DNA of 64,000 nucleotides from Streptomyces sp. NBC_00094 (GTDB taxonomy: Bacteria > Actinomycetota > Actinomycetes > Streptomycetales > Streptomycetaceae), in NCBI RefSeq assembly GCF_026343125.1, contig NZ_JAPEMB010000001.1, positions 6,329,501 through 6,393,500 of the forward strand. The letters run 5' to 3'. Made by a program: the position numbers and the translations under genes. The notes below the pieces were generated by a model that was not told where the DNA came from, did not search any database, and saw nothing but the letters and a program-made list of their open reading frames with translations. How positions within the stretch are numbered: position 1 is the stretch's first letter; each line of letters begins with the position of its first letter. This document shows positions 1 to 64,000 of the stretch, in pieces.

Positions 1-795
1 CCCGTCGAGCACCTGCTGGGCGACGGCGTCCGCGTCCTTCGCGAAGGCGTCGCCGCTGACCACGTCCCACTGGACGGCCGTCACTCCGGCGGGGCCGAGC
101 GCGCGCAGGGCGGCGTCGTCGTAGCAGCCGCCGGGGAAGCGGAAGTAGGGGACGACGTTGACGGCCCCGGCGTCCCGGAAGGAGTCGAAGGCCCGCTGCA
201 CGTCGGCCGTCATGTCGGGCCCGGCGACGGTCGGGAGGCCGTAGCAGGGGGACGCGAAGGCGTAGTGGCTGTAGGAGTGGTTGGCGATCTCGAAGCGCGG
301 GTCGCCGCCGATGGACTTGGCCTGGTCCGGGTACTCCTCCGCCCAGCGGCCCGTCATGAAGACGGTGGCGTCCACCGAGAGGCGGCGCAGGGTCGCGATG
401 AGCTCCGGGTTGTCGAAGCGTTCACCGCGTGCGGCGCGGGGGCCCTGGTCGGCGGTCATGTCGGCGTCGAAGGTGAGCGCGACGACCTTCTCGGCACCGC
501 CCGTGCGGCGGCTGTAGACGGGGGTGAGCCCGCCGGGCCCCGGGGCGATGGTCGGCGGCGCGGTGCGCACGGGCGGGCGGGCCGCCTCCGACGGGCGGGC
601 CGCCTCCGCCGAGGCGGGTCCCGCCGCCGGCCTGGGTCCGGCCGCCGCGTCGGCGCGGGGCGACGGGCTGCCGGTGGCGGCCGGCTCCTTCGACGGGGAG
701 GACGGTCCGGTCCGGTCGGTGCCGCCCCCGCCACAGCCGACGAGGACGGCACCCAAGAGGCCAAGCGCCGCCATCTTCCGTACAGAAATGTTCAC
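1..795 (-). CDS. Polysaccharide deacetylase lipoprotein (3' end outside the window)
   Basis: This gene encodes a NodB-fold carbohydrate deacetylase that probably removes acetyl groups from cell-wall glycans outside the membrane. The GTG start at 795 gives a short signal peptide ending in an LVGC lipobox, so it is likely a lipoprotein. A Pro/Ala-rich linker of about 70 residues follows. The catalytic domain then shows TFDAD (motif 1), NHSYSH (HxxxH metal ligands) and RFPGG (motif 3). The C-terminus lies beyond base 1, so 265 codons are visible. Motif 1 reads DAD instead of the usual DDG, which is common in Streptomyces relatives. The substrate cannot be read from the sequence. Confidence 0.88.
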   Translation of the reverse strand, partial: MNISVRKMAALGLLGAVLVGCGGGGTDRTGPSSPSKEPAATGSPSPRADAAAGPRPAAGPASAEAARPSEAARPPVRTAPPTIAPGPGGLTPVYSRRTGGAEKVVALTFDADMTADQGPRAARGERFDNPELIATLRRLSVDATVFMTGRWAEEYPDQAKSIGGDPRFEIANHSYSHYAFASPCYGLPTVAGPDMTADVQRAFDSFRDAGAVNVVPYFRFPGGCYDDAALRALGPAGVTAVQWDVVSGDAFAKDADAVAQQVLDG

Positions 796-892
796 GATCG
801 GAAGTTAACCGATCAAAGTGGCTGACGCTCGCGACTCGACAGCAGCAACCCCCGGAGTCCACGCCCGGAGCTGACGCACCATCGCCGCCCCC

Positions 893-1912
893 CTAGGGGG
901 TGTCGTTCCGCGTGTGCGGGGGGACCGGAGCGGCGAGCCAGCCCCGCTGCGAGGCCAGCGCCCCGGCCTGGAAGCGGCTTCGCGCCCCCAGCGTGTCCAT
1001 GACCCCGGCCACGATCCGGCGCGTGGTGCGGGTGGAGATGCCGAGCCGCTTCGCGATGGCCTCGTCGGTGTGCCCGTGCTCCAGGAGGCGAAGCGTCTCG
1101 CGTTCCTGGGACGTGAGTCCGCGCTCATCGCGCGTTCTCGCCGTGCCGAGCGGGTCGGCCCGGTCCCAGGCGAGGTCGAACAGGGCGCACAGCGCGGTGA
1201 GAGTACCGTCCCCCGTGAGCAGGACAGCGCTGTGCCCGCTGTTCTCGCCGTACACCGGCAGGATGGCGACACGCCGGTCCATGACGGTCATGCGGACCGG
1301 GATGTCGGGGGTGGTGCGTACCTCGCCGCCCATGGCCGCGAGCCAGTTCGCGTAGTCGGTCCCGGCCGGGTTGTTGCGTACGGACTCGGGATACAGGGTG
1401 CGCATCCGCACGCCGCGGGACAGCAGACTCGCGTCCAGTGGCTTGGCCGATTCGATGTTCTGCGCGTCGGGTGCGTCCGGAACGAACGCCATGACCTCAC
1501 TGTCGATGTGGCGGCTCAGCTCGGCCAACCGGTCGCGTATCCGGTCCACCCCGACGAGCGTCTCCACACCGGGAGAGTCCGTGAGGGGCTGGAAGCCCAC
1601 CCAGTCCGCGATGAGTTGGGCGGCCGCGGCACGGGACGTCTCGAGCTTCTGCTGCTGTGCGAGTAACTCCGCCTGCTGGCGCGCGAGCAGCGACTCCATC
1701 GCCAGTTCGGGGCTGACGGGGTGGAGCCGGGTGTGCTCCGTGGCGGAAGGGCGCAGGAGAGACAGTTCGCTGAGCCGGTCGAGCGCCGCCCGGACTTCGG
1801 CCTCGGACAGAGAGAGGGAGGCCGCCAGCTCCGCGACCCCCCAGTCGGCGTGCTGCAGCAGCATTCGGTAGATGTGTTCCGCTCGGGTGTCGATCCCCAG
1901 CGCGTCAAGCAT
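893..1912 (-). CDS. TrmB-like / LuxR-type transcriptional regulator
   Basis: This is a 339-residue DNA-binding protein with two helix-turn-helix regions. The N-terminal 60 residues (GIDTRAEHIYRMLL onward) resemble a TrmB-type winged helix. The last 65 residues carry a LuxR-type HTH (LTSQERETLRLL, then EAIAKRLGISTRTTRR). The middle resembles the sensor region of many Streptomyces regulators of this architecture, whose ligands are unknown. The ATG at 1912 is preferred because GGGGGG lies about 8 bases upstream; an in-frame ATG at 1939 would add nine residues. It is transcribed away from the small genes and wall hydrolases that start at 2054 and is a plausible local regulator of them, but that is inference. 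Confidence 0.85.
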   Translation of the reverse strand: MLDALGIDTRAEHIYRMLLQHADWGVAELAASLSLSEAEVRAALDRLSELSLLRPSATEHTRLHPVSPELAMESLLARQQAELLAQQQKLETSRAAAAQLIADWVGFQPLTDSPGVETLVGVDRIRDRLAELSRHIDSEVMAFVPDAPDAQNIESAKPLDASLLSRGVRMRTLYPESVRNNPAGTDYANWLAAMGGEVRTTPDIPVRMTVMDRRVAILPVYGENSGHSAVLLTGDGTLTALCALFDLAWDRADPLGTARTRDERGLTSQERETLRLLEHGHTDEAIAKRLGISTRTTRRIVAGVMDTLGARSRFQAGALASQRGWLAAPVPPHTRNDTP

Positions 1913-2053
1913 GTGTGTACCCCCCATAGATACGTCCACGAATCATCACACGGTGTCCATCGCACTGTTGCTCGAGTGACCGAAGTGCATGCTGATGTGG
2001 CCGGTTGTGGCCTTGGCCGCTTGGGGACGCCCGAGACCGGAGGAACGTGCGGC

Positions 2054-2368
2054 GTGGCTCACGAAGATCGATGGATGTATCTGATCCATGTGCGGCTGTG
2101 TCGCCTTGTTGACGGCGAGCCGGACCAGGAGATGGCGCGGGAGATCCTCGCCGCGGCGGTCCCGGGCGAGGGCGTGGAGCACGCCACGGTGCACCGCCTC
2201 TCCGGACGGGAGGCCGTTGTCGGCCTGTTCCTCCGGGTGGAGAGCCTCGTCGCCGCCGAGAAGACGGCCGCCGCGGTGTGCGCCCGCGCGCTGAACCGAC
2301 ATCCGGCATGGGGATTCGTCGCCGTCTCCTGCGACGCGGTCCTGGTCTGGTCGTTCCTGGAGCGGTGA
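2054..2368 (+). CDS. Conserved small protein of unknown function
   Basis: This gene encodes a 104-residue soluble protein with no signal peptide or membrane segment. I do not recognise a named family. The GTG start at 2054 is preceded by GGAGGA at 2039-2044, and codon use is typical of the genome, which supports a real gene. The sequence alternates hydrophobic strands and acidic helices (for example DQEMAREILAAAV, then WGFVAVSCDAVLVWSF near the end). It is divergent from the TrmB/LuxR regulator across 141 bases, so the two could share an operator. Function unknown. Confidence 0.6.
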   Translation: MAHEDRWMYLIHVRLCRLVDGEPDQEMAREILAAAVPGEGVEHATVHRLSGREAVVGLFLRVESLVAAEKTAAAVCARALNRHPAWGFVAVSCDAVLVWSFLER

Positions 2369-2534
2369 GGCTCCACGCCGTCGACGATGTGCCCGACGGC
2401 GGGCGGTGTCCCTAAGCGGCCGTGTCCCGATGCGGACAACGTCGCATGCTTCACCCGTGCCGCGCTCTGGTGCAGGATCCGAGTATCCGCATTTCGGTTC
2501 GCCGAATTCACCTATTATCCCAGAGGACTTCGCC

Positions 2535-2648
2535 GTGTCGCGTGCCCGTCTTGTCGCCACCCTGTTTCTCGCGTTCACCTTCACCGGAATCAGCATCAGC
2601 ACAATGACGGACAGCGTGCTGGTCAAGGCCACGCTCGGCTGGCAGTGA
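2535..2648 (+). CDS. Candidate 37-residue secreted or membrane peptide
   Basis: A short reading frame opens with GTG at 2535, seven bases after GAGGA (2523-2527). It encodes two basic residues, then a hydrophobic segment (LVATLFLAFTFTGISI), then a short polar tail ending in LGWQ. This is the layout of a single-pass membrane peptide or of a signal peptide with a very small product. It lies 69 bases before the first wall hydrolase gene on the same strand. No family was recognised. The Shine-Dalgarno and hydrophobicity are seen directly; expression is inferred. Confidence 0.45.
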   Translation: MSRARLVATLFLAFTFTGISISTMTDSVLVKATLGWQ

Positions 2649-2717
2649 GTGAATTCTCCACACCCCCCTCACCGTCTCTCTTGCGGAACACGGTAAAACC
2701 CTATGGAAAGGCAGAAG

Positions 2718-4445
2718 ATGACCAGAATCAGGACCACCCGCCGCATCACCGTCGCCCTGTGCGCGGCCACGGCCCTCGGACTCGGCGCGACCGGTGCCGC
2801 GTTCGCCCAGCAGGGCGGAGCGGCGGACAGGCATCCGGCCGCGGAGGCGGGTCGACCGGACTATCCAGGCGCGGGACAGGGCAAAGTGACCCCGGTGCCC
2901 GAGGAGTTCCGCAGGGACACCGCCCAGCGGAGTCTCACCGCAGCGGCGGGGATCACGCGGAGCGAGGTCATCACGCGGGCGAAGTCCTGGGTCGGAAAGG
3001 GCCTGGACTACAGCTGGACGAACTACTACCAGGGCTACCGGATGGACTGCTCCGGTTACGTCTCCATGGCGTGGGGCCTCGACTCCTCGCTGGCGACCCC
3101 GAACTTCGTGCCGGGGACGGCCGAGTGGATAACGAAGGCCGACCTCAAGCCCGGTGACGCCCTGCTCGACGACGACGCCGGCGCGGGCGGCCACATCGTG
3201 CTCTTCGAGGAGTGGACGAGCAGCGACAAGACCGCCTACTGGGGCTACGAGTTCACCCCCAGCGGCGTCCACCACCGCATCGTTCCGTACCCCTACTACA
3301 GCGGTAACGGGCCTTTCGCTCCGGTGCGCCTGAAGGGCATCGTGGACGACGTCGTCCCGGAGCCGGAGGAGCCGAAGGAGGACACCTCGTCCCGGGTGAA
3401 CGCGGATTTCAACGGTGACGGCCGGGATGACGTGGCGGCGCTGTACGGGTATGGCGACGGTTCGGTGGCGTTGTTCACGTTCCTGGCGCGGGCGGATGGT
3501 GGTTTCGATGCTCCGCTGAAGTCGTGGACGCGTCCGCCGGGTAACTGGACTTTCAAGAGTGTGAAGTTGACGGCTGGGGATTACGACGGCAATGGTCGTG
3601 CCGATCTCGCGGCGATGTACGACTATGCCGATGGTTCGGTGGCGTTGTTCACGTTCACGTCGGAGGCGAACGGTGGTTTCGCGGATCCGGTGAAGTCGTG
3701 GACGACGGCGCCGGGTAACTGGTGGCCGGAGAACGTGAAGTTGGCGTCGGGTGACTTCGACGGCAACGGCCGGGACGACGTGGGCGCGTTCTACGGGTAC
3801 AGCGACGGTGCGGCCGCGCTCTACACCTTCAAGCCCGACGCCTCGGGTCTGTTCGGCACCCCGCTGCGTTCCTGGAACGTGCCGGAGAACTACTGGTGGG
3901 GCGAGAACGTCGAGCTCGCCGTCGGTGACTTCGACGGCAACGGCCGCGACGACCTGGCCGCGATGTACGGGTACGAGGACGGCACCGTCTCGATGTTCAC
4001 GTTCAAGTCCCAGACGGACGGCGGATTCGTGGCACCGGTGAAGTCCTGGACCACGGAGCCGGGCAACTGGAACTTCTCCAACGTCAAGCTGACCGCGGGC
4101 GACTACGACGGCAACGGCCGGTCGGACGTGGCCGCGTTCTACGGCTACAGCGACGGCCGCGCGGCGCTCTACACCTTCCCGACCAAGACCGACGGCACCT
4201 TCAACAGCCCGGTGAAGTCCTGGAACGTGCCCGCGGACAACTGGTGGGGCGAGAACGTCCAGATCGTCTCGGGCGACAACGACGGCAACGGCCGGTCGGA
4301 CGTGGCGGCCTTCTACGGCTACAGCGACGGCCGCGCGGCGCTCTACACCTTCAAGTCGGACACGGCGGGCCTGTTCGGTACCCCGCTGCGCTCGTGGAAC
4401 GTGCCGGCGAACTACTGGTGGGGCGAGCACGTGAAGCTCGGCTGA
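2718..4445 (+). CDS. Secreted NlpC/P60-like hydrolase with six VCBS/FG-GAP repeats
   Basis: A 575-residue exported protein, probably a peptidoglycan peptidase or amidase. Residues 1-30 form a Sec signal ending AFA. The catalytic region (about 80-205) has the NlpC/P60-type DCSGYV motif with Cys111 as likely nucleophile, and GGHIVLF with His159 as its partner. Residues from about 226 to the end form six repeats of roughly 50-60 residues, each with a calcium-type loop such as DFNGDGRDD followed by aromatic residues (YGY, LFTF). The ATG at 2718 is chosen over 2703 because GGAAAGG lies six bases before it. It is first of three consecutive genes sharing the repeat domain, so the repeats probably set localisation, perhaps wall binding. 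Confidence 0.86.
   Translation: MTRIRTTRRITVALCAATALGLGATGAAFAQQGGAADRHPAAEAGRPDYPGAGQGKVTPVPEEFRRDTAQRSLTAAAGITRSEVITRAKSWVGKGLDYSWTNYYQGYRMDCSGYVSMAWGLDSSLATPNFVPGTAEWITKADLKPGDALLDDDAGAGGHIVLFEEWTSSDKTAYWGYEFTPSGVHHRIVPYPYYSGNGPFAPVRLKGIVDDVVPEPEEPKEDTSSRVNADFNGDGRDDVAALYGYGDGSVALFTFLARADGGFDAPLKSWTRPPGNWTFKSVKLTAGDYDGNGRADLAAMYDYADGSVALFTFTSEANGGFADPVKSWTTAPGNWWPENVKLASGDFDGNGRDDVGAFYGYSDGAAALYTFKPDASGLFGTPLRSWNVPENYWWGENVELAVGDFDGNGRDDLAAMYGYEDGTVSMFTFKSQTDGGFVAPVKSWTTEPGNWNFSNVKLTAGDYDGNGRSDVAAFYGYSDGRAALYTFPTKTDGTFNSPVKSWNVPADNWWGENVQIVSGDNDGNGRSDVAAFYGYSDGRAALYTFKSDTAGLFGTPLRSWNVPANYWWGEHVKLG
3388..3783 (+). repeat. 396-bp tract identical to 5921-6316
   Basis: Bases 3388-3783 read the same as 5921-6316 (constant offset 2533), covering the first two VCBS repeats and the start of the third in two neighbouring genes. 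Within it many codons end in T or use TTG (GAT, GGT, TTG, AAT), unlike the G/C-ending codons around it. The exact identity at synonymous sites points to recent duplication or gene conversion. Confidence 0.9.
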
Positions 4446-4489
4446 TCCGGACTCGGCCGAGCATGTGACGCCCGGCCCGTCCGCATCCG

Positions 4490-4525
4490 GTCGGGGCCGC
4501 CCGGCACCTGCCGGGCGGCCCCGAC
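4490..4525 (+). terminator. Perfect 17-bp hairpin after the first wall-hydrolase gene
   Basis: Arms 4490-4506 and 4509-4525 are perfect reverse complements with a CC loop. It sits 45 bases after the stop at 4445 and 75 bases before the next start. There is no T-run, which is usual for Streptomyces hairpin terminators. Confidence 0.7.
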
Positions 4526-4599
4526 CCGTGTCCCGCCCCTCTCACCACCCCGCCTCCCTTCGTGGCCCTTCGCCCCGTACACCGGAAGTGAGCCCCACC

Positions 4600-6978
4600 A
4601 TGCGCACATCTCCTGCCCGTACCACTCGAAAACCGCACAGAGGCTGGACCGTCGCCGCCGCGCTGACGGCTCTCGCGTTACCCGGCGCGACCGCCTCCGC
4701 GGCGTCCGCCCTCCCGCAGGTCCCCGAGGTGTCCGCATCGGCCGGCGACTCCAAGCCGGTGGAGTACCGGGGGCTGCGCCTGGACGTCCCCGCGCACTGG
4801 CGCGTCGTCGACCTGGAGAAGTCGCCCGGCACGTGCGTGCGGTTCGACACGGCCACCGTCTACCTCGGGCGCCCCGGAGCACAGCAGTCCTGCCCCGCCG
4901 ACGCGGTCGGCGAGCGGGCGGACTCCCTGGTGGTGGAACCCCTGGCCGGGGCCGCCGTCCCGGACCCCGCGTCCGTGCTCCGCGTGCCGGCCGGTCACCC
5001 CCTTCCGGCCCGCGTCGCGGCCACCACGGGCCGCGAGTCGACCGTGGCCGTCGAGGGCGCCGGACTGCTCGTCACGGCCGTCTACGGCACGACCCCCGAC
5101 ACGGTCTCCCGCGTCATCGGCTCCGGCCGCATCGGGCCGGCGGCGGTCCCGGGCGAGCTCCCCGCTCCCCGCGCGGCAGCCTCGATGGCGGTGGCGGCAG
5201 CACCCAGCACGGGATACACCGGCAAGGCCTTCGACGCCTGTGCGGCCCCCTCGGCGAGCCTGATGCAGGCATGGCAGGCCTCGCCCTACCGGGGCGTCGG
5301 CATCTACATCGGAGGCCCCACCAGGGTCTGCGCCCAGCCCAACCTGACCGCGGGATGGGTGTCCGGTCGTACGGCCGAGGGCTGGCACATGATCCCGATC
5401 TACGCGGGGCTCCAGGCCAGGGGAATCACGCCCGACGTGGCCACCACACAGGGCAGGCAATCCGCCGACGACGCGGTGGACAGGGCCAAGGCGCTCGGTT
5501 TCGCGGCCCAGACCGTGCTGTACACGGACATGGAGCCCTACCCCTCGACGACCTACCGCACCCGGGTCCTCGACTACCTCTCCGGCTACAGCGCGAGGGT
5601 CCGCGAACTGGGCTTCCGTCCGGGCGTGTACATCAACGTCCAGAACTCCGGCGACCTGGCCGCCCTGCACAGCAACTCCCGCTACGCCAAGCCCGACGTG
5701 CTGTGGGTCGCCAACTGGAACGGCGTGGCGGACGTCTCCAACTCCTCGATGGGCCTGCCCGGCAGCACCTACTGGCAGGGCAAGCGACGCGTGCACCAGT
5801 ACGCGGGCGACGTGAGCGAGACGCACGGCGGAGTGTCCCTCAACATCGACCGCAACTACGTGGACGTCGCCCCCGACACCGCCCCGCAGCCCGAGCCCGA
5901 GACATGGCGCGAGGACGCGGCGTCCCGGGTGAACGCGGATTTCAACGGTGACGGCCGGGATGACGTGGCGGCGCTGTACGGGTATGGCGACGGTTCGGTG
6001 GCGTTGTTCACGTTCCTGGCGCGGGCGGATGGTGGTTTCGATGCTCCGCTGAAGTCGTGGACGCGTCCGCCGGGTAACTGGACTTTCAAGAGTGTGAAGT
6101 TGACGGCTGGGGATTACGACGGCAATGGTCGTGCCGATCTCGCGGCGATGTACGACTATGCCGATGGTTCGGTGGCGTTGTTCACGTTCACGTCGGAGGC
6201 GAACGGTGGTTTCGCGGATCCGGTGAAGTCGTGGACGACGGCGCCGGGTAACTGGTGGCCGGAGAACGTGAAGTTGGCGTCGGGTGACTTCGACGGCAAC
6301 GGCCGGGACGACGTGGCCGCGTTCTACGGGTACAGCGACGGTGCGGCCGCGCTCTACACCTTCGCCTCGGACGCCTCGGGTCTGTTCGGTACCCCGCTCC
6401 GTTCGTGGAACGTCCCGGAGAACTACTGGTGGGGCGAGAACGTCAAGTTGGCCTCGGGTGACTTCGACGGCAACGGCCGTGACGACGTGGGCGCGTTCTA
6501 CGGGTACGAGGACGGCCGGGCGGCTCTGTTCACGTTCAAGTCGCGTACGGACGGCGGATTCGCGGACCCCGTGAAGTCCTGGAACGTGCCGGCGAACTAC
6601 TGGTGGGGCGAGAACGTCAAGCTGACGGCTGCCGACTACGACGGCAACGGCCGGGCCGACGTGGCCGCGATGTACGGCTACGAGGACGGTGGAGTCGCTC
6701 TCTTCACCTTCACCACGAAGACGGACGGCACGTTCGAGAACCCGGTGAAGTCCTGGACCACCGAACCCGGCAACTGGTGGGTGGAGAACGTCCAGATCGC
6801 CTCCGGTGACTTCGACGGCAACGGTCGCGGCGACGTGGCGGCGTTCTACGGCTACAGCGACGGCCGGGCGGCGTTCTACACGTTCAAGTCGGACGCCTCG
6901 GGCCTGTTCGGCACCCCGCTGCGCTCCTGGAACGTCCCGGAGAACTACTGGTGGGGCGACCACGTGAAGCTCGGCTGA
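4600..6978 (+). CDS. Secreted DUF1906 glycoside-hydrolase-like protein with six VCBS repeats
   Basis: A 792-residue exported protein. A signal peptide (TVAAALTALALPG) precedes a region of about 170 residues with no recognised family. Residues about 207-425 match DUF1906, the Rv2525c-like TIM-barrel related to lysozyme-type glycoside hydrolases: GVGIYIGG, IPIYAG, TVLYTDMEPY and VHQYAGD are visible. From about residue 442 the six VCBS/FG-GAP repeats follow. The ATG at 4600 has GGAAGTGA upstream; an open frame extends to 4465 without a better start. Codon 27 is TTA (4678-4680), the only one I saw in this gene, so translation should need the bldA leucyl-tRNA and be tied to development. Confidence 0.85.
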   Translation: MRTSPARTTRKPHRGWTVAAALTALALPGATASAASALPQVPEVSASAGDSKPVEYRGLRLDVPAHWRVVDLEKSPGTCVRFDTATVYLGRPGAQQSCPADAVGERADSLVVEPLAGAAVPDPASVLRVPAGHPLPARVAATTGRESTVAVEGAGLLVTAVYGTTPDTVSRVIGSGRIGPAAVPGELPAPRAAASMAVAAAPSTGYTGKAFDACAAPSASLMQAWQASPYRGVGIYIGGPTRVCAQPNLTAGWVSGRTAEGWHMIPIYAGLQARGITPDVATTQGRQSADDAVDRAKALGFAAQTVLYTDMEPYPSTTYRTRVLDYLSGYSARVRELGFRPGVYINVQNSGDLAALHSNSRYAKPDVLWVANWNGVADVSNSSMGLPGSTYWQGKRRVHQYAGDVSETHGGVSLNIDRNYVDVAPDTAPQPEPETWREDAASRVNADFNGDGRDDVAALYGYGDGSVALFTFLARADGGFDAPLKSWTRPPGNWTFKSVKLTAGDYDGNGRADLAAMYDYADGSVALFTFTSEANGGFADPVKSWTTAPGNWWPENVKLASGDFDGNGRDDVAAFYGYSDGAAALYTFASDASGLFGTPLRSWNVPENYWWGENVKLASGDFDGNGRDDVGAFYGYEDGRAALFTFKSRTDGGFADPVKSWNVPANYWWGENVKLTAADYDGNGRADVAAMYGYEDGGVALFTFTTKTDGTFENPVKSWTTEPGNWWVENVQIASGDFDGNGRGDVAAFYGYSDGRAAFYTFKSDASGLFGTPLRSWNVPENYWWGDHVKLG
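5921..6316 (+). repeat. Second copy of the 396-bp identical VCBS tract
   Basis: Identical to 3388-3783. From 6250 this gene also begins to be identical to the third wall-hydrolase gene (see 7792-8066), so this gene shares exact tracts with both neighbours. Confidence 0.9.
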
Positions 6979-6992
6979 TCCGGAACCGACTC

Positions 6993-7024
6993 AGGGCGGC
7001 GGCACCTGTCGGTGGCGCCGCCCT
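6993..7024 (+). terminator. Hairpin after the second wall-hydrolase gene
   Basis: The arms AGGGCGGCG and CGCCGCCCT pair exactly, followed by one mismatch and four more pairs, closing a TGTC loop. It starts 15 bases after the stop at 6978. It lies close to the next ribosome binding site (7039-7045), so it may attenuate rather than stop transcription. Confidence 0.55.
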
Positions 7025-7053
7025 TCCCGCACACAGACGGAGTGAGAACCTTC

Positions 7054-8520
7054 ATGGGACGCAAGACCCTTGGTACGAAAGTCGGCGGCGCGCTCACGAC
7101 GGCGCTGCTGCTGAGCGGGGCGGCCATGCTGCCGGCGTCGCCCGCGCTCGCCGCGTCGGTCGCCACCTGGGACGAGGTCGCCCAGTGCGAGAGCGGCGGA
7201 AACTGGTCCACCAACACGGGCAACGGCTTCTACGGCGGCCTCCAGTTCAAGCTCAGCACCTGGAGGGATTTCGGCGGCAGCCGTTTCGCGACCTATCCGC
7301 ACCTCGCGACCAAGAAGGAACAGATCCTCATCGGCGAAGAGGTCCTCGCCGGCCAGGGGGAACGTGCCTGGCCCACCTGCGGCCCCCGCGCGGGCCTGGG
7401 CAGTGACACCGCGGAGCCCTACCCCAGCGAATCCGCCGAGCAGGCCTGGCGGGACGACGCGGCCTCCCGGGTGAACGCGGACTTCAACGGCGACGGCCGC
7501 GACGACAACGCGGCCTTCTACGGCTACGCCGACGGTTCGGTCGCCCTCTTCACCTTCCTCGGCAAGAGCGACGGCGGGTTCGCCAACCCCGTCAAGTCGT
7601 GGAACGTGACCCCCGGCAACTGGACCTACCGCAGCATCAAGCCCGTGGCGGGCGACTTCAACGGCGACGGACGCGCGGACCTCGCGGCGATGTACGACTA
7701 CGCCGACGGATCGGTGGCGCTGTTCACGTTCCTGTCCAAGCCCGACGGTGGTTTCGCCGCCCCGGTGAAGTCGTGGACGACGGCGCCGGGCAACTGGTGG
7801 CCGGAGAACGTGAAGTTGGCGTCGGGTGACTTCGACGGCAACGGCCGGGACGACGTGGCCGCGTTCTACGGGTACAGCGACGGTGCGGCCGCGCTCTACA
7901 CCTTCGCCTCGGACGCCTCGGGTCTGTTCGGTACCCCGCTCCGTTCGTGGAACGTCCCGGAGAACTACTGGTGGGGCGAGAACGTCAAGTTGGCCTCGGG
8001 TGACTTCGACGGCAACGGCCGTGACGACGTGGGCGCGTTCTACGGGTACGAGGACGGCCGGGCGGCCCTGTTCACGTTCAAGTCCCGGACGGACGGCGGA
8101 TTCGCGGATCCCGTGAAGTCCTGGAACGTGCCGGAGAACTACTGGTGGGGGAAGAACGTCAAGCTGACGGCGGGCGACTACGACGGCAACGGCCGGGCCG
8201 ACGTGGCCGCGATGTACGGCTACGAGGACGGCGGTATCTCCCTCTTCACCTTCACCACGAAGACGGACGGCACGTTCGAGAACCCGGTGAAGTCCTGGAC
8301 CACCGAACCCGGCAACTGGTGGGTGGAGAACGTCCGGATCGCCTCCGGCGACTACGACGGCAACGGCCGGTCGGACGTGTCCGCGTTCTACGGCTACAGC
8401 GACGGCCGGGCGGCGTTCTACACGTTCAAGTCGGACGCCTCGGGCCTGTTCGGCACCCCGCTGCGCTCCTGGAACGTCCCGGAGAACTACTGGTGGGGCA
8501 GCGCCGTCACCCTCGGCTGA
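7054..8520 (+). CDS. Secreted Rpf-like transglycosylase with six VCBS repeats
   Basis: A 488-residue exported protein. Residues 1-33 are a Sec signal ending PALA. Residues about 36-115 form a resuscitation-promoting-factor-type transglycosylase domain: WDEVAQCESGGNW with the catalytic Glu, then YGGLQFKLSTW. Such domains cleave the glycan strand of peptidoglycan. Six VCBS/FG-GAP repeats fill residues 139-488. The ATG at 7054 is preceded by GGAGTGA at 7039-7045. It is third of the three hydrolases with a common repeat domain; with different bond specificities they may act together on the wall. The gene ends convergently 34 bases from the PPK2 gene. Confidence 0.88.
   Translation: MGRKTLGTKVGGALTTALLLSGAAMLPASPALAASVATWDEVAQCESGGNWSTNTGNGFYGGLQFKLSTWRDFGGSRFATYPHLATKKEQILIGEEVLAGQGERAWPTCGPRAGLGSDTAEPYPSESAEQAWRDDAASRVNADFNGDGRDDNAAFYGYADGSVALFTFLGKSDGGFANPVKSWNVTPGNWTYRSIKPVAGDFNGDGRADLAAMYDYADGSVALFTFLSKPDGGFAAPVKSWTTAPGNWWPENVKLASGDFDGNGRDDVAAFYGYSDGAAALYTFASDASGLFGTPLRSWNVPENYWWGENVKLASGDFDGNGRDDVGAFYGYEDGRAALFTFKSRTDGGFADPVKSWNVPENYWWGKNVKLTAGDYDGNGRADVAAMYGYEDGGISLFTFTTKTDGTFENPVKSWTTEPGNWWVENVRIASGDYDGNGRSDVSAFYGYSDGRAAFYTFKSDASGLFGTPLRSWNVPENYWWGSAVTLG
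7792..8066 (+). repeat. 275-bp tract identical to 6250-6524
   Basis: Bases 7792-8066 match 6250-6524 without a difference (offset 1542), covering VCBS repeats 3 and 4 of the second and third hydrolase genes. The flanks differ at synonymous sites (for example CTG versus CCTG context at 6525/8067), so the exact tract is bounded, as expected from gene conversion. Confidence 0.88.
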
Positions 8521-8554
8521 CCCCGGCCGAGAGCCCTCCACCGCCGGCGGCCGC

Positions 8555-9430
8555 TCACGTCAGCAGGAGCCGCCGCCGGCACTCCTCCACGTCGAAGTCC
8601 CCAGGCGGGTACTTCGGGTCCAGCCCCTCCAGGTGTTCGAGCAGCAGTCGGCTGATCGCCCAGTTCCGGTACCACTTGCGGTCCGCCGGGACCAGGTACC
8701 ACGGGGCCTCGGCCGTCGTGCAGCGCTCCAGGGCGACCTCGTACGCCTCCTGGTACGCCGGCCACACGGACCGCTCCTCGATGTCGCCCGGGTTGAACTT
8801 CCAGTGCTTCTCCGGGGTGTCCAGGCGTTCCAGGAGCCGGTTCCGCTGCTCCTCGTACGAGAGGTGCAGGAAGACCTTGACGACCGTCACCCCGTCGTCG
8901 GCGAGGGACTTCTCGAAGTGGTTGATCTGGTCGTAGCGGCGTTCGAGCCGAGCGCGCGGGACCAGGTCGCGGACGCGGGCGATGAGGACGTCCTCGTAGT
9001 GCGAGCGGTCGAAGATGCCGATCTCGCCCGGCTGCGGGAGCGCCTTCGTGATCCGCCAGAGGAAGGGGTGGTTCCGCTCCTCCTGGGTCGGGGCCTTGAA
9101 GGCGCGGATGCGGCAGCCGGACGGGTTGAAGAGGCCGATGACGTGCTTGACCGTGCCGCCCTTGCCGCTGGTGTCCATGCCCTGGAGGACCAGCAGCAGC
9201 CGTCGTCTGTCGCCGGCCGTGCTCGACGCGTACAGCCGTTCGTGGAGGTCCGCCAGTCGGGGCGCGAGGGCGGCTGTGGCGGCCAGGCCGGCCGCCTTGT
9301 CGGCGGGGCCGGCCGGGATCGCCGAGGCGTCGTACGCGGTGAGGTCGATCCGCTCGCCCCCGGGGACGCGCAGGACGTCACGCAGGGGTGCGTCCCGCCG
9401 GCTCTTCTTCCGGTCGTCCTTCGTCGCCAC
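8555..9430 (-). CDS. PPK2-family polyphosphate:nucleotide phosphotransferase
   Basis: A 291-residue cytosolic kinase that transfers phosphate from polyphosphate to nucleoside mono- or diphosphates. It shows the PPK2 Walker A region GMDTSGKGG, the lid-associated GIFDRSHYEDVL, and conserved KWYRNW near the C-terminus. Length fits single-domain PPK2 proteins. The GTG at 9430 (VATKDDRKK) is chosen because upstream in-frame sequence is arginine-rich and unlike the family; GGAAGG lies upstream. It stands alone between convergent and same-strand neighbours. Whether it prefers AMP or ADP cannot be told. Confidence 0.9.
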   Translation of the reverse strand: MATKDDRKKSRRDAPLRDVLRVPGGERIDLTAYDASAIPAGPADKAAGLAATAALAPRLADLHERLYASSTAGDRRRLLLVLQGMDTSGKGGTVKHVIGLFNPSGCRIRAFKAPTQEERNHPFLWRITKALPQPGEIGIFDRSHYEDVLIARVRDLVPRARLERRYDQINHFEKSLADDGVTVVKVFLHLSYEEQRNRLLERLDTPEKHWKFNPGDIEERSVWPAYQEAYEVALERCTTAEAPWYLVPADRKWYRNWAISRLLLEHLEGLDPKYPPGDFDVEECRRRLLLT

Positions 9431-9580
9431 CTGGTGAGCCTTCCGCCGCGCCGCTGGTCCTGCCCCGATCCTGCGACGGAACCTGGTCGCCCGCGACCTC
9501 GGGCCACCCCCGGGGTGGTCGCGCCACGAGCGCTTTGCGCGCGGAGTGCGACCACCCGTCACTCACCCCACCGGGTCAGC

Positions 9581-10948
9581 TCAGCACCACGGACCCGTCA
9601 CCGCGAACGTCGTCCCCGGCGTGTAGCAGTTCACGTACATCGTGGAGCCGTCCGGCGAGAAGGTGACGCCCGCGAACTCGCCCCACTCCGGGGCCTCGGG
9701 CGTCCCGATGTTCTGCGCTCCCCGCGCGACCGGGTACACCTCGCCCCTCCTGCTCACCCCGTAGACGTGCTGCGCCCCGTCGCCGTCCTCGCTGACCATC
9801 AGGCCGCCGCTCGGCGTGAGACAGATGTTGTCCGGTGACTCGCCCGGGAGCTGGATGTTCGTGCTCGGGCCGAAGACGACGACGAGCGTGAGCCGGCGCC
9901 GGTGCGGCTCGTACTTCCAGACCTGCCCGAAGTGGCCGGCGCCCGATCCGTCCTTGAGGCGGGCGAAGGAGGACACGAAGTACACGGCCCGCCCGCCCCA
10001 GTAGCAGCCCTCCAGCTTCTGGGCGTGCGTGATGCCCTTCGGCCCGAAGTCCTGGAGTCTGATGGGGGTCTCGGTCGCCTGCGGATCCGGTACGGGGACC
10101 CACTCGACGCCCTCGAAGCGCGCGCCGGTCTCCTGGACCACGGAGAGGTCGGGCACGCCGGGCACCCGCATGGCCTCCAGGGCGCCGCCCGCGCGCAGCG
10201 AGCCGGTGCCGCCAAGGGGCTTGTGCGGGAGGAAGCGGTAGAAGAGGCCGAAGGGCTGCTGGAAGGCGTCCTCCGTCTCGTACACGATGCCGTTCGACGG
10301 GTCCACGGCGATCGCCTCGTGCTGGAAGCGGCCCATCGCGGTGAGGGGGACGGCCCCGGTGCGGTGCGGGTCGGCGCCGTCGACCTCGAAGATGAAGCCG
10401 TGGTCCTTGGTGTAGCCGTTGGTCCCGGCCCTGTCCTCGGTCTCCTCGCAGGTCAGCCAGGTGTTCCAGGGGGTGTGCCCGCCCGCGCAGTTGACGGCGG
10501 TCCCGGCGATGGCGACGCGCTCGCCGAGGACGTTGTTCCGGCCGTCGAGTTCGAGGGCCGTGCACCCGCCCTTCGCGGCCGGGTCGTACGTCAGACCGGG
10601 GACGGTCGGGACGCCGACGCGCCCGCTGACCCGGTTCTCGTGGTTGCGGACGAGGTGCACGCGCCCGCGACGGCCGGCGAAGGCGCCCATGCCGTCGTGG
10701 TTGCTGGGGACGGGTCCCTCGCCGGAGCGGAGCGGATCGCCCTGCCGGGAGAGGACCTTGTAGCGGAAGCCGGCCGGGAGGTCGAGGAGTCCCGCGGGGT
10801 CGGGAAGGAGGGGGCCGTAGCCGCCCCGGTTCCCGTTCCCGGCGGCCGCCGCGCTGCCGGCGAAGAGCTCGGCGAAGGCGCCGGCGAAGACGATCCCGGA
10901 GACGGACGCGCCGGTGCGGGAGAGGATCTGACGTCGTGTCGCGGACAT
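9581..10948 (-). CDS. PhoX-like (DUF839) secreted phosphatase
   Basis: A 455-residue protein of the PhoX/DUF839 beta-propeller family, calcium- and iron-dependent alkaline phosphatases in characterised members. The N-terminus has a twin-arginine motif (TRRQILSRTG) before a hydrophobic stretch, so it should be exported folded through Tat. Family-typical blocks are visible: VRNHENR, CAGGHTPWNTWLTCEE, and EDGDGAQHVYGV near the end. The ATG at 10948 is chosen because it places the Tat motif near the N-terminus; the ribosome binding site is weak. Upstream DNA has several GTCAC units. The exact substrate is inferred from the family. Confidence 0.87.
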   Translation of the reverse strand: MSATRRQILSRTGASVSGIVFAGAFAELFAGSAAAAGNGNRGGYGPLLPDPAGLLDLPAGFRYKVLSRQGDPLRSGEGPVPSNHDGMGAFAGRRGRVHLVRNHENRVSGRVGVPTVPGLTYDPAAKGGCTALELDGRNNVLGERVAIAGTAVNCAGGHTPWNTWLTCEETEDRAGTNGYTKDHGFIFEVDGADPHRTGAVPLTAMGRFQHEAIAVDPSNGIVYETEDAFQQPFGLFYRFLPHKPLGGTGSLRAGGALEAMRVPGVPDLSVVQETGARFEGVEWVPVPDPQATETPIRLQDFGPKGITHAQKLEGCYWGGRAVYFVSSFARLKDGSGAGHFGQVWKYEPHRRRLTLVVVFGPSTNIQLPGESPDNICLTPSGGLMVSEDGDGAQHVYGVSRRGEVYPVARGAQNIGTPEAPEWGEFAGVTFSPDGSTMYVNCYTPGTTFAVTGPWC

Positions 10949-11113
10949 GAGGCAACCCACTTTTCCTGTTGGCGGACAGGTGTGCGCTGTGCTGTGGCGT
11001 CTGTGGTGACGCGTGCTGTGACGTGTGACCCGCATGTGTGTATCACGCAGTGTGGTGACACGTGAACCATGCGGGCCACAACAGCCTCATGTGGCGGGCG
11101 AACTGACCTGGGG
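10949..11113 (-). promoter_or_regulatory. Intergenic region with repeated GTCAC units before the PhoX-like gene
   Basis: Read on the minus strand this region contains GTTCACGTGTCACC and later GTCACACGTCAC and GTCACC. Streptomyces PhoP boxes are built of direct repeats resembling GTTCACC, so a PhoP site is possible but the match is loose. No clear -10/-35 pair was found. Confidence 0.25.
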
Positions 11114-11539
11114 TCAGGCCAGTTCGGCGGTGAGCGTGATCGTCGTGCCCGTGAGCGCCTGGCTGACGGGGCAGTTCTTCTTCGCGTCCTCGGCGAGCTC
11201 CTGGAACCGGTCCGCGTCCAGGCCGGGGACCTCGCCGCGCACGGTCAGGTGGACGCCGGTGATGCCCTCGCCCGGCTGGAAGGTGACGTCCGCCTTGGTC
11301 TCCAGGCGGGTCGGCGTGTTGCCGGCCTTGGCCAGGATGTTCGAGAAGGCCATCGAGAAGCAGGAGGAGTGCGCGGCGGCGATGAGCTCCTCGGGGCTCG
11401 TCTTCCCGTTCGGCTCCTCGGTCCGGGCCGGCCAGGAGACGTCGTACGAGCCGAGGCCGGACGAGTCGAGGGTGACGACGCCGGAGCCCTTGAGGAGGTC
11501 GCCCTGCCAGACGGTGTGGGCGTGACGCACGGTGGCCAT
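11114..11539 (-). CDS. OsmC/Ohr-family peroxiredoxin
   Basis: A 141-residue thiol peroxidase of the OsmC family that reduces organic hydroperoxides in the cytosol. Both conserved cysteines are present, in SPEELIAAAHSSCFSM and KNCPVSQAL. Length fits the family. The ATG at 11539 follows AAAGGGATC. It starts 34 bases after the end of zapE on the same strand, so it may be co-transcribed with it. Confidence 0.92.
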   Translation of the reverse strand: MATVRHAHTVWQGDLLKGSGVVTLDSSGLGSYDVSWPARTEEPNGKTSPEELIAAAHSSCFSMAFSNILAKAGNTPTRLETKADVTFQPGEGITGVHLTVRGEVPGLDADRFQELAEDAKKNCPVSQALTGTTITLTAELA

Positions 11540-11573
11540 GGTGGATCCCTTTCGATCGGGTATGGCCCCCAAC

Positions 11574-12659
11574 CTACTGCCCGACAAGCCCCTTTGCGTC
11601 GCGCGCGAGCGCGGTGAGCCGGGAGATCGCCCGGAAGTACTTCTTGCGGTAGCCGCCGTTCAGCATCTCGTCGCTGAACAGCCGGTCGAAGGGCATTCCG
11701 GAGGCGAGGACGGGTATCTCGCGGTCGTAGAGGCGGTCCGCGAGGACGACGAGCCGGAGGGCCGTCGACTGGTCGGGGATCGGCTGGACGTCGGTGAGGC
11801 AGACCGCCGTGAGGTCGTCGGTGAGGGCGCCGTACCGGCTCGGGTGCACCTTGGCGAGGTGGTCGAGGAGGTGCGGGAAGTCGTCGAGGGAGGCACCCGG
11901 CGTCGCGTACGCCGTCTCCGTGACGACCTGGTCGGAGTACGGGGCGGGGGCCTCGGGCAGGCCGCGGTGACGGTAGTCCTCGCCGTCGATCCGCAGCGGC
12001 ATGAAGTGGGCGGAGAGGCCCTGGATCTCGCGGAGGAAGTCGGCGGCGGCGAAGCGGCCCTCGCCGAGCTTGCCGGGGAGCGTGTTGGAGGTGGCGGCGA
12101 GCGCCACGCCCGCCTCGACGAGCTTGCCGAGGAGGCTGGAGACGAGGACGGTGTCGCCCGGGTCGTCGAGCTCGAACTCGTCGATGCAGAGGAGACGGTG
12201 CTCGCTGAGCGTCCGCACCGTCTGCTGGAAGCCGAGCGCGCCGACGAGGTTGGTCAGCTCGACGAAGGTGCCGAAAGCTTTCAGCGAGGGTGCGGCGGGG
12301 GTCGCGTGCCACAGGGAGGCCAGCAGGTGGGTCTTGCCGACGCCGTACCCGCCGTCCAGGTAGACCCCGCGCGGCCCGCTCGGGGCGGACGGCTTCTTCG
12401 CGAACCAGCGGCGCTTGCCGGCGCCGGAGGCGTGCGCCCCGCCGAGGCCCTCGGCGAAGAAGCTCAGCGACTTGACGGCGTCCGTCTGGCTGGGCTGGTT
12501 CGGGTCCGGGAGGTACGTGTCGAACCGTACCGAGTCGAAACGGGGTGGCGGCACCATCTCCGCGACGAGACGGTCGGCGGGGACGTGGGGCTCTCGGGAG
12601 CAGAGCGAGAGCGGGGCGGCCTCGGTGGAGGCCGCGTCGGTGAGGGTGCGGGTCGACAC
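11574..12659 (-). CDS. zapE: Cell-division protein ZapE (AFG1-like ATPase)
   Basis: A 361-residue AFG1-type P-loop ATPase. It shows Walker A GGYGVGKTH, Walker B LLCIDEFEL, and a sensor-like ATSNTLPGKLGEG stretch. In proteobacteria ZapE acts on the Z ring; the actinobacterial role is less clear. The GTG at 12659 (VSTRTL) is chosen because upstream frame is unlike the family and only 36 bases separate it from the divergent reductase gene at 12696. The short gap implies overlapping divergent promoters or leaderless transcripts. Confidence 0.88.
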   Translation of the reverse strand: MSTRTLTDAASTEAAPLSLCSREPHVPADRLVAEMVPPPRFDSVRFDTYLPDPNQPSQTDAVKSLSFFAEGLGGAHASGAGKRRWFAKKPSAPSGPRGVYLDGGYGVGKTHLLASLWHATPAAPSLKAFGTFVELTNLVGALGFQQTVRTLSEHRLLCIDEFELDDPGDTVLVSSLLGKLVEAGVALAATSNTLPGKLGEGRFAAADFLREIQGLSAHFMPLRIDGEDYRHRGLPEAPAPYSDQVVTETAYATPGASLDDFPHLLDHLAKVHPSRYGALTDDLTAVCLTDVQPIPDQSTALRLVVLADRLYDREIPVLASGMPFDRLFSDEMLNGGYRKKYFRAISRLTALARDAKGLVGQ

Positions 12660-12695
12660 AGTTCCCCACTGTAAGCGCCATGCCAGACTGCGAGG

Positions 12696-13484
12696 ATGCG
12701 ACGCCTGCTCTCTGTGACGGACATGACAGCCCACGACACCACCGCGGGGGAGGTCCCGGCCGGTGACCGGGAGTGGTCCCTCGACGAGCTGGCCGACGCC
12801 TACGCGTATCCGGTCGGGGACGGTGCGTGGCTGCGGGCCAACATGGTCTCCTCGCTCGACGGGGCGGGGCAGCACGGCGGCCGCTCCCAGCCGCTCTCCT
12901 CCGACACCGACATGCGGATCTTCGGCACTCTGCGCGGGCTCGCCGATGTGGTCGTCGTGGGTGCGGAAACGGTTCGCCTGGAGGGGTACCGCCCGGCCAG
13001 GGCGCGCGAGGCCTTCGCCGCCCGCCGGTCCGCCGCCGGGCAGGGCCCCGCGCCGGTGATCGCCGTGGTCACCGCCTCCCTCGACCTCGACTTCTCGCTG
13101 CCGCTCTTCACCGAGCCGCTGGTGCCGACCCTGATCCTCACGGGGGCCGCCGCGCCCGCCGGGCGGGTGCGGGCGGCCCGGGAGGCGGGCGCCGAGGTGC
13201 TCATCGCCGGTGACGGGGCCGGGGTGGACCCGGCCCGCGCGGTGGCCGTCCTCGCCGAGCGCGGGCTGCGGCGCCAGCTGACCGAGGGCGGTCCCCGGCT
13301 GCTCGGCCAGTTCGTGGCGGCGGGGGTCCTCGACGAGTTGTGTCTGACGCTCTCGCCGACGATGACCGCGGGTGACGCTCAGCGGATCGCCGGAGGTCCC
13401 GCGGTGGCCGTCCCGACACGCTTCGCGGTGGCTTCGGTGCTGGAGCAGGACGGCTTCCTGTTCACCCGCTACCGTCGGATCTGA
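12696..13484 (+). CDS. RibD C-terminal-like pyrimidine reductase family protein
   Basis: A 262-residue protein with the dihydrofolate-reductase-like fold of the RibD reductase domain. Features visible are NMVSSLDGAGQ near residue 50, ADVVVVGAETVR for nucleotide binding, and LTEGGPRLLGQF for the C-terminal binding loop. It may reduce a riboflavin-type pyrimidine, but no rib genes lie nearby, so the real substrate is unknown. The ATG at 12696 is close to the divergent zapE start and has no well-spaced ribosome binding site, so a leaderless mRNA is likely. An ATG at 12723 is an alternative. Confidence 0.85.
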   Translation: MRRLLSVTDMTAHDTTAGEVPAGDREWSLDELADAYAYPVGDGAWLRANMVSSLDGAGQHGGRSQPLSSDTDMRIFGTLRGLADVVVVGAETVRLEGYRPARAREAFAARRSAAGQGPAPVIAVVTASLDLDFSLPLFTEPLVPTLILTGAAAPAGRVRAAREAGAEVLIAGDGAGVDPARAVAVLAERGLRRQLTEGGPRLLGQFVAAGVLDELCLTLSPTMTAGDAQRIAGGPAVAVPTRFAVASVLEQDGFLFTRYRRI

Positions 13485-13589
13485 CAATCGGCGGAATTTG
13501 TCGTTCCGCTTTCCGTCCGCTGGGCACACTTATGTCGCAGACCCCGTGCGGGCACGGGGAAGGATGGTTTCCGCAGAAGGGCTCCTGAG

Positions 13590-14063
13590 GTGTTCACAAG
13601 CGTTCTGATGATCGAGAAGCCCCTGACGTCGGTCGACGTGGAGTTCGTCACCACGCTGCACGGCGAAGAGGGCGTGTCCTTCATCGTCCTTATGCAGCCG
13701 CGTGGTGACCAGGCCGATGTGCTGTTGCGTGCCATCGACGACGTCGCCATGGGCGAACTGAAGGAAGCCGCCCACGAGGGCGAGGAACTGGAGGGCAAGG
13801 CCGCCCGGGTTCCCGCCGAGCAGGCCCTGGAGTACTCGCTCCGGGCCCTGAGAGAGGCCGGCTGCGAAGCCGTCGGCCAGGTCGTCGAGGACCATCCGCT
13901 CACCAAGATGAAGGCGGTGGTCGAGGAGGCGGAGGCGGACGAGGTGATCGTCCTGACCGCTCCGCACTACGTGGAGGAGTTCTTCCACCGGGACTGGGCC
14001 TCCCGCGCCCGCCACAAGGTCGGCGTACCCGTGCTCAAGCTCTTCGCCCACAGCGAGGAGTGA
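13590..14063 (+). CDS. Conserved actinobacterial protein, possibly universal-stress-like
   Basis: A 157-residue soluble protein. The pattern of alternating strands and helices, with DEVIVLTAPHYVEEFFHRDW followed by ARHKVGVPVLKLFAH at the C-terminus, resembles a single universal-stress-type nucleotide-binding domain. Homologues in Streptomyces have sometimes carried an indole-3-glycerol phosphate synthase label, but I see no active-site features of that enzyme. The GTG at 13590 lies 9 bases after GAAGGG; ATG at 13608 is an alternative. It ends at a strong hairpin and lies ahead of murC. Confidence 0.75.
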   Translation: MFTSVLMIEKPLTSVDVEFVTTLHGEEGVSFIVLMQPRGDQADVLLRAIDDVAMGELKEAAHEGEELEGKAARVPAEQALEYSLRALREAGCEAVGQVVEDHPLTKMKAVVEEAEADEVIVLTAPHYVEEFFHRDWASRARHKVGVPVLKLFAHSEE

Positions 14064-14080
14064 GGAACACCTGAGGGTGC

Positions 14081-14116
14081 CCGTGTCCGCGCCCCGTGCA
14101 GGGGGCGCGGACACGG
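14081..14116 (+). terminator. Perfect 15-bp hairpin between the stress-like gene and murC
   Basis: Arms 14081-14095 and 14102-14116 are exact reverse complements with a six-base loop. It starts 18 bases after the stop at 14063, so it very likely ends that transcript and separates it from murC. Confidence 0.72.
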
Positions 14117-14209
14117 TCGGCCCTCCGTGCCCCGGGGCGCCCGGCGCGAGCCACTAGGCTGGGGTTTCCAGTACGAAACACCCAGACGCACCCCCGGGGA
14201 GAGATCCAC

Positions 14210-15601
14210 ATGGCACCCGCCATCCCTGCCGCCATGGAACGGCCGCACTTCATCGGCATCGGCGGTGCCGGAATGTCGGGCATCGCGAAGATCCTCGCCC
14301 AGCGTGGCGCCAAGGTCGCCGGCAGCGACGCCAAGGAGTCCCCGACCGCCGAGGCCCTGCGCGCCCTCGGCGCCACGGTGCACATCGGCCACGCCACCGA
14401 GCACCTCGCCGACGACGCCTCCGCCGTCGTCGTCTCCAGCGCCATCCGCGCCGACAACCCCGAGCTGGCCCGCGCCGCCGAGCTCGGCATCCCGGTCGTC
14501 CACCGCTCCGACGCGCTCGCCTCCCTCATGGACGGCCTGCGCGCGATCGCGGTCGCCGGTACGCACGGCAAGACCACGACCACCTCGATGCTGGCCGTCG
14601 CCCTCACCGAGCTGGGTCTCGACCCCTCGTACGCCATCGGCGGCGACCTCGCGGGCCCCGGCACCAACGCCCGGCACGGCTCCGGGGACGTCTTCGTCGC
14701 CGAGGCCGACGAGAGCGACCGCAGCTTCCAGAAGTACGACCCCGAGGTCGCGATCGTCCTCAACGTCGAGCTGGACCACCACGCGAACTACGCCTCCATG
14801 GACGAGATCTACGAGTCCTTCGAGGCCTTCACCGCCAAGATCCGCCCCGGCGGCACCCTGGTCGTCGGCGAGCACGCCGGCGCCCGCGAGCTGGCCCGCC
14901 GGGTCGCGGACCGCGACGGTCTGAACATCGTCACGGTCGGCGAGTCCGAGGACTCCGACGCCCGCATCCTGAAGATCGCCCCGAACGGCATGAAGAGCGA
15001 GGTCGTCGTCCTCCTCGACGGCGTCGAGCACACCTTCACCGTCTCGGTCCCCGGCCGTCACTACGCCCACAACGCCGCCGCGGCCCTCGCCGCCGGCGCC
15101 CGCGTCGGCATCGACCCGGCCGAGCTGGCCCAGGCCCTCACCGCCTACACCGGCGTCGGCCGCCGCCTCCAGCTCAAGGGCGAGGCCGCGGGCGTCCAGG
15201 TCATCGACTCGTACGCGCACCACCCCACCGAGATGACCGCCGACCTGGAGGCCATGCGGGGTGCCGCCGGAGGCGCGCGCCTGCTCGTCGTCTTCCAGCC
15301 CCACCTGTTCTCGCGCACCCAGGAGCTCGGCAAGGAGATGGGCGACGCGCTGGCCCTCGCCGACGCCTCGGTCGTCCTCGACATCTACCCGGCCCGCGAG
15401 GACCCGATCCCCGGCATCACCAGCGAGCTGATCATCGCCGCCGCGCAGCGGGCCGGAGCCGACGTCACGGCCGTCCACGACAAGGCGACCGTCCCGGACG
15501 TGATCGCGGGAATGGCCAAGCCCGGCGATCTCGTTCTGACCATGGGCGCGGGCGACGTCACGGACCTGGGCCCGCGGATCCTGGACCACCTGTCCAGCTG
15601 A
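14210..15601 (+). CDS. murC: UDP-N-acetylmuramate--L-alanine ligase
   Basis: A 463-residue Mur ligase that adds the first residue of the peptidoglycan stem peptide in the cytosol. It has the N-terminal HFIGIGGAGMSGIA nucleotide loop, the ATP-binding GTHGKTTTTSM, VAEADESDRSF, and YAHHPTEM in the C-terminal domain. Length fits the family. The ATG at 14210 has GGGGAGAG upstream; the frame is open further upstream but reads through a terminator hairpin. It is separate here from the dcw cluster, as in other Streptomyces. msrB follows by 22 bases, probably in the same transcript. Confidence 0.97.
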   Translation: MAPAIPAAMERPHFIGIGGAGMSGIAKILAQRGAKVAGSDAKESPTAEALRALGATVHIGHATEHLADDASAVVVSSAIRADNPELARAAELGIPVVHRSDALASLMDGLRAIAVAGTHGKTTTTSMLAVALTELGLDPSYAIGGDLAGPGTNARHGSGDVFVAEADESDRSFQKYDPEVAIVLNVELDHHANYASMDEIYESFEAFTAKIRPGGTLVVGEHAGARELARRVADRDGLNIVTVGESEDSDARILKIAPNGMKSEVVVLLDGVEHTFTVSVPGRHYAHNAAAALAAGARVGIDPAELAQALTAYTGVGRRLQLKGEAAGVQVIDSYAHHPTEMTADLEAMRGAAGGARLLVVFQPHLFSRTQELGKEMGDALALADASVVLDIYPAREDPIPGITSELIIAAAQRAGADVTAVHDKATVPDVIAGMAKPGDLVLTMGAGDVTDLGPRILDHLSS

Positions 15602-15623
15602 CGAGCTGCTGAGGAGCGAGCAC

Positions 15624-16031
15624 ATGTCGTACGAGGTCGAGAAGCCGGACGAGCAGTGGCGCGCGGAGCTCAGCCCGGCTGAGTACCAGGTGCTGCGCCA
15701 GGCGGGCACCGAGCCGGCGTTCCGCGGGGAGTACACGGACACGAAGACGAAGGGCGTGTACTCCTGCCGGGCCTGCGACGCGGAGCTCTTCACGTCGAAC
15801 GAGAAGTTCGAGTCGCACTGTGGCTGGCCGTCCTTCTTCGACCCGAAGGACAGCTCCGCCGTCGAGCTGATCGAGGACCGCACCCACGGCATGGTCCGCA
15901 CCGAGGTCCGCTGCTCGCGCTGCGGCTCGCACCTGGGCCATGTCTTCGCGGGCGAGGGCTACGCCACTCCGACGGACCAGCGGTACTGCATCAATTCGAT
16001 CTCGCTGCGGCTGGAGCCGGAAGAGGGCTGA
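15624..16031 (+). CDS. msrB: Peptide-methionine (R)-S-oxide reductase
   Basis: A 135-residue enzyme that repairs methionine-R-sulfoxide in proteins. It has both zinc-binding pairs (CRAC, CSRC), HCGWPSF, GSHLGHVF, and the catalytic Cys in QRYCINS near residue 124. The ATG at 15624 follows GAGGAG. It is 22 bases after murC. Confidence 0.96.
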   Translation: MSYEVEKPDEQWRAELSPAEYQVLRQAGTEPAFRGEYTDTKTKGVYSCRACDAELFTSNEKFESHCGWPSFFDPKDSSAVELIEDRTHGMVRTEVRCSRCGSHLGHVFAGEGYATPTDQRYCINSISLRLEPEEG

Positions 16032-16117
16032 CCGCCCGCCCTGGACGAATCGTCAGCCGTCCCCTGTGGTAGGACTGTTCGGCATTGCAAACAGTCGGCA
16101 ACGGGGGGCGGGGAGAC

Positions 16118-17911
16118 GTGGCGGTCACGGTTCCGGACTGGGCGGACACACTTCTCGATCTGATCGGCGTGGCCTGGCCGAACGTCGACGAGGACGCGTA
16201 TCGCGAGATGGCGGACGCGCTCCGGGAGTTCGCGGAGGACCTGGAGGACGACGGGCAGCTCGCGAACAACCACTTCGAGCGGCTGCTGTCGTCCGGTCAG
16301 GGCGAGTCGATGGACGCGCTCAACGAGCACTGGGCGAAGGTCAAGAGCAAACACCTCAAGGACATCTCGGGCGCGGCGCGGACGGTCGCGGGCGGCCTGG
16401 ACACGGCGGCCGGCGCGATCGAGGGCATGAAGCTCGCCGCGCTGGTGCAGCTCGGTTACCTGGCCGCCGAGGCGGGCATCGCGATCTCCCTCATCCCGGT
16501 GACGGGTGGTCTGTCGGCGCTGATCGGCGCGGGGGCGATGCGGGCCACGCAGGAGGTGATCAAGCGGCTGATCAAGGAGTGCGTGGAGGAGGCCGTCGGC
16601 TACATCGTGGCCGCGATGACCGAGCCGGCCGTGGCCGCCCTGGAGGGCATGGCCGCCGACCTCGTGGTCCAGTTGGGCGCCGTGGCGATCGGTCTGCAGG
16701 AGGAGGTCGACCTCGACCGGACCAAGGACGCCGGACAGGAGGGCTTCAAGGAAGGAGTCCAGTCCGGCAAGGAGGCCATGAACCTGGCCTCGGTCGGCGG
16801 GGGAGGTGGCGGCGGTGGCGGCGGTGGGAAGGGCCCCGGCGGCGGCCTGAGGAACCTGCACATCGAGCACCAGGAACACGACCACGCCTCCACCCAGCTC
16901 AACACCGTCAGCGCGGGCATCCACGGCAAGACGGCGGGAAAGCTCACGAAGGCCAAGACGGCGCACGGCCGGGCCCGGGGACGGGACTCCATCGCCGACG
17001 CGATCGACCCGATCGCCGACAAGGCCCTCGAAGCCCTCACCAAGGCCGCGAAGAACATGGGCGACCACGTCGGCCAGACCCTCCCCAAGGCCGTCAAGCG
17101 GATCTCGGTCGACCACAAGAACACCGACGACGCGCTCCGCGACCGCTTCGCCCGCCAGCGCAAGGGCGACCACGACAGCAACGGGAACGGCGGGGGCGGC
17201 GGGAACGGCGGCGGAGGCGGCGGCGGAGGCGGCGGGGGAGGGAACGGGAGCGGGAACGGCGGGAGCAACCGCATGACACCGGCCCCGCCGTGGCACGGCC
17301 GATCCGCAGGCACCATGAACCACCACCGGACGGACCCGCTCGACGTACGCGGCCTCACTCCGGAGCAACAGCGGGCGGCGCTCGTTCAGGAGGCCCGCGA
17401 CCTCGCCGACAAGGCACGTAAGGCCGATCCCAAGAACCCGGACGATCCCAAGCACAAGATCGACATGGCCAAGACGCACTTCCCGCCCGGCACGAACATC
17501 CTCAAGGACGGTGCGTGCTCCGGCAGCATGCTCCACGACGGGGTCGTCACCAGCCATTCCAGCGCCACGAAGGGATCCGGCCAGGACAAACCTGATCTGC
17601 ACCCGGCCGCGCAGGACCTCTACGATCAGGTGAAGGAGCGGCTCGAAGGGCAAGGCGTACACCCTGGTGGGGGACACGGCAAGTGCGCGGAGGCCAACCT
17701 CATCTCGGACCGGCTGCGCCACCTCGACCCCACGGGGACGTCCATCAGCAGCCTCGACCACGTGCGCGAGGCGCTGAAAGACGCACAGATGTACACCGTG
17801 CAGATCGGCCGGGACCGCCAGGGGCTCTTCGACCACAACGAGTACAAACCACCGTGCCGCTCGTGCGAGATCGCCCTCGACATGGCCGGCATCACCGCCT
17901 ACACCGGTTAA
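16118..17911 (+). CDS. WXG100-type polymorphic toxin with a YwqJ-like deaminase domain
   Basis: A 597-residue modular protein. The N-terminal 220 residues are helical and match the WXG100_2/CpnT-N-type export domain, suggesting secretion by an ESX-type system. Two glycine-rich linkers (around residues 226-236 and 360-382) separate a central helical region. The last 150 residues resemble the YwqJ-like deaminase superfamily: HGKCAE with Cys523 and Glu525, and PPCRSC with Cys580 and Cys583 as zinc ligands. Such toxins deaminate nucleic-acid bases in rival cells. The GTG at 16118 follows GGGGGG by nine bases; a TTG at 16085 would add 11 residues. SUKH-type immunity genes follow directly. Confidence 0.85.
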   Translation: MAVTVPDWADTLLDLIGVAWPNVDEDAYREMADALREFAEDLEDDGQLANNHFERLLSSGQGESMDALNEHWAKVKSKHLKDISGAARTVAGGLDTAAGAIEGMKLAALVQLGYLAAEAGIAISLIPVTGGLSALIGAGAMRATQEVIKRLIKECVEEAVGYIVAAMTEPAVAALEGMAADLVVQLGAVAIGLQEEVDLDRTKDAGQEGFKEGVQSGKEAMNLASVGGGGGGGGGGGKGPGGGLRNLHIEHQEHDHASTQLNTVSAGIHGKTAGKLTKAKTAHGRARGRDSIADAIDPIADKALEALTKAAKNMGDHVGQTLPKAVKRISVDHKNTDDALRDRFARQRKGDHDSNGNGGGGGNGGGGGGGGGGGGNGSGNGGSNRMTPAPPWHGRSAGTMNHHRTDPLDVRGLTPEQQRAALVQEARDLADKARKADPKNPDDPKHKIDMAKTHFPPGTNILKDGACSGSMLHDGVVTSHSSATKGSGQDKPDLHPAAQDLYDQVKERLEGQGVHPGGGHGKCAEANLISDRLRHLDPTGTSISSLDHVREALKDAQMYTVQIGRDRQGLFDHNEYKPPCRSCEIALDMAGITAYTG

Positions 17912-17920
17912 GGAGCCTGT

Positions 17921-18394
17921 GTGCCTCACCTCAACACCCCGGCCGACGTCGATGCCTGGTTCGGCGAGTTCGGATGGTTCCCCGGGCGGAACGTAGCCGA
18001 CCGGATCCCCGCGATCGTCGCGGAGATCACCGAGGAGTGCCGGAGCGAGGGTTTTCCCCTGGAGCCCTTCGCCGCAGCCACGGACTTCCTCACGGAGCAC
18101 GCGGGACTCCGGGTGACCATCGACGCCCGGCGCAAGGAGTACCTCGAATTCCTGCCCGCCCTCGTCTGGGACTCGACCTCCGGCGACATCGCCGAGCTGA
18201 GCGGCAAGCTGGGCGCACGGCTTTTCCCGGTCGGCTGGGACTCGTCGGAGGGATCGCCTCTCGTCATCGACGAACAGGGCCGGTTCTTCTACCTGCACCA
18301 CACCGGCGACTACTACATGGGCGCCGACAAGCACGAGGCGATGATCAGCCTCGCCCACGCCCCCATGCAGGACGCGGAGGACTACTTTGTCTGA
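17921..18394 (+). CDS. SUKH-3 family immunity protein
   Basis: A 157-residue cytosolic protein matching SUKH-3: EFGWFPGRNV near the start, RLFPVGW and PLVIDEQGRFFYLHH in the middle, and a conserved Gly-Asp-Tyr-Tyr loop. SUKH proteins neutralise partner toxins in polymorphic toxin systems. The GTG at 17921 is preceded by AAGGAG and is nine bases after the toxin stop, so the two are translated together. It overlaps the next gene by eight bases. Confidence 0.85.
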   Translation: MPHLNTPADVDAWFGEFGWFPGRNVADRIPAIVAEITEECRSEGFPLEPFAAATDFLTEHAGLRVTIDARRKEYLEFLPALVWDSTSGDIAELSGKLGARLFPVGWDSSEGSPLVIDEQGRFFYLHHTGDYYMGADKHEAMISLAHAPMQDAEDYFV

Positions 18395-18782
18395 GCTGAT
18401 TCCCGGTACGGCGGCGTCGCTGCTCATGCACGGCATGATCACCAGCCACACCAACCTCGCCGGTGACGGCGAGCCTCACCTCCACCCCGCCGTCCAGGAG
18501 TTCTTCGACGCGCTCCCGCCGTCCCTGCGCGAGCCGTTCGTCGGCTACTGCGCCGAGTCCGCGCTCGTCTCCGACGAGCTCTTCGGCCTCGACCGGCAGC
18601 GGGCCGACGGCCGGACGATCACCCTGGACGAGGCGGCCCCGCATTTCGAGGGCGCGGCGCTCGTCGCCCGTAAGATCCGCCCGAACGGCGACCCCGAACA
18701 CGGCACGGAGGCAGAGGTCTGCCGCTCGTGCGCGGCGCTCCTCGACCGTCTCGGCATCGACGTCCTCCACGGCGAGGGGTGA
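18387..18782 (+). CDS. Free-standing YwqJ-like deaminase domain
   Basis: A 131-residue protein that aligns with the C-terminus of the toxin at 16118: SLLMHGMITSHTNLAGDGEP parallels its start, YCAES gives Cys55 and Glu57, and VCRSC gives Cys112 and Cys115. The likely zinc and catalytic residues are therefore kept, although the His before CAE is replaced by Val and PC becomes VC. It has no export domain. The TTG at 18387 is strongly supported by GGAGG at 18376-18380. It could be a spare toxin cassette, an intracellular enzyme or a remnant of an older toxin. Confidence 0.72.
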   Translation: MSELIPGTAASLLMHGMITSHTNLAGDGEPHLHPAVQEFFDALPPSLREPFVGYCAESALVSDELFGLDRQRADGRTITLDEAAPHFEGAALVARKIRPNGDPEHGTEAEVCRSCAALLDRLGIDVLHGEG

Positions 18783-18789
18783 CACTCCC

Positions 18790-19698
18790 GTGGACGACGT
18801 GCTGACGAAGGCCGGCTGGAGGCACGGGCGGGACGAGGGGGACGCCGCGATGCTGGCGATCCTGACGACGGTGGCGGTCCGCCAGGGGAGCGTCTTCCCC
18901 GCCGCCGAGCGGGCCGTCCGGGAGTTCCACGGCCTGCGCGTCCCGCCCGCCCCGGACGGCGGGCGCGAGGTCGCCGCCACCGGCTGCGTCGTCGACCCCC
19001 GAGAGGCCCGCTTCGCGAGCCCGCGGCTCGACCGGCTCGCGGCCGACCTGGGAGTCCGGCTCTTCCCCTTCGGCCGTACGGACACGGACGCGCCGCTCGC
19101 CGTCGACGAGGAAGGCCGGCTCGTCCTCCTCGGCCCCGGCGGCGCGTGGCTCCTCGGGGCGACCGTGCGCGAGGGCCTGACCGCGCTCGCCGAGGGGATC
19201 GCACCGGTACGACTCCGCGCGCCCCGCTGGAGTTTCCCCCTGCCCGGCGACTCCACCGACCTCGCCGCCGCCGTACGAGCCGCGCTCGTCGCCGTCTACG
19301 TCCTGCACAGCACGGGCGTGTACGGCGCCCGGGCGCTGCGCCTGCGGGCGACCACCCTGCGAGGCATCGGCGTCGTGGCCTTGGACGAGGTCTTCCCGCT
19401 GGGCCCGGGCTCCCTGGACAGCAGCACCGAACCGCTGATCGCGGCGATGACCGGGAGGCTCGACGGCTCCGGCACGCACGCGGCCACCTGCGAACTGACC
19501 CTGACGATTCCCGTCCCGCGCGGTACGGAGGGCCCGCCCGCCACCGTGGAGTGCGCCGTGACGGTGGGCAACCCGGCCGAAGGGCCCGCACTGACCCTGT
19601 CGGCCGGTCCGTCCGCGTCCCTCGGCCCCACGGCGGCGTCCCTGGGCGACTGCGCCCAGGCCCTCGCCGCCTGGTCGGCGGCTCCGCTCGGCCCCTGA
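18790..19698 (+). CDS. SUKH-3-like immunity protein with an unknown C-terminal domain
   Basis: A 302-residue protein. The first 140 residues align with the SUKH-3 gene upstream: TKAGWRHGRDEG, RLFPFGR, PLAVDEEGRLVLLG and a GAWLLG loop. The remaining 160 residues (from about RWSFPLPGDS) have no family I recognise and read as a small alpha/beta domain with a Gly/Ala/Pro-rich end. The GTG at 18790 follows GAGGGG by nine bases and is seven bases after the free-standing deaminase stop. Its position suggests immunity against that deaminase. The extension might widen specificity; that is inference. Confidence 0.7.
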   Translation: MDDVLTKAGWRHGRDEGDAAMLAILTTVAVRQGSVFPAAERAVREFHGLRVPPAPDGGREVAATGCVVDPREARFASPRLDRLAADLGVRLFPFGRTDTDAPLAVDEEGRLVLLGPGGAWLLGATVREGLTALAEGIAPVRLRAPRWSFPLPGDSTDLAAAVRAALVAVYVLHSTGVYGARALRLRATTLRGIGVVALDEVFPLGPGSLDSSTEPLIAAMTGRLDGSGTHAATCELTLTIPVPRGTEGPPATVECAVTVGNPAEGPALTLSAGPSASLGPTAASLGDCAQALAAWSAAPLGP

Positions 19699-19714
19699 GG
19701 GGAGTCCCGTCCGC

Positions 19715-20500
19715 TCAGTGGACGGAGAACCCGCCGTCCACGAAGAGGGACTGCCCCGTGACGTACGCGGAGGAGGCGCTCGCCAGGAAGACGGCGGCGC
19801 CCGCGAAGTCCCCGGCGAGGCCGTTGCGGCCGACCATCGTGCGGGCGGCCAGGGCGGCCACCTTCTCCGGGTCGGAGGAGAGCCGCACGTTGAGCGGGGT
19901 CATGACGAAGCCGGGGACCAGGGTGTTGGCGGTGACTCCGTACGGGGACCACGCCTCGGCCTGCGAGCGGGCCAGCGACTCCAGCGCGCCCTTGGAGACC
20001 CCGTACGCCCCGCTCTGCACGAAGGCGCGGTGCGCCTGCTGGGACGTGATGTGGATGATCCGGCCGAAGCCGCGCTCGGCCATGCCGGGGCCGAAGCGCC
20101 GGCCCAGGAGGAACGGCGCCTCCAGGTTCACGGTCATCGTCGTGTCCCAGACCTCGTCGCTCAACTCGCCCATCGGGGGCCGGAGGTTGATGCCGGCCGA
20201 GTTGACCAGGATGTCCGGCTCGCCGTAGACGGCCACGGCCGCCTCTGCCCCCGCCTTGATCCCCTCACGGGTGCTCAGGTCGGCGCTCACCCACGCGGCC
20301 CGGCAGCCCTCGGCCGTCAGCTCGTCCACGGTCGCGACGAGCTCGTCCTCCTTGCGCGCCAGGACCACGACCCGCGCCCCGGCCCGGGCAAGCGCCCCGG
20401 CGATGGCCCGGCCGATCCCGGAACTGCCGCCGGTGACGAGGGCGGTGCGCCCGTCGAGCGAGAACAGCTCGGAGAGATAGCCGCCGGGGATCGTGCTCAT
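19715..20500 (-). CDS. SDR-family oxidoreductase
   Basis: A 261-residue classical short-chain dehydrogenase. It has the NAD(P)-binding TGGSSGIGRA, NSAG, the catalytic Ser (HITSQQ), and YGVSK with Tyr and Lys of the active site. The sequence resembles gluconate 5-dehydrogenase-type SDRs, but no sugar-acid genes are near, so the substrate is open. The ATG at 20500 follows GAGGAG. It converges with the SUKH fusion gene 16 bases away and diverges from the baseplate-like gene. Confidence 0.9.
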   Translation of the reverse strand: MSTIPGGYLSELFSLDGRTALVTGGSSGIGRAIAGALARAGARVVVLARKEDELVATVDELTAEGCRAAWVSADLSTREGIKAGAEAAVAVYGEPDILVNSAGINLRPPMGELSDEVWDTTMTVNLEAPFLLGRRFGPGMAERGFGRIIHITSQQAHRAFVQSGAYGVSKGALESLARSQAEAWSPYGVTANTLVPGFVMTPLNVRLSSDPEKVAALAARTMVGRNGLAGDFAGAAVFLASASSAYVTGQSLFVDGGFSVH

Positions 20501-20660
20501 CGTGTTGCTCCTCGTGTCGTACGGCACCCGCCCGGCCAGGTGCGGTGGCGGGCGGATACGCGCATCCTGGCACACGCCTCCGGGCGCACGGCCGCCCCTG
20601 CCCCATGTGATGATCATCTCTTGATGAGGCTCCATCAGGGGTCCCGGGGGAGAGAGAACC
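20501..20660. promoter_or_regulatory. Divergent promoter region with a 10-bp palindrome
   Basis: These 160 bases separate two divergent starts. Bases 20609-20618 (GATGATCATC) form a perfect palindrome beside TTGATGAGGCTCCATCA, which can itself form a 5-bp stem. These are candidate operator or promoter elements. No clear -10/-35 pair was assigned. Confidence 0.3.
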
Positions 20661-22031
20661 ATGGCAAAGACAGACGCCAACGGCGTCGACCTGGCCGGCG
20701 TCACCGGTAGGCTCGTCCAGACCGTCGACCTGGTGAAGGGCCCGGCGCCGCAGGCCATCGCGACCGACACCCGCAACGGGTACGTCTTCGTGCTCCAGAT
20801 GGAGAGCGGCAGCCAGCAGGACATCGAGCAGGGCAACATGCGGCTCAACCGCATCGACCGCCTGACCGGCGAGGTCATCGACTCGATGCAGCTCCGGGGC
20901 TTCGGGCACGGCATCTCGATGGGCGTGGAGCCGCAGGGCACCGCGACCTACATCTGGACCGAGGTCGGCCCGCTGCACCTCACCAAGCGGGCCGACGGTA
21001 CGGTCAAGGCCGCCTTCGGCAAGGCCGTCACGCGGTTCCTCTACGACGAGAACACGATCCTCGACGCGAACTCCCCGGCACTGCGGAAGTTCACGCCCCC
21101 CGGCAGCACCGCGGGCACCGGGCCCACGATCGACCCGGTGAACAACCTCCTGTGCGTCATGTACCACAAGAGCGGCAAGCGCACCTTCACCCGCTACGAT
21201 CTCGCCGCTGCCGCCGCCGGCAACTGGGTCCCGGTCGGCACCACCTTCGTCATGCGGGACTGCGACGGCCTCCCCTCGACGTGCGTGGACGAGGAGACGA
21301 CCCCCGCCGTGCCGTCGCCTTACCCCCTGGAGGCCGCGCTCACCTCCCAGGGCTACACCGTCCTGGGAGACGTCCTCTACTGGTACCAGTGGGCGCCGTA
21401 CGTCTACGACGACGACCCGGCGACCCTCCCCGTCGACGGCTTCCCGGGCGTCACCTTCCTCACCTCGTACTCGTGGACCACCGGCGAGCGCGTCGACCGG
21501 CAGGTCGTCACCAGCGCCGACGGCCTCGCCCGGCGCGAGCCCGAGGGCGTCGCCATCGAGGTCGACCCCGCCACCGGGGAGAAGCGCCTGCTGCTCGGCT
21601 TCAGCAACACCGTCCCGGGCACGACCGGTTCGCGCGACGTCACGATCAGCTGGTACCCGACGAAGCCCGCCGTCGACGGTGTCAAGGTCCTCGCCGACTG
21701 GGAGGACCTCGCCCTCGAACCCGGCATCACGCCCGGCACCCAGCCCCCGCGCGGCCGCCTGATCGCCCTCGCCGGCACCACCTACCTCCAGCTGCGCGGC
21801 ACCCTCACCTGCGCCCCCGGCCTCACCGCGGACAGCAGGATCGCGACCCTTCCGCACCGGCTGCGTCCCACCCACACGACCCGCGCGAACGTGCCCCGCA
21901 ACAACAACACCGGACGCTGCGTGTGCCGCGTCGAGGCGAACATCACCGGCGCCCTCTCGGCGTACGGCCCCACCAGCGACAACGCCGTCACCTGGATCGA
22001 CCTCGACGGTTTCTCCGTCGCCTGGCGATGA
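20661..22031 (+). CDS. Phage-baseplate / TarC-like beta-propeller protein with a C-terminal extra domain
   Basis: A 456-residue protein without a signal peptide. The first 330 residues resemble Streptomyces proteins labelled phage baseplate protein or teichoic acid biosynthesis protein C: FGHGISMGVEPQG, TYIWTEVGP and PEGVAIEV are typical. They look like a receptor-binding beta-propeller. The last 115 residues (from about ADWEDLALEPG) are a separate domain that is paralogous to the whole mature product of the next gene. The ATG at 20661 follows GGGAGAGAG. No other phage tail genes lie nearby, so this is an isolated or domesticated form. Function unproven. Confidence 0.7.
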   Translation: MAKTDANGVDLAGVTGRLVQTVDLVKGPAPQAIATDTRNGYVFVLQMESGSQQDIEQGNMRLNRIDRLTGEVIDSMQLRGFGHGISMGVEPQGTATYIWTEVGPLHLTKRADGTVKAAFGKAVTRFLYDENTILDANSPALRKFTPPGSTAGTGPTIDPVNNLLCVMYHKSGKRTFTRYDLAAAAAGNWVPVGTTFVMRDCDGLPSTCVDEETTPAVPSPYPLEAALTSQGYTVLGDVLYWYQWAPYVYDDDPATLPVDGFPGVTFLTSYSWTTGERVDRQVVTSADGLARREPEGVAIEVDPATGEKRLLLGFSNTVPGTTGSRDVTISWYPTKPAVDGVKVLADWEDLALEPGITPGTQPPRGRLIALAGTTYLQLRGTLTCAPGLTADSRIATLPHRLRPTHTTRANVPRNNNTGRCVCRVEANITGALSAYGPTSDNAVTWIDLDGFSVAWR

Positions 22032-22096
22032 ACCCCCGCCCGGCCGCCGCCCCCGCACACCAGCCCGCCTGTCCCACCCGACCGGGAGGATCGACC

Positions 22097-22567
22097 ATGA
22101 CCCAGCGCACCACCAGCCGCCGCTCCCTGCTCGCCGCGGCCCTCGCCGCCCCCACCGTCGCCGTCGGCGCCCCGCTGCTGACCGCCACCCCCGCCGCGGC
22201 CGTCGACCCCGCGGACGGCTGCCAGATCGTCGTCGACTGGACGCCGATCGCCCTGGAGCCGGACGTGCACAACGACCCCCTCTCCCCGGCCGAGGCCCGC
22301 GTGATCCGCCTCGCCGGCACGGAGTTCCTCCAGCTGCGCGGCCTGATCACCTGCGCGTTCGTCGCCGACGACAAGATCGGCACACTGCCGGAGCCCCTCC
22401 GCCCGCCCAAGCTGACCCGCGGCGTCTGCCCCCGCAACAACAGCCAGGGCGTCAACGCCTGCCGCGTCGAGGTCAACACGGCCGGCGCCGTCAACGCCCT
22501 CGGCCCCCAGTCGACCAACAAGGTCACCTGGATCCAGCTCGACAACTTCTCGTCCGTCATGCGCTGA
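22097..22567 (+). CDS. Tat-exported single-domain protein paralogous to the upstream C-terminal domain
   Basis: A 156-residue protein. The N-terminus has a twin-arginine signal (TTSRRSLLAAALA) ending near PAAA. The mature 115 residues align with the end of the upstream protein: DWTPIALEP, IRLAGTEFLQLRG, PRNN, CRVEVNTAGAVNALGP and KVTWIQLDNF all have counterparts there. Three Cys residues in the pair-conserved region could form disulfides. The ATG at 22097 follows GGGAGGA (22084-22090) and is 65 bases after the upstream stop. The two probably recognise the same ligand; its nature is unknown. Confidence 0.75.
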   Translation: MTQRTTSRRSLLAAALAAPTVAVGAPLLTATPAAAVDPADGCQIVVDWTPIALEPDVHNDPLSPAEARVIRLAGTEFLQLRGLITCAFVADDKIGTLPEPLRPPKLTRGVCPRNNSQGVNACRVEVNTAGAVNALGPQSTNKVTWIQLDNFSSVMR

Positions 22568-22646
22568 GCCGGCGGTTCGTGAATCCTCCGCCCCTTCTCA
22601 ACCCTCAGACCCGCCAGACCCCAAACAACGAGAATGAGGTCCACCA

Positions 22647-22787
22647 ATGAACGCATCCCGTAAGGCCCGGATCGTGATCGCGGCCTTCCTGTCCGTCGCA
22701 GCCCTGGCGATTACCACCGCCACCGCCAGCGCCCAGGACACGAACACGAAGGAACCCGTCAACGTCGTTCACACCATGCCCTACTAG
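22647..22787 (+). CDS. 46-residue secreted peptide
   Basis: The frame opens with ATG at 22647, about eight bases after GAGG, and ends with TAG at 22785-22787. Residues 1-28 are a clear Sec signal: MNASRKAR, then IVIAAFLSVAALAITT, with an AxA site at TASA. The predicted mature peptide is only about 17 residues, acidic at its start and ending VVHTMPY. It follows the Tat-exported gene by 79 bases on the same strand. No family recognised; it could be a signalling or antimicrobial peptide, or a very small structural product. Confidence 0.6.
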   Translation: MNASRKARIVIAAFLSVAALAITTATASAQDTNTKEPVNVVHTMPY

Positions 22788-22848
22788 TCCTGTTCACCCC
22801 GGCGGTACGACTCCGCCGGTGAGAACGTGTCCGGCCGGTGGCCGGTCC

Positions 22849-22886
22849 GGCCGCGCCCGGCCCTCTCGACGAGGGCGGGCGCGGCC
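22849..22886. terminator. Bulged 16-bp hairpin between convergent genes
   Basis: GGCCGCGCCCGGCCCTC and GAGGGCGGGCGCGGCC pair along 16 bases with one bulged G and a TCGAC loop. It lies between the small peptide gene and the convergent EF-G-like gene, so it may stop transcription from both sides. A weaker 7-bp hairpin (CCGGCGG/CCGCCGG) lies just before it. Confidence 0.55.
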
Positions 22887-22969
22887 TGCTCCTGGTGGCG
22901 GCGCCGGCCCCGCGGTGGACGGTGCTCGACCGCGTAACGGTCGGAGGACCGTACGGGCCGAGCTCGGCC

Positions 22970-24979
22970 TCAGCCCCGAAGGGCTTCGTACCCCGCCGGC
23001 CGGGTGGTGAAGGTGCCCCGGCCCTGGGTGCGGCCGCGGAGGCGGGACGCGTAGCCGAAGAGTTCGGCCAGCGGGACCTTCGCCGAGACCACCGCCGTAC
23101 CGGCGCGGGTCGTCGAGTCCGTCACCCGGCCCCGGCGGGCCGCGAGGTCGCCGAGGACCGCGCCGACCGACTCCGCCGGGACGGTGACCGTGACCTCGGC
23201 CACCGGTTCCAGGAGCGTCATCACGCTCGCGCGGAGCGCCTCGCGCAGGGCGAAGCGGCCCGCCGTGCGGAACGCCATCTCCGAGGAGTCCTTCGGGTGC
23301 GTGGCGCCGTCCGTGAGCGTGACCCGGACACCCGTCACCGGGTGGCCGCCGAGCGGGCCCTCGACGAGCGCGTCCCGGCAGCCGGCCTCGACCGCACGGA
23401 CGTACTCCTGCGGTACGCGGCCGCCCGTGACCGTGGAGAGGAACGCGAACTCCTCGTCGGAGCCCGTCGGTTCGACGTCGATGACGACGTGGGCGAACTG
23501 GCCGGCGCCGCCGTCCTGTTTGACATGGCGGTGCAGCAGGCCGGTGACGCCCTTCGTCACCGTCTCCCGGTACGCCACCTGCGGACGGCCCACCGTCACC
23601 TCGACGCCCCGGTCGCGCCGGAGCTTCTCCACCGCGACCTCCAGGTGCAGTTCGCCGAGACCCGAGAGGACCGTCTGGCCCGTCTCCGGATCGGACCGTA
23701 CGACCAGCGACGGGTCCTCCTCGGACAGCCGGGCGAGGGCCGTCGCCAGGCGGCCGGTGTCCGTGCTCCGGCGGGCCTCCACGGCGACCGAGACCACCGG
23801 GTCGGCGGTCGTCGGCGGTTCGAGGACGACCGGCGCGTCCGGGGCGCAGAGCGTCGCCCCCGCGCGGGCCGCCTTCGGGCCGACGACGGCGACGATGTCG
23901 CCGGCGCGCGCCGTGTCCATCTCCGTCGCCCGGTCGGCCTGGACGCGCAGGATCCGGGAGATCCGCTCGGTGCGGCCGGTGGTGGTGTCGAGCACGGTGT
24001 CCCCCTTCGCGATCGTGCCCGCGTAGACGCGGACGTAGGTCATACGGCCGGTGGCCGTCGCGCTCACCTTGAACGCGAGCGCCGTGAACGGTGCCTCCGG
24101 GTCCGCCGGTGTCCCGCCCCGTACCGGCGGCATGTCGGACGGTGCCGGGAGGTACGCGACGACGGCGTCCAGCAGCGGTTCGACACCCCGGTTGCGGTAC
24201 GCCGAGCCGCAGAGCACGACCACGGCCTCACCGCCGAGGGTGAGGTCGCGGAGCGCGCCCGTCAGCGTCTCCTCGGAGAGCGCGGAGTCCGCGCAGAACT
24301 CCTCCAGGGCCGCCGGGTGCAGCTCCGCCACCGTCTCCTCCAGGCGTCGCCTGCGGTGCCGGGCCTCGTCCCGGAGCTCGTCGGGGACCGGTTGGACGGT
24401 GTACGTGTCGGCGCCGTCGGCCCACACGTACGCCCGCATCCGGACCAGGTCCACGACGCCGGTGAAGCCGTCCTCGCGCCCGATGGGGAGCTGGACGGGC
24501 AGCGGGACGGTGCCGAGGCGCGTACGGATCGACTCCACGGCGCCGTCGAGCTCCGCGCCCGCGCGGTCCAGCTTGTTGACGAACGCGATGCGCGGGACGC
24601 CGTGCCGGTCCGCCTGCCGCCACACCGTCTCGCTCTGCGGCTCGACGCCCGCGACGGCGTCGAAGACGGCGACGGCGCCGTCGAGGACGCGCAGCGAGCG
24701 CTCGACCTCGTCGGAGAAGTCGACGTGACCCGGTGTGTCGATCAGGTTGATCCGGTGGCCCGCCCAGTCGCAGCTGACGGCCGCGGCGAAGATCGTGATG
24801 CCCCGGTCCCGCTCCTGCGGGTCGAAATCGGTGACGGTCGTACCGTCGTGGACCTCGCCGCGCTTGTGGGTGGCGCCGGTGAGGAACAGGACCCGCTCGG
24901 TGACGGTGGTCTTGCCCGCGTCGACGTGGGCGAGGATGCCGAGATTGCGAACGGTGTGGGTGGTGAGGGAGGTACGCAC
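22970..24979 (-). CDS. Elongation factor G-like GTPase (EF-G paralogue)
   Basis: A 669-residue translational GTPase. The G motifs are [14 protein letters not shown] in switch I, DTPGHVDF and NKLDR. Domain II, domain III ([10 protein letters not shown]) and domain IV ([12 protein letters not shown]) are all present, so it is full length, slightly shorter than canonical EF-G. It lacks ribosomal protein neighbours, so it is a second EF-G rather than the main fusA. Such paralogues act in ribosome recycling, stress translation or drug protection; TetM-like protection is possible but unproven. The GTG at 24979 has AAAGG upstream. A candidate leader ORF lies 88 bases before it. Confidence 0.88.
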
Positions 24980-25066
24980 GGTCTCGTGCCTTTCGCTGCT
25001 GCGTGGAAACGGGGCAGCGCGATTCCCGGACGGCGGCCGGTCGGTCCTGTCAGGAGGACGGCGTCG

Positions 25067-25189
25067 TCACGGGCGGCGATGGCGGGCGCGCAGCCGCCAC
25101 CGCTCGGCCGAGGAGGCGAGGATCACGTCGTACCGGGCACGGGAGGGCGACACGGCGACGGCGCCACGGCTGTTGCTACGGCTTCGCAC
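25067..25189 (-). CDS. Candidate 40-codon leader ORF upstream of the EF-G paralogue
   Basis: A GTG at 25189 is preceded by GGGGGAG with six-base spacing, one of the strongest Shine-Dalgarno sites in the window. It opens a frame for a 40-residue arginine- and serine-rich peptide ending RARHRRP. The stop is 88 bases before the EF-G-like start. The space between VOC and EF-G-like genes is otherwise empty. A leader peptide controlling a translation factor would be logical, but conservation has not been checked. Confidence 0.42.
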   Translation of the reverse strand: MRSRSNSRGAVAVSPSRARYDVILASSAERWRLRARHRRP

Positions 25190-25220
25190 GGTCGTCTCCC
25201 CCCTCGGTCAGGTGCCGGTC

Positions 25221-25240
25221 GGCGCACCGAACGGTGCGCC
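25221..25240. promoter_or_regulatory. Inverted repeat between the VOC gene and the leader ORF
   Basis: GGCGCACCG and CGGTGCGCC are exact reverse complements with two bases between. It lies 45 bases after the VOC stop and 31 bases before the leader start (minus strand). It may be a terminator for the VOC gene or an operator; no T-run follows. Confidence 0.4.
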
Positions 25241-25284
25241 GAGACGCGAGTGTAGGGAAGGCGACGGGCCGTGCGACAGCGGTT

Positions 25285-25701
25285 TTACGCGGAGGCGTCC
25301 GCCGGCTGGAGGAGGTCCCAGCGGTTTCCGTAGAGGTCCTCGAAGACGGCGACCGAGCCGTACGGCTCGTGGCGCGGCTCCTCCAGGAAGCGGACACCCG
25401 CCGCCGTCATCCGGGCGTGGTCGCGGGCGAAGTCCTCGGTATGGAGGAAGAAGCCGACGCGGCCGCCCGTCTGGTTGCCGACGGAGGCCGCCTCGGCCTC
25501 GTTCTTGGCACGGGCCAGGAGCAGGCCGGCGTTCCCGAGACCGCCGACCCCGGCCGCGCCGCGCGGACGGACGACGACCCAGCGGCTGCCGCCGCCCCGG
25601 TCGGTGTCCTCGACGAGGTCGAAGCCGAGGGCGTCGGTGTAGAAGGCGATGGCCTCGTCGTAGTCACGGACGACGAGGGTGACGAGTGCGATGGACGGCA
25701 T
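25285..25701 (-). CDS. VOC (glyoxalase/bleomycin-resistance fold) family protein
   Basis: A 138-residue protein with the vicinal-oxygen-chelate fold: VTLVVRDYDEAIAFYTDALG at the start, RVGFFLHT, and YGSVAVFEDLYGNRWDL at the end. Acidic residues in the last block are typical metal ligands. Substrate unknown. The ATG at 25701 begins MPSIAL; a divergent kinase gene starts 69 bases away. Confidence 0.9.
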   Translation of the reverse strand: MPSIALVTLVVRDYDEAIAFYTDALGFDLVEDTDRGGGSRWVVVRPRGAAGVGGLGNAGLLLARAKNEAEAASVGNQTGGRVGFFLHTEDFARDHARMTAAGVRFLEEPRHEPYGSVAVFEDLYGNRWDLLQPADASA

Positions 25702-25769
25702 GGAGACCAAGCCTAATAGGGAGGAATCTACCCGCGTCAACCGGCTCGCCCGGTGCGACAATGCCCCGC

Positions 25770-26408
25770 ATGGACGCGCAGCAGTTCGACCGGCTCGCCG
25801 CCCGGGTCCGGGCCCTCGCCGAGGCCGGGAGCACGCCCGGGCGGCGCCGGATCCTCGGCCTCGCGGGTGCGCCCGGGGCCGGGAAGTCCACGCTCGCCGC
25901 ACGGCTCGTCGCCCGCCTCGACGGGCTCGCCGTGCTCGTCCCCATGGACGGCTTCCACCTCGCGCAGGCGGAGCTCGAGCGCCTCGGCCGGGCCGGCAGG
26001 AAGGGCGCGCCCGACACCTTCGACGCCGCCGGGTACATCGCGCTGCTCGCCCGGCTCCGTGCCCCCGAGCCCGGCGTCACCGTCTACGCGCCGGCCTTCG
26101 ACCGCTCCCTGGAGGAGCCGATCGCGGGGGCGGTACCGGTCCCGCCCGAGGTCCCGCTCGTCGTCACCGAGGGCAACTACCTCCTCCATGACGAGGGCCC
26201 CTGGGCCGCGGCCCTGCCCCTCCTCGACGAGGCCTGGTACCTGGACCTGGACGACCGCCGCCGCGTCCCCCGGCTGATCGAGCGCCACGTCCGCTTCGGC
26301 AAGGACCGGGCCGGGGCCGAGCGCTGGGTCCACGACTCCGACGAGGCCAACGCCCTTGTGGTGGCCCGGGGTCGGGACCGTGCCCACCTGGTCGTGAGGA
26401 TGAGTTAG
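25770..26408 (+). CDS. Nucleoside/nucleotide kinase-family protein
   Basis: A 212-residue P-loop kinase of the uridine kinase/phosphoribulokinase type. It has Walker A GAPGAGKST, VPMDGFHL, VTEGNYLL with the Walker B-like strand, and ERHVRFGKDR in the lid. Such Streptomyces proteins are usually called nucleoside/nucleotide kinases; the sugar or nucleoside substrate is not known. The ATG at 25770 is used; ATG at 25761 is equally possible because neither has a clear ribosome binding site. Confidence 0.85.
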   Translation: MDAQQFDRLAARVRALAEAGSTPGRRRILGLAGAPGAGKSTLAARLVARLDGLAVLVPMDGFHLAQAELERLGRAGRKGAPDTFDAAGYIALLARLRAPEPGVTVYAPAFDRSLEEPIAGAVPVPPEVPLVVTEGNYLLHDEGPWAAALPLLDEAWYLDLDDRRRVPRLIERHVRFGKDRAGAERWVHDSDEANALVVARGRDRAHLVVRMS

Positions 26409-26430
26409 GGGGACAGTACGATCCCCTGCC

Positions 26431-26976
26431 ATGGTCATGGACTCAGGGCAGGACGGAACACAGGCCGGAATACAGGCCGGAACACAGGCCGCGGTCGAGC
26501 TGGTGTACCGGCCGACGCGTGCCGACATCCTCACGGCTGTCCTCGTGCGGGAACGCCTTCGGCGCCTCCACATCGTCCGTTGGGCCTTCACGCTGTTGTT
26601 CGGCGGCAGCGCCCTGCTGCTCGTGGCCGCACAGCGGAGCTTCACGGTGTCGATCGCGCTCGCCGGCTTCTGCGCCGCCCTGATCTGGGCGGTCCCGCAC
26701 TTCCAGGCCCACCACGCGCTGCGCACGGTCGAATGGCAGGGCGAGTACCGGACGTCCGTGAGCGGGACGGGGATCACCGCCGAGACCGCGCACGTGACGC
26801 TCCTCCAGCGCTGGTCGGTCTTCCGCGGCTACCGCGAGACCCGCGATCACGTGGTGCTCCTCAGCCGTGACCCGAACATCCTGCTCGTGGAGGTGCTGCC
26901 CAAGCGCGGGCTCGGCTCCCCGGAGGAGACGGAGCGGCTGCTCGACGTGGTGGGCCGTCACCTGACCCGCGTGTGA
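26431..26976 (+). CDS. YcxB-family membrane protein
   Basis: A 181-residue protein with two adjacent membrane segments (about residues 50-85: WAFTLLFGGSALLLVA and VSIALAGFCAALIW) and a C-terminal YcxB-type domain (ITAETAHVTLLQRWSVFRGY, VLLSRDPNILLVEVLPKRGL). A short Gln/Ala/Gly repeat near the N-terminus comes from a 12-base DNA repeat. Function of this family is unknown. It starts 22 bases after the kinase gene, so the two are probably co-transcribed. Confidence 0.8.
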   Translation: MVMDSGQDGTQAGIQAGTQAAVELVYRPTRADILTAVLVRERLRRLHIVRWAFTLLFGGSALLLVAAQRSFTVSIALAGFCAALIWAVPHFQAHHALRTVEWQGEYRTSVSGTGITAETAHVTLLQRWSVFRGYRETRDHVVLLSRDPNILLVEVLPKRGLGSPEETERLLDVVGRHLTRV

Positions 26977-26981
26977 ACCTC

Positions 26982-27005
26982 GGGGGTGATCGGCAAGACA
27001 CCCCC
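26982..27005. terminator. 7-bp hairpin between convergent genes
   Basis: GGGGGTG and CACCCCC pair around a ten-base loop, overlapping the stop codon of the minus-strand gene at 27005. It can serve both directions. Confidence 0.45.
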
Positions 27006-27751
27006 TAGGGAGCCCGCTTCCCCGCGTGCCGCACCGCCGCCGTCGCCAGGGCGCGGACCAGGGGGTGCGGGCGGGTGCCGTCGCCCGCGAGTTCCGGCTG
27101 GAACAGGGTCGCCAGGAAGAAGGGGTGCGAGGGGAGTTCCGCGATGCGGATCCCACCCTCCTCGTCCACGCCCGTGAAGCGCAGACCATGGGCCCGCAGG
27201 GTGTCGAGGTGCCGGCTGTCCGGACCGTAGTCGCAGTGGTAGCGCTCGGTCGTCCGCTCCGCGCCCAGGGCCTGCTCGGCGAGCGAGCCGGGGGTGACCC
27301 GGACGACGCCCTCGTGGCCGACGAGCGAGCAGGCGAGCGGCGCGATCAGCAGGTCGCCGGAGTCCGCGCCCGGGTCGTTCTCGGCGTGCGCGGCGCGGTT
27401 CAGACCGCAGACGTTCCGCGCGTACTCCAGCAGGGCGTGCTGGAAGCCGGCGCAGGTGCCGAGCAGCGGGATGGCGTCCTCGCGGGCGGTGCGGATCGCG
27501 GCCAGCGCCCCCGCCTCGCTCGCGTACGGACTCCCCGGCAGCACCCACACCGCGTCGAAGCCCTTGACGGCGCCGGGCGTCGCCGCGTCGCCCGTCGGGA
27601 TCCAGTACGCGTCGAGCGCGAGCCCGTCCCGCTCGGCGAGCGCGTCGAGGAGGACGGGGATGCGGACGTGCGACCTGACGTGCGGGGAACGGTCGCCGAC
27701 CAGGGCGATGCGGGGCGTGGGGTGAGAGGTGCTCGTGTTCATGACGACCAT
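27005..27751 (-). CDS. CTP-synthase C-terminal-like glutamine amidotransferase
   Basis: A 248-residue class-I glutamine amidotransferase domain without the synthetase half of CTP synthase. The nucleophile elbow is LLGTCAGFQ with Cys100. The end of the triad reads HPFFLATLFQPE, so the usual catalytic His is Gln218 while Glu220 remains. A non-standard triad of this kind seems to be a property of the CTP synthase-related group. It may therefore not be a normal glutaminase. The ATG at 27751 has GGAGGG upstream; ATG at 27742 is an alternative. It is divergent from the TPR gene. Confidence 0.8.
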   Translation of the reverse strand: MVVMNTSTSHPTPRIALVGDRSPHVRSHVRIPVLLDALAERDGLALDAYWIPTGDAATPGAVKGFDAVWVLPGSPYASEAGALAAIRTAREDAIPLLGTCAGFQHALLEYARNVCGLNRAAHAENDPGADSGDLLIAPLACSLVGHEGVVRVTPGSLAEQALGAERTTERYHCDYGPDSRHLDTLRAHGLRFTGVDEEGGIRIAELPSHPFFLATLFQPELAGDGTRPHPLVRALATAAVRHAGKRAP

Positions 27752-27838
27752 GCTGGTCGGAGCCCTCCGTTCACGTCCAACGATGATTCGTGCACGCTCC
27801 ATCACGAATGCTTATGTCGCCGTGGATAGGGTGGTCGC

Positions 27839-28387
27839 ATGGCCACCGACCGTGAAGCACCGCAGTCCGATCCGCGGGACTGGGACCGCCGCGTCGCCGC
27901 GCTCTGGGAGCGGCTCGACGACCACGAGCCCGTCGTATTCCGCGCCCTCGTCGCCGAGCTCGCCGCCGAGCGGCCCGCCGACGACCCCGCGGCCCTCTTC
28001 GAACAGGGCGCCGCCCACGACTCCACCGGTCTGCCCGAGGAAGCCGTCCGCCTCTACCGGCGCGCCCTCGACGGCGGCCTCACCGGGCTGCGCCGCCGCC
28101 GGGCCGTCATCCAGCTCGCCAGCAGCCTCCGTAACCTCGGCCGCCCCGACCGCAGCGTCGAACTCCTCACCGCCGAGCGCGACATCCCCGCCGACCGGCT
28201 CGACGCCGACGAGGCCGCCCTCTCCGGCGCCGTCGACGCCTTCCTCGCCCTCGCCCTCGCCGACACCGGCCGTGAGCGCGAGGCCACCTCCCTCGCCCTC
28301 GGCGCCCTCGCGCCCCTGCTGCCCCGCTACAACCGCTCGCTCTCCCACTACGCCCGCGCCCTCCTCACCGCCCCCGACGGCTCCTGA
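27839..28387 (+). CDS. TPR-repeat protein
   Basis: A 182-residue helical protein with tetratricopeptide-type repeats: DPAALFEQGAAHDSTGLPEE followed by AVRLYRRALDGG, and AVIQLASSLRNLGRPDRSVE. It is soluble and probably a protein-protein adaptor. The ATG at 27839 follows GGGTGG. The LysR gene starts seven bases after its stop, so they form an operon. Confidence 0.85.
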   Translation: MATDREAPQSDPRDWDRRVAALWERLDDHEPVVFRALVAELAAERPADDPAALFEQGAAHDSTGLPEEAVRLYRRALDGGLTGLRRRRAVIQLASSLRNLGRPDRSVELLTAERDIPADRLDADEAALSGAVDAFLALALADTGREREATSLALGALAPLLPRYNRSLSHYARALLTAPDGS

Positions 28388-28394
28388 CGCTTCC

Positions 28395-29276
28395 GTGGAC
28401 CCGCACCTCCTCCGTACGTACGTCACCGTCGCCCGGCTCGCCTCCTTCTCCGAGGCCGCGCGCGAGCTGGGCTACACCCAGTCCGCCGTCTCCCAGCACA
28501 TCGCCGCCCTGGAGGCCGACCTCGGGCTTCCGCTGCTCAGCCGCCGGCCCGTCGAGCCGACCCCGGCCGGGCAGCGACTCCTCGAACACGCAGGGGCGTT
28601 GCTGCTCCGCCTCGACGCGGCCCGCGCCGATCTCGGGAGGTTCGCCGCCGCGCCCCGCGCCACCCTGAGCGTCGCGGCGTCCCCGCTCGCCCTGCACGCC
28701 CGTACCCTCGCGGCCCTTCCCGCCACCGGGGTCACCCTGCGCGGACTGCCCCGCGAGCGGGTGCCCGTGGCCGTCGCCACCGGCGAGGCCGACGTCGGGC
28801 TCGTCGACGGGATCGTCGCGCCCAGTGACCCGCTGCGGCTGCCCGACATCGCCCCGCTCGCCACGACCGGCGTGGCCGAGGAGCCGCTCGCCGTCGTCCT
28901 GCCCGCGAGCCATCCGCTCGCCGGGCGCGCCGGGATCCGGCTCGACGACCTCGTGGACGCCCGCTGGCTCGACGCGCCGGGCGCCGGCATCCCCCTCGAC
29001 CAGCTGCGGGCCGTCCACGGCGGGCCCGCCGGACGGGGATTCCGCACGGCCCTGCGGTACGAGGGCACCGACACCCGGACCCTCGCCGCGCTCTCCGCCG
29101 CCGGACACGGACTCGCGCTGCTGCCCCTCCCCGTGGCGGACGGCGTGCCGGACGCCGTCGCCGTCCCCCTGGTCGCACCCCGCCTCGTGCACCGCACCGA
29201 ACTCCTCCTCCCCGGCGTCGGAGGGGGTGAACCGGCCGGACCCGTGGCCGAGTTCACTCGACGGCTCAAGCGGTGA
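28395..29276 (+). CDS. LysR-family transcriptional regulator
   Basis: A 293-residue regulator. The N-terminal HTH is clear (FSEAARELGYTQSAVSQHI, then LSRRPVEPTPAGQRLLEHA). The rest is a periplasmic-binding-type effector domain. The GTG at 28395 is seven bases after the TPR stop and relies on translational coupling. LysR proteins often control a divergent neighbour, but here the gene lies within a same-strand run, so its target is not evident. Confidence 0.9.
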   Translation: MDPHLLRTYVTVARLASFSEAARELGYTQSAVSQHIAALEADLGLPLLSRRPVEPTPAGQRLLEHAGALLLRLDAARADLGRFAAAPRATLSVAASPLALHARTLAALPATGVTLRGLPRERVPVAVATGEADVGLVDGIVAPSDPLRLPDIAPLATTGVAEEPLAVVLPASHPLAGRAGIRLDDLVDARWLDAPGAGIPLDQLRAVHGGPAGRGFRTALRYEGTDTRTLAALSAAGHGLALLPLPVADGVPDAVAVPLVAPRLVHRTELLLPGVGGGEPAGPVAEFTRRLKR

Positions 29277-29325
29277 CACCCGTACTCGCTACCCTGTCGA
29301 CAACGGCGAAGGAAGGCGGGCACGC

Positions 29326-30285
29326 GTGGGCTGGCTGCGACGAGGACCCAAGCGGGACGGCGAGGACGCACCGAGGGATCCCGGGTTCGCGTACTTCTCG
29401 CAGCGCGAGGCGGCGCTCTTCCGCGGCCGGGTCCGCACCGCCTTCGCCGAACTCGGCCTTGAGGTCACCGTCTACGCCGACCACGTCGTCGACGACAAGG
29501 GGCGCAGGTTCGGCCTCGGCAACCTCGCCGCCGTCTGCCACCAGGACCGCCGGGGTCCGCGCGTGTGGCCGGAGATGATCGACCGTCACATCGAGCTGGT
29601 CGTCCGGGCGATGGACGGGCCGTCCGCCCTGGAGACCCTTCCGCCCGAGCAGATCCGGTCCCAGCTCTACCCCCGGGTCGTCAGCGGCGACGGCATCGAC
29701 GCCAACGCCTTCGGCTACGCCAGGACCGTCGCCCCCGGCCTCTACGAGGTCCTCGCGCTCGACCTGCCGGAGAGCGTCATGATGCTCACCGACGAGGCGC
29801 TCGACCGGCTCGGCGGCCACGCGCAGCTCCGCGACCGGGCGCTGCGGAACCTGCGGGGGCTGCCCGTCGAGGAGCACGAGACCGTCAGGGACGCCGACGG
29901 CATGTGCTTCGAGATCATCCTCGGCGACTCCTTCTACACGGCGAGCCGCGTCCTCGACCTGGACGGCGTGGCCCAGCGCGTCACCGGGCTGCCGCTGGGC
30001 GAGCACGGCGCGCTCGTCGCCCTGCCCTTCCGCCACCAGCTCGCCTTCCACCCCATCCGGGACACCTCGATCATCCCGGCGCTCGGCGCGATGGCCTCCT
30101 TCGCCGCCTCCGGGTACGAGGACACGCCGGGGGCCATCAGCCCGTACGTCTTCTGGTGGCGGGGCGGCACGCTCACCCAGCTCAGCGAGCACGACGAGGA
30201 GCGCGGCGACCTGAGGATCGTCGTCGGCGACGACTTCCAGGAGCTCCTGGAGCAGCTCATCGCGCAGGGCCCCGGAGGGCGCTGA
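29326..30285 (+). CDS. Conserved Streptomyces protein of unknown function
   Basis: A 319-residue soluble protein without signal or membrane segment. I do not recognise a family with confidence; the pattern around HQDRRGPRVWPEMIDRHIE and RSQLYPRVV slightly resembles DUF1444-type proteins. The GTG at 29326 has GGAAGG upstream. Codon use is normal and it starts 49 bases after the LysR gene. Its end carries the first copy of a 20-bp direct repeat. Confidence 0.7.
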   Translation: MGWLRRGPKRDGEDAPRDPGFAYFSQREAALFRGRVRTAFAELGLEVTVYADHVVDDKGRRFGLGNLAAVCHQDRRGPRVWPEMIDRHIELVVRAMDGPSALETLPPEQIRSQLYPRVVSGDGIDANAFGYARTVAPGLYEVLALDLPESVMMLTDEALDRLGGHAQLRDRALRNLRGLPVEEHETVRDADGMCFEIILGDSFYTASRVLDLDGVAQRVTGLPLGEHGALVALPFRHQLAFHPIRDTSIIPALGAMASFAASGYEDTPGAISPYVFWWRGGTLTQLSEHDEERGDLRIVVGDDFQELLEQLIAQGPGGR

Positions 30286-30314
30286 GGGAGCGGCGGGCCC
30301 CGGAGGGCGCTGAG
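30267..30314 (+). repeat. 20-bp direct repeat flanking a stop codon
   Basis: Bases 30267-30286 and 30295-30314 are identical and include the final codons and stop of the preceding gene. A diverged third copy lies near 30350. This is local slippage-type duplication; no function is apparent. Confidence 0.8.
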
Positions 30315-30430
30315 CTCGGGGCAGGGCCGGACCGGCGCCGAGCGCCGAGCCCCGGGCGTCGCTGAGTTCGCGCCGGGGCCCGGCCGGGGGCAGGATGCTG
30401 TACGTCGCCGAAGCCCGAGAAGGAGCCCCC

Positions 30431-31573
30431 ATGTCGAGGACCCCCACGCAGGAAGACGTCGCCCCCTTCACCGCGGACGACTACCGGGCCCGGATGACCC
30501 GCGCGGCCGAGTCCGCGGCGGACGCCGGGCTCGCGGGCGTGCTCGTCGCCCCCGGCCCCGACCTGGTCTACCTCACCGGCTACCAGCCGACCGCGATCAC
30601 CGAGCGCCTCACCGTCCTCGTCCTCGCCGCGGGACAGGAGCCGGTCCTCGTCGTCCCGACGCTGGAGGCGCCCGACGCCGAGAAGGCCACGGGGGCGTCC
30701 GCGCTCACCCTGCGCGACTGGACGGACGGCAAGGACCCGTACGCGGTCACCGCGCCCCTCCTCGACGTCGAAGGGCGCTTCGGCGTCAGCGACAACGCCT
30801 GGGCCATGCACCTGCTCGGCCTCCAGAAGACCCTGCCCGGCACCTCGTACGTCTCCCTCACCGAGGCCCTGCCGATGCTCAGGGGCGTCAAGGACGCGCA
30901 CGAGCTCGCGCGGATCGCGGCAGCGGGTGCCGCCGCCGACCAGGCGTACGGCGAGATCCTCAAGGTCCGCTTCGCCGGCCGCCGGGAGACCGACGTCGCC
31001 GCCGACCTCGCCGCGCTCCTCATGGGCTTCGGCCACTCCCAGGTCGACTTCACGGTCGTCGGCTCCGGCCCCAACGGCGCCAACCCGCACCACGAGGCGG
31101 GCGACCGGGTCATCGAGCGCGGCGACATGGTCGTCCTCGACTTCGGCGGCCTCAAGCACGGTTACGGCTCCGACACCACCCGTACCGTCCACGTCGGCGA
31201 ACCGACCGACGAGGAGCAGCGCGTCCACGACCTGGTCCGCGAGGCCCAGCAGGCGGGCTTCGAGGCGGTACGCCCCGGTGTGGCCTGCCAGGAGGTCGAC
31301 CGCGCGGCCCGCAAGGTCATCACGGACGCCGGGTACGGCGAGTACTTCATCCACCGCACGGGCCACGGCATCGGCGTCACGACGCACGAACCCCCGTACA
31401 TGATCGAGGGCGAGGAGCTCCCGATCGTCCCCGGCATGTGCTTCTCGATCGAACCGGGCGTCTACCTGCCGGGCCGCTTCGGGGTCCGCATCGAGGACAT
31501 CGTGACGGCGACGGAGGACGGTGCGGGGCGCCGCTTCAACAACACCCCGCACGAGATGGCGATCGTCGAGTAG
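30431..31573 (+). CDS. M24-family Xaa-Pro aminopeptidase-like protein
   Basis: A 380-residue pita-bread metallopeptidase. After an N-terminal creatinase-like domain, the five metal ligands are visible in VVLDFGG (Asp), GSDTTRT (Asp), TGHGIG (His), SIEPG (Glu) and RIEDI (Glu). It should remove N-terminal residues before proline or act on a dipeptide. The ATG at 31431-equivalent start is 30431, directly after AGGAGCCCCC. Cytosolic, no signal peptide. Confidence 0.92.
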   Translation: MSRTPTQEDVAPFTADDYRARMTRAAESAADAGLAGVLVAPGPDLVYLTGYQPTAITERLTVLVLAAGQEPVLVVPTLEAPDAEKATGASALTLRDWTDGKDPYAVTAPLLDVEGRFGVSDNAWAMHLLGLQKTLPGTSYVSLTEALPMLRGVKDAHELARIAAAGAAADQAYGEILKVRFAGRRETDVAADLAALLMGFGHSQVDFTVVGSGPNGANPHHEAGDRVIERGDMVVLDFGGLKHGYGSDTTRTVHVGEPTDEEQRVHDLVREAQQAGFEAVRPGVACQEVDRAARKVITDAGYGEYFIHRTGHGIGVTTHEPPYMIEGEELPIVPGMCFSIEPGVYLPGRFGVRIEDIVTATEDGAGRRFNNTPHEMAIVE

Positions 31574-31593
31574 CCGCTGCGGGCTCCGGCCCC

Positions 31594-33351
<1,758 letters not shown>

Positions 33352-33406
33352 CCCCTCGTCGACGGTTCCACCACTCAACGACTGACTACCGCGTCCATCC
33401 TGGCAG

Positions 33407-34405
33407 TCAGGACTCCGACGCGCCCGGCGCGTCCCACACGTAGTTGATCGCCCGCTCGAAGGTGACGTAACCCGCCCGGGCGAAGGCCGCCGCCATCGGG
33501 ACGTTCGCCAGGTCCGTCGCCGCCCTGATCCGGGGGACGTCCGTGGCGGCCAGGATCCGGGTGCCCTCCGCCAGGATGTCGTCGATGTAGCCGTTGCCGC
33601 GGTGGGCGGGCAGCACGCCGATGTACGCGATCGTGTGGTGGTAGTTGTTCCGCGCGGGGATCACGAAACCGACCGGCTCGCCGCTCTCCGGGAGCTGCGC
33701 GACCTGCCACCACTCCTGGGGCGAGGTGTAGTGCGCGAGCTCTTCGTCGTAGTGCAGCTCCGCCGCCTCCCGGGCCGAGAGCCCGGTCGCCAGGTCGGCC
33801 TGGCCGTGCGCGTCGAGCGTGCCCTCCATGACGGGCGTCATCAGCGCGACCAGGTCCTCGCGGTCCCGCACCGGCCGGAACTCCAGCCGGCCCTTCGGCT
33901 CCGGCACGGACGTGCCGGGCCGCCACTCCAGACGCAGCCGCTCGACCAGCGGACGGGCGCCCGTCCGCTCCAGTACCGCGAACAGGGACTCCAGGACGGA
34001 CCGGGTCTCCGGGACCTCGCGCCAGTCCGCCGGCATGAACCGCCCGAACTCGGGGCGCTGCGTGCCCGCAGGGACGACCGCGGCCGTCGCGGTCTCCAGG
34101 AGCCGCAGACCGATCTCGGCGCGCTCGTCCTCGGACAGCCCGGACAGTTCGGGGGTCAGGTCGAAGAAGTCGAGCGCCAGGGGCTCGCCGCCCGCCTTGT
34201 TGGTCCACCAGGCGATCCGGCCGAGCAGCCGGTCGCCGTCCAGAGCCACCCACATCCACTCCGGGAGGCGGCGACCGGTGGCGAGGTCGTCCGCCAGCTC
34301 GTGGTCGAGCGAGTACGTGAGGCGGAGGAACAGGTCCAGTTCCTCCGGCCCGGCGAGCGGGCGTATGACGAGGTCGGGAACGGCCGAAGAAGTGGACGTG
34401 GTCAC
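33407..34405 (-). CDS. GNAT-family N-acetyltransferase (double-domain type)
   Basis: A 332-residue protein with two GNAT-like halves. The C-terminal half has the acetyl-CoA loop region IGVLPAHRGNGYIDDI and NVPMAAAFARAGY. The N-terminal half looks degenerate. This layout resembles MshD-like or antibiotic acetyltransferase-type GNATs; substrate unknown. The GTG at 34405 follows GGGGG by ten bases. It shares a divergent region with the FHA gene. Confidence 0.85.
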   Translation of the reverse strand: MTTSTSSAVPDLVIRPLAGPEELDLFLRLTYSLDHELADDLATGRRLPEWMWVALDGDRLLGRIAWWTNKAGGEPLALDFFDLTPELSGLSEDERAEIGLRLLETATAAVVPAGTQRPEFGRFMPADWREVPETRSVLESLFAVLERTGARPLVERLRLEWRPGTSVPEPKGRLEFRPVRDREDLVALMTPVMEGTLDAHGQADLATGLSAREAAELHYDEELAHYTSPQEWWQVAQLPESGEPVGFVIPARNNYHHTIAYIGVLPAHRGNGYIDDILAEGTRILAATDVPRIRAATDLANVPMAAAFARAGYVTFERAINYVWDAPGASES

Positions 34406-34538
34406 GTCGCGTATCCCCCTGAGGATCTCTGGTGTGGAGATCGCAGACCGTAGCAGTGATCTTGTAGAGTCGAAACGGAGTTCCCAGGTCCGGGGCCCTT
34501 CTGGACACTGCGGGCCCGACGGACCGACAATCACGGGT

Positions 34539-35087
34539 GTGACGACCCCCTTCGAGCTTCCGGCGAACACCCCTCGGCTGACCGACGCCGAGCGGGACCG
34601 CGCGCTGGGACTGCTCCGTGAGGGCGCCGCCCAGGGCCGCCTCTCGCACGACACCTTCGTCTACCGGATGGAGCGCGCGCTCCAGGCCCGCCGATCGGAC
34701 GAGCTCGACCTGCTCGTCGCCGACCTGCGGACCGAGTCCACCTGGACCCGGCGGGTCGTGGGCGCGGTCGAGCGGATGTCGGCGTTCACGGCGCGCATCG
34801 GGCGCGCCTGGCACGCGGAGCGGCTGCCGAAGCTGCTGCTGCCGCTCCCGGGTCCGCATCCGCTGCGGATCGGCCGCGACCCGGTCAACGGTCTGCGGCT
34901 CAGTCACGAGACGGCTTCCCGGCTGCACGCGGAGCTCTCGCTGCAGAGCGGGATGTGGGTGCTGCGCGACCTCGGCTCGACGAACGGGACGACCGTCAAC
35001 GGGCGACGGGTCACCGGCGCGGTCGTCGTGCGGCCGGGGGACGTCGTCGGCTTCGGCCAGATGTCGTTCCGGCTCTCCCACGGCTGA
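34539..35087 (+). CDS. DUF1707 and FHA domain protein
   Basis: A 182-residue cytosolic protein. Residues about 12-65 match DUF1707 (LTDAERDRALGLLREGAAQG), a small helical domain common in actinobacteria. Residues about 100-180 are a forkhead-associated domain with RIGRDPVNGLRLSHETASR and LGSTNGTTVNG, which binds phosphothreonine. It may therefore read Ser/Thr kinase signalling, though no kinase gene is near. The GTG at 34539 is the first codon of the family-like region. Confidence 0.9.
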   Translation: MTTPFELPANTPRLTDAERDRALGLLREGAAQGRLSHDTFVYRMERALQARRSDELDLLVADLRTESTWTRRVVGAVERMSAFTARIGRAWHAERLPKLLLPLPGPHPLRIGRDPVNGLRLSHETASRLHAELSLQSGMWVLRDLGSTNGTTVNGRRVTGAVVVRPGDVVGFGQMSFRLSHG

Positions 35088-35103
35088 GCCGGCCGCCCGG
35101 CTG

Positions 35104-35167
35104 CCGCTGCCCTCCTCGACTGCTCACCTCCTCGGCCGCTGCCCTCCTCGGCTGCTCACCTCCTCGG
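35104..35167 (+). repeat. 32-bp tandem duplication
   Basis: Bases 35104-35135 and 35136-35167 are the same except for one A/G change. It lies between the FHA gene and the P450-like gene and has no reading frame with support. Confidence 0.85.
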
Positions 35168-35283
35168 TCATCACCCGTTCGGCGGTACGTGACGCGCCCC
35201 CAGGGCCGCCCGGTGATGAGGTGGGAAGACGCGTGCCACGAATGTCCGGCCGCGGCACCCACCGCCGATCGACAGGGGGCGCG

Positions 35284-36465
35284 ATGAGCGACGAGCCGGA
35301 CCGCGGCACACGGAACCGCGGCATACCGAACCGAGGCGTACGGAACGACCGGCCGGAGGAGTCAGGGGACCCCTGGACGAGCCTGCCGTCGATGACGCCG
35401 GGCGCGGTGTCCGCGGCGATCCCGACCGTGACGCCCGGCGCGACCGCCCTCCGGGGCACCACCTTCCCGGGCCGGGTGCGGACCATCGCCGACCCGACGG
35501 CCGAAGGACCCGCAGCGCCCTCGGGACCCGCCGGACCCTTCCCGCCCACCGGGCGGACCGTCGCACCGAGCCCCCTCGACCCCGGCGCCTCGCGCGACCC
35601 GCACGCGATTCACCGCACGCTGCGCGAGGAGTTCCCCCTCACGTACGACCCGCTGCTGCGCGCCTGGGTCCTCAGTCGGTACGCGGACGTCGCCGCCGCC
35701 CTCACCGACAACCGCTTCACCCACGGGCACCGACCAGGCGACCCACCCTGCGTCCGGGCCCATATCGACGTCGACATGGCCGAGTTGAGGAACGTCACCG
35801 AACGCACGGCGTACGTCCTCGCCCGCCGCATCGCCGAACGCCCGCAGGCCGACCTCGTCGCCGACTTCTGCCACTGGCTGCCCGCCGGGACCGTCGCCGC
35901 CGCCGTCGGCGTGCCCTACCGCGACATGATGCGGCTCGTGCGCGGCCGGGCGGCCGGGGCGCTCGCCGGGGAGTGCGGGGGCCAGATCGCCGTACGGGAG
36001 AAGGCGCTCGCCTCCTTCCTCGGCAACGTCCTCGCCGACCCCGACCAGGTCGCCGCGCTCCGTGAGGCCCCCACCGGGCTCGTGGCCCGCGCCTGGGCCG
36101 AGTCCCTGCGCCGCGACCCTCCGGTGCAGATCGCCGTACGCCGTACCCGCGCCGAGGTCCGGGTCAGCGGCGGCATCATCCCGGCGGGCGCCTCCGTCGC
36201 CCTGCTCGTCGGCTCCGCCGGCCGGGACCCCGAGCGCTTCCGAGAGCCCGACCGCTTCGACCCGTTCCGCGACGACTCCGGCCAGCTCACCTACGGCAGC
36301 GGCTTCTGCCCCGCCGTCCTGCTCGCCGGCCTGGAGGCCGAGTACGCCCTGCGCGCGCTCTTCACGGCGATGCCCCGGCTGCGCCTCGCCGACGGCTTCC
36401 GGCCCACCCCCACCGGTCTCATCACCCGGGCGCCGCGCAGCCTGATCGTCCGCCCCGGAGGCTGA
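35284..36465 (+). CDS. Cytochrome P450-like protein with an altered haem loop
   Basis: A 393-residue protein. The first 95 residues are Arg/Pro/Gly-rich and probably disordered. The rest follows the P450 fold: PHAIHRTLREEFPLTYDPLLR, the K-helix ExxR as ESLR at residue 273, PERFREPDRFDPFRDD, and the haem loop LTYGSGFCPAVLLAGLEAE with Cys342. The normal FGxGxHxCxG loop lacks two residues here (the Pro-His position before Phe-Cys) and the conserved Gly becomes Ala. The I-helix acid-alcohol pair is not found. It may bind haem poorly, or act in a non-catalytic role. The ATG at 35284 is supported by GGGGGCG upstream only weakly. Confidence 0.75.
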   Translation: MSDEPDRGTRNRGIPNRGVRNDRPEESGDPWTSLPSMTPGAVSAAIPTVTPGATALRGTTFPGRVRTIADPTAEGPAAPSGPAGPFPPTGRTVAPSPLDPGASRDPHAIHRTLREEFPLTYDPLLRAWVLSRYADVAAALTDNRFTHGHRPGDPPCVRAHIDVDMAELRNVTERTAYVLARRIAERPQADLVADFCHWLPAGTVAAAVGVPYRDMMRLVRGRAAGALAGECGGQIAVREKALASFLGNVLADPDQVAALREAPTGLVARAWAESLRRDPPVQIAVRRTRAEVRVSGGIIPAGASVALLVGSAGRDPERFREPDRFDPFRDDSGQLTYGSGFCPAVLLAGLEAEYALRALFTAMPRLRLADGFRPTPTGLITRAPRSLIVRPGG

Positions 36466-36573
36466 CCGGGTGGCTGATCCGGGGCGTGGACGGGCGGCCC
36501 GACACCGCTGCTAGGGTGTCGTGCGCTCGTCAAAGAGCCCCTCTTTCTTGCCACTTTCAACGGGGATTGAAAC

Positions 36574-37065
36574 ATGAAGATGCGTCATGTCCGCGCCGTA
36601 GCCGTCGCCACCGTCGCGATCGTCGCCCTGACCGGTGCCCGCGGCTCGGGCGGAGGCGGCTGCGACAACAACAGCAGCAGCGGCAGCTCCGGCTCCAGCA
36701 ACCACAACGACAGCGACAGCTCCTCCGGCAGCACCTCCGGCGGCTCCCTGCCCGGCGGCTCCAGCAGCGCCGACAAGGCCATCCGCGACGTGACCATCGA
36801 CGAGTGCACGTACGACCAGGCGACCAAGAAGCTCGTCGCCCGGATCACCGTGAAGAACGACAACTCGATGGACTACGACTACAACGTCACCATGAAGTTC
36901 AAGGGAGCCGCGGGCGGCAACGTCACCCCGGCGACCGCGATCAAGGCCGGTATCGCGGTCGCGGCGGGCGCCTCCGCGAGCGCCGAAGTGACCACCCCGT
37001 ACATCGGAACCGGCGACGGCTCCGAGTACACCCAGTGCGAGGTCACGCGAGCCTCCCGCTTCTGA
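36574..37065 (+). CDS. Secreted Ser/Asn-rich protein with a FxLYD-like domain
   Basis: A 163-residue exported protein. The first 25 residues form a signal peptide (VAVATVAIVALTG). A linker of about 45 residues is almost only Gly, Ser, Asn and Asp. The C-terminal 95 residues look like a small immunoglobulin-type fold (VTIDECTYDQATKKLVARIT, YNVTMKFKG) with two Cys that could form a disulfide. A Cys after GGGG in the signal region does not fit a normal lipobox. The ATG at 36574 follows GGGGA. Function unknown. Confidence 0.75.
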   Translation: MKMRHVRAVAVATVAIVALTGARGSGGGGCDNNSSSGSSGSSNHNDSDSSSGSTSGGSLPGGSSSADKAIRDVTIDECTYDQATKKLVARITVKNDNSMDYDYNVTMKFKGAAGGNVTPATAIKAGIAVAAGASASAEVTTPYIGTGDGSEYTQCEVTRASRF

Positions 37066-37071
37066 TCGGTC

Positions 37072-37101
37072 GAGCGCTCCCGGGGGTCCCCGGGAGCGCT
37101 C
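37072..37101. terminator. Perfect 14-bp bidirectional hairpin
   Basis: Arms 37072-37085 and 37088-37101 are exact reverse complements with a GT loop. It starts seven bases after the plus-strand stop at 37065 and overlaps the treY stop at 37100-37102, so it can end both transcripts. Confidence 0.72.
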
Positions 37102-39445
37102 AGTCGTCCAGCCGTGCGAGCAGTGCCACCGGCCGGTCCGCGAAGAGCTCCGCGAGCTTGAGTTCCGTCGCCGGTCCGCCCGTGAACTCCCGTACTCCGT
37201 CCAGGACATCGGCCCAGTGGCCGTCCGGCAGGACCAGCTCCGTGTCCTGCCAGCCGCCTGCCTCCGCGAGGCGCAGCGAGAGCCGGGTCACGGCCGTCAC
37301 CACCGCGCCGGAGCGGGCGAAGGCCAGGCAGTGGGCCGCGGCTGGGCCGTCCGCCGCGAGCGGGGTGTACACGCTGCCGGGCCCGAAGGCCTCCGGGCGC
37401 TCCCGGCGCAGCCGCAGCGCCGCCCTGACCAGTGCCGTCCTGTCGTCCTCCGGGCCGGTCGCGAACGGGGCCCGGTTGTCCGGGTCGACGAGAGCCCGGT
37501 ACTCCCGCTCCGTGTTCTGGTACAGCTCCGGCACCCCCGGCATCGTCAGCTGCGCGAGCGCCGCACCGAGCGCGTGGGCCCGGATGTGCGGTTCCAGGGC
37601 GAAGGCCGCCGCCGAGGCCGTCCTCAGCGGGATCCGGCCGGGCCCGGCCGCCGCGAACTCGGCCACCGCCCGCTCGTACGCCGGGTCCGGCTCGGTCCAG
37701 CTCGTCCGCAGCCCCGCCTCCCGTACGGACTTGAGGATCGCCGGCCCGAGCCGGTCCGCGTCCGGGACGCCGAAGCCGAAGGCCGTCTGCCAGGCCGTCC
37801 ACGCCAGGTGCGGATCGGGTGCGGGCACCCCCGCGACCTCCGCCAGGAGCGCGGCCCACGTCTCCGGGCACTGGGCGAGCACCGCGATCGCGGCCCGGAC
37901 GTCCGCGCTGCGCTTGGTGTCGTGGGTGGACAGCACGGTCCCGCCGGCCGGCCAGTCCCGGGCGATCCGGAGGCAGTACGCGTGGAACGCGTCGACCGAC
38001 ACCGCCGGGTGCCCCGCGTCCCCGCCCACCTCGTTCGCCGAGAGCAGCGGCGCGTACCGGTAGAAGGCCGTGTCCTCCACGGACTTGGCCCGCAGCGCCG
38101 AGGACGTCTGCGCGAACCTGGCCCGGAACGCCCGGTGTTCCGGGCCGTCACCGAGGGACCCGAGCGCCAACTCCCGTACGAGATCGACGGCCGTCGCCTC
38201 CTCCGGCACCGCGAACGCCGCCTTCGCGCCCCGCGCCGCCGCCGGGGTCAGGACCTCCTCGCCGCCCGTCCGGTAGGTCCGGTAGACCGGTACCCGGACG
38301 AGGAGTTCGCGGATCGCGGTGCGCAGCGCCCAGGGGGCGTGGTCCCGCAGCGCCGGGTCGGCCGCGCAGATCCGCTCCGCGACCCGCGTCAGCGCGGCCG
38401 TCTCGGCGGCCAGGTCGTGCGTCACCACCTCGTACGCCGCGCGCCGCGCGGTCGCCTCCCAGTCGCCGCCCCGGTCCGCGGCACTGTGGGTGAACTCCCG
38501 GTAGACACGGGCCAGTTCATCGACACCCACCGGATCGGTCAGCACTCCTTCGAGCTGCCGCAGCGCGTCGTACCCGGTGGTGCCCGCCACCGGCCAGGCG
38601 GCGGGCAGCGTCTCCGAACCCGTGAGGATCTTCTCCACCACCGTCCAGCAGCGCCCACCGGTCGCCGCCGCCAGGTCCTCCAGGTATCCCTGCGGGTCCG
38701 CGAGCCCGTCCGGGTGGTCGATGCGCAGCCCCTCGACGACCCCGTCCGCCACCAGCTCCACGATCTTCGCGTGGGTCGCCGCGAACACCTCGGGATCCTC
38801 GACCCGCACCCCGATGAGCTCCGAGATGGTGAAGAAGCGGCGGTAGTTGAGCTCGGTGCGGGCCAGCCGCCACCAGGCGAGCCGGTACCACTGGGCATCC
38901 AGCAGCTCGTCGAGCGGCAGCCCCTCCGTGCCCGCCCGCAGCGGGAACTCCTGCCCGTCGAGGTGCAGCGCCCCGCCCGAGACCCGCAACCGGTCCCGCA
39001 CCTCCGGGAGCCGTGCGGGCAGCACCGGCAACAGCAGCCGGCCGTCCCCGGCCCGCCAGTCGACGTCGAACCAGCGGGCGTACGGCGAGTCCGGGCCCTC
39101 GCGGAGCACCGACCGCAGCGCGTGGTTGTGCCGGGGGGAGGCCGCCATGTGGTTGGGGACGAGGTCCACGACCAGGCCGAGGCCGTGTGCCCGCGCGGTC
39201 GCCGCGAGCGCCCGCAGCCCCTCCTCGCCGCCCAGCTCGGCCCGTACGGACCGGTGGTCGGTGACGTCGTAGCCGTGGGTCGAGCCGGGCACCGCCTCCA
39301 GGACGGGGGAGAGGTGCAGGTGCGAGACCCCGAGTCCGGCGAGGTACGGCACGGCCCGCTCGACGGCGGCGAAGGGAAAATCCGGCTGGAGCTGGAGACG
39401 GTAGGTGGCGGCGGGGAGCGCGGAAAGGGCCGGGAGGGAGGTCAT
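37100..39445 (-). CDS. treY: Malto-oligosyltrehalose synthase
   Basis: A 781-residue GH13 enzyme that isomerises the reducing-end glucose of maltodextrins to an alpha-1,1 link, the first TreY/TreZ step. TYRLQLQPDFPFAAVERAVP at the start, VVDLVPNHMA, GLRIDHPDGL (nucleophile Asp), WTVVEKIL (acid Glu) and STHDTKR (Asp) are all present. The ATG at 39445 is used; an in-frame GTG lies eight codons upstream. It is convergent with the secreted protein gene and divergent from the MFS gene, whose start is 82 bases away. Confidence 0.94.
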   Translation of the reverse strand: MTSLPALSALPAATYRLQLQPDFPFAAVERAVPYLAGLGVSHLHLSPVLEAVPGSTHGYDVTDHRSVRAELGGEEGLRALAATARAHGLGLVVDLVPNHMAASPRHNHALRSVLREGPDSPYARWFDVDWRAGDGRLLLPVLPARLPEVRDRLRVSGGALHLDGQEFPLRAGTEGLPLDELLDAQWYRLAWWRLARTELNYRRFFTISELIGVRVEDPEVFAATHAKIVELVADGVVEGLRIDHPDGLADPQGYLEDLAAATGGRCWTVVEKILTGSETLPAAWPVAGTTGYDALRQLEGVLTDPVGVDELARVYREFTHSAADRGGDWEATARRAAYEVVTHDLAAETAALTRVAERICAADPALRDHAPWALRTAIRELLVRVPVYRTYRTGGEEVLTPAAARGAKAAFAVPEEATAVDLVRELALGSLGDGPEHRAFRARFAQTSSALRAKSVEDTAFYRYAPLLSANEVGGDAGHPAVSVDAFHAYCLRIARDWPAGGTVLSTHDTKRSADVRAAIAVLAQCPETWAALLAEVAGVPAPDPHLAWTAWQTAFGFGVPDADRLGPAILKSVREAGLRTSWTEPDPAYERAVAEFAAAGPGRIPLRTASAAAFALEPHIRAHALGAALAQLTMPGVPELYQNTEREYRALVDPDNRAPFATGPEDDRTALVRAALRLRRERPEAFGPGSVYTPLAADGPAAAHCLAFARSGAVVTAVTRLSLRLAEAGGWQDTELVLPDGHWADVLDGVREFTGGPATELKLAELFADRPVALLARLDD

Positions 39446-40751
39446 GCGAACGTACGTACCCCGCACGAGGGCTTCTGTGTCATCGCCCCATGCGCTCGTT
39501 CGGGTGCATCGCGTTACGTTCGCGGGATGCTCCGGATGTATCGCGACACGTTCTCGCTGCTCGGCCCGGTCCTGCCGGCCGTCTCCTTCCTGGGCCGGCT
39601 GCCGACCGCCATGTGTCAGCTCGGCAGCCTGCTCCTCGTCGCCGAGACCAGCGGTTCGCTCGCCACGGCCGGCCTCGCCGGCGGAGCGCTCGCGGCGGGA
39701 CAGACCGTCGCGGGACCGGTCATCGGCCGCCTCGCCGACCGGCACGGCCAGCGCGGAGTCGTCCTCGCCGCCTCCCTCGCCAACGCGGTCGCCGTCGCCG
39801 TCCTGGTCCTCGCCGCGCTCGCCCAGGCGGCCACCGGCTGGCTGATGCTGCTCGGCGCGCTCACCGGGGCCACCGTCCCCCAGGTCGGGCCGCTCGCCCG
39901 GACCCGCGCGGTCGCCCTCGCCCGCCGCTCCGGCGACTGCGACGAACGGCTCGTCGGCGCCGTGCTCTCCTTCGAGGGCACCCTCGACGAGGTGTCCTTC
40001 GTCCTCGGCCCGGCCCTCGTCGGCCTCGCCGCCGCCCTCGCCCACCCCGCCGCGGCGCTCCTCGCGGCCGCGCTGCTGCTCGTCGTCTGCGGCTCGGCCT
40101 TCGCCCTGCACCCCACGGCCAGGACCACCGCACCGGATCCGGACCCGGACCCGGTCACCCGTCCGGACGCGGCCGAGCGGGCGCGACTGCCCCGCTCCGC
40201 GTACGCGCTGCGCGGCACGATGGTCCTCCAGGGGGCGATGTTCGGCGCCTCGCAGGCCGGGATCACCGCGCTCACCGAGGCGCTCGGCGCGCCCGCGCAG
40301 GCGGGGCTCGTCTACGCCGCGATGGGCGTGATGAGCGCCGCCGTCGGCCTCTCGCTCGCCGCCGTGCCCGCCCGCATCGGGCTCACCACCCGCTGGCGCG
40401 CCGCCACCGCCGGGCTCGTCGTCCTCTCCGTACCGCTCCTCCTCGTCGACTCGCTCGGCGCGCTGTACGCGGTCGTCGTCGTCCTCGGCGCCGCCTACGC
40501 CCCGCACCTGATCACGGTCTTCGGGCTCACCGAGCGGACCGTGCCGGCCGCCCGGCTCGCCGAGTCCATGGCCTTCCTCACCAGCGGGATCGTCGGCGGT
40601 CAGGCCCTCGCCCTCGCCGCCTCCGGCCGGCTCGCGGAGGGCCACGGCGCGCCCGCCGCCTTCGCGGTGGCGGTGGGCGCGGCCGTGGCCTGCGCGCTGC
40701 TCTCCTGGACGGTACGGATGCCGGAGCCGCGCGCGGCGGGGAAGCCCGCCG

Positions 40752-42872
<2,121 letters not shown>

Positions 42873-43010
42873 GGATACGACTCTTCCTCTTCTGTCCGGG
42901 TTTAGGAGGTGTTCTTCGGCCAGATCCTGCCCGAAAGAGGGGCAACCTCCTAGGACTTCGCCCCGTCCTACCGGGTGACCGCAGAACAAGAGGGGGAAAG
43001 AGGGGGAAGT

Positions 43011-43880
43011 GTGTACGAAATAGCGCGTCGCCACCTGGGGAAGGTGGTGGCCGGAGCGGCCATGGCGGTGACGGGAACCGCCGTCGCGGTCGCGATCAGT
43101 CTGCCGGGGGTCTCGGCAGCGGGGGAAGGTGCGCCCAGGCCTGTGGGTGGCACCACGCTCGACGGTGCGAACGGTGCGACCGGTGTGGGCGGAGGAAGCG
43201 GGGGTGCGGACGCCGTCGGCGCGGCGGAGTCCGGCCTCGGGGCGCAGGGGCAGGCCGCGGCGCCGCCGCCGGCGACCGTGGCCCCGGCGGCCGCCGAGGG
43301 GAAGAAGGGCGTGGGCACCGACCCGCTCACCGACGACGAGCTCGCACGGGCCGAGACGCTGGCGCTGACCCCGTCCGGCGCCGCCGCCCGGCAGAACGTC
43401 GAGGGAGGACGCGGCCCGCAGCACCTGGGCACCGTGCTCGCCGACCCGCTGCCGGGGGACGCCGCACGCCGCGCCGAGGTCCGCTTCTACGACTACGCGC
43501 GGGACGAGCTCGTCACCCGGACGGTCAACCTCGGCACGGGGAAGGTCGAGCGGTCCGCGGCGCAGCGCGGGGTCCAGCCCTCCGCCCACCCCGAGGAGCT
43601 GCGGGAGGCCCTTGAGCTGATCCTCGCCAGCCCCCTCGGCAAGGGCGTCAAGGAGGACTACAAGGACGCCACGGGCAAGCAGCTCACCTCCGCCGACCAG
43701 CTGTGGTTCAACGGCGACGTCTACCGCCCCTACCGCGAGGCGAACGTGCCCGGGCAGCTCGCCGAATGCGGCGGGCACCGGTGCGTCCGGCTGGTCACCA
43801 AGGTCCTCAACGGGGCCTGGATCGACACCCGGAACCTCATCGTCGACCTCTCCGCGAGGACCGTCACACGCGTCGGCTGA
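43011..43880 (+). CDS. Secreted copper-amine-oxidase N2/N3-like protein (split partner 1)
   Basis: A 289-residue exported protein. Residues 1-37 are a signal peptide; a Gly/Ala linker follows to about residue 95. The C-terminal 190 residues resemble the small N-terminal domains of copper amine oxidases: RRAEVRFYDYARDELVTRTV, VNLGTGKVER and HPEELREALELILASPLG. The catalytic domain is absent but appears in the next gene. The GTG at 43011 follows AGGGGG; a GTG at 42975 would add 12 residues. The next gene starts 59 bases after its stop. Confidence 0.7.
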   Translation: MYEIARRHLGKVVAGAAMAVTGTAVAVAISLPGVSAAGEGAPRPVGGTTLDGANGATGVGGGSGGADAVGAAESGLGAQGQAAAPPPATVAPAAAEGKKGVGTDPLTDDELARAETLALTPSGAAARQNVEGGRGPQHLGTVLADPLPGDAARRAEVRFYDYARDELVTRTVNLGTGKVERSAAQRGVQPSAHPEELREALELILASPLGKGVKEDYKDATGKQLTSADQLWFNGDVYRPYREANVPGQLAECGGHRCVRLVTKVLNGAWIDTRNLIVDLSARTVTRVG

Positions 43881-43939
43881 CCACCGCCGCAGACGGTTCT
43901 CCCGTTCCACGACATCTCCGTACGAGGGAGTACGTTCCC

Positions 43940-45268
43940 ATGTCCACCCAGCGAACCACGCGTACCCGCAGGAGGGGCGCCGTCCTGACCGCGGCCGTCC
44001 TGCTCGGCACGGCCACGGCCGCCGCGGGACCCGCGACCGCCGTGCCCCGCCCGCCGTCCCCGCCCCTGCCGACGGCCGCACCGCGCCCGCCGGTCCAGCC
44101 CGTCTGCTCGGCCGCGTACCGCATCACGCAGAAGCTCGAAGGCGGCGCCGTCTGGAACATGTGCTGGCGCTACAACACCGACGCCGGGCTCACGCTCGAC
44201 CGCGTCACCTACCAGCCGCCCGGCGCCGCGCCCATCAAGGTCCTCACCAGCGCCCGGCTCGCCCAGATCCACGTGCCGTACGACGACGGCGTCGCCGAGT
44301 ACGACGACCTCACCGGCGCCGGCTTCGGCTGGGGCCTGCAGAACCTCAAGCCCGCCGAGTGCCCCGGCGGCACCATCTCCACCATCAAGGTGCCCGAGGT
44401 CGGCCAGGTCAAGGGCCTGTGCACCACGACCAGGGCACGCGGCCACGCGTACCGCATGGCCAGCGACGGCGGCGACAAGGTCTACCAGGTGCAGGGCAAG
44501 GACCTGCTCGTCTACACCGTGAACAAGGTCGGCTGGTACGAGTACATCTCCGAGTGGCGCTTCTCCGCCGACGGCACCATCGGCGCCAACGTCGGTGCCA
44601 CCGGCAGCCTTTCGCCCGTCGACTACAACGCCACCGACGGCCGTGGCTGGCCCATCGGCAAGGGCGCCCGCGCCTACGCCACCAGTCACGCACACAACGT
44701 CTTCTGGAAGCTCGACTTCGGCCTCGACGGTTCCACCAAGGACCGCATCGAGCAGTTCGACTCGACGGTCACCCCGCCCGCCGCGGGTGGCGGCGGTCCG
44801 ACCGTGAAGACGAAGCGCACCGTCGTCACCAAGGAGCTCGCCGGCGACGCCAGGAACATGCGGTGGTGGCGGGTGGTCAGCGGCACCGGCAAGAACGCCG
44901 ACGGCCACGCCCGCTCGTACGAGATCGTGCCCGGCCACACCACCACCCACGCCGGCCGCGGCTTCACCAAGCACGACGTGTACTTCACCCAGGCGCGGGC
45001 CTGCGAGCAGTACGCGAGCAACAACATCGGGAACTGCGGGACCAACGCCGGTGACAGCGTGGACAAATGGGTCAACGGGGAGACTCTGACCAAACCGTCC
45101 GTGTGGGTCAACATCGGGTTCCATCACATCGCCCGGGACGAGGACCAGCAGCCGATGCCGGTCCACTGGCAGGGCTTCCAGCTCGCGCCCAGGGACGTAA
45201 CCGCTATGAATCCGCTCACTCCATCCGATCTCGCCTCGCAGAACGGACAGCCCGATCTGGGGAGTTGA
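43940..45268 (+). CDS. Secreted copper-amine-oxidase catalytic-domain-like protein (split partner 2)
   Basis: A 442-residue exported protein. Residues 1-38 are a signal peptide; a Pro-rich linker follows. The body resembles the catalytic domain of copper amine oxidase. Tyr200 lies in VGWYEYISEWRF, in the position of the topaquinone precursor (consensus NYD/EY), with Trp in place of Asn. His250 and His252 (SHAHNVFWKLDFGLDG) and the later HHIARDED can be the copper ligands. The usual catalytic-base Asp of the DxGE-type segment seems replaced (DDLTGAGFGWG). It may have altered or no oxidase activity. The ATG at 43940 follows GAGGGAG. Confidence 0.75.
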   Translation: MSTQRTTRTRRRGAVLTAAVLLGTATAAAGPATAVPRPPSPPLPTAAPRPPVQPVCSAAYRITQKLEGGAVWNMCWRYNTDAGLTLDRVTYQPPGAAPIKVLTSARLAQIHVPYDDGVAEYDDLTGAGFGWGLQNLKPAECPGGTISTIKVPEVGQVKGLCTTTRARGHAYRMASDGGDKVYQVQGKDLLVYTVNKVGWYEYISEWRFSADGTIGANVGATGSLSPVDYNATDGRGWPIGKGARAYATSHAHNVFWKLDFGLDGSTKDRIEQFDSTVTPPAAGGGGPTVKTKRTVVTKELAGDARNMRWWRVVSGTGKNADGHARSYEIVPGHTTTHAGRGFTKHDVYFTQARACEQYASNNIGNCGTNAGDSVDKWVNGETLTKPSVWVNIGFHHIARDEDQQPMPVHWQGFQLAPRDVTAMNPLTPSDLASQNGQPDLGS

Positions 45269-45378
45269 GCAAGGAGCCTGACGATCCTGCTGCACCGCCT
45301 CCCGCTCGCGGAGTACCCTTCCTTGATCGTTGTCGGAGTGGTCGAAACGGGCTTCCAGGAGCAGAAGGCGGTGCGCGG

Positions 45379-46662
45379 GTGAGCTCGGGAGGTCTGGAGC
45401 TGCCCCCAGGGGACGCGGGTCACGAGGGGGGCCCGGCCGAGCCCGCCGAGGTGCAGCCCGGAGCGGTCCCGCCCGGCGCGGCCGTGCCGCCCGGGACGGT
45501 CTCCGTCGCCAGGCCGGTGGAGATCGGGGCGGAGCTCGACTGGGGCGCCGAGGCCTGGGGCGAGGTGCGCACCCGTGCCCAGCGCGCAGGGCGCGCCTAC
45601 ATCTGGCTCAACCTCGTCGAGCAGCGACTGCGGGCGGTGGTCGCGGCCGTCCTCCGGCCCGTGTACGAGCCCGTGCACGGCGAGGAGTGGGTCGTGGCCG
45701 CGGCCGGCCCCGCAGGGCAGGAGTGGGTGCAGCGGGCCGTCGCCGTCCGCGAGGTCTCGCGGCGCAAGGGCTATCTGCTCGACCCGGCCGACGACAACGT
45801 CCTGAGCTTCCTCACGCTCCCGCAGCTGCGCGAGCTGATGGTGCAGCACTGGCCCTGCTTCGAGCCCTACTTCGACGACCGGCGCGAGGTCGAGCTCGCC
45901 CTCGACGAGCTGGAGGTCACGCGCAACGTCGTCTCCCGCAACCGGGCGCTCTCGCTGACCGTGCTCGCCCAGTCCGAGCGGGCCTCGGCGCGCCTCCTGG
46001 AGATCCTCGGCAGCGGGGCCGGGGTGCCGTCCGCCGACCGACTGCCCGTCGACGCGGTCGAGGACCTCGTCGGCGACCGGTACGCGGACGTGGTCTCCGT
46101 CCACTCCGACCGGGTGCGGCTCCAGCGGCAGCTTCCCGCCGAGGACCTCTTCGGCGGCGCCCGCCGGCTCGACGCCACCGGCATAGGTCTCAATCTGCTC
46201 GTGCAGAACTTCTCCGGCCGCCGCATGGTCCGGCTCGCGGAGTCCGGCTGCCGGACGCGACTGCTCTTCCTCAACCCGGCGAGCAGCGCCGTCAAGCGGC
46301 GCGAGCGGGAACTCGGCCTGAGGAAGGGCGAGCTCAGCCGCTCGGTCGAGATGAACATCCTGCACATGCGCCGGGTGCGCTCCAAGCTCCGCGATCCGGG
46401 CGCCTTCCAGATCCACGTCTTCGACGAGACCCCCCGCTTCACCGCGTACCTGGTGGACGGCGACGGCCCGGACGGGGTGGGCGTCGTGCAGTCCTATCTG
46501 CGCAAGGCCCGGGGCATGGAGGCCCCGGTGCTCGTCCTGCGAGGCGGCGGCCGGAGCGTGGTGCGCCACGGTCAGCCGAGCGGGGACGGCGAACACGGAC
46601 TTTTCGAGACATATCGGGAGGAGTTCGAGTCCGTGTGGCTCGACTCCCGTCCCGTCTCCTGA
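45379..46662 (+). CDS. SAV2148-type HEPN-domain protein
   Basis: A 427-residue cytosolic protein. After a Pro/Gly-rich start, residues about 60-230 are helical and resemble the Swt1-type HEPN domain: LVEQRLRAVVAAVLRPVYEP, LMVQHWPCFEPYF and ELEVTRNVVSRNRALS. The last 180 residues (SGCRTRLLFLNP, HVFDETPRFTAYLVD) resemble a DUF5919-type sensor or nuclease-like domain. Related Streptomyces proteins are called SAV2148 family. HEPN domains are often RNases, here with RNxxxRN rather than the typical RxxxxH. The GTG at 45379 gives the family-typical start. An exonuclease gene follows 77 bases later. Confidence 0.78.
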   Translation: MSSGGLELPPGDAGHEGGPAEPAEVQPGAVPPGAAVPPGTVSVARPVEIGAELDWGAEAWGEVRTRAQRAGRAYIWLNLVEQRLRAVVAAVLRPVYEPVHGEEWVVAAAGPAGQEWVQRAVAVREVSRRKGYLLDPADDNVLSFLTLPQLRELMVQHWPCFEPYFDDRREVELALDELEVTRNVVSRNRALSLTVLAQSERASARLLEILGSGAGVPSADRLPVDAVEDLVGDRYADVVSVHSDRVRLQRQLPAEDLFGGARRLDATGIGLNLLVQNFSGRRMVRLAESGCRTRLLFLNPASSAVKRRERELGLRKGELSRSVEMNILHMRRVRSKLRDPGAFQIHVFDETPRFTAYLVDGDGPDGVGVVQSYLRKARGMEAPVLVLRGGGRSVVRHGQPSGDGEHGLFETYREEFESVWLDSRPVS

Positions 46663-46739
46663 CCGCCGCCCGAGGGCGTTGTCAGTGGCGCGTGCGAGGG
46701 TGGTCACCACCACGGGGGAGATCACGTAAGGAGGACCCG

Positions 46740-47465
46740 ATGGCTTGGCACGGCGACACGCTGGTCGGCTTCGACCTGGAGACGACCGGCACCGATCCGC
46801 TGGAGGCCCGGATCGTCACGGCCTCGATCATCGAGGTCGACGGCGGGGGACACGTCACACGACGGCGGGACTGGCTCGCCGACCCGGGCATCCGCATCCC
46901 GGAACAGGCCTCCGCGATCCACGGCATCAGCACCGAGCGCGCGGCGGCCGAGGGCCGGCCGGTGCGCGAGGTGGCCGACGAGATCGCGAGGACGCTCGCC
47001 GCGTACTGGGAGGACGGCGTCCCGATCGTGGCGTACAACGCCTCCTTCGACCTCACGCTCCTCTCCGCCGAGCTGCGTCGCCACGGACTGCCCTCGCTGA
47101 GCGAGCGGCTCGGCGGCGTCGAGATCGGCCCGGTCGTCGACCCGTACACCATCGACCGCGCCGTCGACCGCTACCGGCGCGGCAAGCGGACCCTGGAAGC
47201 GGTCTGCGGGGAGTACGGCGTCGTCCTCGAAGCCGCCCACCAGGCCGCCGCCGACGCGCTCGCCGCCGTCCGGGTCGCCGTCGCGATAGCCGAGCGGCAC
47301 CGTCAGGTGGCCGAGCTGGACCCGGCCCAGCTCCACGAGCGCCAGATCGGCTGGTACCGCGTCTGGGCCGAGGACTTCCAGGCCTTCCTGCGCCGCAAGG
47401 GCGACGCGGAAGCGGTCGTCGAATCCACCTGGCCGCTGCGGCCGGCGGTATTCGCCCAGGCCTAG
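46740..47465 (+). CDS. DnaQ-like 3'-5' exonuclease
   Basis: A 241-residue DEDD-family exonuclease. ExoI is FDLETTG, ExoII is YNASFDLTLL, ExoIII is HQAAADALAA, so all four acidic residues and the His are present. It resembles the DNA polymerase III epsilon subunit but stands alone. The ATG at 46740 follows AAGGAGG. Its TAG stop is part of a 17-bp repeat also seen at 50817. Confidence 0.9.
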   Translation: MAWHGDTLVGFDLETTGTDPLEARIVTASIIEVDGGGHVTRRRDWLADPGIRIPEQASAIHGISTERAAAEGRPVREVADEIARTLAAYWEDGVPIVAYNASFDLTLLSAELRRHGLPSLSERLGGVEIGPVVDPYTIDRAVDRYRRGKRTLEAVCGEYGVVLEAAHQAAADALAAVRVAVAIAERHRQVAELDPAQLHERQIGWYRVWAEDFQAFLRRKGDAEAVVESTWPLRPAVFAQA

Positions 47466-47479
47466 GGCCTGTCCGGCGG
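47463..47479 (+). repeat. 17-bp dispersed repeat, copy 1
   Basis: Identical to 50817-50833. In both places the repeat begins with the TAG stop codon of a plus-strand gene and lies before a convergent gene. GGGCCT and AGGCCC (to about 47497) can close a loop here, so it may act as a weak terminator. Confidence 0.75.
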
Positions 47480-47502
47480 ATCATGGCCGAGGCCCGCGAG
47501 GC

Positions 47503-48327
47503 CTAGCCGTTGTCCTTGAGGAAGGCGAGCAGGAGTTCGTTCACCTTCTCCGGACAATCGAGCGGGAACCAGTGGCCCGCGTCCGCCACGCGCTCGTAGC
47601 GCCAGCGACCGGTGACGTACTCGCCGGTGTCCACCATCTGCCGCTCGGTGAGGAAGCGGTCGCCGGTGGACCAGACGCCCATGACCGGGACGGAGAGCGG
47701 GGGGAGCGCCGGCAGCGGGGTCAGCTGGGCCTCGATCGGCAGTCCCGACCGGTAGATGTTCAGAGCGGCGGTCAGCGCGCCCGGAGCACGCAGCGGCTCC
47801 AGGACCGTCTCCGCCTCGGGGTGGTCGGAGAGCATGTCGCGCAGATGCGCGAAGTCCTCCCGGGAGAGCCACTCCTCGGCGAGGCCCTCGTGCTGGAACA
47901 TCGTCAGGTGCCAGAGGCGCTGCCGCTGCTCCCAGCCGGCGTCGAGGATCGCCGCGATGCTGCCCACCGACATGAGCGTCAGGCTCGTCACGCGGTCGGG
48001 CACGGTCTGCGCGATCCCCTGCACCACGCCCGAGCCCCAGTCGTGGCCGACCGCGTGGAACCGGTCGACATCGAGCCGGCCCAGCAGCTCCAGCAGGTCT
48101 CCCACGTGCTTGACCGGGTGACAGGCCTCCGCGCCACCCCCGGGCCGGTCCGACGCGCCGAAGCCCCGCAGGGTCGGGACGACACACCGGTACCCGGCCG
48201 CGGTCAGGGCCGGGACCTGGTGGCGCCAGAGCTCGTGGCTGTCGGGGAAGCCGTGCACCAGCAGCACCGCCGGTCCCTCGCCGCTCACCTCGACGTCCAG
48301 CGTGACGTCCGACAGCTCCACCCGCAT
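47503..48327 (-). CDS. Alpha/beta hydrolase, epoxide-hydrolase-like
   Basis: A 274-residue alpha/beta hydrolase. HGFPDSHELW is the oxyanion loop, GHDWGS the nucleophile elbow with Asp as in epoxide hydrolases and haloalkane dehalogenases, and AGHWFPLDCP carries the His. The substrate is unknown. The ATG at 48327 is used; a GTG directly before it (48330) is an alternative. Confidence 0.9.
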   Translation of the reverse strand: MRVELSDVTLDVEVSGEGPAVLLVHGFPDSHELWRHQVPALTAAGYRCVVPTLRGFGASDRPGGGAEACHPVKHVGDLLELLGRLDVDRFHAVGHDWGSGVVQGIAQTVPDRVTSLTLMSVGSIAAILDAGWEQRQRLWHLTMFQHEGLAEEWLSREDFAHLRDMLSDHPEAETVLEPLRAPGALTAALNIYRSGLPIEAQLTPLPALPPLSVPVMGVWSTGDRFLTERQMVDTGEYVTGRWRYERVADAGHWFPLDCPEKVNELLLAFLKDNG

Positions 48328-48372
48328 CACAACACCCCGTTCCCGACGCCCGGTTCGACGGGGGCCATGATG

Positions 48373-49230
48373 TCAGAACGGATACCAGCGGACCTCGGGA
48401 TCGCCGTCCCGCAGCGAGGCCACCCGGCGCTCGAACTCGGCCAGCGCCTTCGGGTTCGTCGGCGCGTGCTGCGCCACCCACGCGCAGCTCGCGGTCTCCC
48501 GCGCGCCCCGCAGCACGGCGCATCCTTCCCACTCCCGGACGTCCCAGCCGTACGCCTCGGTGAAGGCGTCATGGGCGGCGGGGTCGAGGCCGTAGCGGTC
48601 CCGGGAGAGCGCGAGCACCACGAGGTCGTGCTCGCGCAGGTCGGAGGAGAAGGTCTCCAGGTCCATCAGGACCGGGCCGTCCGGGCCGACGAGGACGTTC
48701 CGGGGGAGCGCGTCGCCGTGGATCGGGCCCGGCGTCAGGTGCGGGGTGAGCGCGGCGGCCGCCGGGGCGAAGGCGTCGCGCCGCTCCCGGAGGAAGGCCG
48801 CGTCCGCCGGGTCGATCGCGTCGCCCGCGAGCCGCAGCCACCGCTCGACCCCGCCGAGCAGCTCACGCCGGGGGAGCGTGAAGCCCTCCGGCGCCGGCAG
48901 CGCGTGCACGGCCTTCAGCAGCGGGGCCAGATCGCGGGGCTCCGCGGGCCGGACCGGGTCGGGCAGCCGGTGCCAGAAGGTGACCGGGTGCCCCTCGACG
49001 AGCCGCGGCTTCTCCTCGGCGGCCCGGGGGGCCGGAACCCCCGCCTCCGCGAGCCAGGAGGCCAGCGCCAGCTCCCGCTCGGCGCGCCCGAACACTTCGG
49101 CGTCCCTGCCGACCTTCACCACCAGGTCGCCCACGGCGAAGACCGCGTTCTCCCCGAGAGCCAGCAGCCTCGCCTCCGCGACCGGCAGCCCCGCCGCGGC
49201 CAGGATGTCCCGCGCCCGCGCCTCGTCCAT
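48373..49230 (-). CDS. Aminoglycoside-phosphotransferase-family protein
   Basis: A 285-residue kinase-fold protein. VVKVGR holds the ATP-binding Lys, IHGDALPRNVL is the Brenner-type catalytic loop, and MDLETF the metal-binding Asp. Such proteins phosphorylate aminoglycosides, macrolides or small metabolites; nothing here identifies the substrate. The ATG at 49230 follows GGGAGAGG. Confidence 0.87.
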   Translation of the reverse strand: MDEARARDILAAAGLPVAEARLLALGENAVFAVGDLVVKVGRDAEVFGRAERELALASWLAEAGVPAPRAAEEKPRLVEGHPVTFWHRLPDPVRPAEPRDLAPLLKAVHALPAPEGFTLPRRELLGGVERWLRLAGDAIDPADAAFLRERRDAFAPAAAALTPHLTPGPIHGDALPRNVLVGPDGPVLMDLETFSSDLREHDLVVLALSRDRYGLDPAAHDAFTEAYGWDVREWEGCAVLRGARETASCAWVAQHAPTNPKALAEFERRVASLRDGDPEVRWYPF

Positions 49231-49341
49231 CGACCTCTCCCTACCTCTGCGTCTGCGCCAAAGTCTCGCATCCGGGCAGGTCGCCCCGGTGCAGACGGCT
49301 GGTGGGGGCGGGCGACCGGGTGCTCGTCCGCTATCAACGCA

Positions 49342-49359
49342 AATGATGAATTCGTCATT
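49342..49359. promoter_or_regulatory. AT-rich near-perfect palindrome in a divergent region
   Basis: AATGATGAATTCGTCATT pairs at eight of nine positions per arm and lies in a 50-base AT-rich patch (49340-49385) that is unusual for this genome. It is between the divergent phosphotransferase and DUF1697 genes. A regulator-binding site is likely; the regulator is unknown. Confidence 0.5.
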
Positions 49360-49436
49360 ACGAAACCTTGTTGAATAAGTCACAGATGGGTGAAGGGTCT
49401 TCTCCCGGATCGCTCCCATCGGAGAGTGTTCGAACC

Positions 49437-49471
49437 GGCCACCGTGCCGCCCCCCACGCGGCGCGGTGGCC
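49437..49471. promoter_or_regulatory. 14-bp hairpin before the DUF1697 gene
   Basis: GGCCACCGTGCCGC and GCGGCGCGGTGGCC pair over 14 positions with one G-T wobble and a seven-base loop. It ends 16 bases before the DUF1697 start codon, so it may affect translation or stop read-through; it is not a tRNA. Confidence 0.45.
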
Positions 49472-49487
49472 GACCTAAGGTGAACGC

Positions 49488-50051
49488 ATGGCGAAGACAT
49501 ACGCGCTCCTCCTCCGCGGCATCAACGTGAGCGGCCACCGCAAGGTCCCCATGGCGGAGCTCCGTCCTCTCGTCGAAGGTCTCGGCCACCGGGACGTCCG
49601 CACGTACCTGCAGAGCGGGAACGCCGTCTTCACCACCGACTCGACCGCCACCGAGGACGAGCTCGGCACCGAGCTCGAGGACGCGATCGAGGGCCGTTTC
49701 GGCTTCCGCGTCGACTGCCTCGTCCGCGACGCCGACTACCTCGCGGCCGTCGCCGAGGCCTGCCCGTTCCCGGCCGCCGAGCTGGAGGGCAAGCAGCTGC
49801 ACGCCATCTACTACTCCGGCCCCGCGGACCCCGAGCGCTTCGCCGCGATCGACCGGGAGGCGTACCTCCCCGAGGAGTTCGCCCTCGGCGACCGCGTGCT
49901 CTACCTGTACGTCCCCGAGGGCCTCGGCCGCTCGAAGCTGGGCGACGTCGTCTCCCGCCCCGCCGTGGTCAAGGGTCTCGTGGCCACGGCCCGGAACTGG
50001 AACACCGTGGTCAAGCTCGTGGAGATGACGAGGGCGGCGAGCGAGGAGTGA
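49488..50051 (+). CDS. DUF1697 family protein
   Basis: A 187-residue soluble protein that matches DUF1697: YALLLRGINVSGHRKVPMAE, VRTYLQSGNAVF and TARNWNTVVKL are the conserved blocks. Function unknown in all members known to me. The ATG at 49488 has AAGGTGAAC upstream. Confidence 0.92.
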   Translation: MAKTYALLLRGINVSGHRKVPMAELRPLVEGLGHRDVRTYLQSGNAVFTTDSTATEDELGTELEDAIEGRFGFRVDCLVRDADYLAAVAEACPFPAAELEGKQLHAIYYSGPADPERFAAIDREAYLPEEFALGDRVLYLYVPEGLGRSKLGDVVSRPAVVKGLVATARNWNTVVKLVEMTRAASEE

Positions 50052-50126
50052 CGGCCGAAGTGGCCCAGTACACCGGCTCGTGAGTGGCCCACAGCGGCGG
50101 GCCACTCGCTGGCTAGATTCGACCGT

Positions 50127-50819
50127 ATGACGAGCACCGAGACCGACACCGCGACCGTGATCGACACCGCGACCGGCACGGACACCGCGACCGGCACGGA
50201 CACCGAGACCGAACTCCGCACCACCGTCGACTTCTGGTTCGACCCCGCCTGCCCCTTCGCGTGGATCACCTCCCGCTGGATCCTGGAGGTCGAACGCCAC
50301 CGGCCCGTCGACCTCCGCTTCAAGGTCATGAGCCTGTACTTCCACAACGAGGGCAACACCCTGCCCGACTGGTACCGCGAGCTCGTCGACGCCTCGATCG
50401 GCCCGGTGCGCGTGGCGGCGGCCGCCGCCGAGGAGCACGGCGAGGAGATCCTGCGCCCGCTCTACACCGCGTACGGGACCCGTATCCACGAGCGGAAGCA
50501 GAAGGACTTCGACGCGGTCGTCGCCGAGTCCCTCGCCGAACTCGGCCTCCCCGCCGAACTGGCCGCGGCCGCCCACGACCCGGCGTACGACGAGGCCGTC
50601 CGACGCAGCCACGACGCGGGCAAGGACCCCGAGGCCGGGGCGTACGTCGGGACGCCGACGCTCCACGTCGACGGAACGGCCTGGTTCGGCCCGGTGCTGC
50701 GCGCGGTCCCGCGCGGCGAGAAGGCGGCCGAACTCTTCGACAGCTTCCGCGTCCTGGCGGCCCACCCCGACCTCTTCGAACTGAAGAGGACCCGCACGGG
50801 CGGTCTCGACTTCAGCTAG
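50127..50819 (+). CDS. Rv2466c-like (mycothiol-dependent nitroreductase/DsbA-fold) protein
   Basis: A 230-residue thioredoxin-fold protein. The core starts at [16 protein letters not shown], with Cys42 but Ala at position 45, where Rv2466c-type proteins commonly have a second Cys. GTPTLHVDG is the cis-Pro loop. Family members use mycothiol to reduce partners or nitro compounds. The first 30 residues are Thr/Asp repeats from an 18-base DNA duplication and are probably disordered. The ATG at 50127 is used; no better start is seen before the core. Confidence 0.82.
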
Positions 50820-50833
50820 GGCCTGTCCGGCGG
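50817..50833 (+). repeat. 17-bp dispersed repeat, copy 2
   Basis: Same 17 bases as 47463-47479, again starting with the TAG stop of the upstream plus-strand gene and standing just before a convergent minus-strand gene. Confidence 0.75.
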
Positions 50834-50834
50834 G

Positions 50835-51581
50835 CTAGCCCGCGGCCACGGCAAGGCGCTCCGGGGCGCGCACCGCGCCGTCGTACCGCTCCACCAGCAG
50901 CGCGGCCAGTTCGGGGGAGGGGCCGAGGACGTCCGCCAGGACGTCCGCCTCGGACGCGCCGGCGGCGATGCGGTCCGGGAGCCTGCCCGGGGCGATCACG
51001 TACGGGGCGACGGCCACCCGCCGCACGCCGGGATCGGTACGGAGGGCCCGGACGGCGTCCTCCGTACGGGGAAGGGATGCGGAGGCGAACGCGGGCCGCA
51101 CGGAGCACCAACCGGTGCGCCGCAGCTCCCGCGCCGTTTCTGCGATCACCGCGATCGCCTCCGGGTCTGTGGAGCCCGCCGAGGCCAGGACGACCCCGGT
51201 CGCGCTCTTGTCGCCGGGCGTGAGCCCGGCCTCGTACAGCCGCCGTTCCACCGCCGCGATCAGCAGCGGCGAGGGTCCGAGGACCTCCGCCTGCCGGATC
51301 CGCAGTGACGGCGGGGCCTGCCGCAGGACGGCGGGGATGTCGGCCTTCGCGTGGAAGGCCCGGGTCAGCAGCAGCGGCAGCGCCACCACGTCCCGTACTC
51401 CGTCGGCGGCGAGCCGGTCGAGCACCCCCGTCACCGAGGGCAGGTTGAAGTCCAGGAACGCCGTCTCCACGCGCAGCCCCGGCCGCAGCGCACCGGCCCG
51501 GCGCACGAGCGCCTGGACGGTCGCCGCGTGCCGCGGGTCGCGGCTGCCGTGGGCGATGACGAGGAGGACGGGGCGGTTCAC
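50835..51581 (-). CDS. Sirohydrochlorin chelatase (CbiX/SirB-like)
   Basis: A 248-residue two-domain chelatase that inserts Fe (or Co) into sirohydrochlorin, giving sirohaem for the sulfite reductase in this operon. LLVIAHGSRDPRH holds the metal-binding His; LLTRAFHAKADIP has the second conserved His. The C-terminal half repeats the fold in a diverged form (VAVAPYVIAPGRLPDRI). The GTG at 51581 is eight bases after the permease stop, so it is the last gene of the sulfur operon. Confidence 0.9.
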   Translation of the reverse strand: MNRPVLLVIAHGSRDPRHAATVQALVRRAGALRPGLRVETAFLDFNLPSVTGVLDRLAADGVRDVVALPLLLTRAFHAKADIPAVLRQAPPSLRIRQAEVLGPSPLLIAAVERRLYEAGLTPGDKSATGVVLASAGSTDPEAIAVIAETARELRRTGWCSVRPAFASASLPRTEDAVRALRTDPGVRRVAVAPYVIAPGRLPDRIAAGASEADVLADVLGPSPELAALLVERYDGAVRAPERLAVAAG

Positions 51582-51589
51582 GGTCGGAC

Positions 51590-52492
51590 TCAGCCCTTCG
51601 TGAGCAGGCCGCGGCGGCGCAGCACCGTGCGCTCCAGCGGGCTGAAGATCAGCAGGTCGATGGCGATGCCGACGACCAGGATCAGGATGATCGCCAGGAA
51701 GATGCCCGCCATGTCGATGTTGTTGCGGCCGTTCTCCAGGAGCTGGCCGAGGCCGAGCCCCAGGTCGGGAGAGGACGCGATGATCTCCGCGGCCATCAGC
51801 GAACGCCACGAGAACGCCCAGCCCTGCTTGAGGCCGGCCAGGTAGCCGGGAAGCGCGGCAGGCATCACGATGTGCCAGGCGCCCTTGAGCCCGGTCGCGC
51901 CGAGCGTCTTGCCCGCCCGCAGGAAGAGCGGGGGGACCTGGTCGACGCCGGCGACGAGGCCGTTGGCGATCGACGGGACGGCGCCGAGCAGGATCACCGC
52001 GAACATCATGCTGTCGTTCAGGCCGAGCCAGAGCACGGCCGGAGCCACCCAGGCGACCGAGGGCAGCGACTGGAGCCCCGAGAGGATCGGGCCGATCGCC
52101 GCGCGCACGAACTTCACGCGGGAGACCAGCAGACCCAGCGGGGTGCCGATGGCGACCGCCATGAGGAAGCCGAGCAGGGCCCGGGAGACGCTGGTCCACA
52201 GGACGTCGAGGAGCGTGCCCTCCAGCCACATCGTGGTCAGGCTGTCCCACACCGCGGACGGTGCGGGGAGCTTGTACTCGTCGGTGACCTTCGCCCAGAC
52301 CAGCACCTGCCACACGACCAGGATCAGTGCGACGGCGAGGAGCGGCGGGAGCGCCTTCTTGAGCAGCACCTCACGGACCGGGGTCCGCCGGATCTGCACG
52401 CTGTCCAGGGCGTCCAGACCGGCTTCCAGACCGGCGAGGTCGTCGGCCTTCGGTGTCTTGGGCGTCCTCGGAGTGGCTTCAGTGCTGGCCAT
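51590..52492 (-). CDS. Sulfonate/nitrate-type ABC transporter permease (SsuC-like)
   Basis: A 300-residue inner-membrane protein with about six segments and the EAA-type loop GATGLKGAWHIVMPAALPGYLA. It pairs with the ATPase and binding protein upstream in the operon and probably imports an organosulfur compound. The ATG at 52492 overlaps the ATPase gene by 14 bases and has GGGGAG upstream. Confidence 0.92.
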   Translation of the reverse strand: MASTEATPRTPKTPKADDLAGLEAGLDALDSVQIRRTPVREVLLKKALPPLLAVALILVVWQVLVWAKVTDEYKLPAPSAVWDSLTTMWLEGTLLDVLWTSVSRALLGFLMAVAIGTPLGLLVSRVKFVRAAIGPILSGLQSLPSVAWVAPAVLWLGLNDSMMFAVILLGAVPSIANGLVAGVDQVPPLFLRAGKTLGATGLKGAWHIVMPAALPGYLAGLKQGWAFSWRSLMAAEIIASSPDLGLGLGQLLENGRNNIDMAGIFLAIILILVVGIAIDLLIFSPLERTVLRRRGLLTKG

Positions 52493-53273
52493 GACGGCGG
52501 ATCTCCCCACGCAGGTGCTCGGTGATCTCGAGGGACAGCTCCGCGACGTCGGAGTCCTCGATGCGGCGCGGCTGAGGGATGTCGATCGTCCACTCGTGGG
52601 CGATCCGGCCCGGCCGGGACGAGAGGAGCACGACGCGCTCGGCCAGCCGCACGGCCTCGCGCACGTTGTGGGTGACGAAGAGCACCGACACCTTCGTCTC
52701 CCGCCAGATCCGGGTCAGCTCGTCGTGCAGCACGTCCCGGGTGATGGCGTCGAGCGCGGCGAACGGCTCGTCCATCAGGAGCAGGTCGCTGTCCTGGGCG
52801 AGCGCGCGGGCCAGCGCGACGCGCTGGCGCATGCCGCCGGACAGTTCGTGGACCCGCTTGCCGTACGAGCCGCCGAGCCGGACGAGGTCGAGCAGCCGCT
52901 CGGCCTCCTCACGACGCTCGGCCTTGGCGACCCCGCGCAGCCGCAGGGCCAGTTCGATGTTCTTGCCCGCGGTGAGCCACGGGAAGAGGGCGTGCTCCTG
53001 GAACATCAGGGCCGGCCGGCCGCCGGGGGTCTCGATGGACCCCGCGGACGGCCGGTCGAGCCCGGCGACCAGGTTGAGCAGCGTGGACTTGCCGCAGCCC
53101 GAGGCTCCCAGGAGGGTGACGAACTCGCCGGGGGCGACATCGAGCGAGATGTCGTCGAGGACGAGCTGCCCGCCGGCGGGTCCGCCGAAGGACTTGGAGA
53201 CATGCTCGATACGGGCGGCATGGGTCACCGCCGCACGGTCCTCGGCCTTGGCGAGCGTCGCGGTCGTGGCCAT
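52479..53273 (-). CDS. ABC transporter ATP-binding protein (SsuB-like)
   Basis: A 264-residue ATPase. Walker A is GASGCGKST, the signature is ELSGGMRQRVALARAL, Walker B is LLLMDEPFAALD, and THNVREA holds the switch His. The ATG at 53273 has CAGGAGG upstream. It lies between the binding protein and permease genes of an SsuABC-type system. Confidence 0.94.
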   Translation of the reverse strand: MATTATLAKAEDRAAVTHAARIEHVSKSFGGPAGGQLVLDDISLDVAPGEFVTLLGASGCGKSTLLNLVAGLDRPSAGSIETPGGRPALMFQEHALFPWLTAGKNIELALRLRGVAKAERREEAERLLDLVRLGGSYGKRVHELSGGMRQRVALARALAQDSDLLLMDEPFAALDAITRDVLHDELTRIWRETKVSVLFVTHNVREAVRLAERVVLLSSRPGRIAHEWTIDIPQPRRIEDSDVAELSLEITEHLRGEIRRHGQH

Positions 53274-53341
53274 GGTCGTCACCTCCTGGGAATGCTGAAC
53301 TCGGGCTGCTGCACGGGTGTCTGGCGTCGGCTGCTCGGGGG

Positions 53342-54451
53342 TTACTTCACGCCGAGACCGGCGTCGGAGACCTCGGGCTGCCCCGTGGCCTTCAGGACCT
53401 TGTTGAGCGGCTTCAGGTCGTAGATGCCGGACAGCTCCGGCTTCTCCAGGAGACCGGCCTTCACCGCGTGGTCGGCCTGGGCCTGCAGCGTGGCCGCCAG
53501 CGGGTCGTTGGTGAACTGGATGGACGGCCACGCGGCGTCGATGACCTTCGCGCCCAGCGCCTTGCCCGAGAGGTCCTTCAGCTTGGCGTTGGCCGAGGCC
53601 TTCGCCTTGTCCGGGTTGGCGTTGATCCACTCGTTGGTCTTCACCGCGCCCCGCAGGAAGGCCTCGACGACGTCGGGGTGAGCCGTCAGGAACTTCTGCG
53701 ACACGATGATGTTCGTGATGACGAACTTCTTGTCCGGCCACAGGTCGGACTCGTCGAGGAGGACCTTCGCCCCGTCACTGACCAGCTTCGACGCGGTCGG
53801 CTCCGGCACCCAGGCACCGTCGATGGCGCCGGAGGCGTAGGCGTTCGGGGTGACCTTGTTGTCCGTGCGGACCACGGAGACGTCGCCCTTGCCGCTCTGG
53901 GCGTCGACCTTCCAGCCCTTCTCGGAGATCCAGTTGAGGAAGGCCACGTCCTGCGTGTTGCCGAGCTGCGGCGTGGCGATCTTCTTGCCCTTGAGGTCGT
54001 CCAGGGTCTTGATCTTCGCCGGGTTCACCACGAGCTTCACGCCACCGGAGGCGGCGCCGCCGATGATGCGCAGGTTGGAACCCTTGGTCTTGACATAGCC
54101 GTTGATGGACGGCGAGGGGCCGATGAAGCCGATGTCGATCGAGTCCGCGTTCAGCGCCTCGATCTCGGACGGGCCCGCGTTGAAGGTGGTGGGCACGAGC
54201 TTCGTGCCGCCCAACTCCTTCTGGAGGATGCCCTCCTGGTCACCGACGAGCGCGGTGGCGTGCGTGAGATTGGGGAAGTACCCGAGCCGTACGGTGTCGG
54301 CGGAGAGCTTCTCGCCCTCGGCGGCCACCTTCTTCTCGTCGTTCTTGGCGTCGGAGCCGTAGCCGCAGGAGGCGAGAGCGCCGATCAGCAGCGGCAGGGC
54401 GGCAGCGGCGGCGAGGCCGCGGCGCAGGGTGGTACGGGTGGTGGCAGGCAC
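53342..54451 (-). CDS. Substrate-binding lipoprotein (SsuA-like)
   Basis: A 369-residue lipoprotein with lipobox LASC after a signal segment (LAAAAALPLLIG). The mature part is a sulfonate/taurine/nitrate-type binding protein: VRLGYFPNLTHATALV, IDIGFIGPSPSINGY and WVPEPTASKL. In this operon a sulfonate or other organosulfur ligand is most likely. The GTG at 54451 has GAGGGG upstream. A small ORF ends 19 bases before it. Confidence 0.92.
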   Translation of the reverse strand: MPATTRTTLRRGLAAAAALPLLIGALASCGYGSDAKNDEKKVAAEGEKLSADTVRLGYFPNLTHATALVGDQEGILQKELGGTKLVPTTFNAGPSEIEALNADSIDIGFIGPSPSINGYVKTKGSNLRIIGGAASGGVKLVVNPAKIKTLDDLKGKKIATPQLGNTQDVAFLNWISEKGWKVDAQSGKGDVSVVRTDNKVTPNAYASGAIDGAWVPEPTASKLVSDGAKVLLDESDLWPDKKFVITNIIVSQKFLTAHPDVVEAFLRGAVKTNEWINANPDKAKASANAKLKDLSGKALGAKVIDAAWPSIQFTNDPLAATLQAQADHAVKAGLLEKPELSGIYDLKPLNKVLKATGQPEVSDAGLGVK

Positions 54452-54470
54452 GGGAAGTGTTCCCCTCGAT

Positions 54471-54566
54471 TCAACTTCTGCGAAGTCTGCGTTTATGTCG
54501 TTCGGGGTGGAGCGGGTGGAGCCGTGTCGCACCGCTCACACGGTGCATCGAGGTCAGCACGCACAT
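54471..54566 (-). CDS. Candidate 31-residue leader peptide before the SsuA-like gene
   Basis: The frame starts with ATG at 54566, nine bases after GGAGG, and stops 19 bases before the binding-protein gene. The peptide begins MCVLTSMHRV, with Cys as second residue, and is basic at its end. Its site, between CysN and the importer, fits a translated leader that senses cysteine supply. Another frame of 33 codons overlaps it (see rejected list). Conservation is untested. Confidence 0.4.
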   Translation of the reverse strand: MCVLTSMHRVSGATRLHPLHPERHKRRLRRS

Positions 54567-54654
54567 CGCGCCACACCTCCCCGGCCCGCGCCGAGGGCGC
54601 CGGAGCCCACCCGGCCGCCCTCCTTCGCGAAGGTGGCGTAGATGTTCTGGTACA

Positions 54655-56004
54655 TCAGAAGTCCCACCCTTCCTCGTCCTCTACGACGGCGACGGCCTTG
54701 GTCGTGGCGAAGGATTCGCCCGCCATGCCGGCCGCGAGTGTGGTGCCGTCCGCCGGGTCGATCAACAGGAACGATCCGGTTCGGCGGGAGTCCGCGTACG
54801 CGTCGAGCGCGAGCGGTTCGGCGGTGCGTACGACGACGCGGCCGATGTCGTTGGCGACCAGCTGCCCGGGGTTGGGGTGCTGGGAGAGGTCGTCCAGGGT
54901 CAGCCGCGAGGGGATCTCCTTGACGATGGCCTTGACCGTGCGGGTGGTGTGCTTGAGCAGCACCCGCTGGCCGACGGCGAGCGGCTGGTCGGCCACGTGG
55001 CAGACCGTCGCCTCGACGTCCTGGCTGGTCGTGGGAGCGTCACCGACGGGGGCGAGCAGGTCGCCGCGCGAGATGTCGATGTCGTCGGCGAGCCGGATCG
55101 TGACCGACTGCGGGGCCCAGGCGATGTCCACGGACTCGCCGAGCGCGTCGATCCCGGTGATCGTGGAGGTCCGCCCCGACGGCAGGACGGTGATCTCCTC
55201 GCCGACGCGGAACGCGCCGGCCGCGATCTGGCCCGCGTAACCCCGGTAGTCGGGGTGCTCGGCGGTCTGCGGCCGGATCACGTACTGCACGGGGAAACGG
55301 GCGTGGCAGGCGGTCAGGTCGTGGCTGACCGGGACGGTCTCCAGGTGCTCCAGGACCGTCGGGCCGCCGTACCAGTCCATGTTCGCGGACGGCTCCACGA
55401 CGTTGTCGCCGGCGAGTGCGGAGATCGGGATCGCGGTGATCTCCGGGACGCCGAGCTCGGAGGCGTACGTCGTGAACTCCTCGGCGATCGCGGCGAAGAC
55501 GGGCTCGGCGTACTCGACGAGGTCCATCTTGTTCACGGCCAGGACCACGTGCGGGACACGCAGCAGCGCGGCGACGGCCGCGTGCCGGCGGGTCTGCTCG
55601 ACGACACCGTTACGGGCGTCGACCAGGACCACGGCCAGCTCGGCGGTGGAGGCGCCGGTGACCATGTTCCGGGTGTACTGCACGTGCCCGGGGGTGTCGG
55701 CGAGGATGAACCGGCGCCGCGCGGTGGCGAAGTAGCGGTAGGCCACGTCGATCGTGATGCCCTGCTCACGCTCGGCCCGCAGACCGTCGGTGAGGAGCGC
55801 CAGGTCGGGTGCCTCCTGGCCGCGCTTGAGGGACGCGGCCTCGACGGCCTCCAGCTGGTCGGTGAGGACCGACTTGGAGTCGTGCAGCAGACGGCCCACC
55901 AGCGTGGACTTGCCGTCGTCGACGGATCCGGCGGTGGCGAAACGCAGCAGGGTGGTCGCGGAGACGTCGGCGAACTCGGCGAACTGCTCGGTGGACGTGC
56001 TCAT
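54655..56004 (-). CDS. cysN: Sulfate adenylyltransferase subunit 1
   Basis: A 449-residue EF-Tu-like GTPase that drives CysD-catalysed formation of adenylylsulfate. GSVDDGKSTLVGRL is the P-loop, EREQGITIDVAYRYF the switch, DTPGHVQYTRNM and NKMD the other G motifs. Its start codon shares one base with the cysD stop (TAATG), so the two subunits are coupled. Confidence 0.96.
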   Translation of the reverse strand: MSTSTEQFAEFADVSATTLLRFATAGSVDDGKSTLVGRLLHDSKSVLTDQLEAVEAASLKRGQEAPDLALLTDGLRAEREQGITIDVAYRYFATARRRFILADTPGHVQYTRNMVTGASTAELAVVLVDARNGVVEQTRRHAAVAALLRVPHVVLAVNKMDLVEYAEPVFAAIAEEFTTYASELGVPEITAIPISALAGDNVVEPSANMDWYGGPTVLEHLETVPVSHDLTACHARFPVQYVIRPQTAEHPDYRGYAGQIAAGAFRVGEEITVLPSGRTSTITGIDALGESVDIAWAPQSVTIRLADDIDISRGDLLAPVGDAPTTSQDVEATVCHVADQPLAVGQRVLLKHTTRTVKAIVKEIPSRLTLDDLSQHPNPGQLVANDIGRVVVRTAEPLALDAYADSRRTGSFLLIDPADGTTLAAGMAGESFATTKAVAVVEDEEGWDF

Positions 56005-56939
56005 TAGAAGTACCCTTCGCGCTTGCGGTCTTCCATCGCGGCCTCGGACATCTTGTCGTCGGCGCGGGTCGCGCCCCGCTCGGTGAGGCGGGAGGCGGCG
56101 ATCTCGGCGATGACGGCGTCGAGCGTGGTCGCGTCGGAGTCGACCGCGCCGGTGCAGGACATGTCACCGACGGTGCGGTAGCGGATGAGCCGCTTCTCGA
56201 CCGTCTCGGTGTCCTTCGGGCCGCCCCACTCGCCTGCCGTCAGCCACATGCCGTTACGGGCGAACACCTCACGCTCGTGGGCGAAGTAGATCTCCGGCAG
56301 CTCGATGCCCTCACGGGCGATGTACTGCCAGACGTCCAGCTCGGTCCAGTTGGACAGCGGGAAGACCCGCACGTGCTCGCCGGGCGCGTGGCGGCCGTTG
56401 TAGAGCTGCCACAGCTCCGGGCGCTGACGGCGCGGGTCCCACTGCGAGAACTCGTCACGCAGGGAGAACACCCGCTCCTTGGCGCGGGCCTTCTCCTCGT
56501 CACGGCGGCCGCCGCCGAACACCGCGTCGAAACGGTGCTGCTGGATCGCCTCGGTCAGCGGCACGGTCTGCAGCGGGTTGCGCGTGCCGTCCGGACGCTC
56601 GCGCAGCTTGCCCGCGTCGATGTAGTCCTGCACCGAGGCCACGTGCAGCCGCAGCCCGTGCCGGGCCACCGCGCGGTCGCGGTAGTCGAGGACCTCGGGG
56701 AAGTTGTGCCCCGTGTCCACGTGGAGCAGCGTGAAGGGCACCGGCGCCGGGGCGAAGGCCTTCAGCGCCAGGTGCAGCATGACGATCGAGTCCTTGCCAC
56801 CGGAGAAGAGGATCACCGGCCGCTCGAACTCACCCGCCACCTCGCGGAAGATGTGGACGGCCTCCGACTCCAGGGAGTCGAGGTGCGACAGCGCGAACGG
56901 GCTGTCGGTCGCCTCATGGACGTTGACGACGGTGGTCAC
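56004..56939 (-). CDS. cysD: Sulfate adenylyltransferase subunit 2
   Basis: A 311-residue PP-loop enzyme. ILFSGGKDSIVMLHLALKAF is the ATP-pyrophosphatase loop, LHVDTGHNFPEV the following motif, and FPLSNWTELDVWQYI the sulfate-binding region. The GTG at 56939 overlaps the cysC stop by four bases (GTGA). It works with CysN. Confidence 0.97.
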   Translation of the reverse strand: MTTVVNVHEATDSPFALSHLDSLESEAVHIFREVAGEFERPVILFSGGKDSIVMLHLALKAFAPAPVPFTLLHVDTGHNFPEVLDYRDRAVARHGLRLHVASVQDYIDAGKLRERPDGTRNPLQTVPLTEAIQQHRFDAVFGGGRRDEEKARAKERVFSLRDEFSQWDPRRQRPELWQLYNGRHAPGEHVRVFPLSNWTELDVWQYIAREGIELPEIYFAHEREVFARNGMWLTAGEWGGPKDTETVEKRLIRYRTVGDMSCTGAVDSDATTLDAVIAEIAASRLTERGATRADDKMSEAAMEDRKREGYF

Positions 56940-57514
56940 AGCAGACCCCTCTCGGTGAGCAGCGCGTGGAGCTGCGCCGCGGACTCCTGCACGGTCTGGT
57001 TCTGGGACTCGATCCGCAGATCGGGCGTCTCGGGGGCCTCGTAGGGGTCGTCGACGCCGGTCAGGCCGCTGATCTCGCCCGCGGCCTGCTTGGCGTAGAG
57101 GCCCTTCACGTCACGGACCGAGCAGACCTCCACCGGGGTCGCCACGTGCACCTCGACGAAGGCGGTGCCCTCGGCGTGGTGACGCTTGCGGACCGCCTCG
57201 CGGCTGTCGGCGTACGGGGCGATGACCGGGACCAGGACCTGGACGCCGTGCGAGGCGAGCAGCTCGGCGACGAAGCCGATGCGCTGCACGTTGGTGTGGC
57301 GGTCCTCGCGGGTGAAGCCGAGGCCCGCGGAGAGGAACTCGCGGATCTCGTCGCCGTCGAGGATCTCGACACGGTGGCCCTCCTCGCGGAGGCGGCCGGC
57401 CAGCTCGTACGCGATGGTGGTCTTTCCGGCGCTCGGCAGGCCGGTGAGCCAGATGGTGGCACCGGTCACGTGGTTCTCCTGGGAGGTGTGGGAGGTCTGA
57501 GGGGTGGTGGTCAT
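56936..57514 (-). CDS. cysC: Adenylylsulfate kinase
   Basis: A 192-residue P-loop kinase that makes PAPS from adenylylsulfate. Walker A is GLPSAGKTT, followed by ILDGDEIREFLSAGLGF and RHTNVQRIGFVAELL. The ATG at 57514 shares bases with the cysH stop (TGATG). Because the CysH here looks like the Fe-S type that uses adenylylsulfate directly, the PAPS may serve other sulfation reactions or balance the pathway. Confidence 0.95.
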   Translation of the reverse strand: MTTTPQTSHTSQENHVTGATIWLTGLPSAGKTTIAYELAGRLREEGHRVEILDGDEIREFLSAGLGFTREDRHTNVQRIGFVAELLASHGVQVLVPVIAPYADSREAVRKRHHAEGTAFVEVHVATPVEVCSVRDVKGLYAKQAAGEISGLTGVDDPYEAPETPDLRIESQNQTVQESAAQLHALLTERGLL

Positions 57515-58230
57515 CAGCCGTGCAGCCCGCATTCGGTCTTGTTGCGGCCCGCCCAGCGGCCGGCGCGGGCGTCCTCGCCCTCCAGGACGCGGCGGGTGCA
57601 GGGGGCGCAGCCGACGGAGGCGTAACCGTCCATCAGGAGCGGGTTGGTGAGGACACCGTGCTCCATGACGTACGCGTCGACGTCGTCCTGCGTCCAGCGG
57701 GCGATGGGGGAGACCTTGACCTTCTGCCGCTTCTCGTCCCAGCCGACGACCGGGGTGTTCGCCCGGGTCGGGGACTCGTCGCGGCGCAGGCCGGTGGCCC
57801 ATGCGCCGTACGCGGCCAGTCCGTCCTCCAGCGGCTTGACCTTGCGCAGCGCGCAGCACAGGTCGGGGTCGCGGTCGTGCAGCTTCGGGCCGTACTCGGC
57901 GTCCTGCTCGGCCACGGTCTGACGCGGGGTCAGGGTGATGACGTTGACGTCCATGACGGCGTCCACGGCGTCCCGGGTGCCGATGGTCTCCTCGAAGTGG
58001 TAGCCCGTGTCGAGGAAGACGACGTCCACACCGGGGCGGACCCGCGAGGCGAGGTGCGCGACGACCGCGTCCTCCATGGAGGAGGTGACGCAGAAGCGCG
58101 CACCGAAGGTGTCGACCGCCCACCGGAGGATCTCCAGCGGGGAGGCGTCCTCCAGGTCGCGGCCGGCCTGCTCGGCGAGTGCCTTGAGGTCGGCCGCGGT
58201 GGCGTCCTGTCCGATCTGGGTGACCGTCAT
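57514..58230 (-). CDS. cysH: Adenylylsulfate/PAPS reductase, 4Fe-4S type
   Basis: A 238-residue reductase that converts activated sulfate to sulfite. CVTSSMEDAVVAH is the nucleotide loop. The Cys pairs CCALRK and CAPCTRR are present, as in 4Fe-4S enzymes that prefer adenylylsulfate. The C-terminal ECGLHG holds the catalytic Cys. Its ATG overlaps the stop of the zinc-ribbon gene (ATGA). Confidence 0.96.
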   Translation of the reverse strand: MTVTQIGQDATAADLKALAEQAGRDLEDASPLEILRWAVDTFGARFCVTSSMEDAVVAHLASRVRPGVDVVFLDTGYHFEETIGTRDAVDAVMDVNVITLTPRQTVAEQDAEYGPKLHDRDPDLCCALRKVKPLEDGLAAYGAWATGLRRDESPTRANTPVVGWDEKRQKVKVSPIARWTQDDVDAYVMEHGVLTNPLLMDGYASVGCAPCTRRVLEGEDARAGRWAGRNKTECGLHG

Positions 58231-58406
58231 ATCGTTTCCCTCCCAGGGGTGTTGCCCGAAGTGCCCGGGGCGAGCAGCCCCAGGAACTTCAACTGGAAGG
58301 CTCGGCTGCACGCGGCGCATTCCCAGGCGCCGTGACCCTGCTCGTTGGGACGCAGGTCCTCGTCCCCGCAGTAGGGGCAGTGGAACGGTGCGGCACGCTC
58401 GCTCAC
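58227..58406 (-). CDS. 59-residue zinc-ribbon protein of the sulfur operon
   Basis: A small protein with two CxxC pairs (CPYCGDEDL and CAACSRAF) that can bind one zinc or an Fe-S cluster. It starts with GTG overlapping the sulfite reductase stop by four bases and ends overlapping the cysH start by four bases, so it is translated in step with both. Similar proteins occur at this place in other Streptomyces sulfur operons. It may help assemble or regulate CysH or the reductase; function unknown. Confidence 0.85.
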   Translation of the reverse strand: MSERAAPFHCPYCGDEDLRPNEQGHGAWECAACSRAFQLKFLGLLAPGTSGNTPGRETI

Positions 58407-60100
58407 GACAGGGACTCCTCGGAGGCGCGGGCCGTCCAGGTCGCGAAGCGCTCGCCGGTCTCGCGCTCCGCCTGGAAGCGCTTGAGGACCCGCTCCACGT
58501 AGTCCGGGAGCTCGGCCGCGGTGACCTTGAGGCCGCGGACCTTGCGGCCGAAGCCGGCCTCCAGGCCGAGCGCACCACCCAGGTGCACCTGGTAGCCCTC
58601 GACGCGGTTGCCCTCGTCGTCCAGGACCAGCTGGCCCTTGAGACCGATGTCCGCGACCTGGATACGGGCGCAGGCGTTCGGGCAGCCGTTGATGTTGATC
58701 GTCAGCGGCTCGTCGAAGTCCGGGACCCGGCGCTCCAGCTCGTCGATGAGCGAGGAGCCGCGGCCCTTCGTCTCGACGATCGCGAGCTTGCAGAACTCGA
58801 TGCCGGTGCAGGCCATCGTGCCGCGCCGGAAGGGCGAGGGGGTGACCCGCAGGTCCATGGCCTCCAGGGCGGAGACGATCCCCTCGACCTGCGCCTCCTC
58901 GATGTCGAGGACGAGCATCTTCTGCTCGGCGGTGGTGCGGACGCGGCCCGAGCCGTGGGCCTCGGCGATCTCGGCGATCTTCGTCAGCGTGGCGCCGTCG
59001 ACCCGGCCGACGCGCGGCGCGAAACCGACGTAGAACCGGCCGTCGTTCTGGCGGTGGACACCGACGTGATCGCGCCACTGACCGGCGGGCTGCTCGGGGG
59101 CGGGCCCGTCCGCCAGCTTGCGCTGCAGGTACTCGTCCTCCAGGACCTGGCGGAACTTCTCCGGGCCCCAGTCGGCGACGAGGAACTTCAGCCGGGCGCG
59201 GTTGCGCAGCCGGCGGTAGCCGTAGTCGCGGAAGATCGAGATGACGCCCTCGTAGACGTCCGGGACCTCGTCGAGGGAGACCCAGGTGCCGAGGCGGACG
59301 CCGAGCTTCGGGTTGGTGGACAGACCGCCGCCGACCCACACGTCGAAGCCGGGGCCGTGCTCCGGGTGGCGCACGCCGACGAACGCGATGTCGTTGATCT
59401 CGTGCGCCACGTCGAGCAGCGGCGAGCCGGAGATGGCCGACTTGAACTTGCGGGGCAGGTTGGAGAAGTCCTTGTTGCCGACGATCCGCCGGTAGATCTC
59501 GTCGATGGCGGGCGTGCCGTCGATGATCTCGTCCTCGGCGATTCCGGCCACGGGCGAGCCGAGCACGACACGCGGGGTGTCGCCGCAGGCCTCGGTGGTC
59601 GACAGGCCGACCGCCTCCAGGCGGTTCCAGATCTCGGGGACGTCCTCGATGCGGATCCAGTGGTACTGGACGTTCTGCCGGTCCGTGATGTCGGCGGTGC
59701 CGCGGGCGAACTCCTCGGAGATCTCGCCGATCACCCGGAGCTGGGCCGTGGTCAGCCGGCCGCCGTCGATGCGGACCCGGAGCATGAAGTACTCGTCGTC
59801 CAGCTCCTCCGGCTCCAGGACACCCGTCTTGGTGCCGTCCAGACCCTGCTTGCGCTGGGTGTAGAGGCCCCACCAGCGCATGCGTCCGCGCAGGTCGTTG
59901 GGGTCGATGGAGTCGAAACCGCGCTTCGAATAGACCGTCTCAATACGTGTCCGTACATTGAGACCGTCGTCGTCCTTCTTGAACTGCTCATTGCCGTTCA
60001 GCGGGGTGAAGTGCCCCACGGCCCACTGACCCTCGCCACGGTGGCGCCCGGCCTTGCGGCGGGCGGCGGCGGGTGTGGGGTTTTCCGGGGTGGCGGCCAT
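58403..60100 (-). CDS. Ferredoxin-type sulfite (nitrite/sulfite) reductase
   Basis: A 565-residue sirohaem/4Fe-4S enzyme that reduces sulfite to sulfide with six electrons. Two half-repeats carry TADITDRQNVQYHWI and VRTTAEQKMLVLDI. The cluster ligands are CTGIEFC and CPNAC. The operon context and the SirA-like form favour sulfite over nitrite. The ATG at 60100 follows AAGGAC. A leader peptide and a hairpin precede it; the chelatase at 50835 supplies sirohaem. Confidence 0.94.
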   Translation of the reverse strand: MAATPENPTPAAARRKAGRHRGEGQWAVGHFTPLNGNEQFKKDDDGLNVRTRIETVYSKRGFDSIDPNDLRGRMRWWGLYTQRKQGLDGTKTGVLEPEELDDEYFMLRVRIDGGRLTTAQLRVIGEISEEFARGTADITDRQNVQYHWIRIEDVPEIWNRLEAVGLSTTEACGDTPRVVLGSPVAGIAEDEIIDGTPAIDEIYRRIVGNKDFSNLPRKFKSAISGSPLLDVAHEINDIAFVGVRHPEHGPGFDVWVGGGLSTNPKLGVRLGTWVSLDEVPDVYEGVISIFRDYGYRRLRNRARLKFLVADWGPEKFRQVLEDEYLQRKLADGPAPEQPAGQWRDHVGVHRQNDGRFYVGFAPRVGRVDGATLTKIAEIAEAHGSGRVRTTAEQKMLVLDIEEAQVEGIVSALEAMDLRVTPSPFRRGTMACTGIEFCKLAIVETKGRGSSLIDELERRVPDFDEPLTININGCPNACARIQVADIGLKGQLVLDDEGNRVEGYQVHLGGALGLEAGFGRKVRGLKVTAAELPDYVERVLKRFQAERETGERFATWTARASEESLS

Positions 60101-60133
60101 GGCGTCTTGTCCTTCGGGACTGCGAGAGGGCGG

Positions 60134-60165
60134 CTCTGACCTGCACACTCGCGCTGAGGTCAGAG
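60134..60165 (-). promoter_or_regulatory. Hairpin between the leader peptide and the sulfite reductase gene
   Basis: CTCTGACCT and AGGTCAGAG (9 bp, exact) enclose a 14-base loop. It is 61 bases after the leader stop and 33 bases before the reductase start. It fits an attenuator or a translation-control stem that depends on ribosome position in the leader. Confidence 0.55.
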
Positions 60166-60226
60166 GGTGGCGCGTCAGTGCGCAGCAGGGTCGGGCAGAA
60201 GAGAAATCGCGGCGGTGCTGGTGGTC

Positions 60227-60310
60227 TCAGCGCGCCGGACAGATGGCGCTGGACATGCGGCCGAGGTCGACGTGCCGCCGACTCACCAAGGCAGTTCCAG
60301 TTCCAGACAT
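60227..60310 (-). CDS. Sulfur-operon leader peptide (27 residues)
   Basis: The frame runs from ATG at 60310 to TGA at 60227. The product begins MSGTGTALVSRRHVDLGRMS and ends SAICPAR. The SRRHVDLxRxxSAIC core is the pattern of the putative leader peptides annotated before sulfur genes in many Streptomyces. The Cys codon five from the end could stall ribosomes when cysteine is low. It lies 126 bases before the sulfite reductase gene. Cysteine control is inferred from this layout. Confidence 0.78.
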   Translation of the reverse strand: MSGTGTALVSRRHVDLGRMSSAICPAR

Positions 60311-60351
60311 GACGGAAGCGTGTCACGGGACTTTGGACCCAGTCCAGCATC

Positions 60352-60366
60352 GTCCACGATATGGAC
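60352..60366. promoter_or_regulatory. Inverted repeat upstream of the sulfur-operon leader
   Basis: GTCCA and TGGAC are five bases apart (GTCCACGATATGGAC), about 42 bases upstream of the leader start. This is a candidate operator for the operon; no consensus is known to me. Confidence 0.3.
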
Positions 60367-60410
60367 ATTGATGTCTCGGTGTGCGAGACGCTGTGTCGTG
60401 GGTCACGAAA

Positions 60411-60433
60411 AAGGGGCCCGGTCGGGGCCCCTT
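60411..60433 (-). terminator. Rho-independent terminator of the GNAT gene
   Basis: AAGGGGCCC and GGGCCCCTT pair exactly around a five-base loop. On the minus strand the stem runs into TTTTTC, a rare classical terminator for this genome. It starts 20 bases after the GNAT stop at 60453. Confidence 0.75.
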
Positions 60434-60452
60434 CGCGTGGTTTCCGTACGTC

Positions 60453-61022
60453 TCAGGCGTGGGCACCGGGCCACGGGCCGGGGGTCTCCGACTCCTCCAC
60501 TTCCTCGACCTTGGTGTCGAAGAGCCGGAAGCCGCGCCGCTCGTAGTTGGCCATCGCGTGCGGGCCGTCGAGCGAGCAGGTGTGCAGCCACACGCGCTTC
60601 GTGGTCTCCCGCTCGGGCCAGCGCTCGGCGAGGTCCCAGGCGCGCCGCACTCCCTCGGAGAGGAGGTGCCCGCCGATCCCGCGGCCCCGGAAGGCGGGGA
60701 TCAGGCCGAAGTAGACGATCTCGACGACACCGTCGGGCTGCGGGTCGAGCTCGACGTACCCGGCCGGCGTCCCCCGGTCGTACGCCACCCAGATCTCGGA
60801 CCCCGGCTTGTCGACGATTTCCTGCCACTGCTTGTACGTGAGCGCCAGGCGGTCGTTCCAGCGGATGTCGCCACCGACCGCCGTGTAGAGGAAGCGGCTG
60901 TACTCGGGCGAGGGGACCTCGGCCCGCGCGATCGTGACGTCGTCGCCCTCCGGGGCGCGGGAGGGGCGGAGATCGGACGACGAGGTCTGTTCGAGGGACC
61001 AGGTGGTGAGCGTGATGTGCAT
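60453..61022 (-). CDS. GNAT-family N-acetyltransferase
   Basis: A 189-residue single-domain acetyltransferase. IVYFGLIPAFRGRGIGGHLL is the acetyl-CoA-binding region and AMANYERRGFRLF the C-terminal block. Substrate unknown. The ATG at 61022 is used. It ends in a T-run terminator and is separate from the sulfur operon. Confidence 0.9.
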   Translation of the reverse strand: MHITLTTWSLEQTSSSDLRPSRAPEGDDVTIARAEVPSPEYSRFLYTAVGGDIRWNDRLALTYKQWQEIVDKPGSEIWVAYDRGTPAGYVELDPQPDGVVEIVYFGLIPAFRGRGIGGHLLSEGVRRAWDLAERWPERETTKRVWLHTCSLDGPHAMANYERRGFRLFDTKVEEVEESETPGPWPGAHA

Positions 61023-61302
61023 GACGTCATCGCATCACGAGCCCGCCCGGGGCGGCCACCGGGGTCGCCGGTGCGGGGGTGGCGGGCCTGCCGTCCGGCC
61101 GTCCGGCAATTCCGAGAATGGCTAAAAGCGATCGATTTGCCGTGACGGAAAACTGCGCCCGGTCATTGTGGAATCGAGGCAAAAGCCCCTATGGGTGGCG
61201 ACTTTCCGGCCCGATTTTACTTTGGCGTCCTGGAGGTCATCCGTTGGGTTTGTTAAACTTCTGACCGTATGTTGGGGCGGCGGTAACCCGGAGGGGGATC
61301 GA
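61023..61302. other. AT-richer intergenic region before the response regulator
   Basis: These 280 bases hold no supported gene. The part from 61110 to 61275 is much richer in A/T than its surroundings and contains GTTAAAC near 61250, a possible -10 element of the regulator's promoter. The start of the regulator gene shares this composition. Confidence 0.4.
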
Positions 61303-61983
61303 ATGCGCGTCCTTGTGGTCGAGGACGAAGGAGATCAGGCGGAGTCGCTGAAAGAAGGCCTGAGAAGGTACGGCCACGACACCATTGTGGTCGGTTCCGG
61401 GGCCGAGGCTCTGGACGCATTCGAGAATGCCGACCTCGTACTGCTCGATCTCGGTCTGCCCGATATCGACGGAATCGAAGTTTGCCGTCGTATGCGCGCG
61501 GCGGGAGACACGCCGATTATATCCTTCGCTGGCGAGTCCGCCGAACTCGACAGGATTCTCGGGCTGCAGGCGGGCTCCGACGACTGTCTGGAGCGGCCCT
61601 ATTCTTTTCGGGAGCTGATGGCCCGAATCGACGCCGTCATGCGACGGGTCGGCGCCCGGATCGGCGGTCAGCGCCGGCCCACCCTCTCCCGGGGCGGCCT
61701 CAGCCTCGACAGCGAGTCCCGGGAGGTCGAACTCGACGGGCGGCCGATCACGCTGACCCGCAAGGAGTTCGACCTGCTGCACTACCTCGCCAGCCGGCCG
61801 GGCGTGGTCGTGTCCCGGCAGCGCCTGATGATCGACGTCTGGGGGCACCCGGCCGGGGCGGGGCTGAGCCCGCAGGCGAGCCGGACCATCGACACCCATG
61901 TGAGTTCGATGCGGAGCAAGCTGCGCGAGAGCGGGTGGATCCTGACCGTCCGAGGAGTGGGATTCCGGTTCCGGCAGGAGTGA
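61303..61983 (+). CDS. Atypical OmpR/PhoB-family response regulator
   Basis: A 226-residue protein with a receiver domain (1-115) and a winged-helix DNA-binding domain (130-226: LTRKEFDLLHYLASRPG, TIDTHVSSMRSKL, VRGVGFRF). The acidic pocket (VVEDEGD) and Asp49 (VLLDLGLPD) are kept, but the conserved Thr is Ala76 and the conserved Lys is Arg98 (LERPYS), so normal phospho-switching is doubtful. No histidine kinase is near. The first half uses A/T-rich codons (ATT ATA, TAT TCT TTT), unlike neighbours. The ATG at 61303 follows GGAGGGGG. Confidence 0.88.
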   Translation: MRVLVVEDEGDQAESLKEGLRRYGHDTIVVGSGAEALDAFENADLVLLDLGLPDIDGIEVCRRMRAAGDTPIISFAGESAELDRILGLQAGSDDCLERPYSFRELMARIDAVMRRVGARIGGQRRPTLSRGGLSLDSESREVELDGRPITLTRKEFDLLHYLASRPGVVVSRQRLMIDVWGHPAGAGLSPQASRTIDTHVSSMRSKLRESGWILTVRGVGFRFRQE

Positions 61984-62022
61984 GGGGGTGCCGGCACCGC
62001 CGGGAGTGAGCGGAGTTCCGGC

Positions 62023-62059
62023 GGGTCCCGGCGAGGGCGGTCGATCCTCGCCGGGACCC
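62023..62059. terminator. Perfect 14-bp bidirectional hairpin
   Basis: Arms 62023-62036 and 62046-62059 are exact reverse complements around a nine-base loop. It lies 40 bases after the regulator stop and 11 bases from the stop of the convergent gene. Confidence 0.7.
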
Positions 62060-62069
62060 CGCGGTGGCG

Positions 62070-62690
62070 TCAGCCATCCGACCGGGGGCTCAGCAGCCGG
62101 GCCAGGACGTCCGGGCCCTGGACGGCCGAGGTCGGCCGGCCGCCGTCGACCACCAGCGTGGGAACGCCCCTGACGCCGATCTCCACGGCACGCCGTTCGT
62201 CGGCGCGCACGCTCTCCCCGAACTCCGTCCCCTCCAGTACCCGGCGGACCAGGGACGGTTCGAGCCCCGCCTCGACGGCCAGCTTCTCCAGGACCTCGGG
62301 GGCGGCGATGTCGAGACCCTCGGTGTGGTACCCGTACAGCAGCCGCTCCACCATCGCGTCGGCCAGCCCGTGCGCGGCGCCCAGCCGGACCAGCCGGTGC
62401 GCGTCGAAGGAGTTGACCGGCCGGGCCTTGTGGAGGTCGAGCCGCAGCCCCTCGGCCTCGCCGAGCGCCTGGATCTGCCGGATCCGGTCGGCCGCCCGCT
62501 CCGGGCTGCTCTGGTACTGGGCGATCACCTCGGCCGCCGTCGGGCCGGCCGTCGGGCTGCCCTCCGGGTCGAGTTCCAGGCTGCGCCAGACGACCTCCAC
62601 GTCGGCGCGCCCACGGAGCGCGGTCTCCAGCCTCCGCTTCCCGATGTAGCACCAGGGGCACAGGATGTCGAAGTACACCTCGACCCTCAT
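62070..62690 (-). CDS. FrnE/DsbA-family oxidoreductase
   Basis: A 206-residue thioredoxin-fold protein of the FrnE/2-hydroxychromene-2-carboxylate isomerase type. CPWCYIGKRRLE is the active site; PVNSFDAHRLVRL and GVRGVPTLVVDGG are conserved. It acts in the cytosol on disulfides or small molecules. The ATG at 62690 is 15 bases after the exporter stop, so both are in one operon. Confidence 0.92.
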   Translation of the reverse strand: MRVEVYFDILCPWCYIGKRRLETALRGRADVEVVWRSLELDPEGSPTAGPTAAEVIAQYQSSPERAADRIRQIQALGEAEGLRLDLHKARPVNSFDAHRLVRLGAAHGLADAMVERLLYGYHTEGLDIAAPEVLEKLAVEAGLEPSLVRRVLEGTEFGESVRADERRAVEIGVRGVPTLVVDGGRPTSAVQGPDVLARLLSPRSDG

Positions 62691-62705
62691 GACCAGGGGT
62701 TCCTT

Positions 62706-64000
62706 TCAGTCGGCGACCGGGGCGGGAGCCGCGGCGCGGTCGTCGGGGGATGTCGGGGACGTCTCGCCCTGCGGGGCCGGCTCTCCGCGGCGGCGCAGCG
62801 TGAGCGTGAGCGCGGAGAGGGCGACCAGCAGGGGGATCAGGATCAGCGCGTGCACGTGCAGGCTGTGGGTGAAGGCGGCCCGGGCGGTGTCCGCGAGCGC
62901 GGTTCCCAGCGTGCCGGGGATCTGCCGGGCGGCCTCCAGGGCCGCGGGCAGCGTCTCGCCGGCGGGTCCGGCGAACTCCGCGGGCAGGCCGCGGGGCAGA
63001 TGGTCGGCCATGTAGCCGCCGTACACGGCGGTGGCGACGCTGCCGAGCGTCGCGATGCCGAGCGCGCCGCCGAGCTCCGCGCCCGTCTCGGAGATGGCCG
63101 AGGCCGCGCCGGCCCGCTCGGCCGGGGCGGATCCCACGACCAGGCCGGTGCCCAGGGCCATGAACGGGGTGAGCCCGGCGAAGAGGAGCAGCGAGCCCGC
63201 GACCACGAAGCCGGGGCCGCCGTCGACCTGGGTGAGCATGACCGGTCCGAGGACGGCGAAGGCGGCGCCCGCGCTCATCAGGACGGCGGGCTGGAAGCGG
63301 GCGGCGAGACCGGAGACCCAGAGGGCGACGATCGTGCCGCCCACGGCGGTCGGCAGCTGCCACAGTCCGGCCTTCAGGGGCTCGAATCCCAGCACCAGCT
63401 GCAGGTACTGCGAGGTGAGGAGGCTCGTACCGAAGAGGAGCATCCCGACCACGATCATGCCGCCGGCCGAGACGGCGAAGGCGGGGACGCGGAAGAGGGA
63501 GAGGTCGAGCAGGGGCGTCTCCAGCCGTCGTTGGCGCCGTACGAAGGCGGCGCCGACGACCAGGCCCAGAGCGATGAAGCCCAGCGAGGAGAGGCCGAAG
63601 CCCTCCGCGGCGAGGTTCTTGATCCCGTACACGACCGCGAGCGGGGTCACCAGGGACATGGCGACGCTGACGAGGTCGAGCCGCCCCGAGCCTGCCGTGC
63701 GGATCTCCGGTACGAGGAACGGCACGGTGAGCAGCAGCACCAGCATGGTCGGTACGGCGACGAGGAAGACCGAGCCCCACCAGAAGTACTGGAGGAGCAC
63801 GCCGCCGACGAGCGGGCCGAGGGCCCCGCCGCCCATGAAGCTCATCATCCAGATGGTGATGGCGAGGGTGCGCTGTCCGGGGTCGCGGAAGAGGTTGCGG
63901 ATCACGGAGAGCGAGGACGGCGCGAGGGAGGCCGCGGCGACGCCCTGGACCGCGCGCGCGGCGACGAGCATGCCGGCGCTGTCCGCGTACGCGGCGAAGA
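62706..64000 (-). CDS. DHA2-type MFS drug exporter (5' end outside the window)
   Basis: A large membrane protein of the 14-segment drug:H+ antiporter type. LVAARAVQGVAAA corresponds to the conserved ARxxQGxGAA motif, and VGGVLLQYFWWGSVFLVAVP matches the family motif C region. The frame stays open to base 64000 (FAAYADSAGM...), so the start codon lies beyond the window and the ATG at 63971 is internal. It exports an unknown compound and is co-transcribed with the FrnE-like gene. Confidence 0.88.
   Translation of the reverse strand, partial: FAAYADSAGMLVAARAVQGVAAASLAPSSLSVIRNLFRDPGQRTLAITIWMMSFMGGGALGPLVGGVLLQYFWWGSVFLVAVPTMLVLLLTVPFLVPEIRTAGSGRLDLVSVAMSLVTPLAVVYGIKNLAAEGFGLSSLGFIALGLVVGAAFVRRQRRLETPLLDLSLFRVPAFAVSAGGMIVVGMLLFGTSLLTSQYLQLVLGFEPLKAGLWQLPTAVGGTIVALWVSGLAARFQPAVLMSAGAAFAVLGPVMLTQVDGGPGFVVAGSLLLFAGLTPFMALGTGLVVGSAPAERAGAASAISETGAELGGALGIATLGSVATAVYGGYMADHLPRGLPAEFAGPAGETLPAALEAARQIPGTLGTALADTARAAFTHSLHVHALILIPLLVALSALTLTLRRRGEPAPQGETSPTSPDDRAAAPAPVAD

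What the first reader, a model, noticed from the sequence alone, without database searches (positions are those of the whole stretch)
2718..8520. Three different wall hydrolases fused to one shared six-repeat VCBS domain
Three consecutive secreted proteins carry NlpC/P60-like, DUF1906 glycoside-hydrolase-like and Rpf-like catalytic modules, each joined to nearly the same six FG-GAP/VCBS repeats. Seen: signal peptides, catalytic motifs, and repeat loops of the DxDGNGRxD type in all three. Inference: the repeat domain targets a common wall or surface ligand and the enzymes act as a set cutting different bonds, perhaps in spore wall remodelling, germination or attack on other cells. I know of no described system with this layout.
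Basis: partly seen in the sequence, partly recalled or inferred. Interest (0 to 1): 0.72.

Follow-up and report, generated by a model that had tools for sequence, protein, structure and literature searches.

The report
Wall-cutting enzymes sharing swappable sugar-binding domain
Streptomyces bacteria carry small gene sets that encode several different cell-wall-cutting enzymes, and the enzymes of one set end in the same probable sugar-binding domain while other sets use quite different ones, which suggests that each set is aimed as a team at one kind of bacterial surface.

Summary
Three consecutive secreted proteins (NlpC-like, Rv2525c/DUF1906-like, Rpf-like) end in the same six-bladed FG-GAP propeller (77-89% identical). 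The trio, or parts of it, is found in S. hydrogenans, S. omiyaensis and S. termitum. More important, such enzymes recur together in 29 examined loci, window included. Within a locus the C-terminal modules match (41 pairs, mean normalised score 0.74; the extra Rpf of one locus does not). Between loci they mostly differ (permuted mean 0.18, 0 of 2000 shuffles reach the observed), although catalytic domains stay 51-68% identical (medians). A LuxR-type regulator sits beside part of the sets. Identical DNA tracts show module homogenisation in the window. Most likely each set is a lytic team aimed by a shared lectin at one surface glycopolymer, probably of competitors; self-directed remodelling is the main rival. 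Binding and lysis are untested.

The parts
896..1939 (-). Divergent regulator with a C-terminal LuxR (GerE) helix-turn-helix; N-terminal winged-helix matches are below cut-off ('TrmB-like' is recalled, not from a call)
   Evidence: GerE 33.7 bits vs cut-off 23.5; homologues (E<=2e-76) in 11 of the 43 other loci given to the script, divergent from the enzyme genes in 8 of the 11
2535..2648 (+). Possible 37-aa small ORF before gene 1; may not be a gene
   Evidence: Weak similarity only in the S. hydrogenans and S. termitum loci, E about 4e-4 to 6e-4
2718..4445 (+). Gene 1: secreted NlpC/P60-like protein + six-blade propeller
2928..3353 (+). NlpC-like catalytic domain (DCSG and H near-invariant in 38 sequences)
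3390..4442 (+). Propeller module of gene 1 (UmbA4-lectin-like)
4489..4526 (+). Strong hairpin (17-bp stem) between genes 1 and 2, possible terminator or attenuator
   Evidence: fold of 4446-4595: z=-4.76, 0 of 200 shuffles as stable
4600..6978 (+). Gene 2: secreted protein with Rv2525c/DUF1906 glycoside-hydrolase-like domain + six-blade propeller
5266..5862 (+). PF08924 Rv2525c_GlyHyd-like domain
   Evidence: E=3.9e-45, 154.9 bits vs cut-off 27.2
5923..6975 (+). Propeller module of gene 2
   Evidence: PDB 9oee E=1.4e-64
7054..8520 (+). Gene 3: secreted Rpf-like protein + six-blade propeller
7153..7380 (+). PF06737 transglycosylase-like (Rpf) domain, CESGGNW motif
   Evidence: E=7.2e-32; the Glu is near-invariant in 25 sequences; that it is the catalytic one is recalled
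7465..8517 (+). Propeller module of gene 3

Best explanation
The three genes are one member of a recurrent Streptomyces system: two or three secreted cell-wall enzymes encoded within about 10 kb (NlpC-like or CHAP-like, M23 peptidase, Rpf-like and another lysozyme-like type, Rv2525c-like; sometimes an esterase or nuclease-like protein), often beside a LuxR-type regulator, whose C-terminal carbohydrate-binding-type module is the same within a locus and exchanged between loci. The module (here a UmbA4-like six-bladed lectin) holds all enzymes of the set on one strain-specific wall glycopolymer such as teichuronic or teichoic acid, so that several bonds of the same wall are cut together. I think the more likely target is the wall of competing actinobacteria, with module swapping setting the target range as in umbrella toxins. 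Shown: gene layout, matching and swapping of modules, regulator linkage for part of the sets, homology to a glycan-bound lectin. Inferred: lectin activity here, joint lysis, non-self target.
For: Propeller's best PDB match is 9oee_A by sequence and fold, titled 'S. griseus TUA bound UmbA4 complexes'; glycan binding by UmbA4 is published (PMC13274773, sections read). The module of another set (L160) matches 8w20_C (E=3.9e-21), which I take to be UmbA1 of the Umb1 particle (PMC11062931, passages). The trio NlpC-Rv2525c-Rpf recurs in the same order with other modules in L160 and L164, and with modules that are not FG-GAP in L158 (order Rv2525c-NlpC-Rpf) and L204 (spread over 10 kb, both strands). 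29 loci, 41 within-locus pairs: mean score 0.737, permuted 0.178, 0 of 2000; one locus per module cluster (11 loci, 17 pairs): 0.811 vs 0.164, 0 of 5000. Catalytic domains 51-68% identical by median while modules of the same enzyme type score 0.03-0.13. At least 15 module changes on the NlpC tree. Regulator-first sampling finds matched sets in 11 of 80 loci. Identical DNA tracts of 394 and 275 bp between paralogous modules. In the three genomes where I happened to fetch two matched sets (G391, G060, G031) their modules differ (scores 0.23, 0.09-0.10, 0.09), and sets occur on six plasmid records; both fit a target-range role better than one own ligand.
Against: No binding, hydrolysis or killing data. 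No immunity gene noticed beside the window set (by eye). A homologous lectin does not prove the same ligand: of three mutationally tested UmbA4 contacts the two aromatic ones are F/Y in all six window blades, but the Asn is kept in only 3 of 6 blades of gene 2. Of 32 NlpC regions 18 show no partner (12 searched with the module and negative; 6 with a C-terminus too short for that search). The extra Rpf of L218 and the third genes of L182 and L112 carry other modules. For 27 of 64 modules the nearest module is the same enzyme in another locus, not the neighbour. Regulators outside the 22 best-scoring of the 80 sampled have such an enzyme nearby in only 3 of 58, and the second strong regulator of the own genome has none (L191, by eye). 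A strong hairpin between genes 1 and 2 speaks against a simple single transcript.
Confidence: 0.55

Rival explanations
1. Self-directed version: the modules bind the producer's own teichuronic/teichoic-type polymer and concentrate the hydrolases on its own hyphal or spore wall for growth, separation or germination. Modules swap because the strain's own glycopolymer is hypervariable and every enzyme must follow it.
For: Rpf and NlpC enzymes are classic self-remodelling enzymes (recalled); matching within a locus is what one own ligand demands; surface glycopolymers are hypervariable (PMC13274773); the genes downstream of the window set are shared by S. hydrogenans, S. omiyaensis and S. termitum (by eye).
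Against: In the three genomes where two matched sets were fetched the modules differ (G391 0.23, G060 0.09-0.10, G031 0.09), and L218 (G083) adds an Rpf with another module; patchy occurrence of this module and plasmid location of sets. One probe for a WbpD-like acetyltransferase found only 32% matches in the own genome (a weak test).
Confidence: 0.3
2. No shared function: neighbouring genes match only because repeat-rich modules are duplicated and homogenised by gene conversion.
For: Conversion-like tracts in the window (394 and 275 bp identical runs; blades 1-2 of genes 1 and 2 identical while their S. hydrogenans orthologues are 78-87% identical; lower GC3 of that tract).
Against: Conversion cannot by itself create the same enzyme combinations on 11 clusters of mutually dissimilar modules (threshold 0.35; 8 to 12 clusters at other thresholds); many sets stay matched at only 54-70% identity; the regulator linkage is not explained.
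Confidence: 0.12
3. Ordinary secreted scavenging enzymes whose lectin modules hold them on dead bacterial debris for nutrients.
For: Nuclease-like (L159) and esterase (L165) members with the locus module.
Against: Matching within sets and many dissimilar module classes suggest specific rather than general substrates; inference.
Confidence: 0.15

Closest known systems
UmbA lectin subunits of Streptomyces umbrella toxins (PMC11062931, passages; PMC13274773, sections 8, 9, 12, 13)
   Same: C-terminal propeller lectins of the same kind (UmbA4-like here; L160 matches 8w20_C, taken to be UmbA1); many diversified lectin classes in one genus
   Different: UmbA has a trypsin-like domain and carries a polymorphic toxin through UmbB/UmbC; here the lectin-like module is fused directly to wall hydrolases, and several enzymes share one module
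Pneumococcal choline-binding hydrolases (LytA, LytB, LytC and others; recalled)
   Same: Different wall hydrolases of one cell share one repeat module that binds a teichoic-acid decoration
   Different: There the ligand is fixed and the genes are scattered; here the genes lie together and the module is exchanged as a set between loci; unrelated repeat family
Actinobacterial Rpf and NlpC (RipA-type) enzymes (recalled)
   Same: Same catalytic families; NlpC-Rpf pairing
   Different: I recall no lectin propellers or matched modules there; NCBIfam Rpf equivalog cut-offs are not reached
Rv2525c / DUF1906 glycoside-hydrolase-like proteins
   Same: PF08924 domain
   Different: Extra N-terminal region and a C-terminal module; beside NlpC and/or Rpf in 8 of the 9 loci with such a protein (L119 is alone)

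Membership tests
UmbA (umbrella toxin lectin subunit) | C-terminal lectin homologous to UmbA4 | tested here: met
   9oee E=1.4e-64, Foldseek E=9.2e-33
UmbA (umbrella toxin lectin subunit) | N-terminal trypsin-like domain | tested here: not met
   No Trypsin hit in the three proteins at E<=1; UmbA-like relatives L049, L052, L053 show it
Umbrella toxin locus | UmbC (ALF repeats) and UmbB alongside | tested here: not met
   ALF repeats only at C1:58-60 kb, about 6.3 Mb away; UmbB was not searched for
Rpf | PF06737 domain with the conserved Glu | tested here: met
   7.2e-32; Glu near-invariant in 25 sequences
Rpf (NCBIfam equivalogs Rpf/RpfC) | Whole-protein cut-off score | tested here: not met
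   104.2 vs 200 (RpfC) and 96.3 vs 180 bits (Rpf)
NlpC/P60 (PF00877) | Pfam cut-off reached by gene 1 itself | tested here: not met
   No hit at E<=1; homologues L115, L117, L118, L165 reach 23.8-27.1 vs 23 bits, others stay just below
NlpC/P60 (PF00877) | Cys and His motif conserved | tested here: met
   DCSG and H near-invariant in 38 sequences
NlpC/P60 (PF00877) | NlpC fold | tested here: inconclusive
   Model confidence there is 28-62 per block of ten
Rv2525c/DUF1906 | PF08924 | tested here: met
   154.9 vs 27.2 bits
Choline-binding hydrolases | Choline-binding repeats | tested here: not met
   Pfam lists FG-GAP repeats and no choline-binding repeats at E<=1
Lectin | Binds a carbohydrate | not testable with these tools
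   Needs a binding assay

The most novel reading that the evidence does not exclude
A genus-wide polymorphic weapon made of enzymes instead of a toxin: sets of complementary wall hydrolases in which one exchangeable lectin, copied onto every member and kept alike by conversion, programs the whole set against one hypervariable surface glycopolymer of competitors, so that changing the lectin re-aims all cutting activities at once. It would draw on the same lectin repertoire as umbrella toxins.
Probability: 0.45. Interest if true: 0.86.

Novelty: new variant of a known kind. Interest (0 to 1): 0.75.

Why it matters
It would give a second, enzyme-based use of the kind of lectins that aim umbrella toxins, suggest why many secreted Streptomyces hydrolases carry VCBS/FG-GAP tails, and offer naturally matched enzyme sets whose shared module reports a common ligand: a direct handle on the poorly known hypervariable wall glycopolymers of actinobacteria. 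Such lectin-hydrolase sets could also serve as selective lytic tools.

Tried and rejected
Chance or low-complexity similarity of the repeats: rejected. UmbA membership: rejected, no trypsin-like domain. Phage endolysin origin: no match to the window propeller at E<=1e-5 in 50,697 phage records. A first guess that the UmbA4 contact residues fall on the aromatic after the last Trp of a blade (my note) was wrong; the only numbering offset from 0 to 59 that fits all three residues is 31. A wrong pick of a second NlpC gene in L118 gave 32%; it was corrected before (100%). Whether S. omiyaensis and S. termitum keep the Rv2525c-like gene: its unique part was not found in the drafts, contigs break inside the repeats, and the partial propeller before their Rpf gene is 86.0% and 84.6% identical in DNA to gene 2, 84.6% and 84.4% to gene 3 and 80.6% to gene 1 (90.1% and 89.3% to the S. 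hydrogenans gene 2 module); unresolved. Own-genome teichuronic acid locus: only one probe tried, inconclusive. The small ORF before gene 1: weak, local only. The scan of named genomes rested on two short peptide patterns, so it finds close relatives only. In one search my gene picker showed no regulator ORF in 3 of the 80 regions (L207, L211, L224). A second structure prediction and VIA-align were not used. L183 was an arbitrary own-genome stretch and enters no enzyme count. Three of the seven plasmid NlpC records (H53, H54, H56) were not opened. From I fetched 32 hits: the 30 listed next after the own genome, G428 and G468, and two lower ones (G151, G060). From I fetched the first 80 listed that were not already held.
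Full report
OBSERVATION. The window holds three consecutive + strand genes at 2718-4445, 4600-6978 and 7054-8520. Each starts with a signal-peptide-like stretch (by eye). Gene 2 carries PF08924 (Rv2525c/DUF1906-like, 3.9e-45), gene 3 PF06737 (Rpf/transglycosylase-like, 7.2e-32), and all three FG-GAP_3 repeats. Gene 1 has no Pfam NlpC hit of its own, but its DCSG...H motif is near-invariant in 38 sequences, and four homologues reach the Pfam NLPC_P60 cut-off while others stay just below it. The C-terminal domains are 351 aa, six repeats of about 58 aa, and 77-89% identical between the genes. In the own genome (8.19 Mb) FG-GAP_3 repeats are common (91 matches), but the next copy of this propeller is only 41% identical, fused to a PLD-like domain.

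WHAT THE REPEAT DOMAIN IS. By sequence the strongest PDB relative is 9oee (E=1.4e-64), then 8w20/8w22 (8.3e-16). A relative with trypsin, B_lectin and FG-GAP matches (L053) aligns along nearly the whole 9oee chain. AlphaFold2 of gene 1 gives a fair to confident propeller (60-93 per block of ten residues from 231 on) and a poor NlpC part (28-62), overall pLDDT 64.8. Foldseek puts 9oee first (E=9.2e-33, 'S. griseus TUA bound UmbA4 complexes'), then propeller lectins (PHL/PLL, AofleA, AAL, AFL). The Cell paper on UmbA4 (PMC13274773; abstract, sections 8, 9, 12 and 13, and passages) reports that this propeller binds a teichuronic acid attached to wall teichoic acid, with contacts W668, N633 and Y551. 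The printed chain fits those residues only with an offset of 31. The two aromatic contacts fall on F or Y in all six window blades, the Asn on N in three of six blades of gene 2 (read by eye). So a lectin function is likely; the precise ligand is not predicted.

ORTHOLOGUES. The one scan of named genomes gave five loci. S. hydrogenans has the Rv2525c-Rpf pair on one contig and NlpC at the end of another. S. omiyaensis and S. termitum have the Rpf gene preceded by a partial propeller, and the NlpC part on another contig; the Rv2525c-like part was not found, with the assemblies broken in the repeats. In Streptomyces sp. SirexAA-E I found only the NlpC-propeller gene of the three. In a genus sample of 295 genomes, 45 (own included) have a propeller match at E<=1e-30, none above 53% identity outside the own genome. 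Of ten related propeller proteins scanned with Pfam, three are trypsin-type, three ricin-type, one PLD-like, two weakly GDPD-like (below the cut-off; one of them) and one shows FG-GAP only.

THE LARGER PATTERN. Plasmid searches showed NlpC+Rpf, NlpC+Rv2525c, NlpC+M23 and CHAP+Rpf neighbours with other repeat types on six records opened. The NlpC-like domain occurs in 317 of 392 genus genomes at E<=1e-15. I fetched 32 regions, 30 of them from the top of that list. Ten have an Rpf, Rv2525c-like or M23 neighbour. Four more (L155, L163, L167, L169) have a neighbour with the same module and an N-terminal domain that I read by eye as lysozyme-like, without a Pfam match that I trust. Of the other 18, twelve were searched with their module and showed no partner; six have a C-terminus too short (under 150 aa) for that search. 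The trio in the window's order recurs in L160 and L164. In L158 (Rv2525c-NlpC-Rpf) the module is not FG-GAP and has no PDB match and no meaningful Pfam match.

MATCHED AND EXCHANGED MODULES. With the regulator-first loci added there are 29 loci with at least two recognised enzymes and modules of at least 150 aa (window and S. hydrogenans included). Of 41 within-locus pairs, 39 are 54-100% identical; the two with the extra Rpf of L218 are 28-32%. The mean is 0.737 of self score; shuffling locus labels within each enzyme type gives 0.178 (maximum 0.291), and 0 of 2000 shuffles reach the observed value. With one locus per module cluster (11 loci, 17 pairs): 0.811 against 0.164 (maximum 0.487), 0 of 5000. 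At a threshold of 0.35 eleven module clusters span at least two enzyme types (8 at 0.3, 12 at 0.4 and 0.45); only L218 is split between clusters. Across loci the catalytic domains are 51% (NlpC), 68% (Rpf), 58% (Rv2525c-like) and 60% (CHAP) identical by median, but the modules of the same enzyme type score 0.03-0.13 by median. The nearest module lies in the same locus for 34 of 64; for the other 30 it lies in another locus, in 27 cases on the same enzyme type, so in related sets each enzyme's module often follows its own line. The NlpC tree needs 15 module changes for 14 clusters, the Rpf tree 15 for 11 (the Rpf tree has 79 columns and few supported branches). On both trees the module labels are also more clustered than shuffled ones, so swaps are repeated but not constant.

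REGULATOR. The divergent gene 896-1939 has homologues in 11 of the 43 other loci, divergent from the enzyme genes in eight of them (in L153 on the same strand, in L161 and L162 facing the Rpf gene). The own genome has two strong copies and 14 weaker ones; the second strong copy shows no such enzymes beside it (L191, by eye). Starting from the regulator (154 of 392 genomes at E<=1e-65) I took the 80 best listed and not yet held. One of the five enzyme types lies in 20 of 80 regions: 17 of the 22 best-scoring and 3 of the other 58. Matched pairs lie in 11 of 80. In some single-enzyme regions the enzyme domain is C-terminal instead (L192, L221).

HOMOGENISATION. In the window, blades 1-2 of genes 1 and 2 are identical in DNA (394-bp run), and genes 2 and 3 share a 275-bp run around blade 3, while the orthologous blades 1-3 of genes 1 and 2 in S. 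hydrogenans are 78-89% identical. Blades 1-2 of genes 1 and 2 have lower GC3 (0.76-0.78 against 0.91-1.00 in the other blades). I infer a recent incoming tract copied from gene to gene. Conversion alone would not explain the same enzyme combinations on mutually dissimilar modules.

FUNCTION. NlpC, CHAP, M23 and Rpf-type enzymes act on peptidoglycan (recalled); for the Rv2525c-like type I recall no proven activity. Two further set members are nuclease-like (L159) and esterase-like (L165). The simplest reading is a team of enzymes on one glycopolymer. Self or non-self is open. For non-self: the three genomes in which I fetched two matched sets (G391, G060, G031) have differing modules; sets occur on plasmids; the lectin types resemble those of umbrella toxins. 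For self: the enzyme families are typical of remodelling, and I noticed no immunity gene near the window set (by eye). I give 0.55 to the lectin-aimed team with a probable foreign target and 0.30 to the self version.

LITERATURE. Searches of the held open library for 9oee; Streptomyces with FG-GAP and secreted esterase; VCBS, DUF1906 and lectin; Rpf with FG-GAP; Rpf with propeller; DUF1906; NlpC with FG-GAP; VCBS with transglycosylase and secretome; and bacteriolytic, lectin, hydrolase and interbacterial terms listed no paper whose title or abstract start describes such sets. I saw listings only, apart from the two umbrella papers (PMC11062931 by passages; PMC13274773 by the sections named). 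Some listings were cut (12 of 34 papers, 12 of 13). Most subscription papers and all preprints are outside that library.

Noticed in passing
own genome C1:56.7-61.2 kb (L072): UmbC-like ALF-repeat protein (1130 aa) next to a short trypsin-like UmbA match in a 328-aa frame, too short for a large lectin; a transposase-like ORF nearby (by eye): perhaps a decayed umbrella locus.
   Followed up: partly
L077 (G072): Two tandem UmbA-like genes beside sugar-biosynthesis-like genes, including a WbpD-like acetyltransferase (by eye; one of the two by Pfam): lectin and glycan genes side by side, as reported for S. griseus.
   Followed up: partly
L120 (Streptomyces sp. M54 plasmid pLBRS): Trypsin + FG-GAP (UmbA-like) protein near a gene annotated as DddA-like double-stranded DNA deaminase toxin with an Imm1 immunity gene.
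   Followed up: no
L082:5672-7993 and L044: UmbA4-like propellers fused to weakly GDPD-like domains (below the Pfam cut-off); in SirexAA-E the gene lies divergently beside the NlpC-propeller gene. A GDPD-type enzyme on such a lectin might cut teichoic acid itself (speculation).
   Followed up: partly
L165:8504-10867 and L159:8536-10266: Further set members with the locus module: a SASA-type carbohydrate esterase and an Exo_endo_phos (nuclease-like) protein.
   Followed up: partly
L155, L163, L167, L169: NlpC partners with a lysozyme-like N-terminal domain (by eye, motif GLFQQR/GLYQQR) without a Pfam match there: possibly an unrecognised glycan-cutting family.
   Followed up: partly
L208, L213, L218: CHAP+Rpf sets with a module of repeats like 'SRYVMVNGAALHISA', not recognised by me as a propeller; L218 also has an extra Rpf with another module.
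   Followed up: partly
window 4489-4526: Very stable 17-bp-stem hairpin between genes 1 and 2 (z=-4.76); the stretches after genes 2 and 3 fold less remarkably (z=-1.66 and -2.37).
   Followed up: partly
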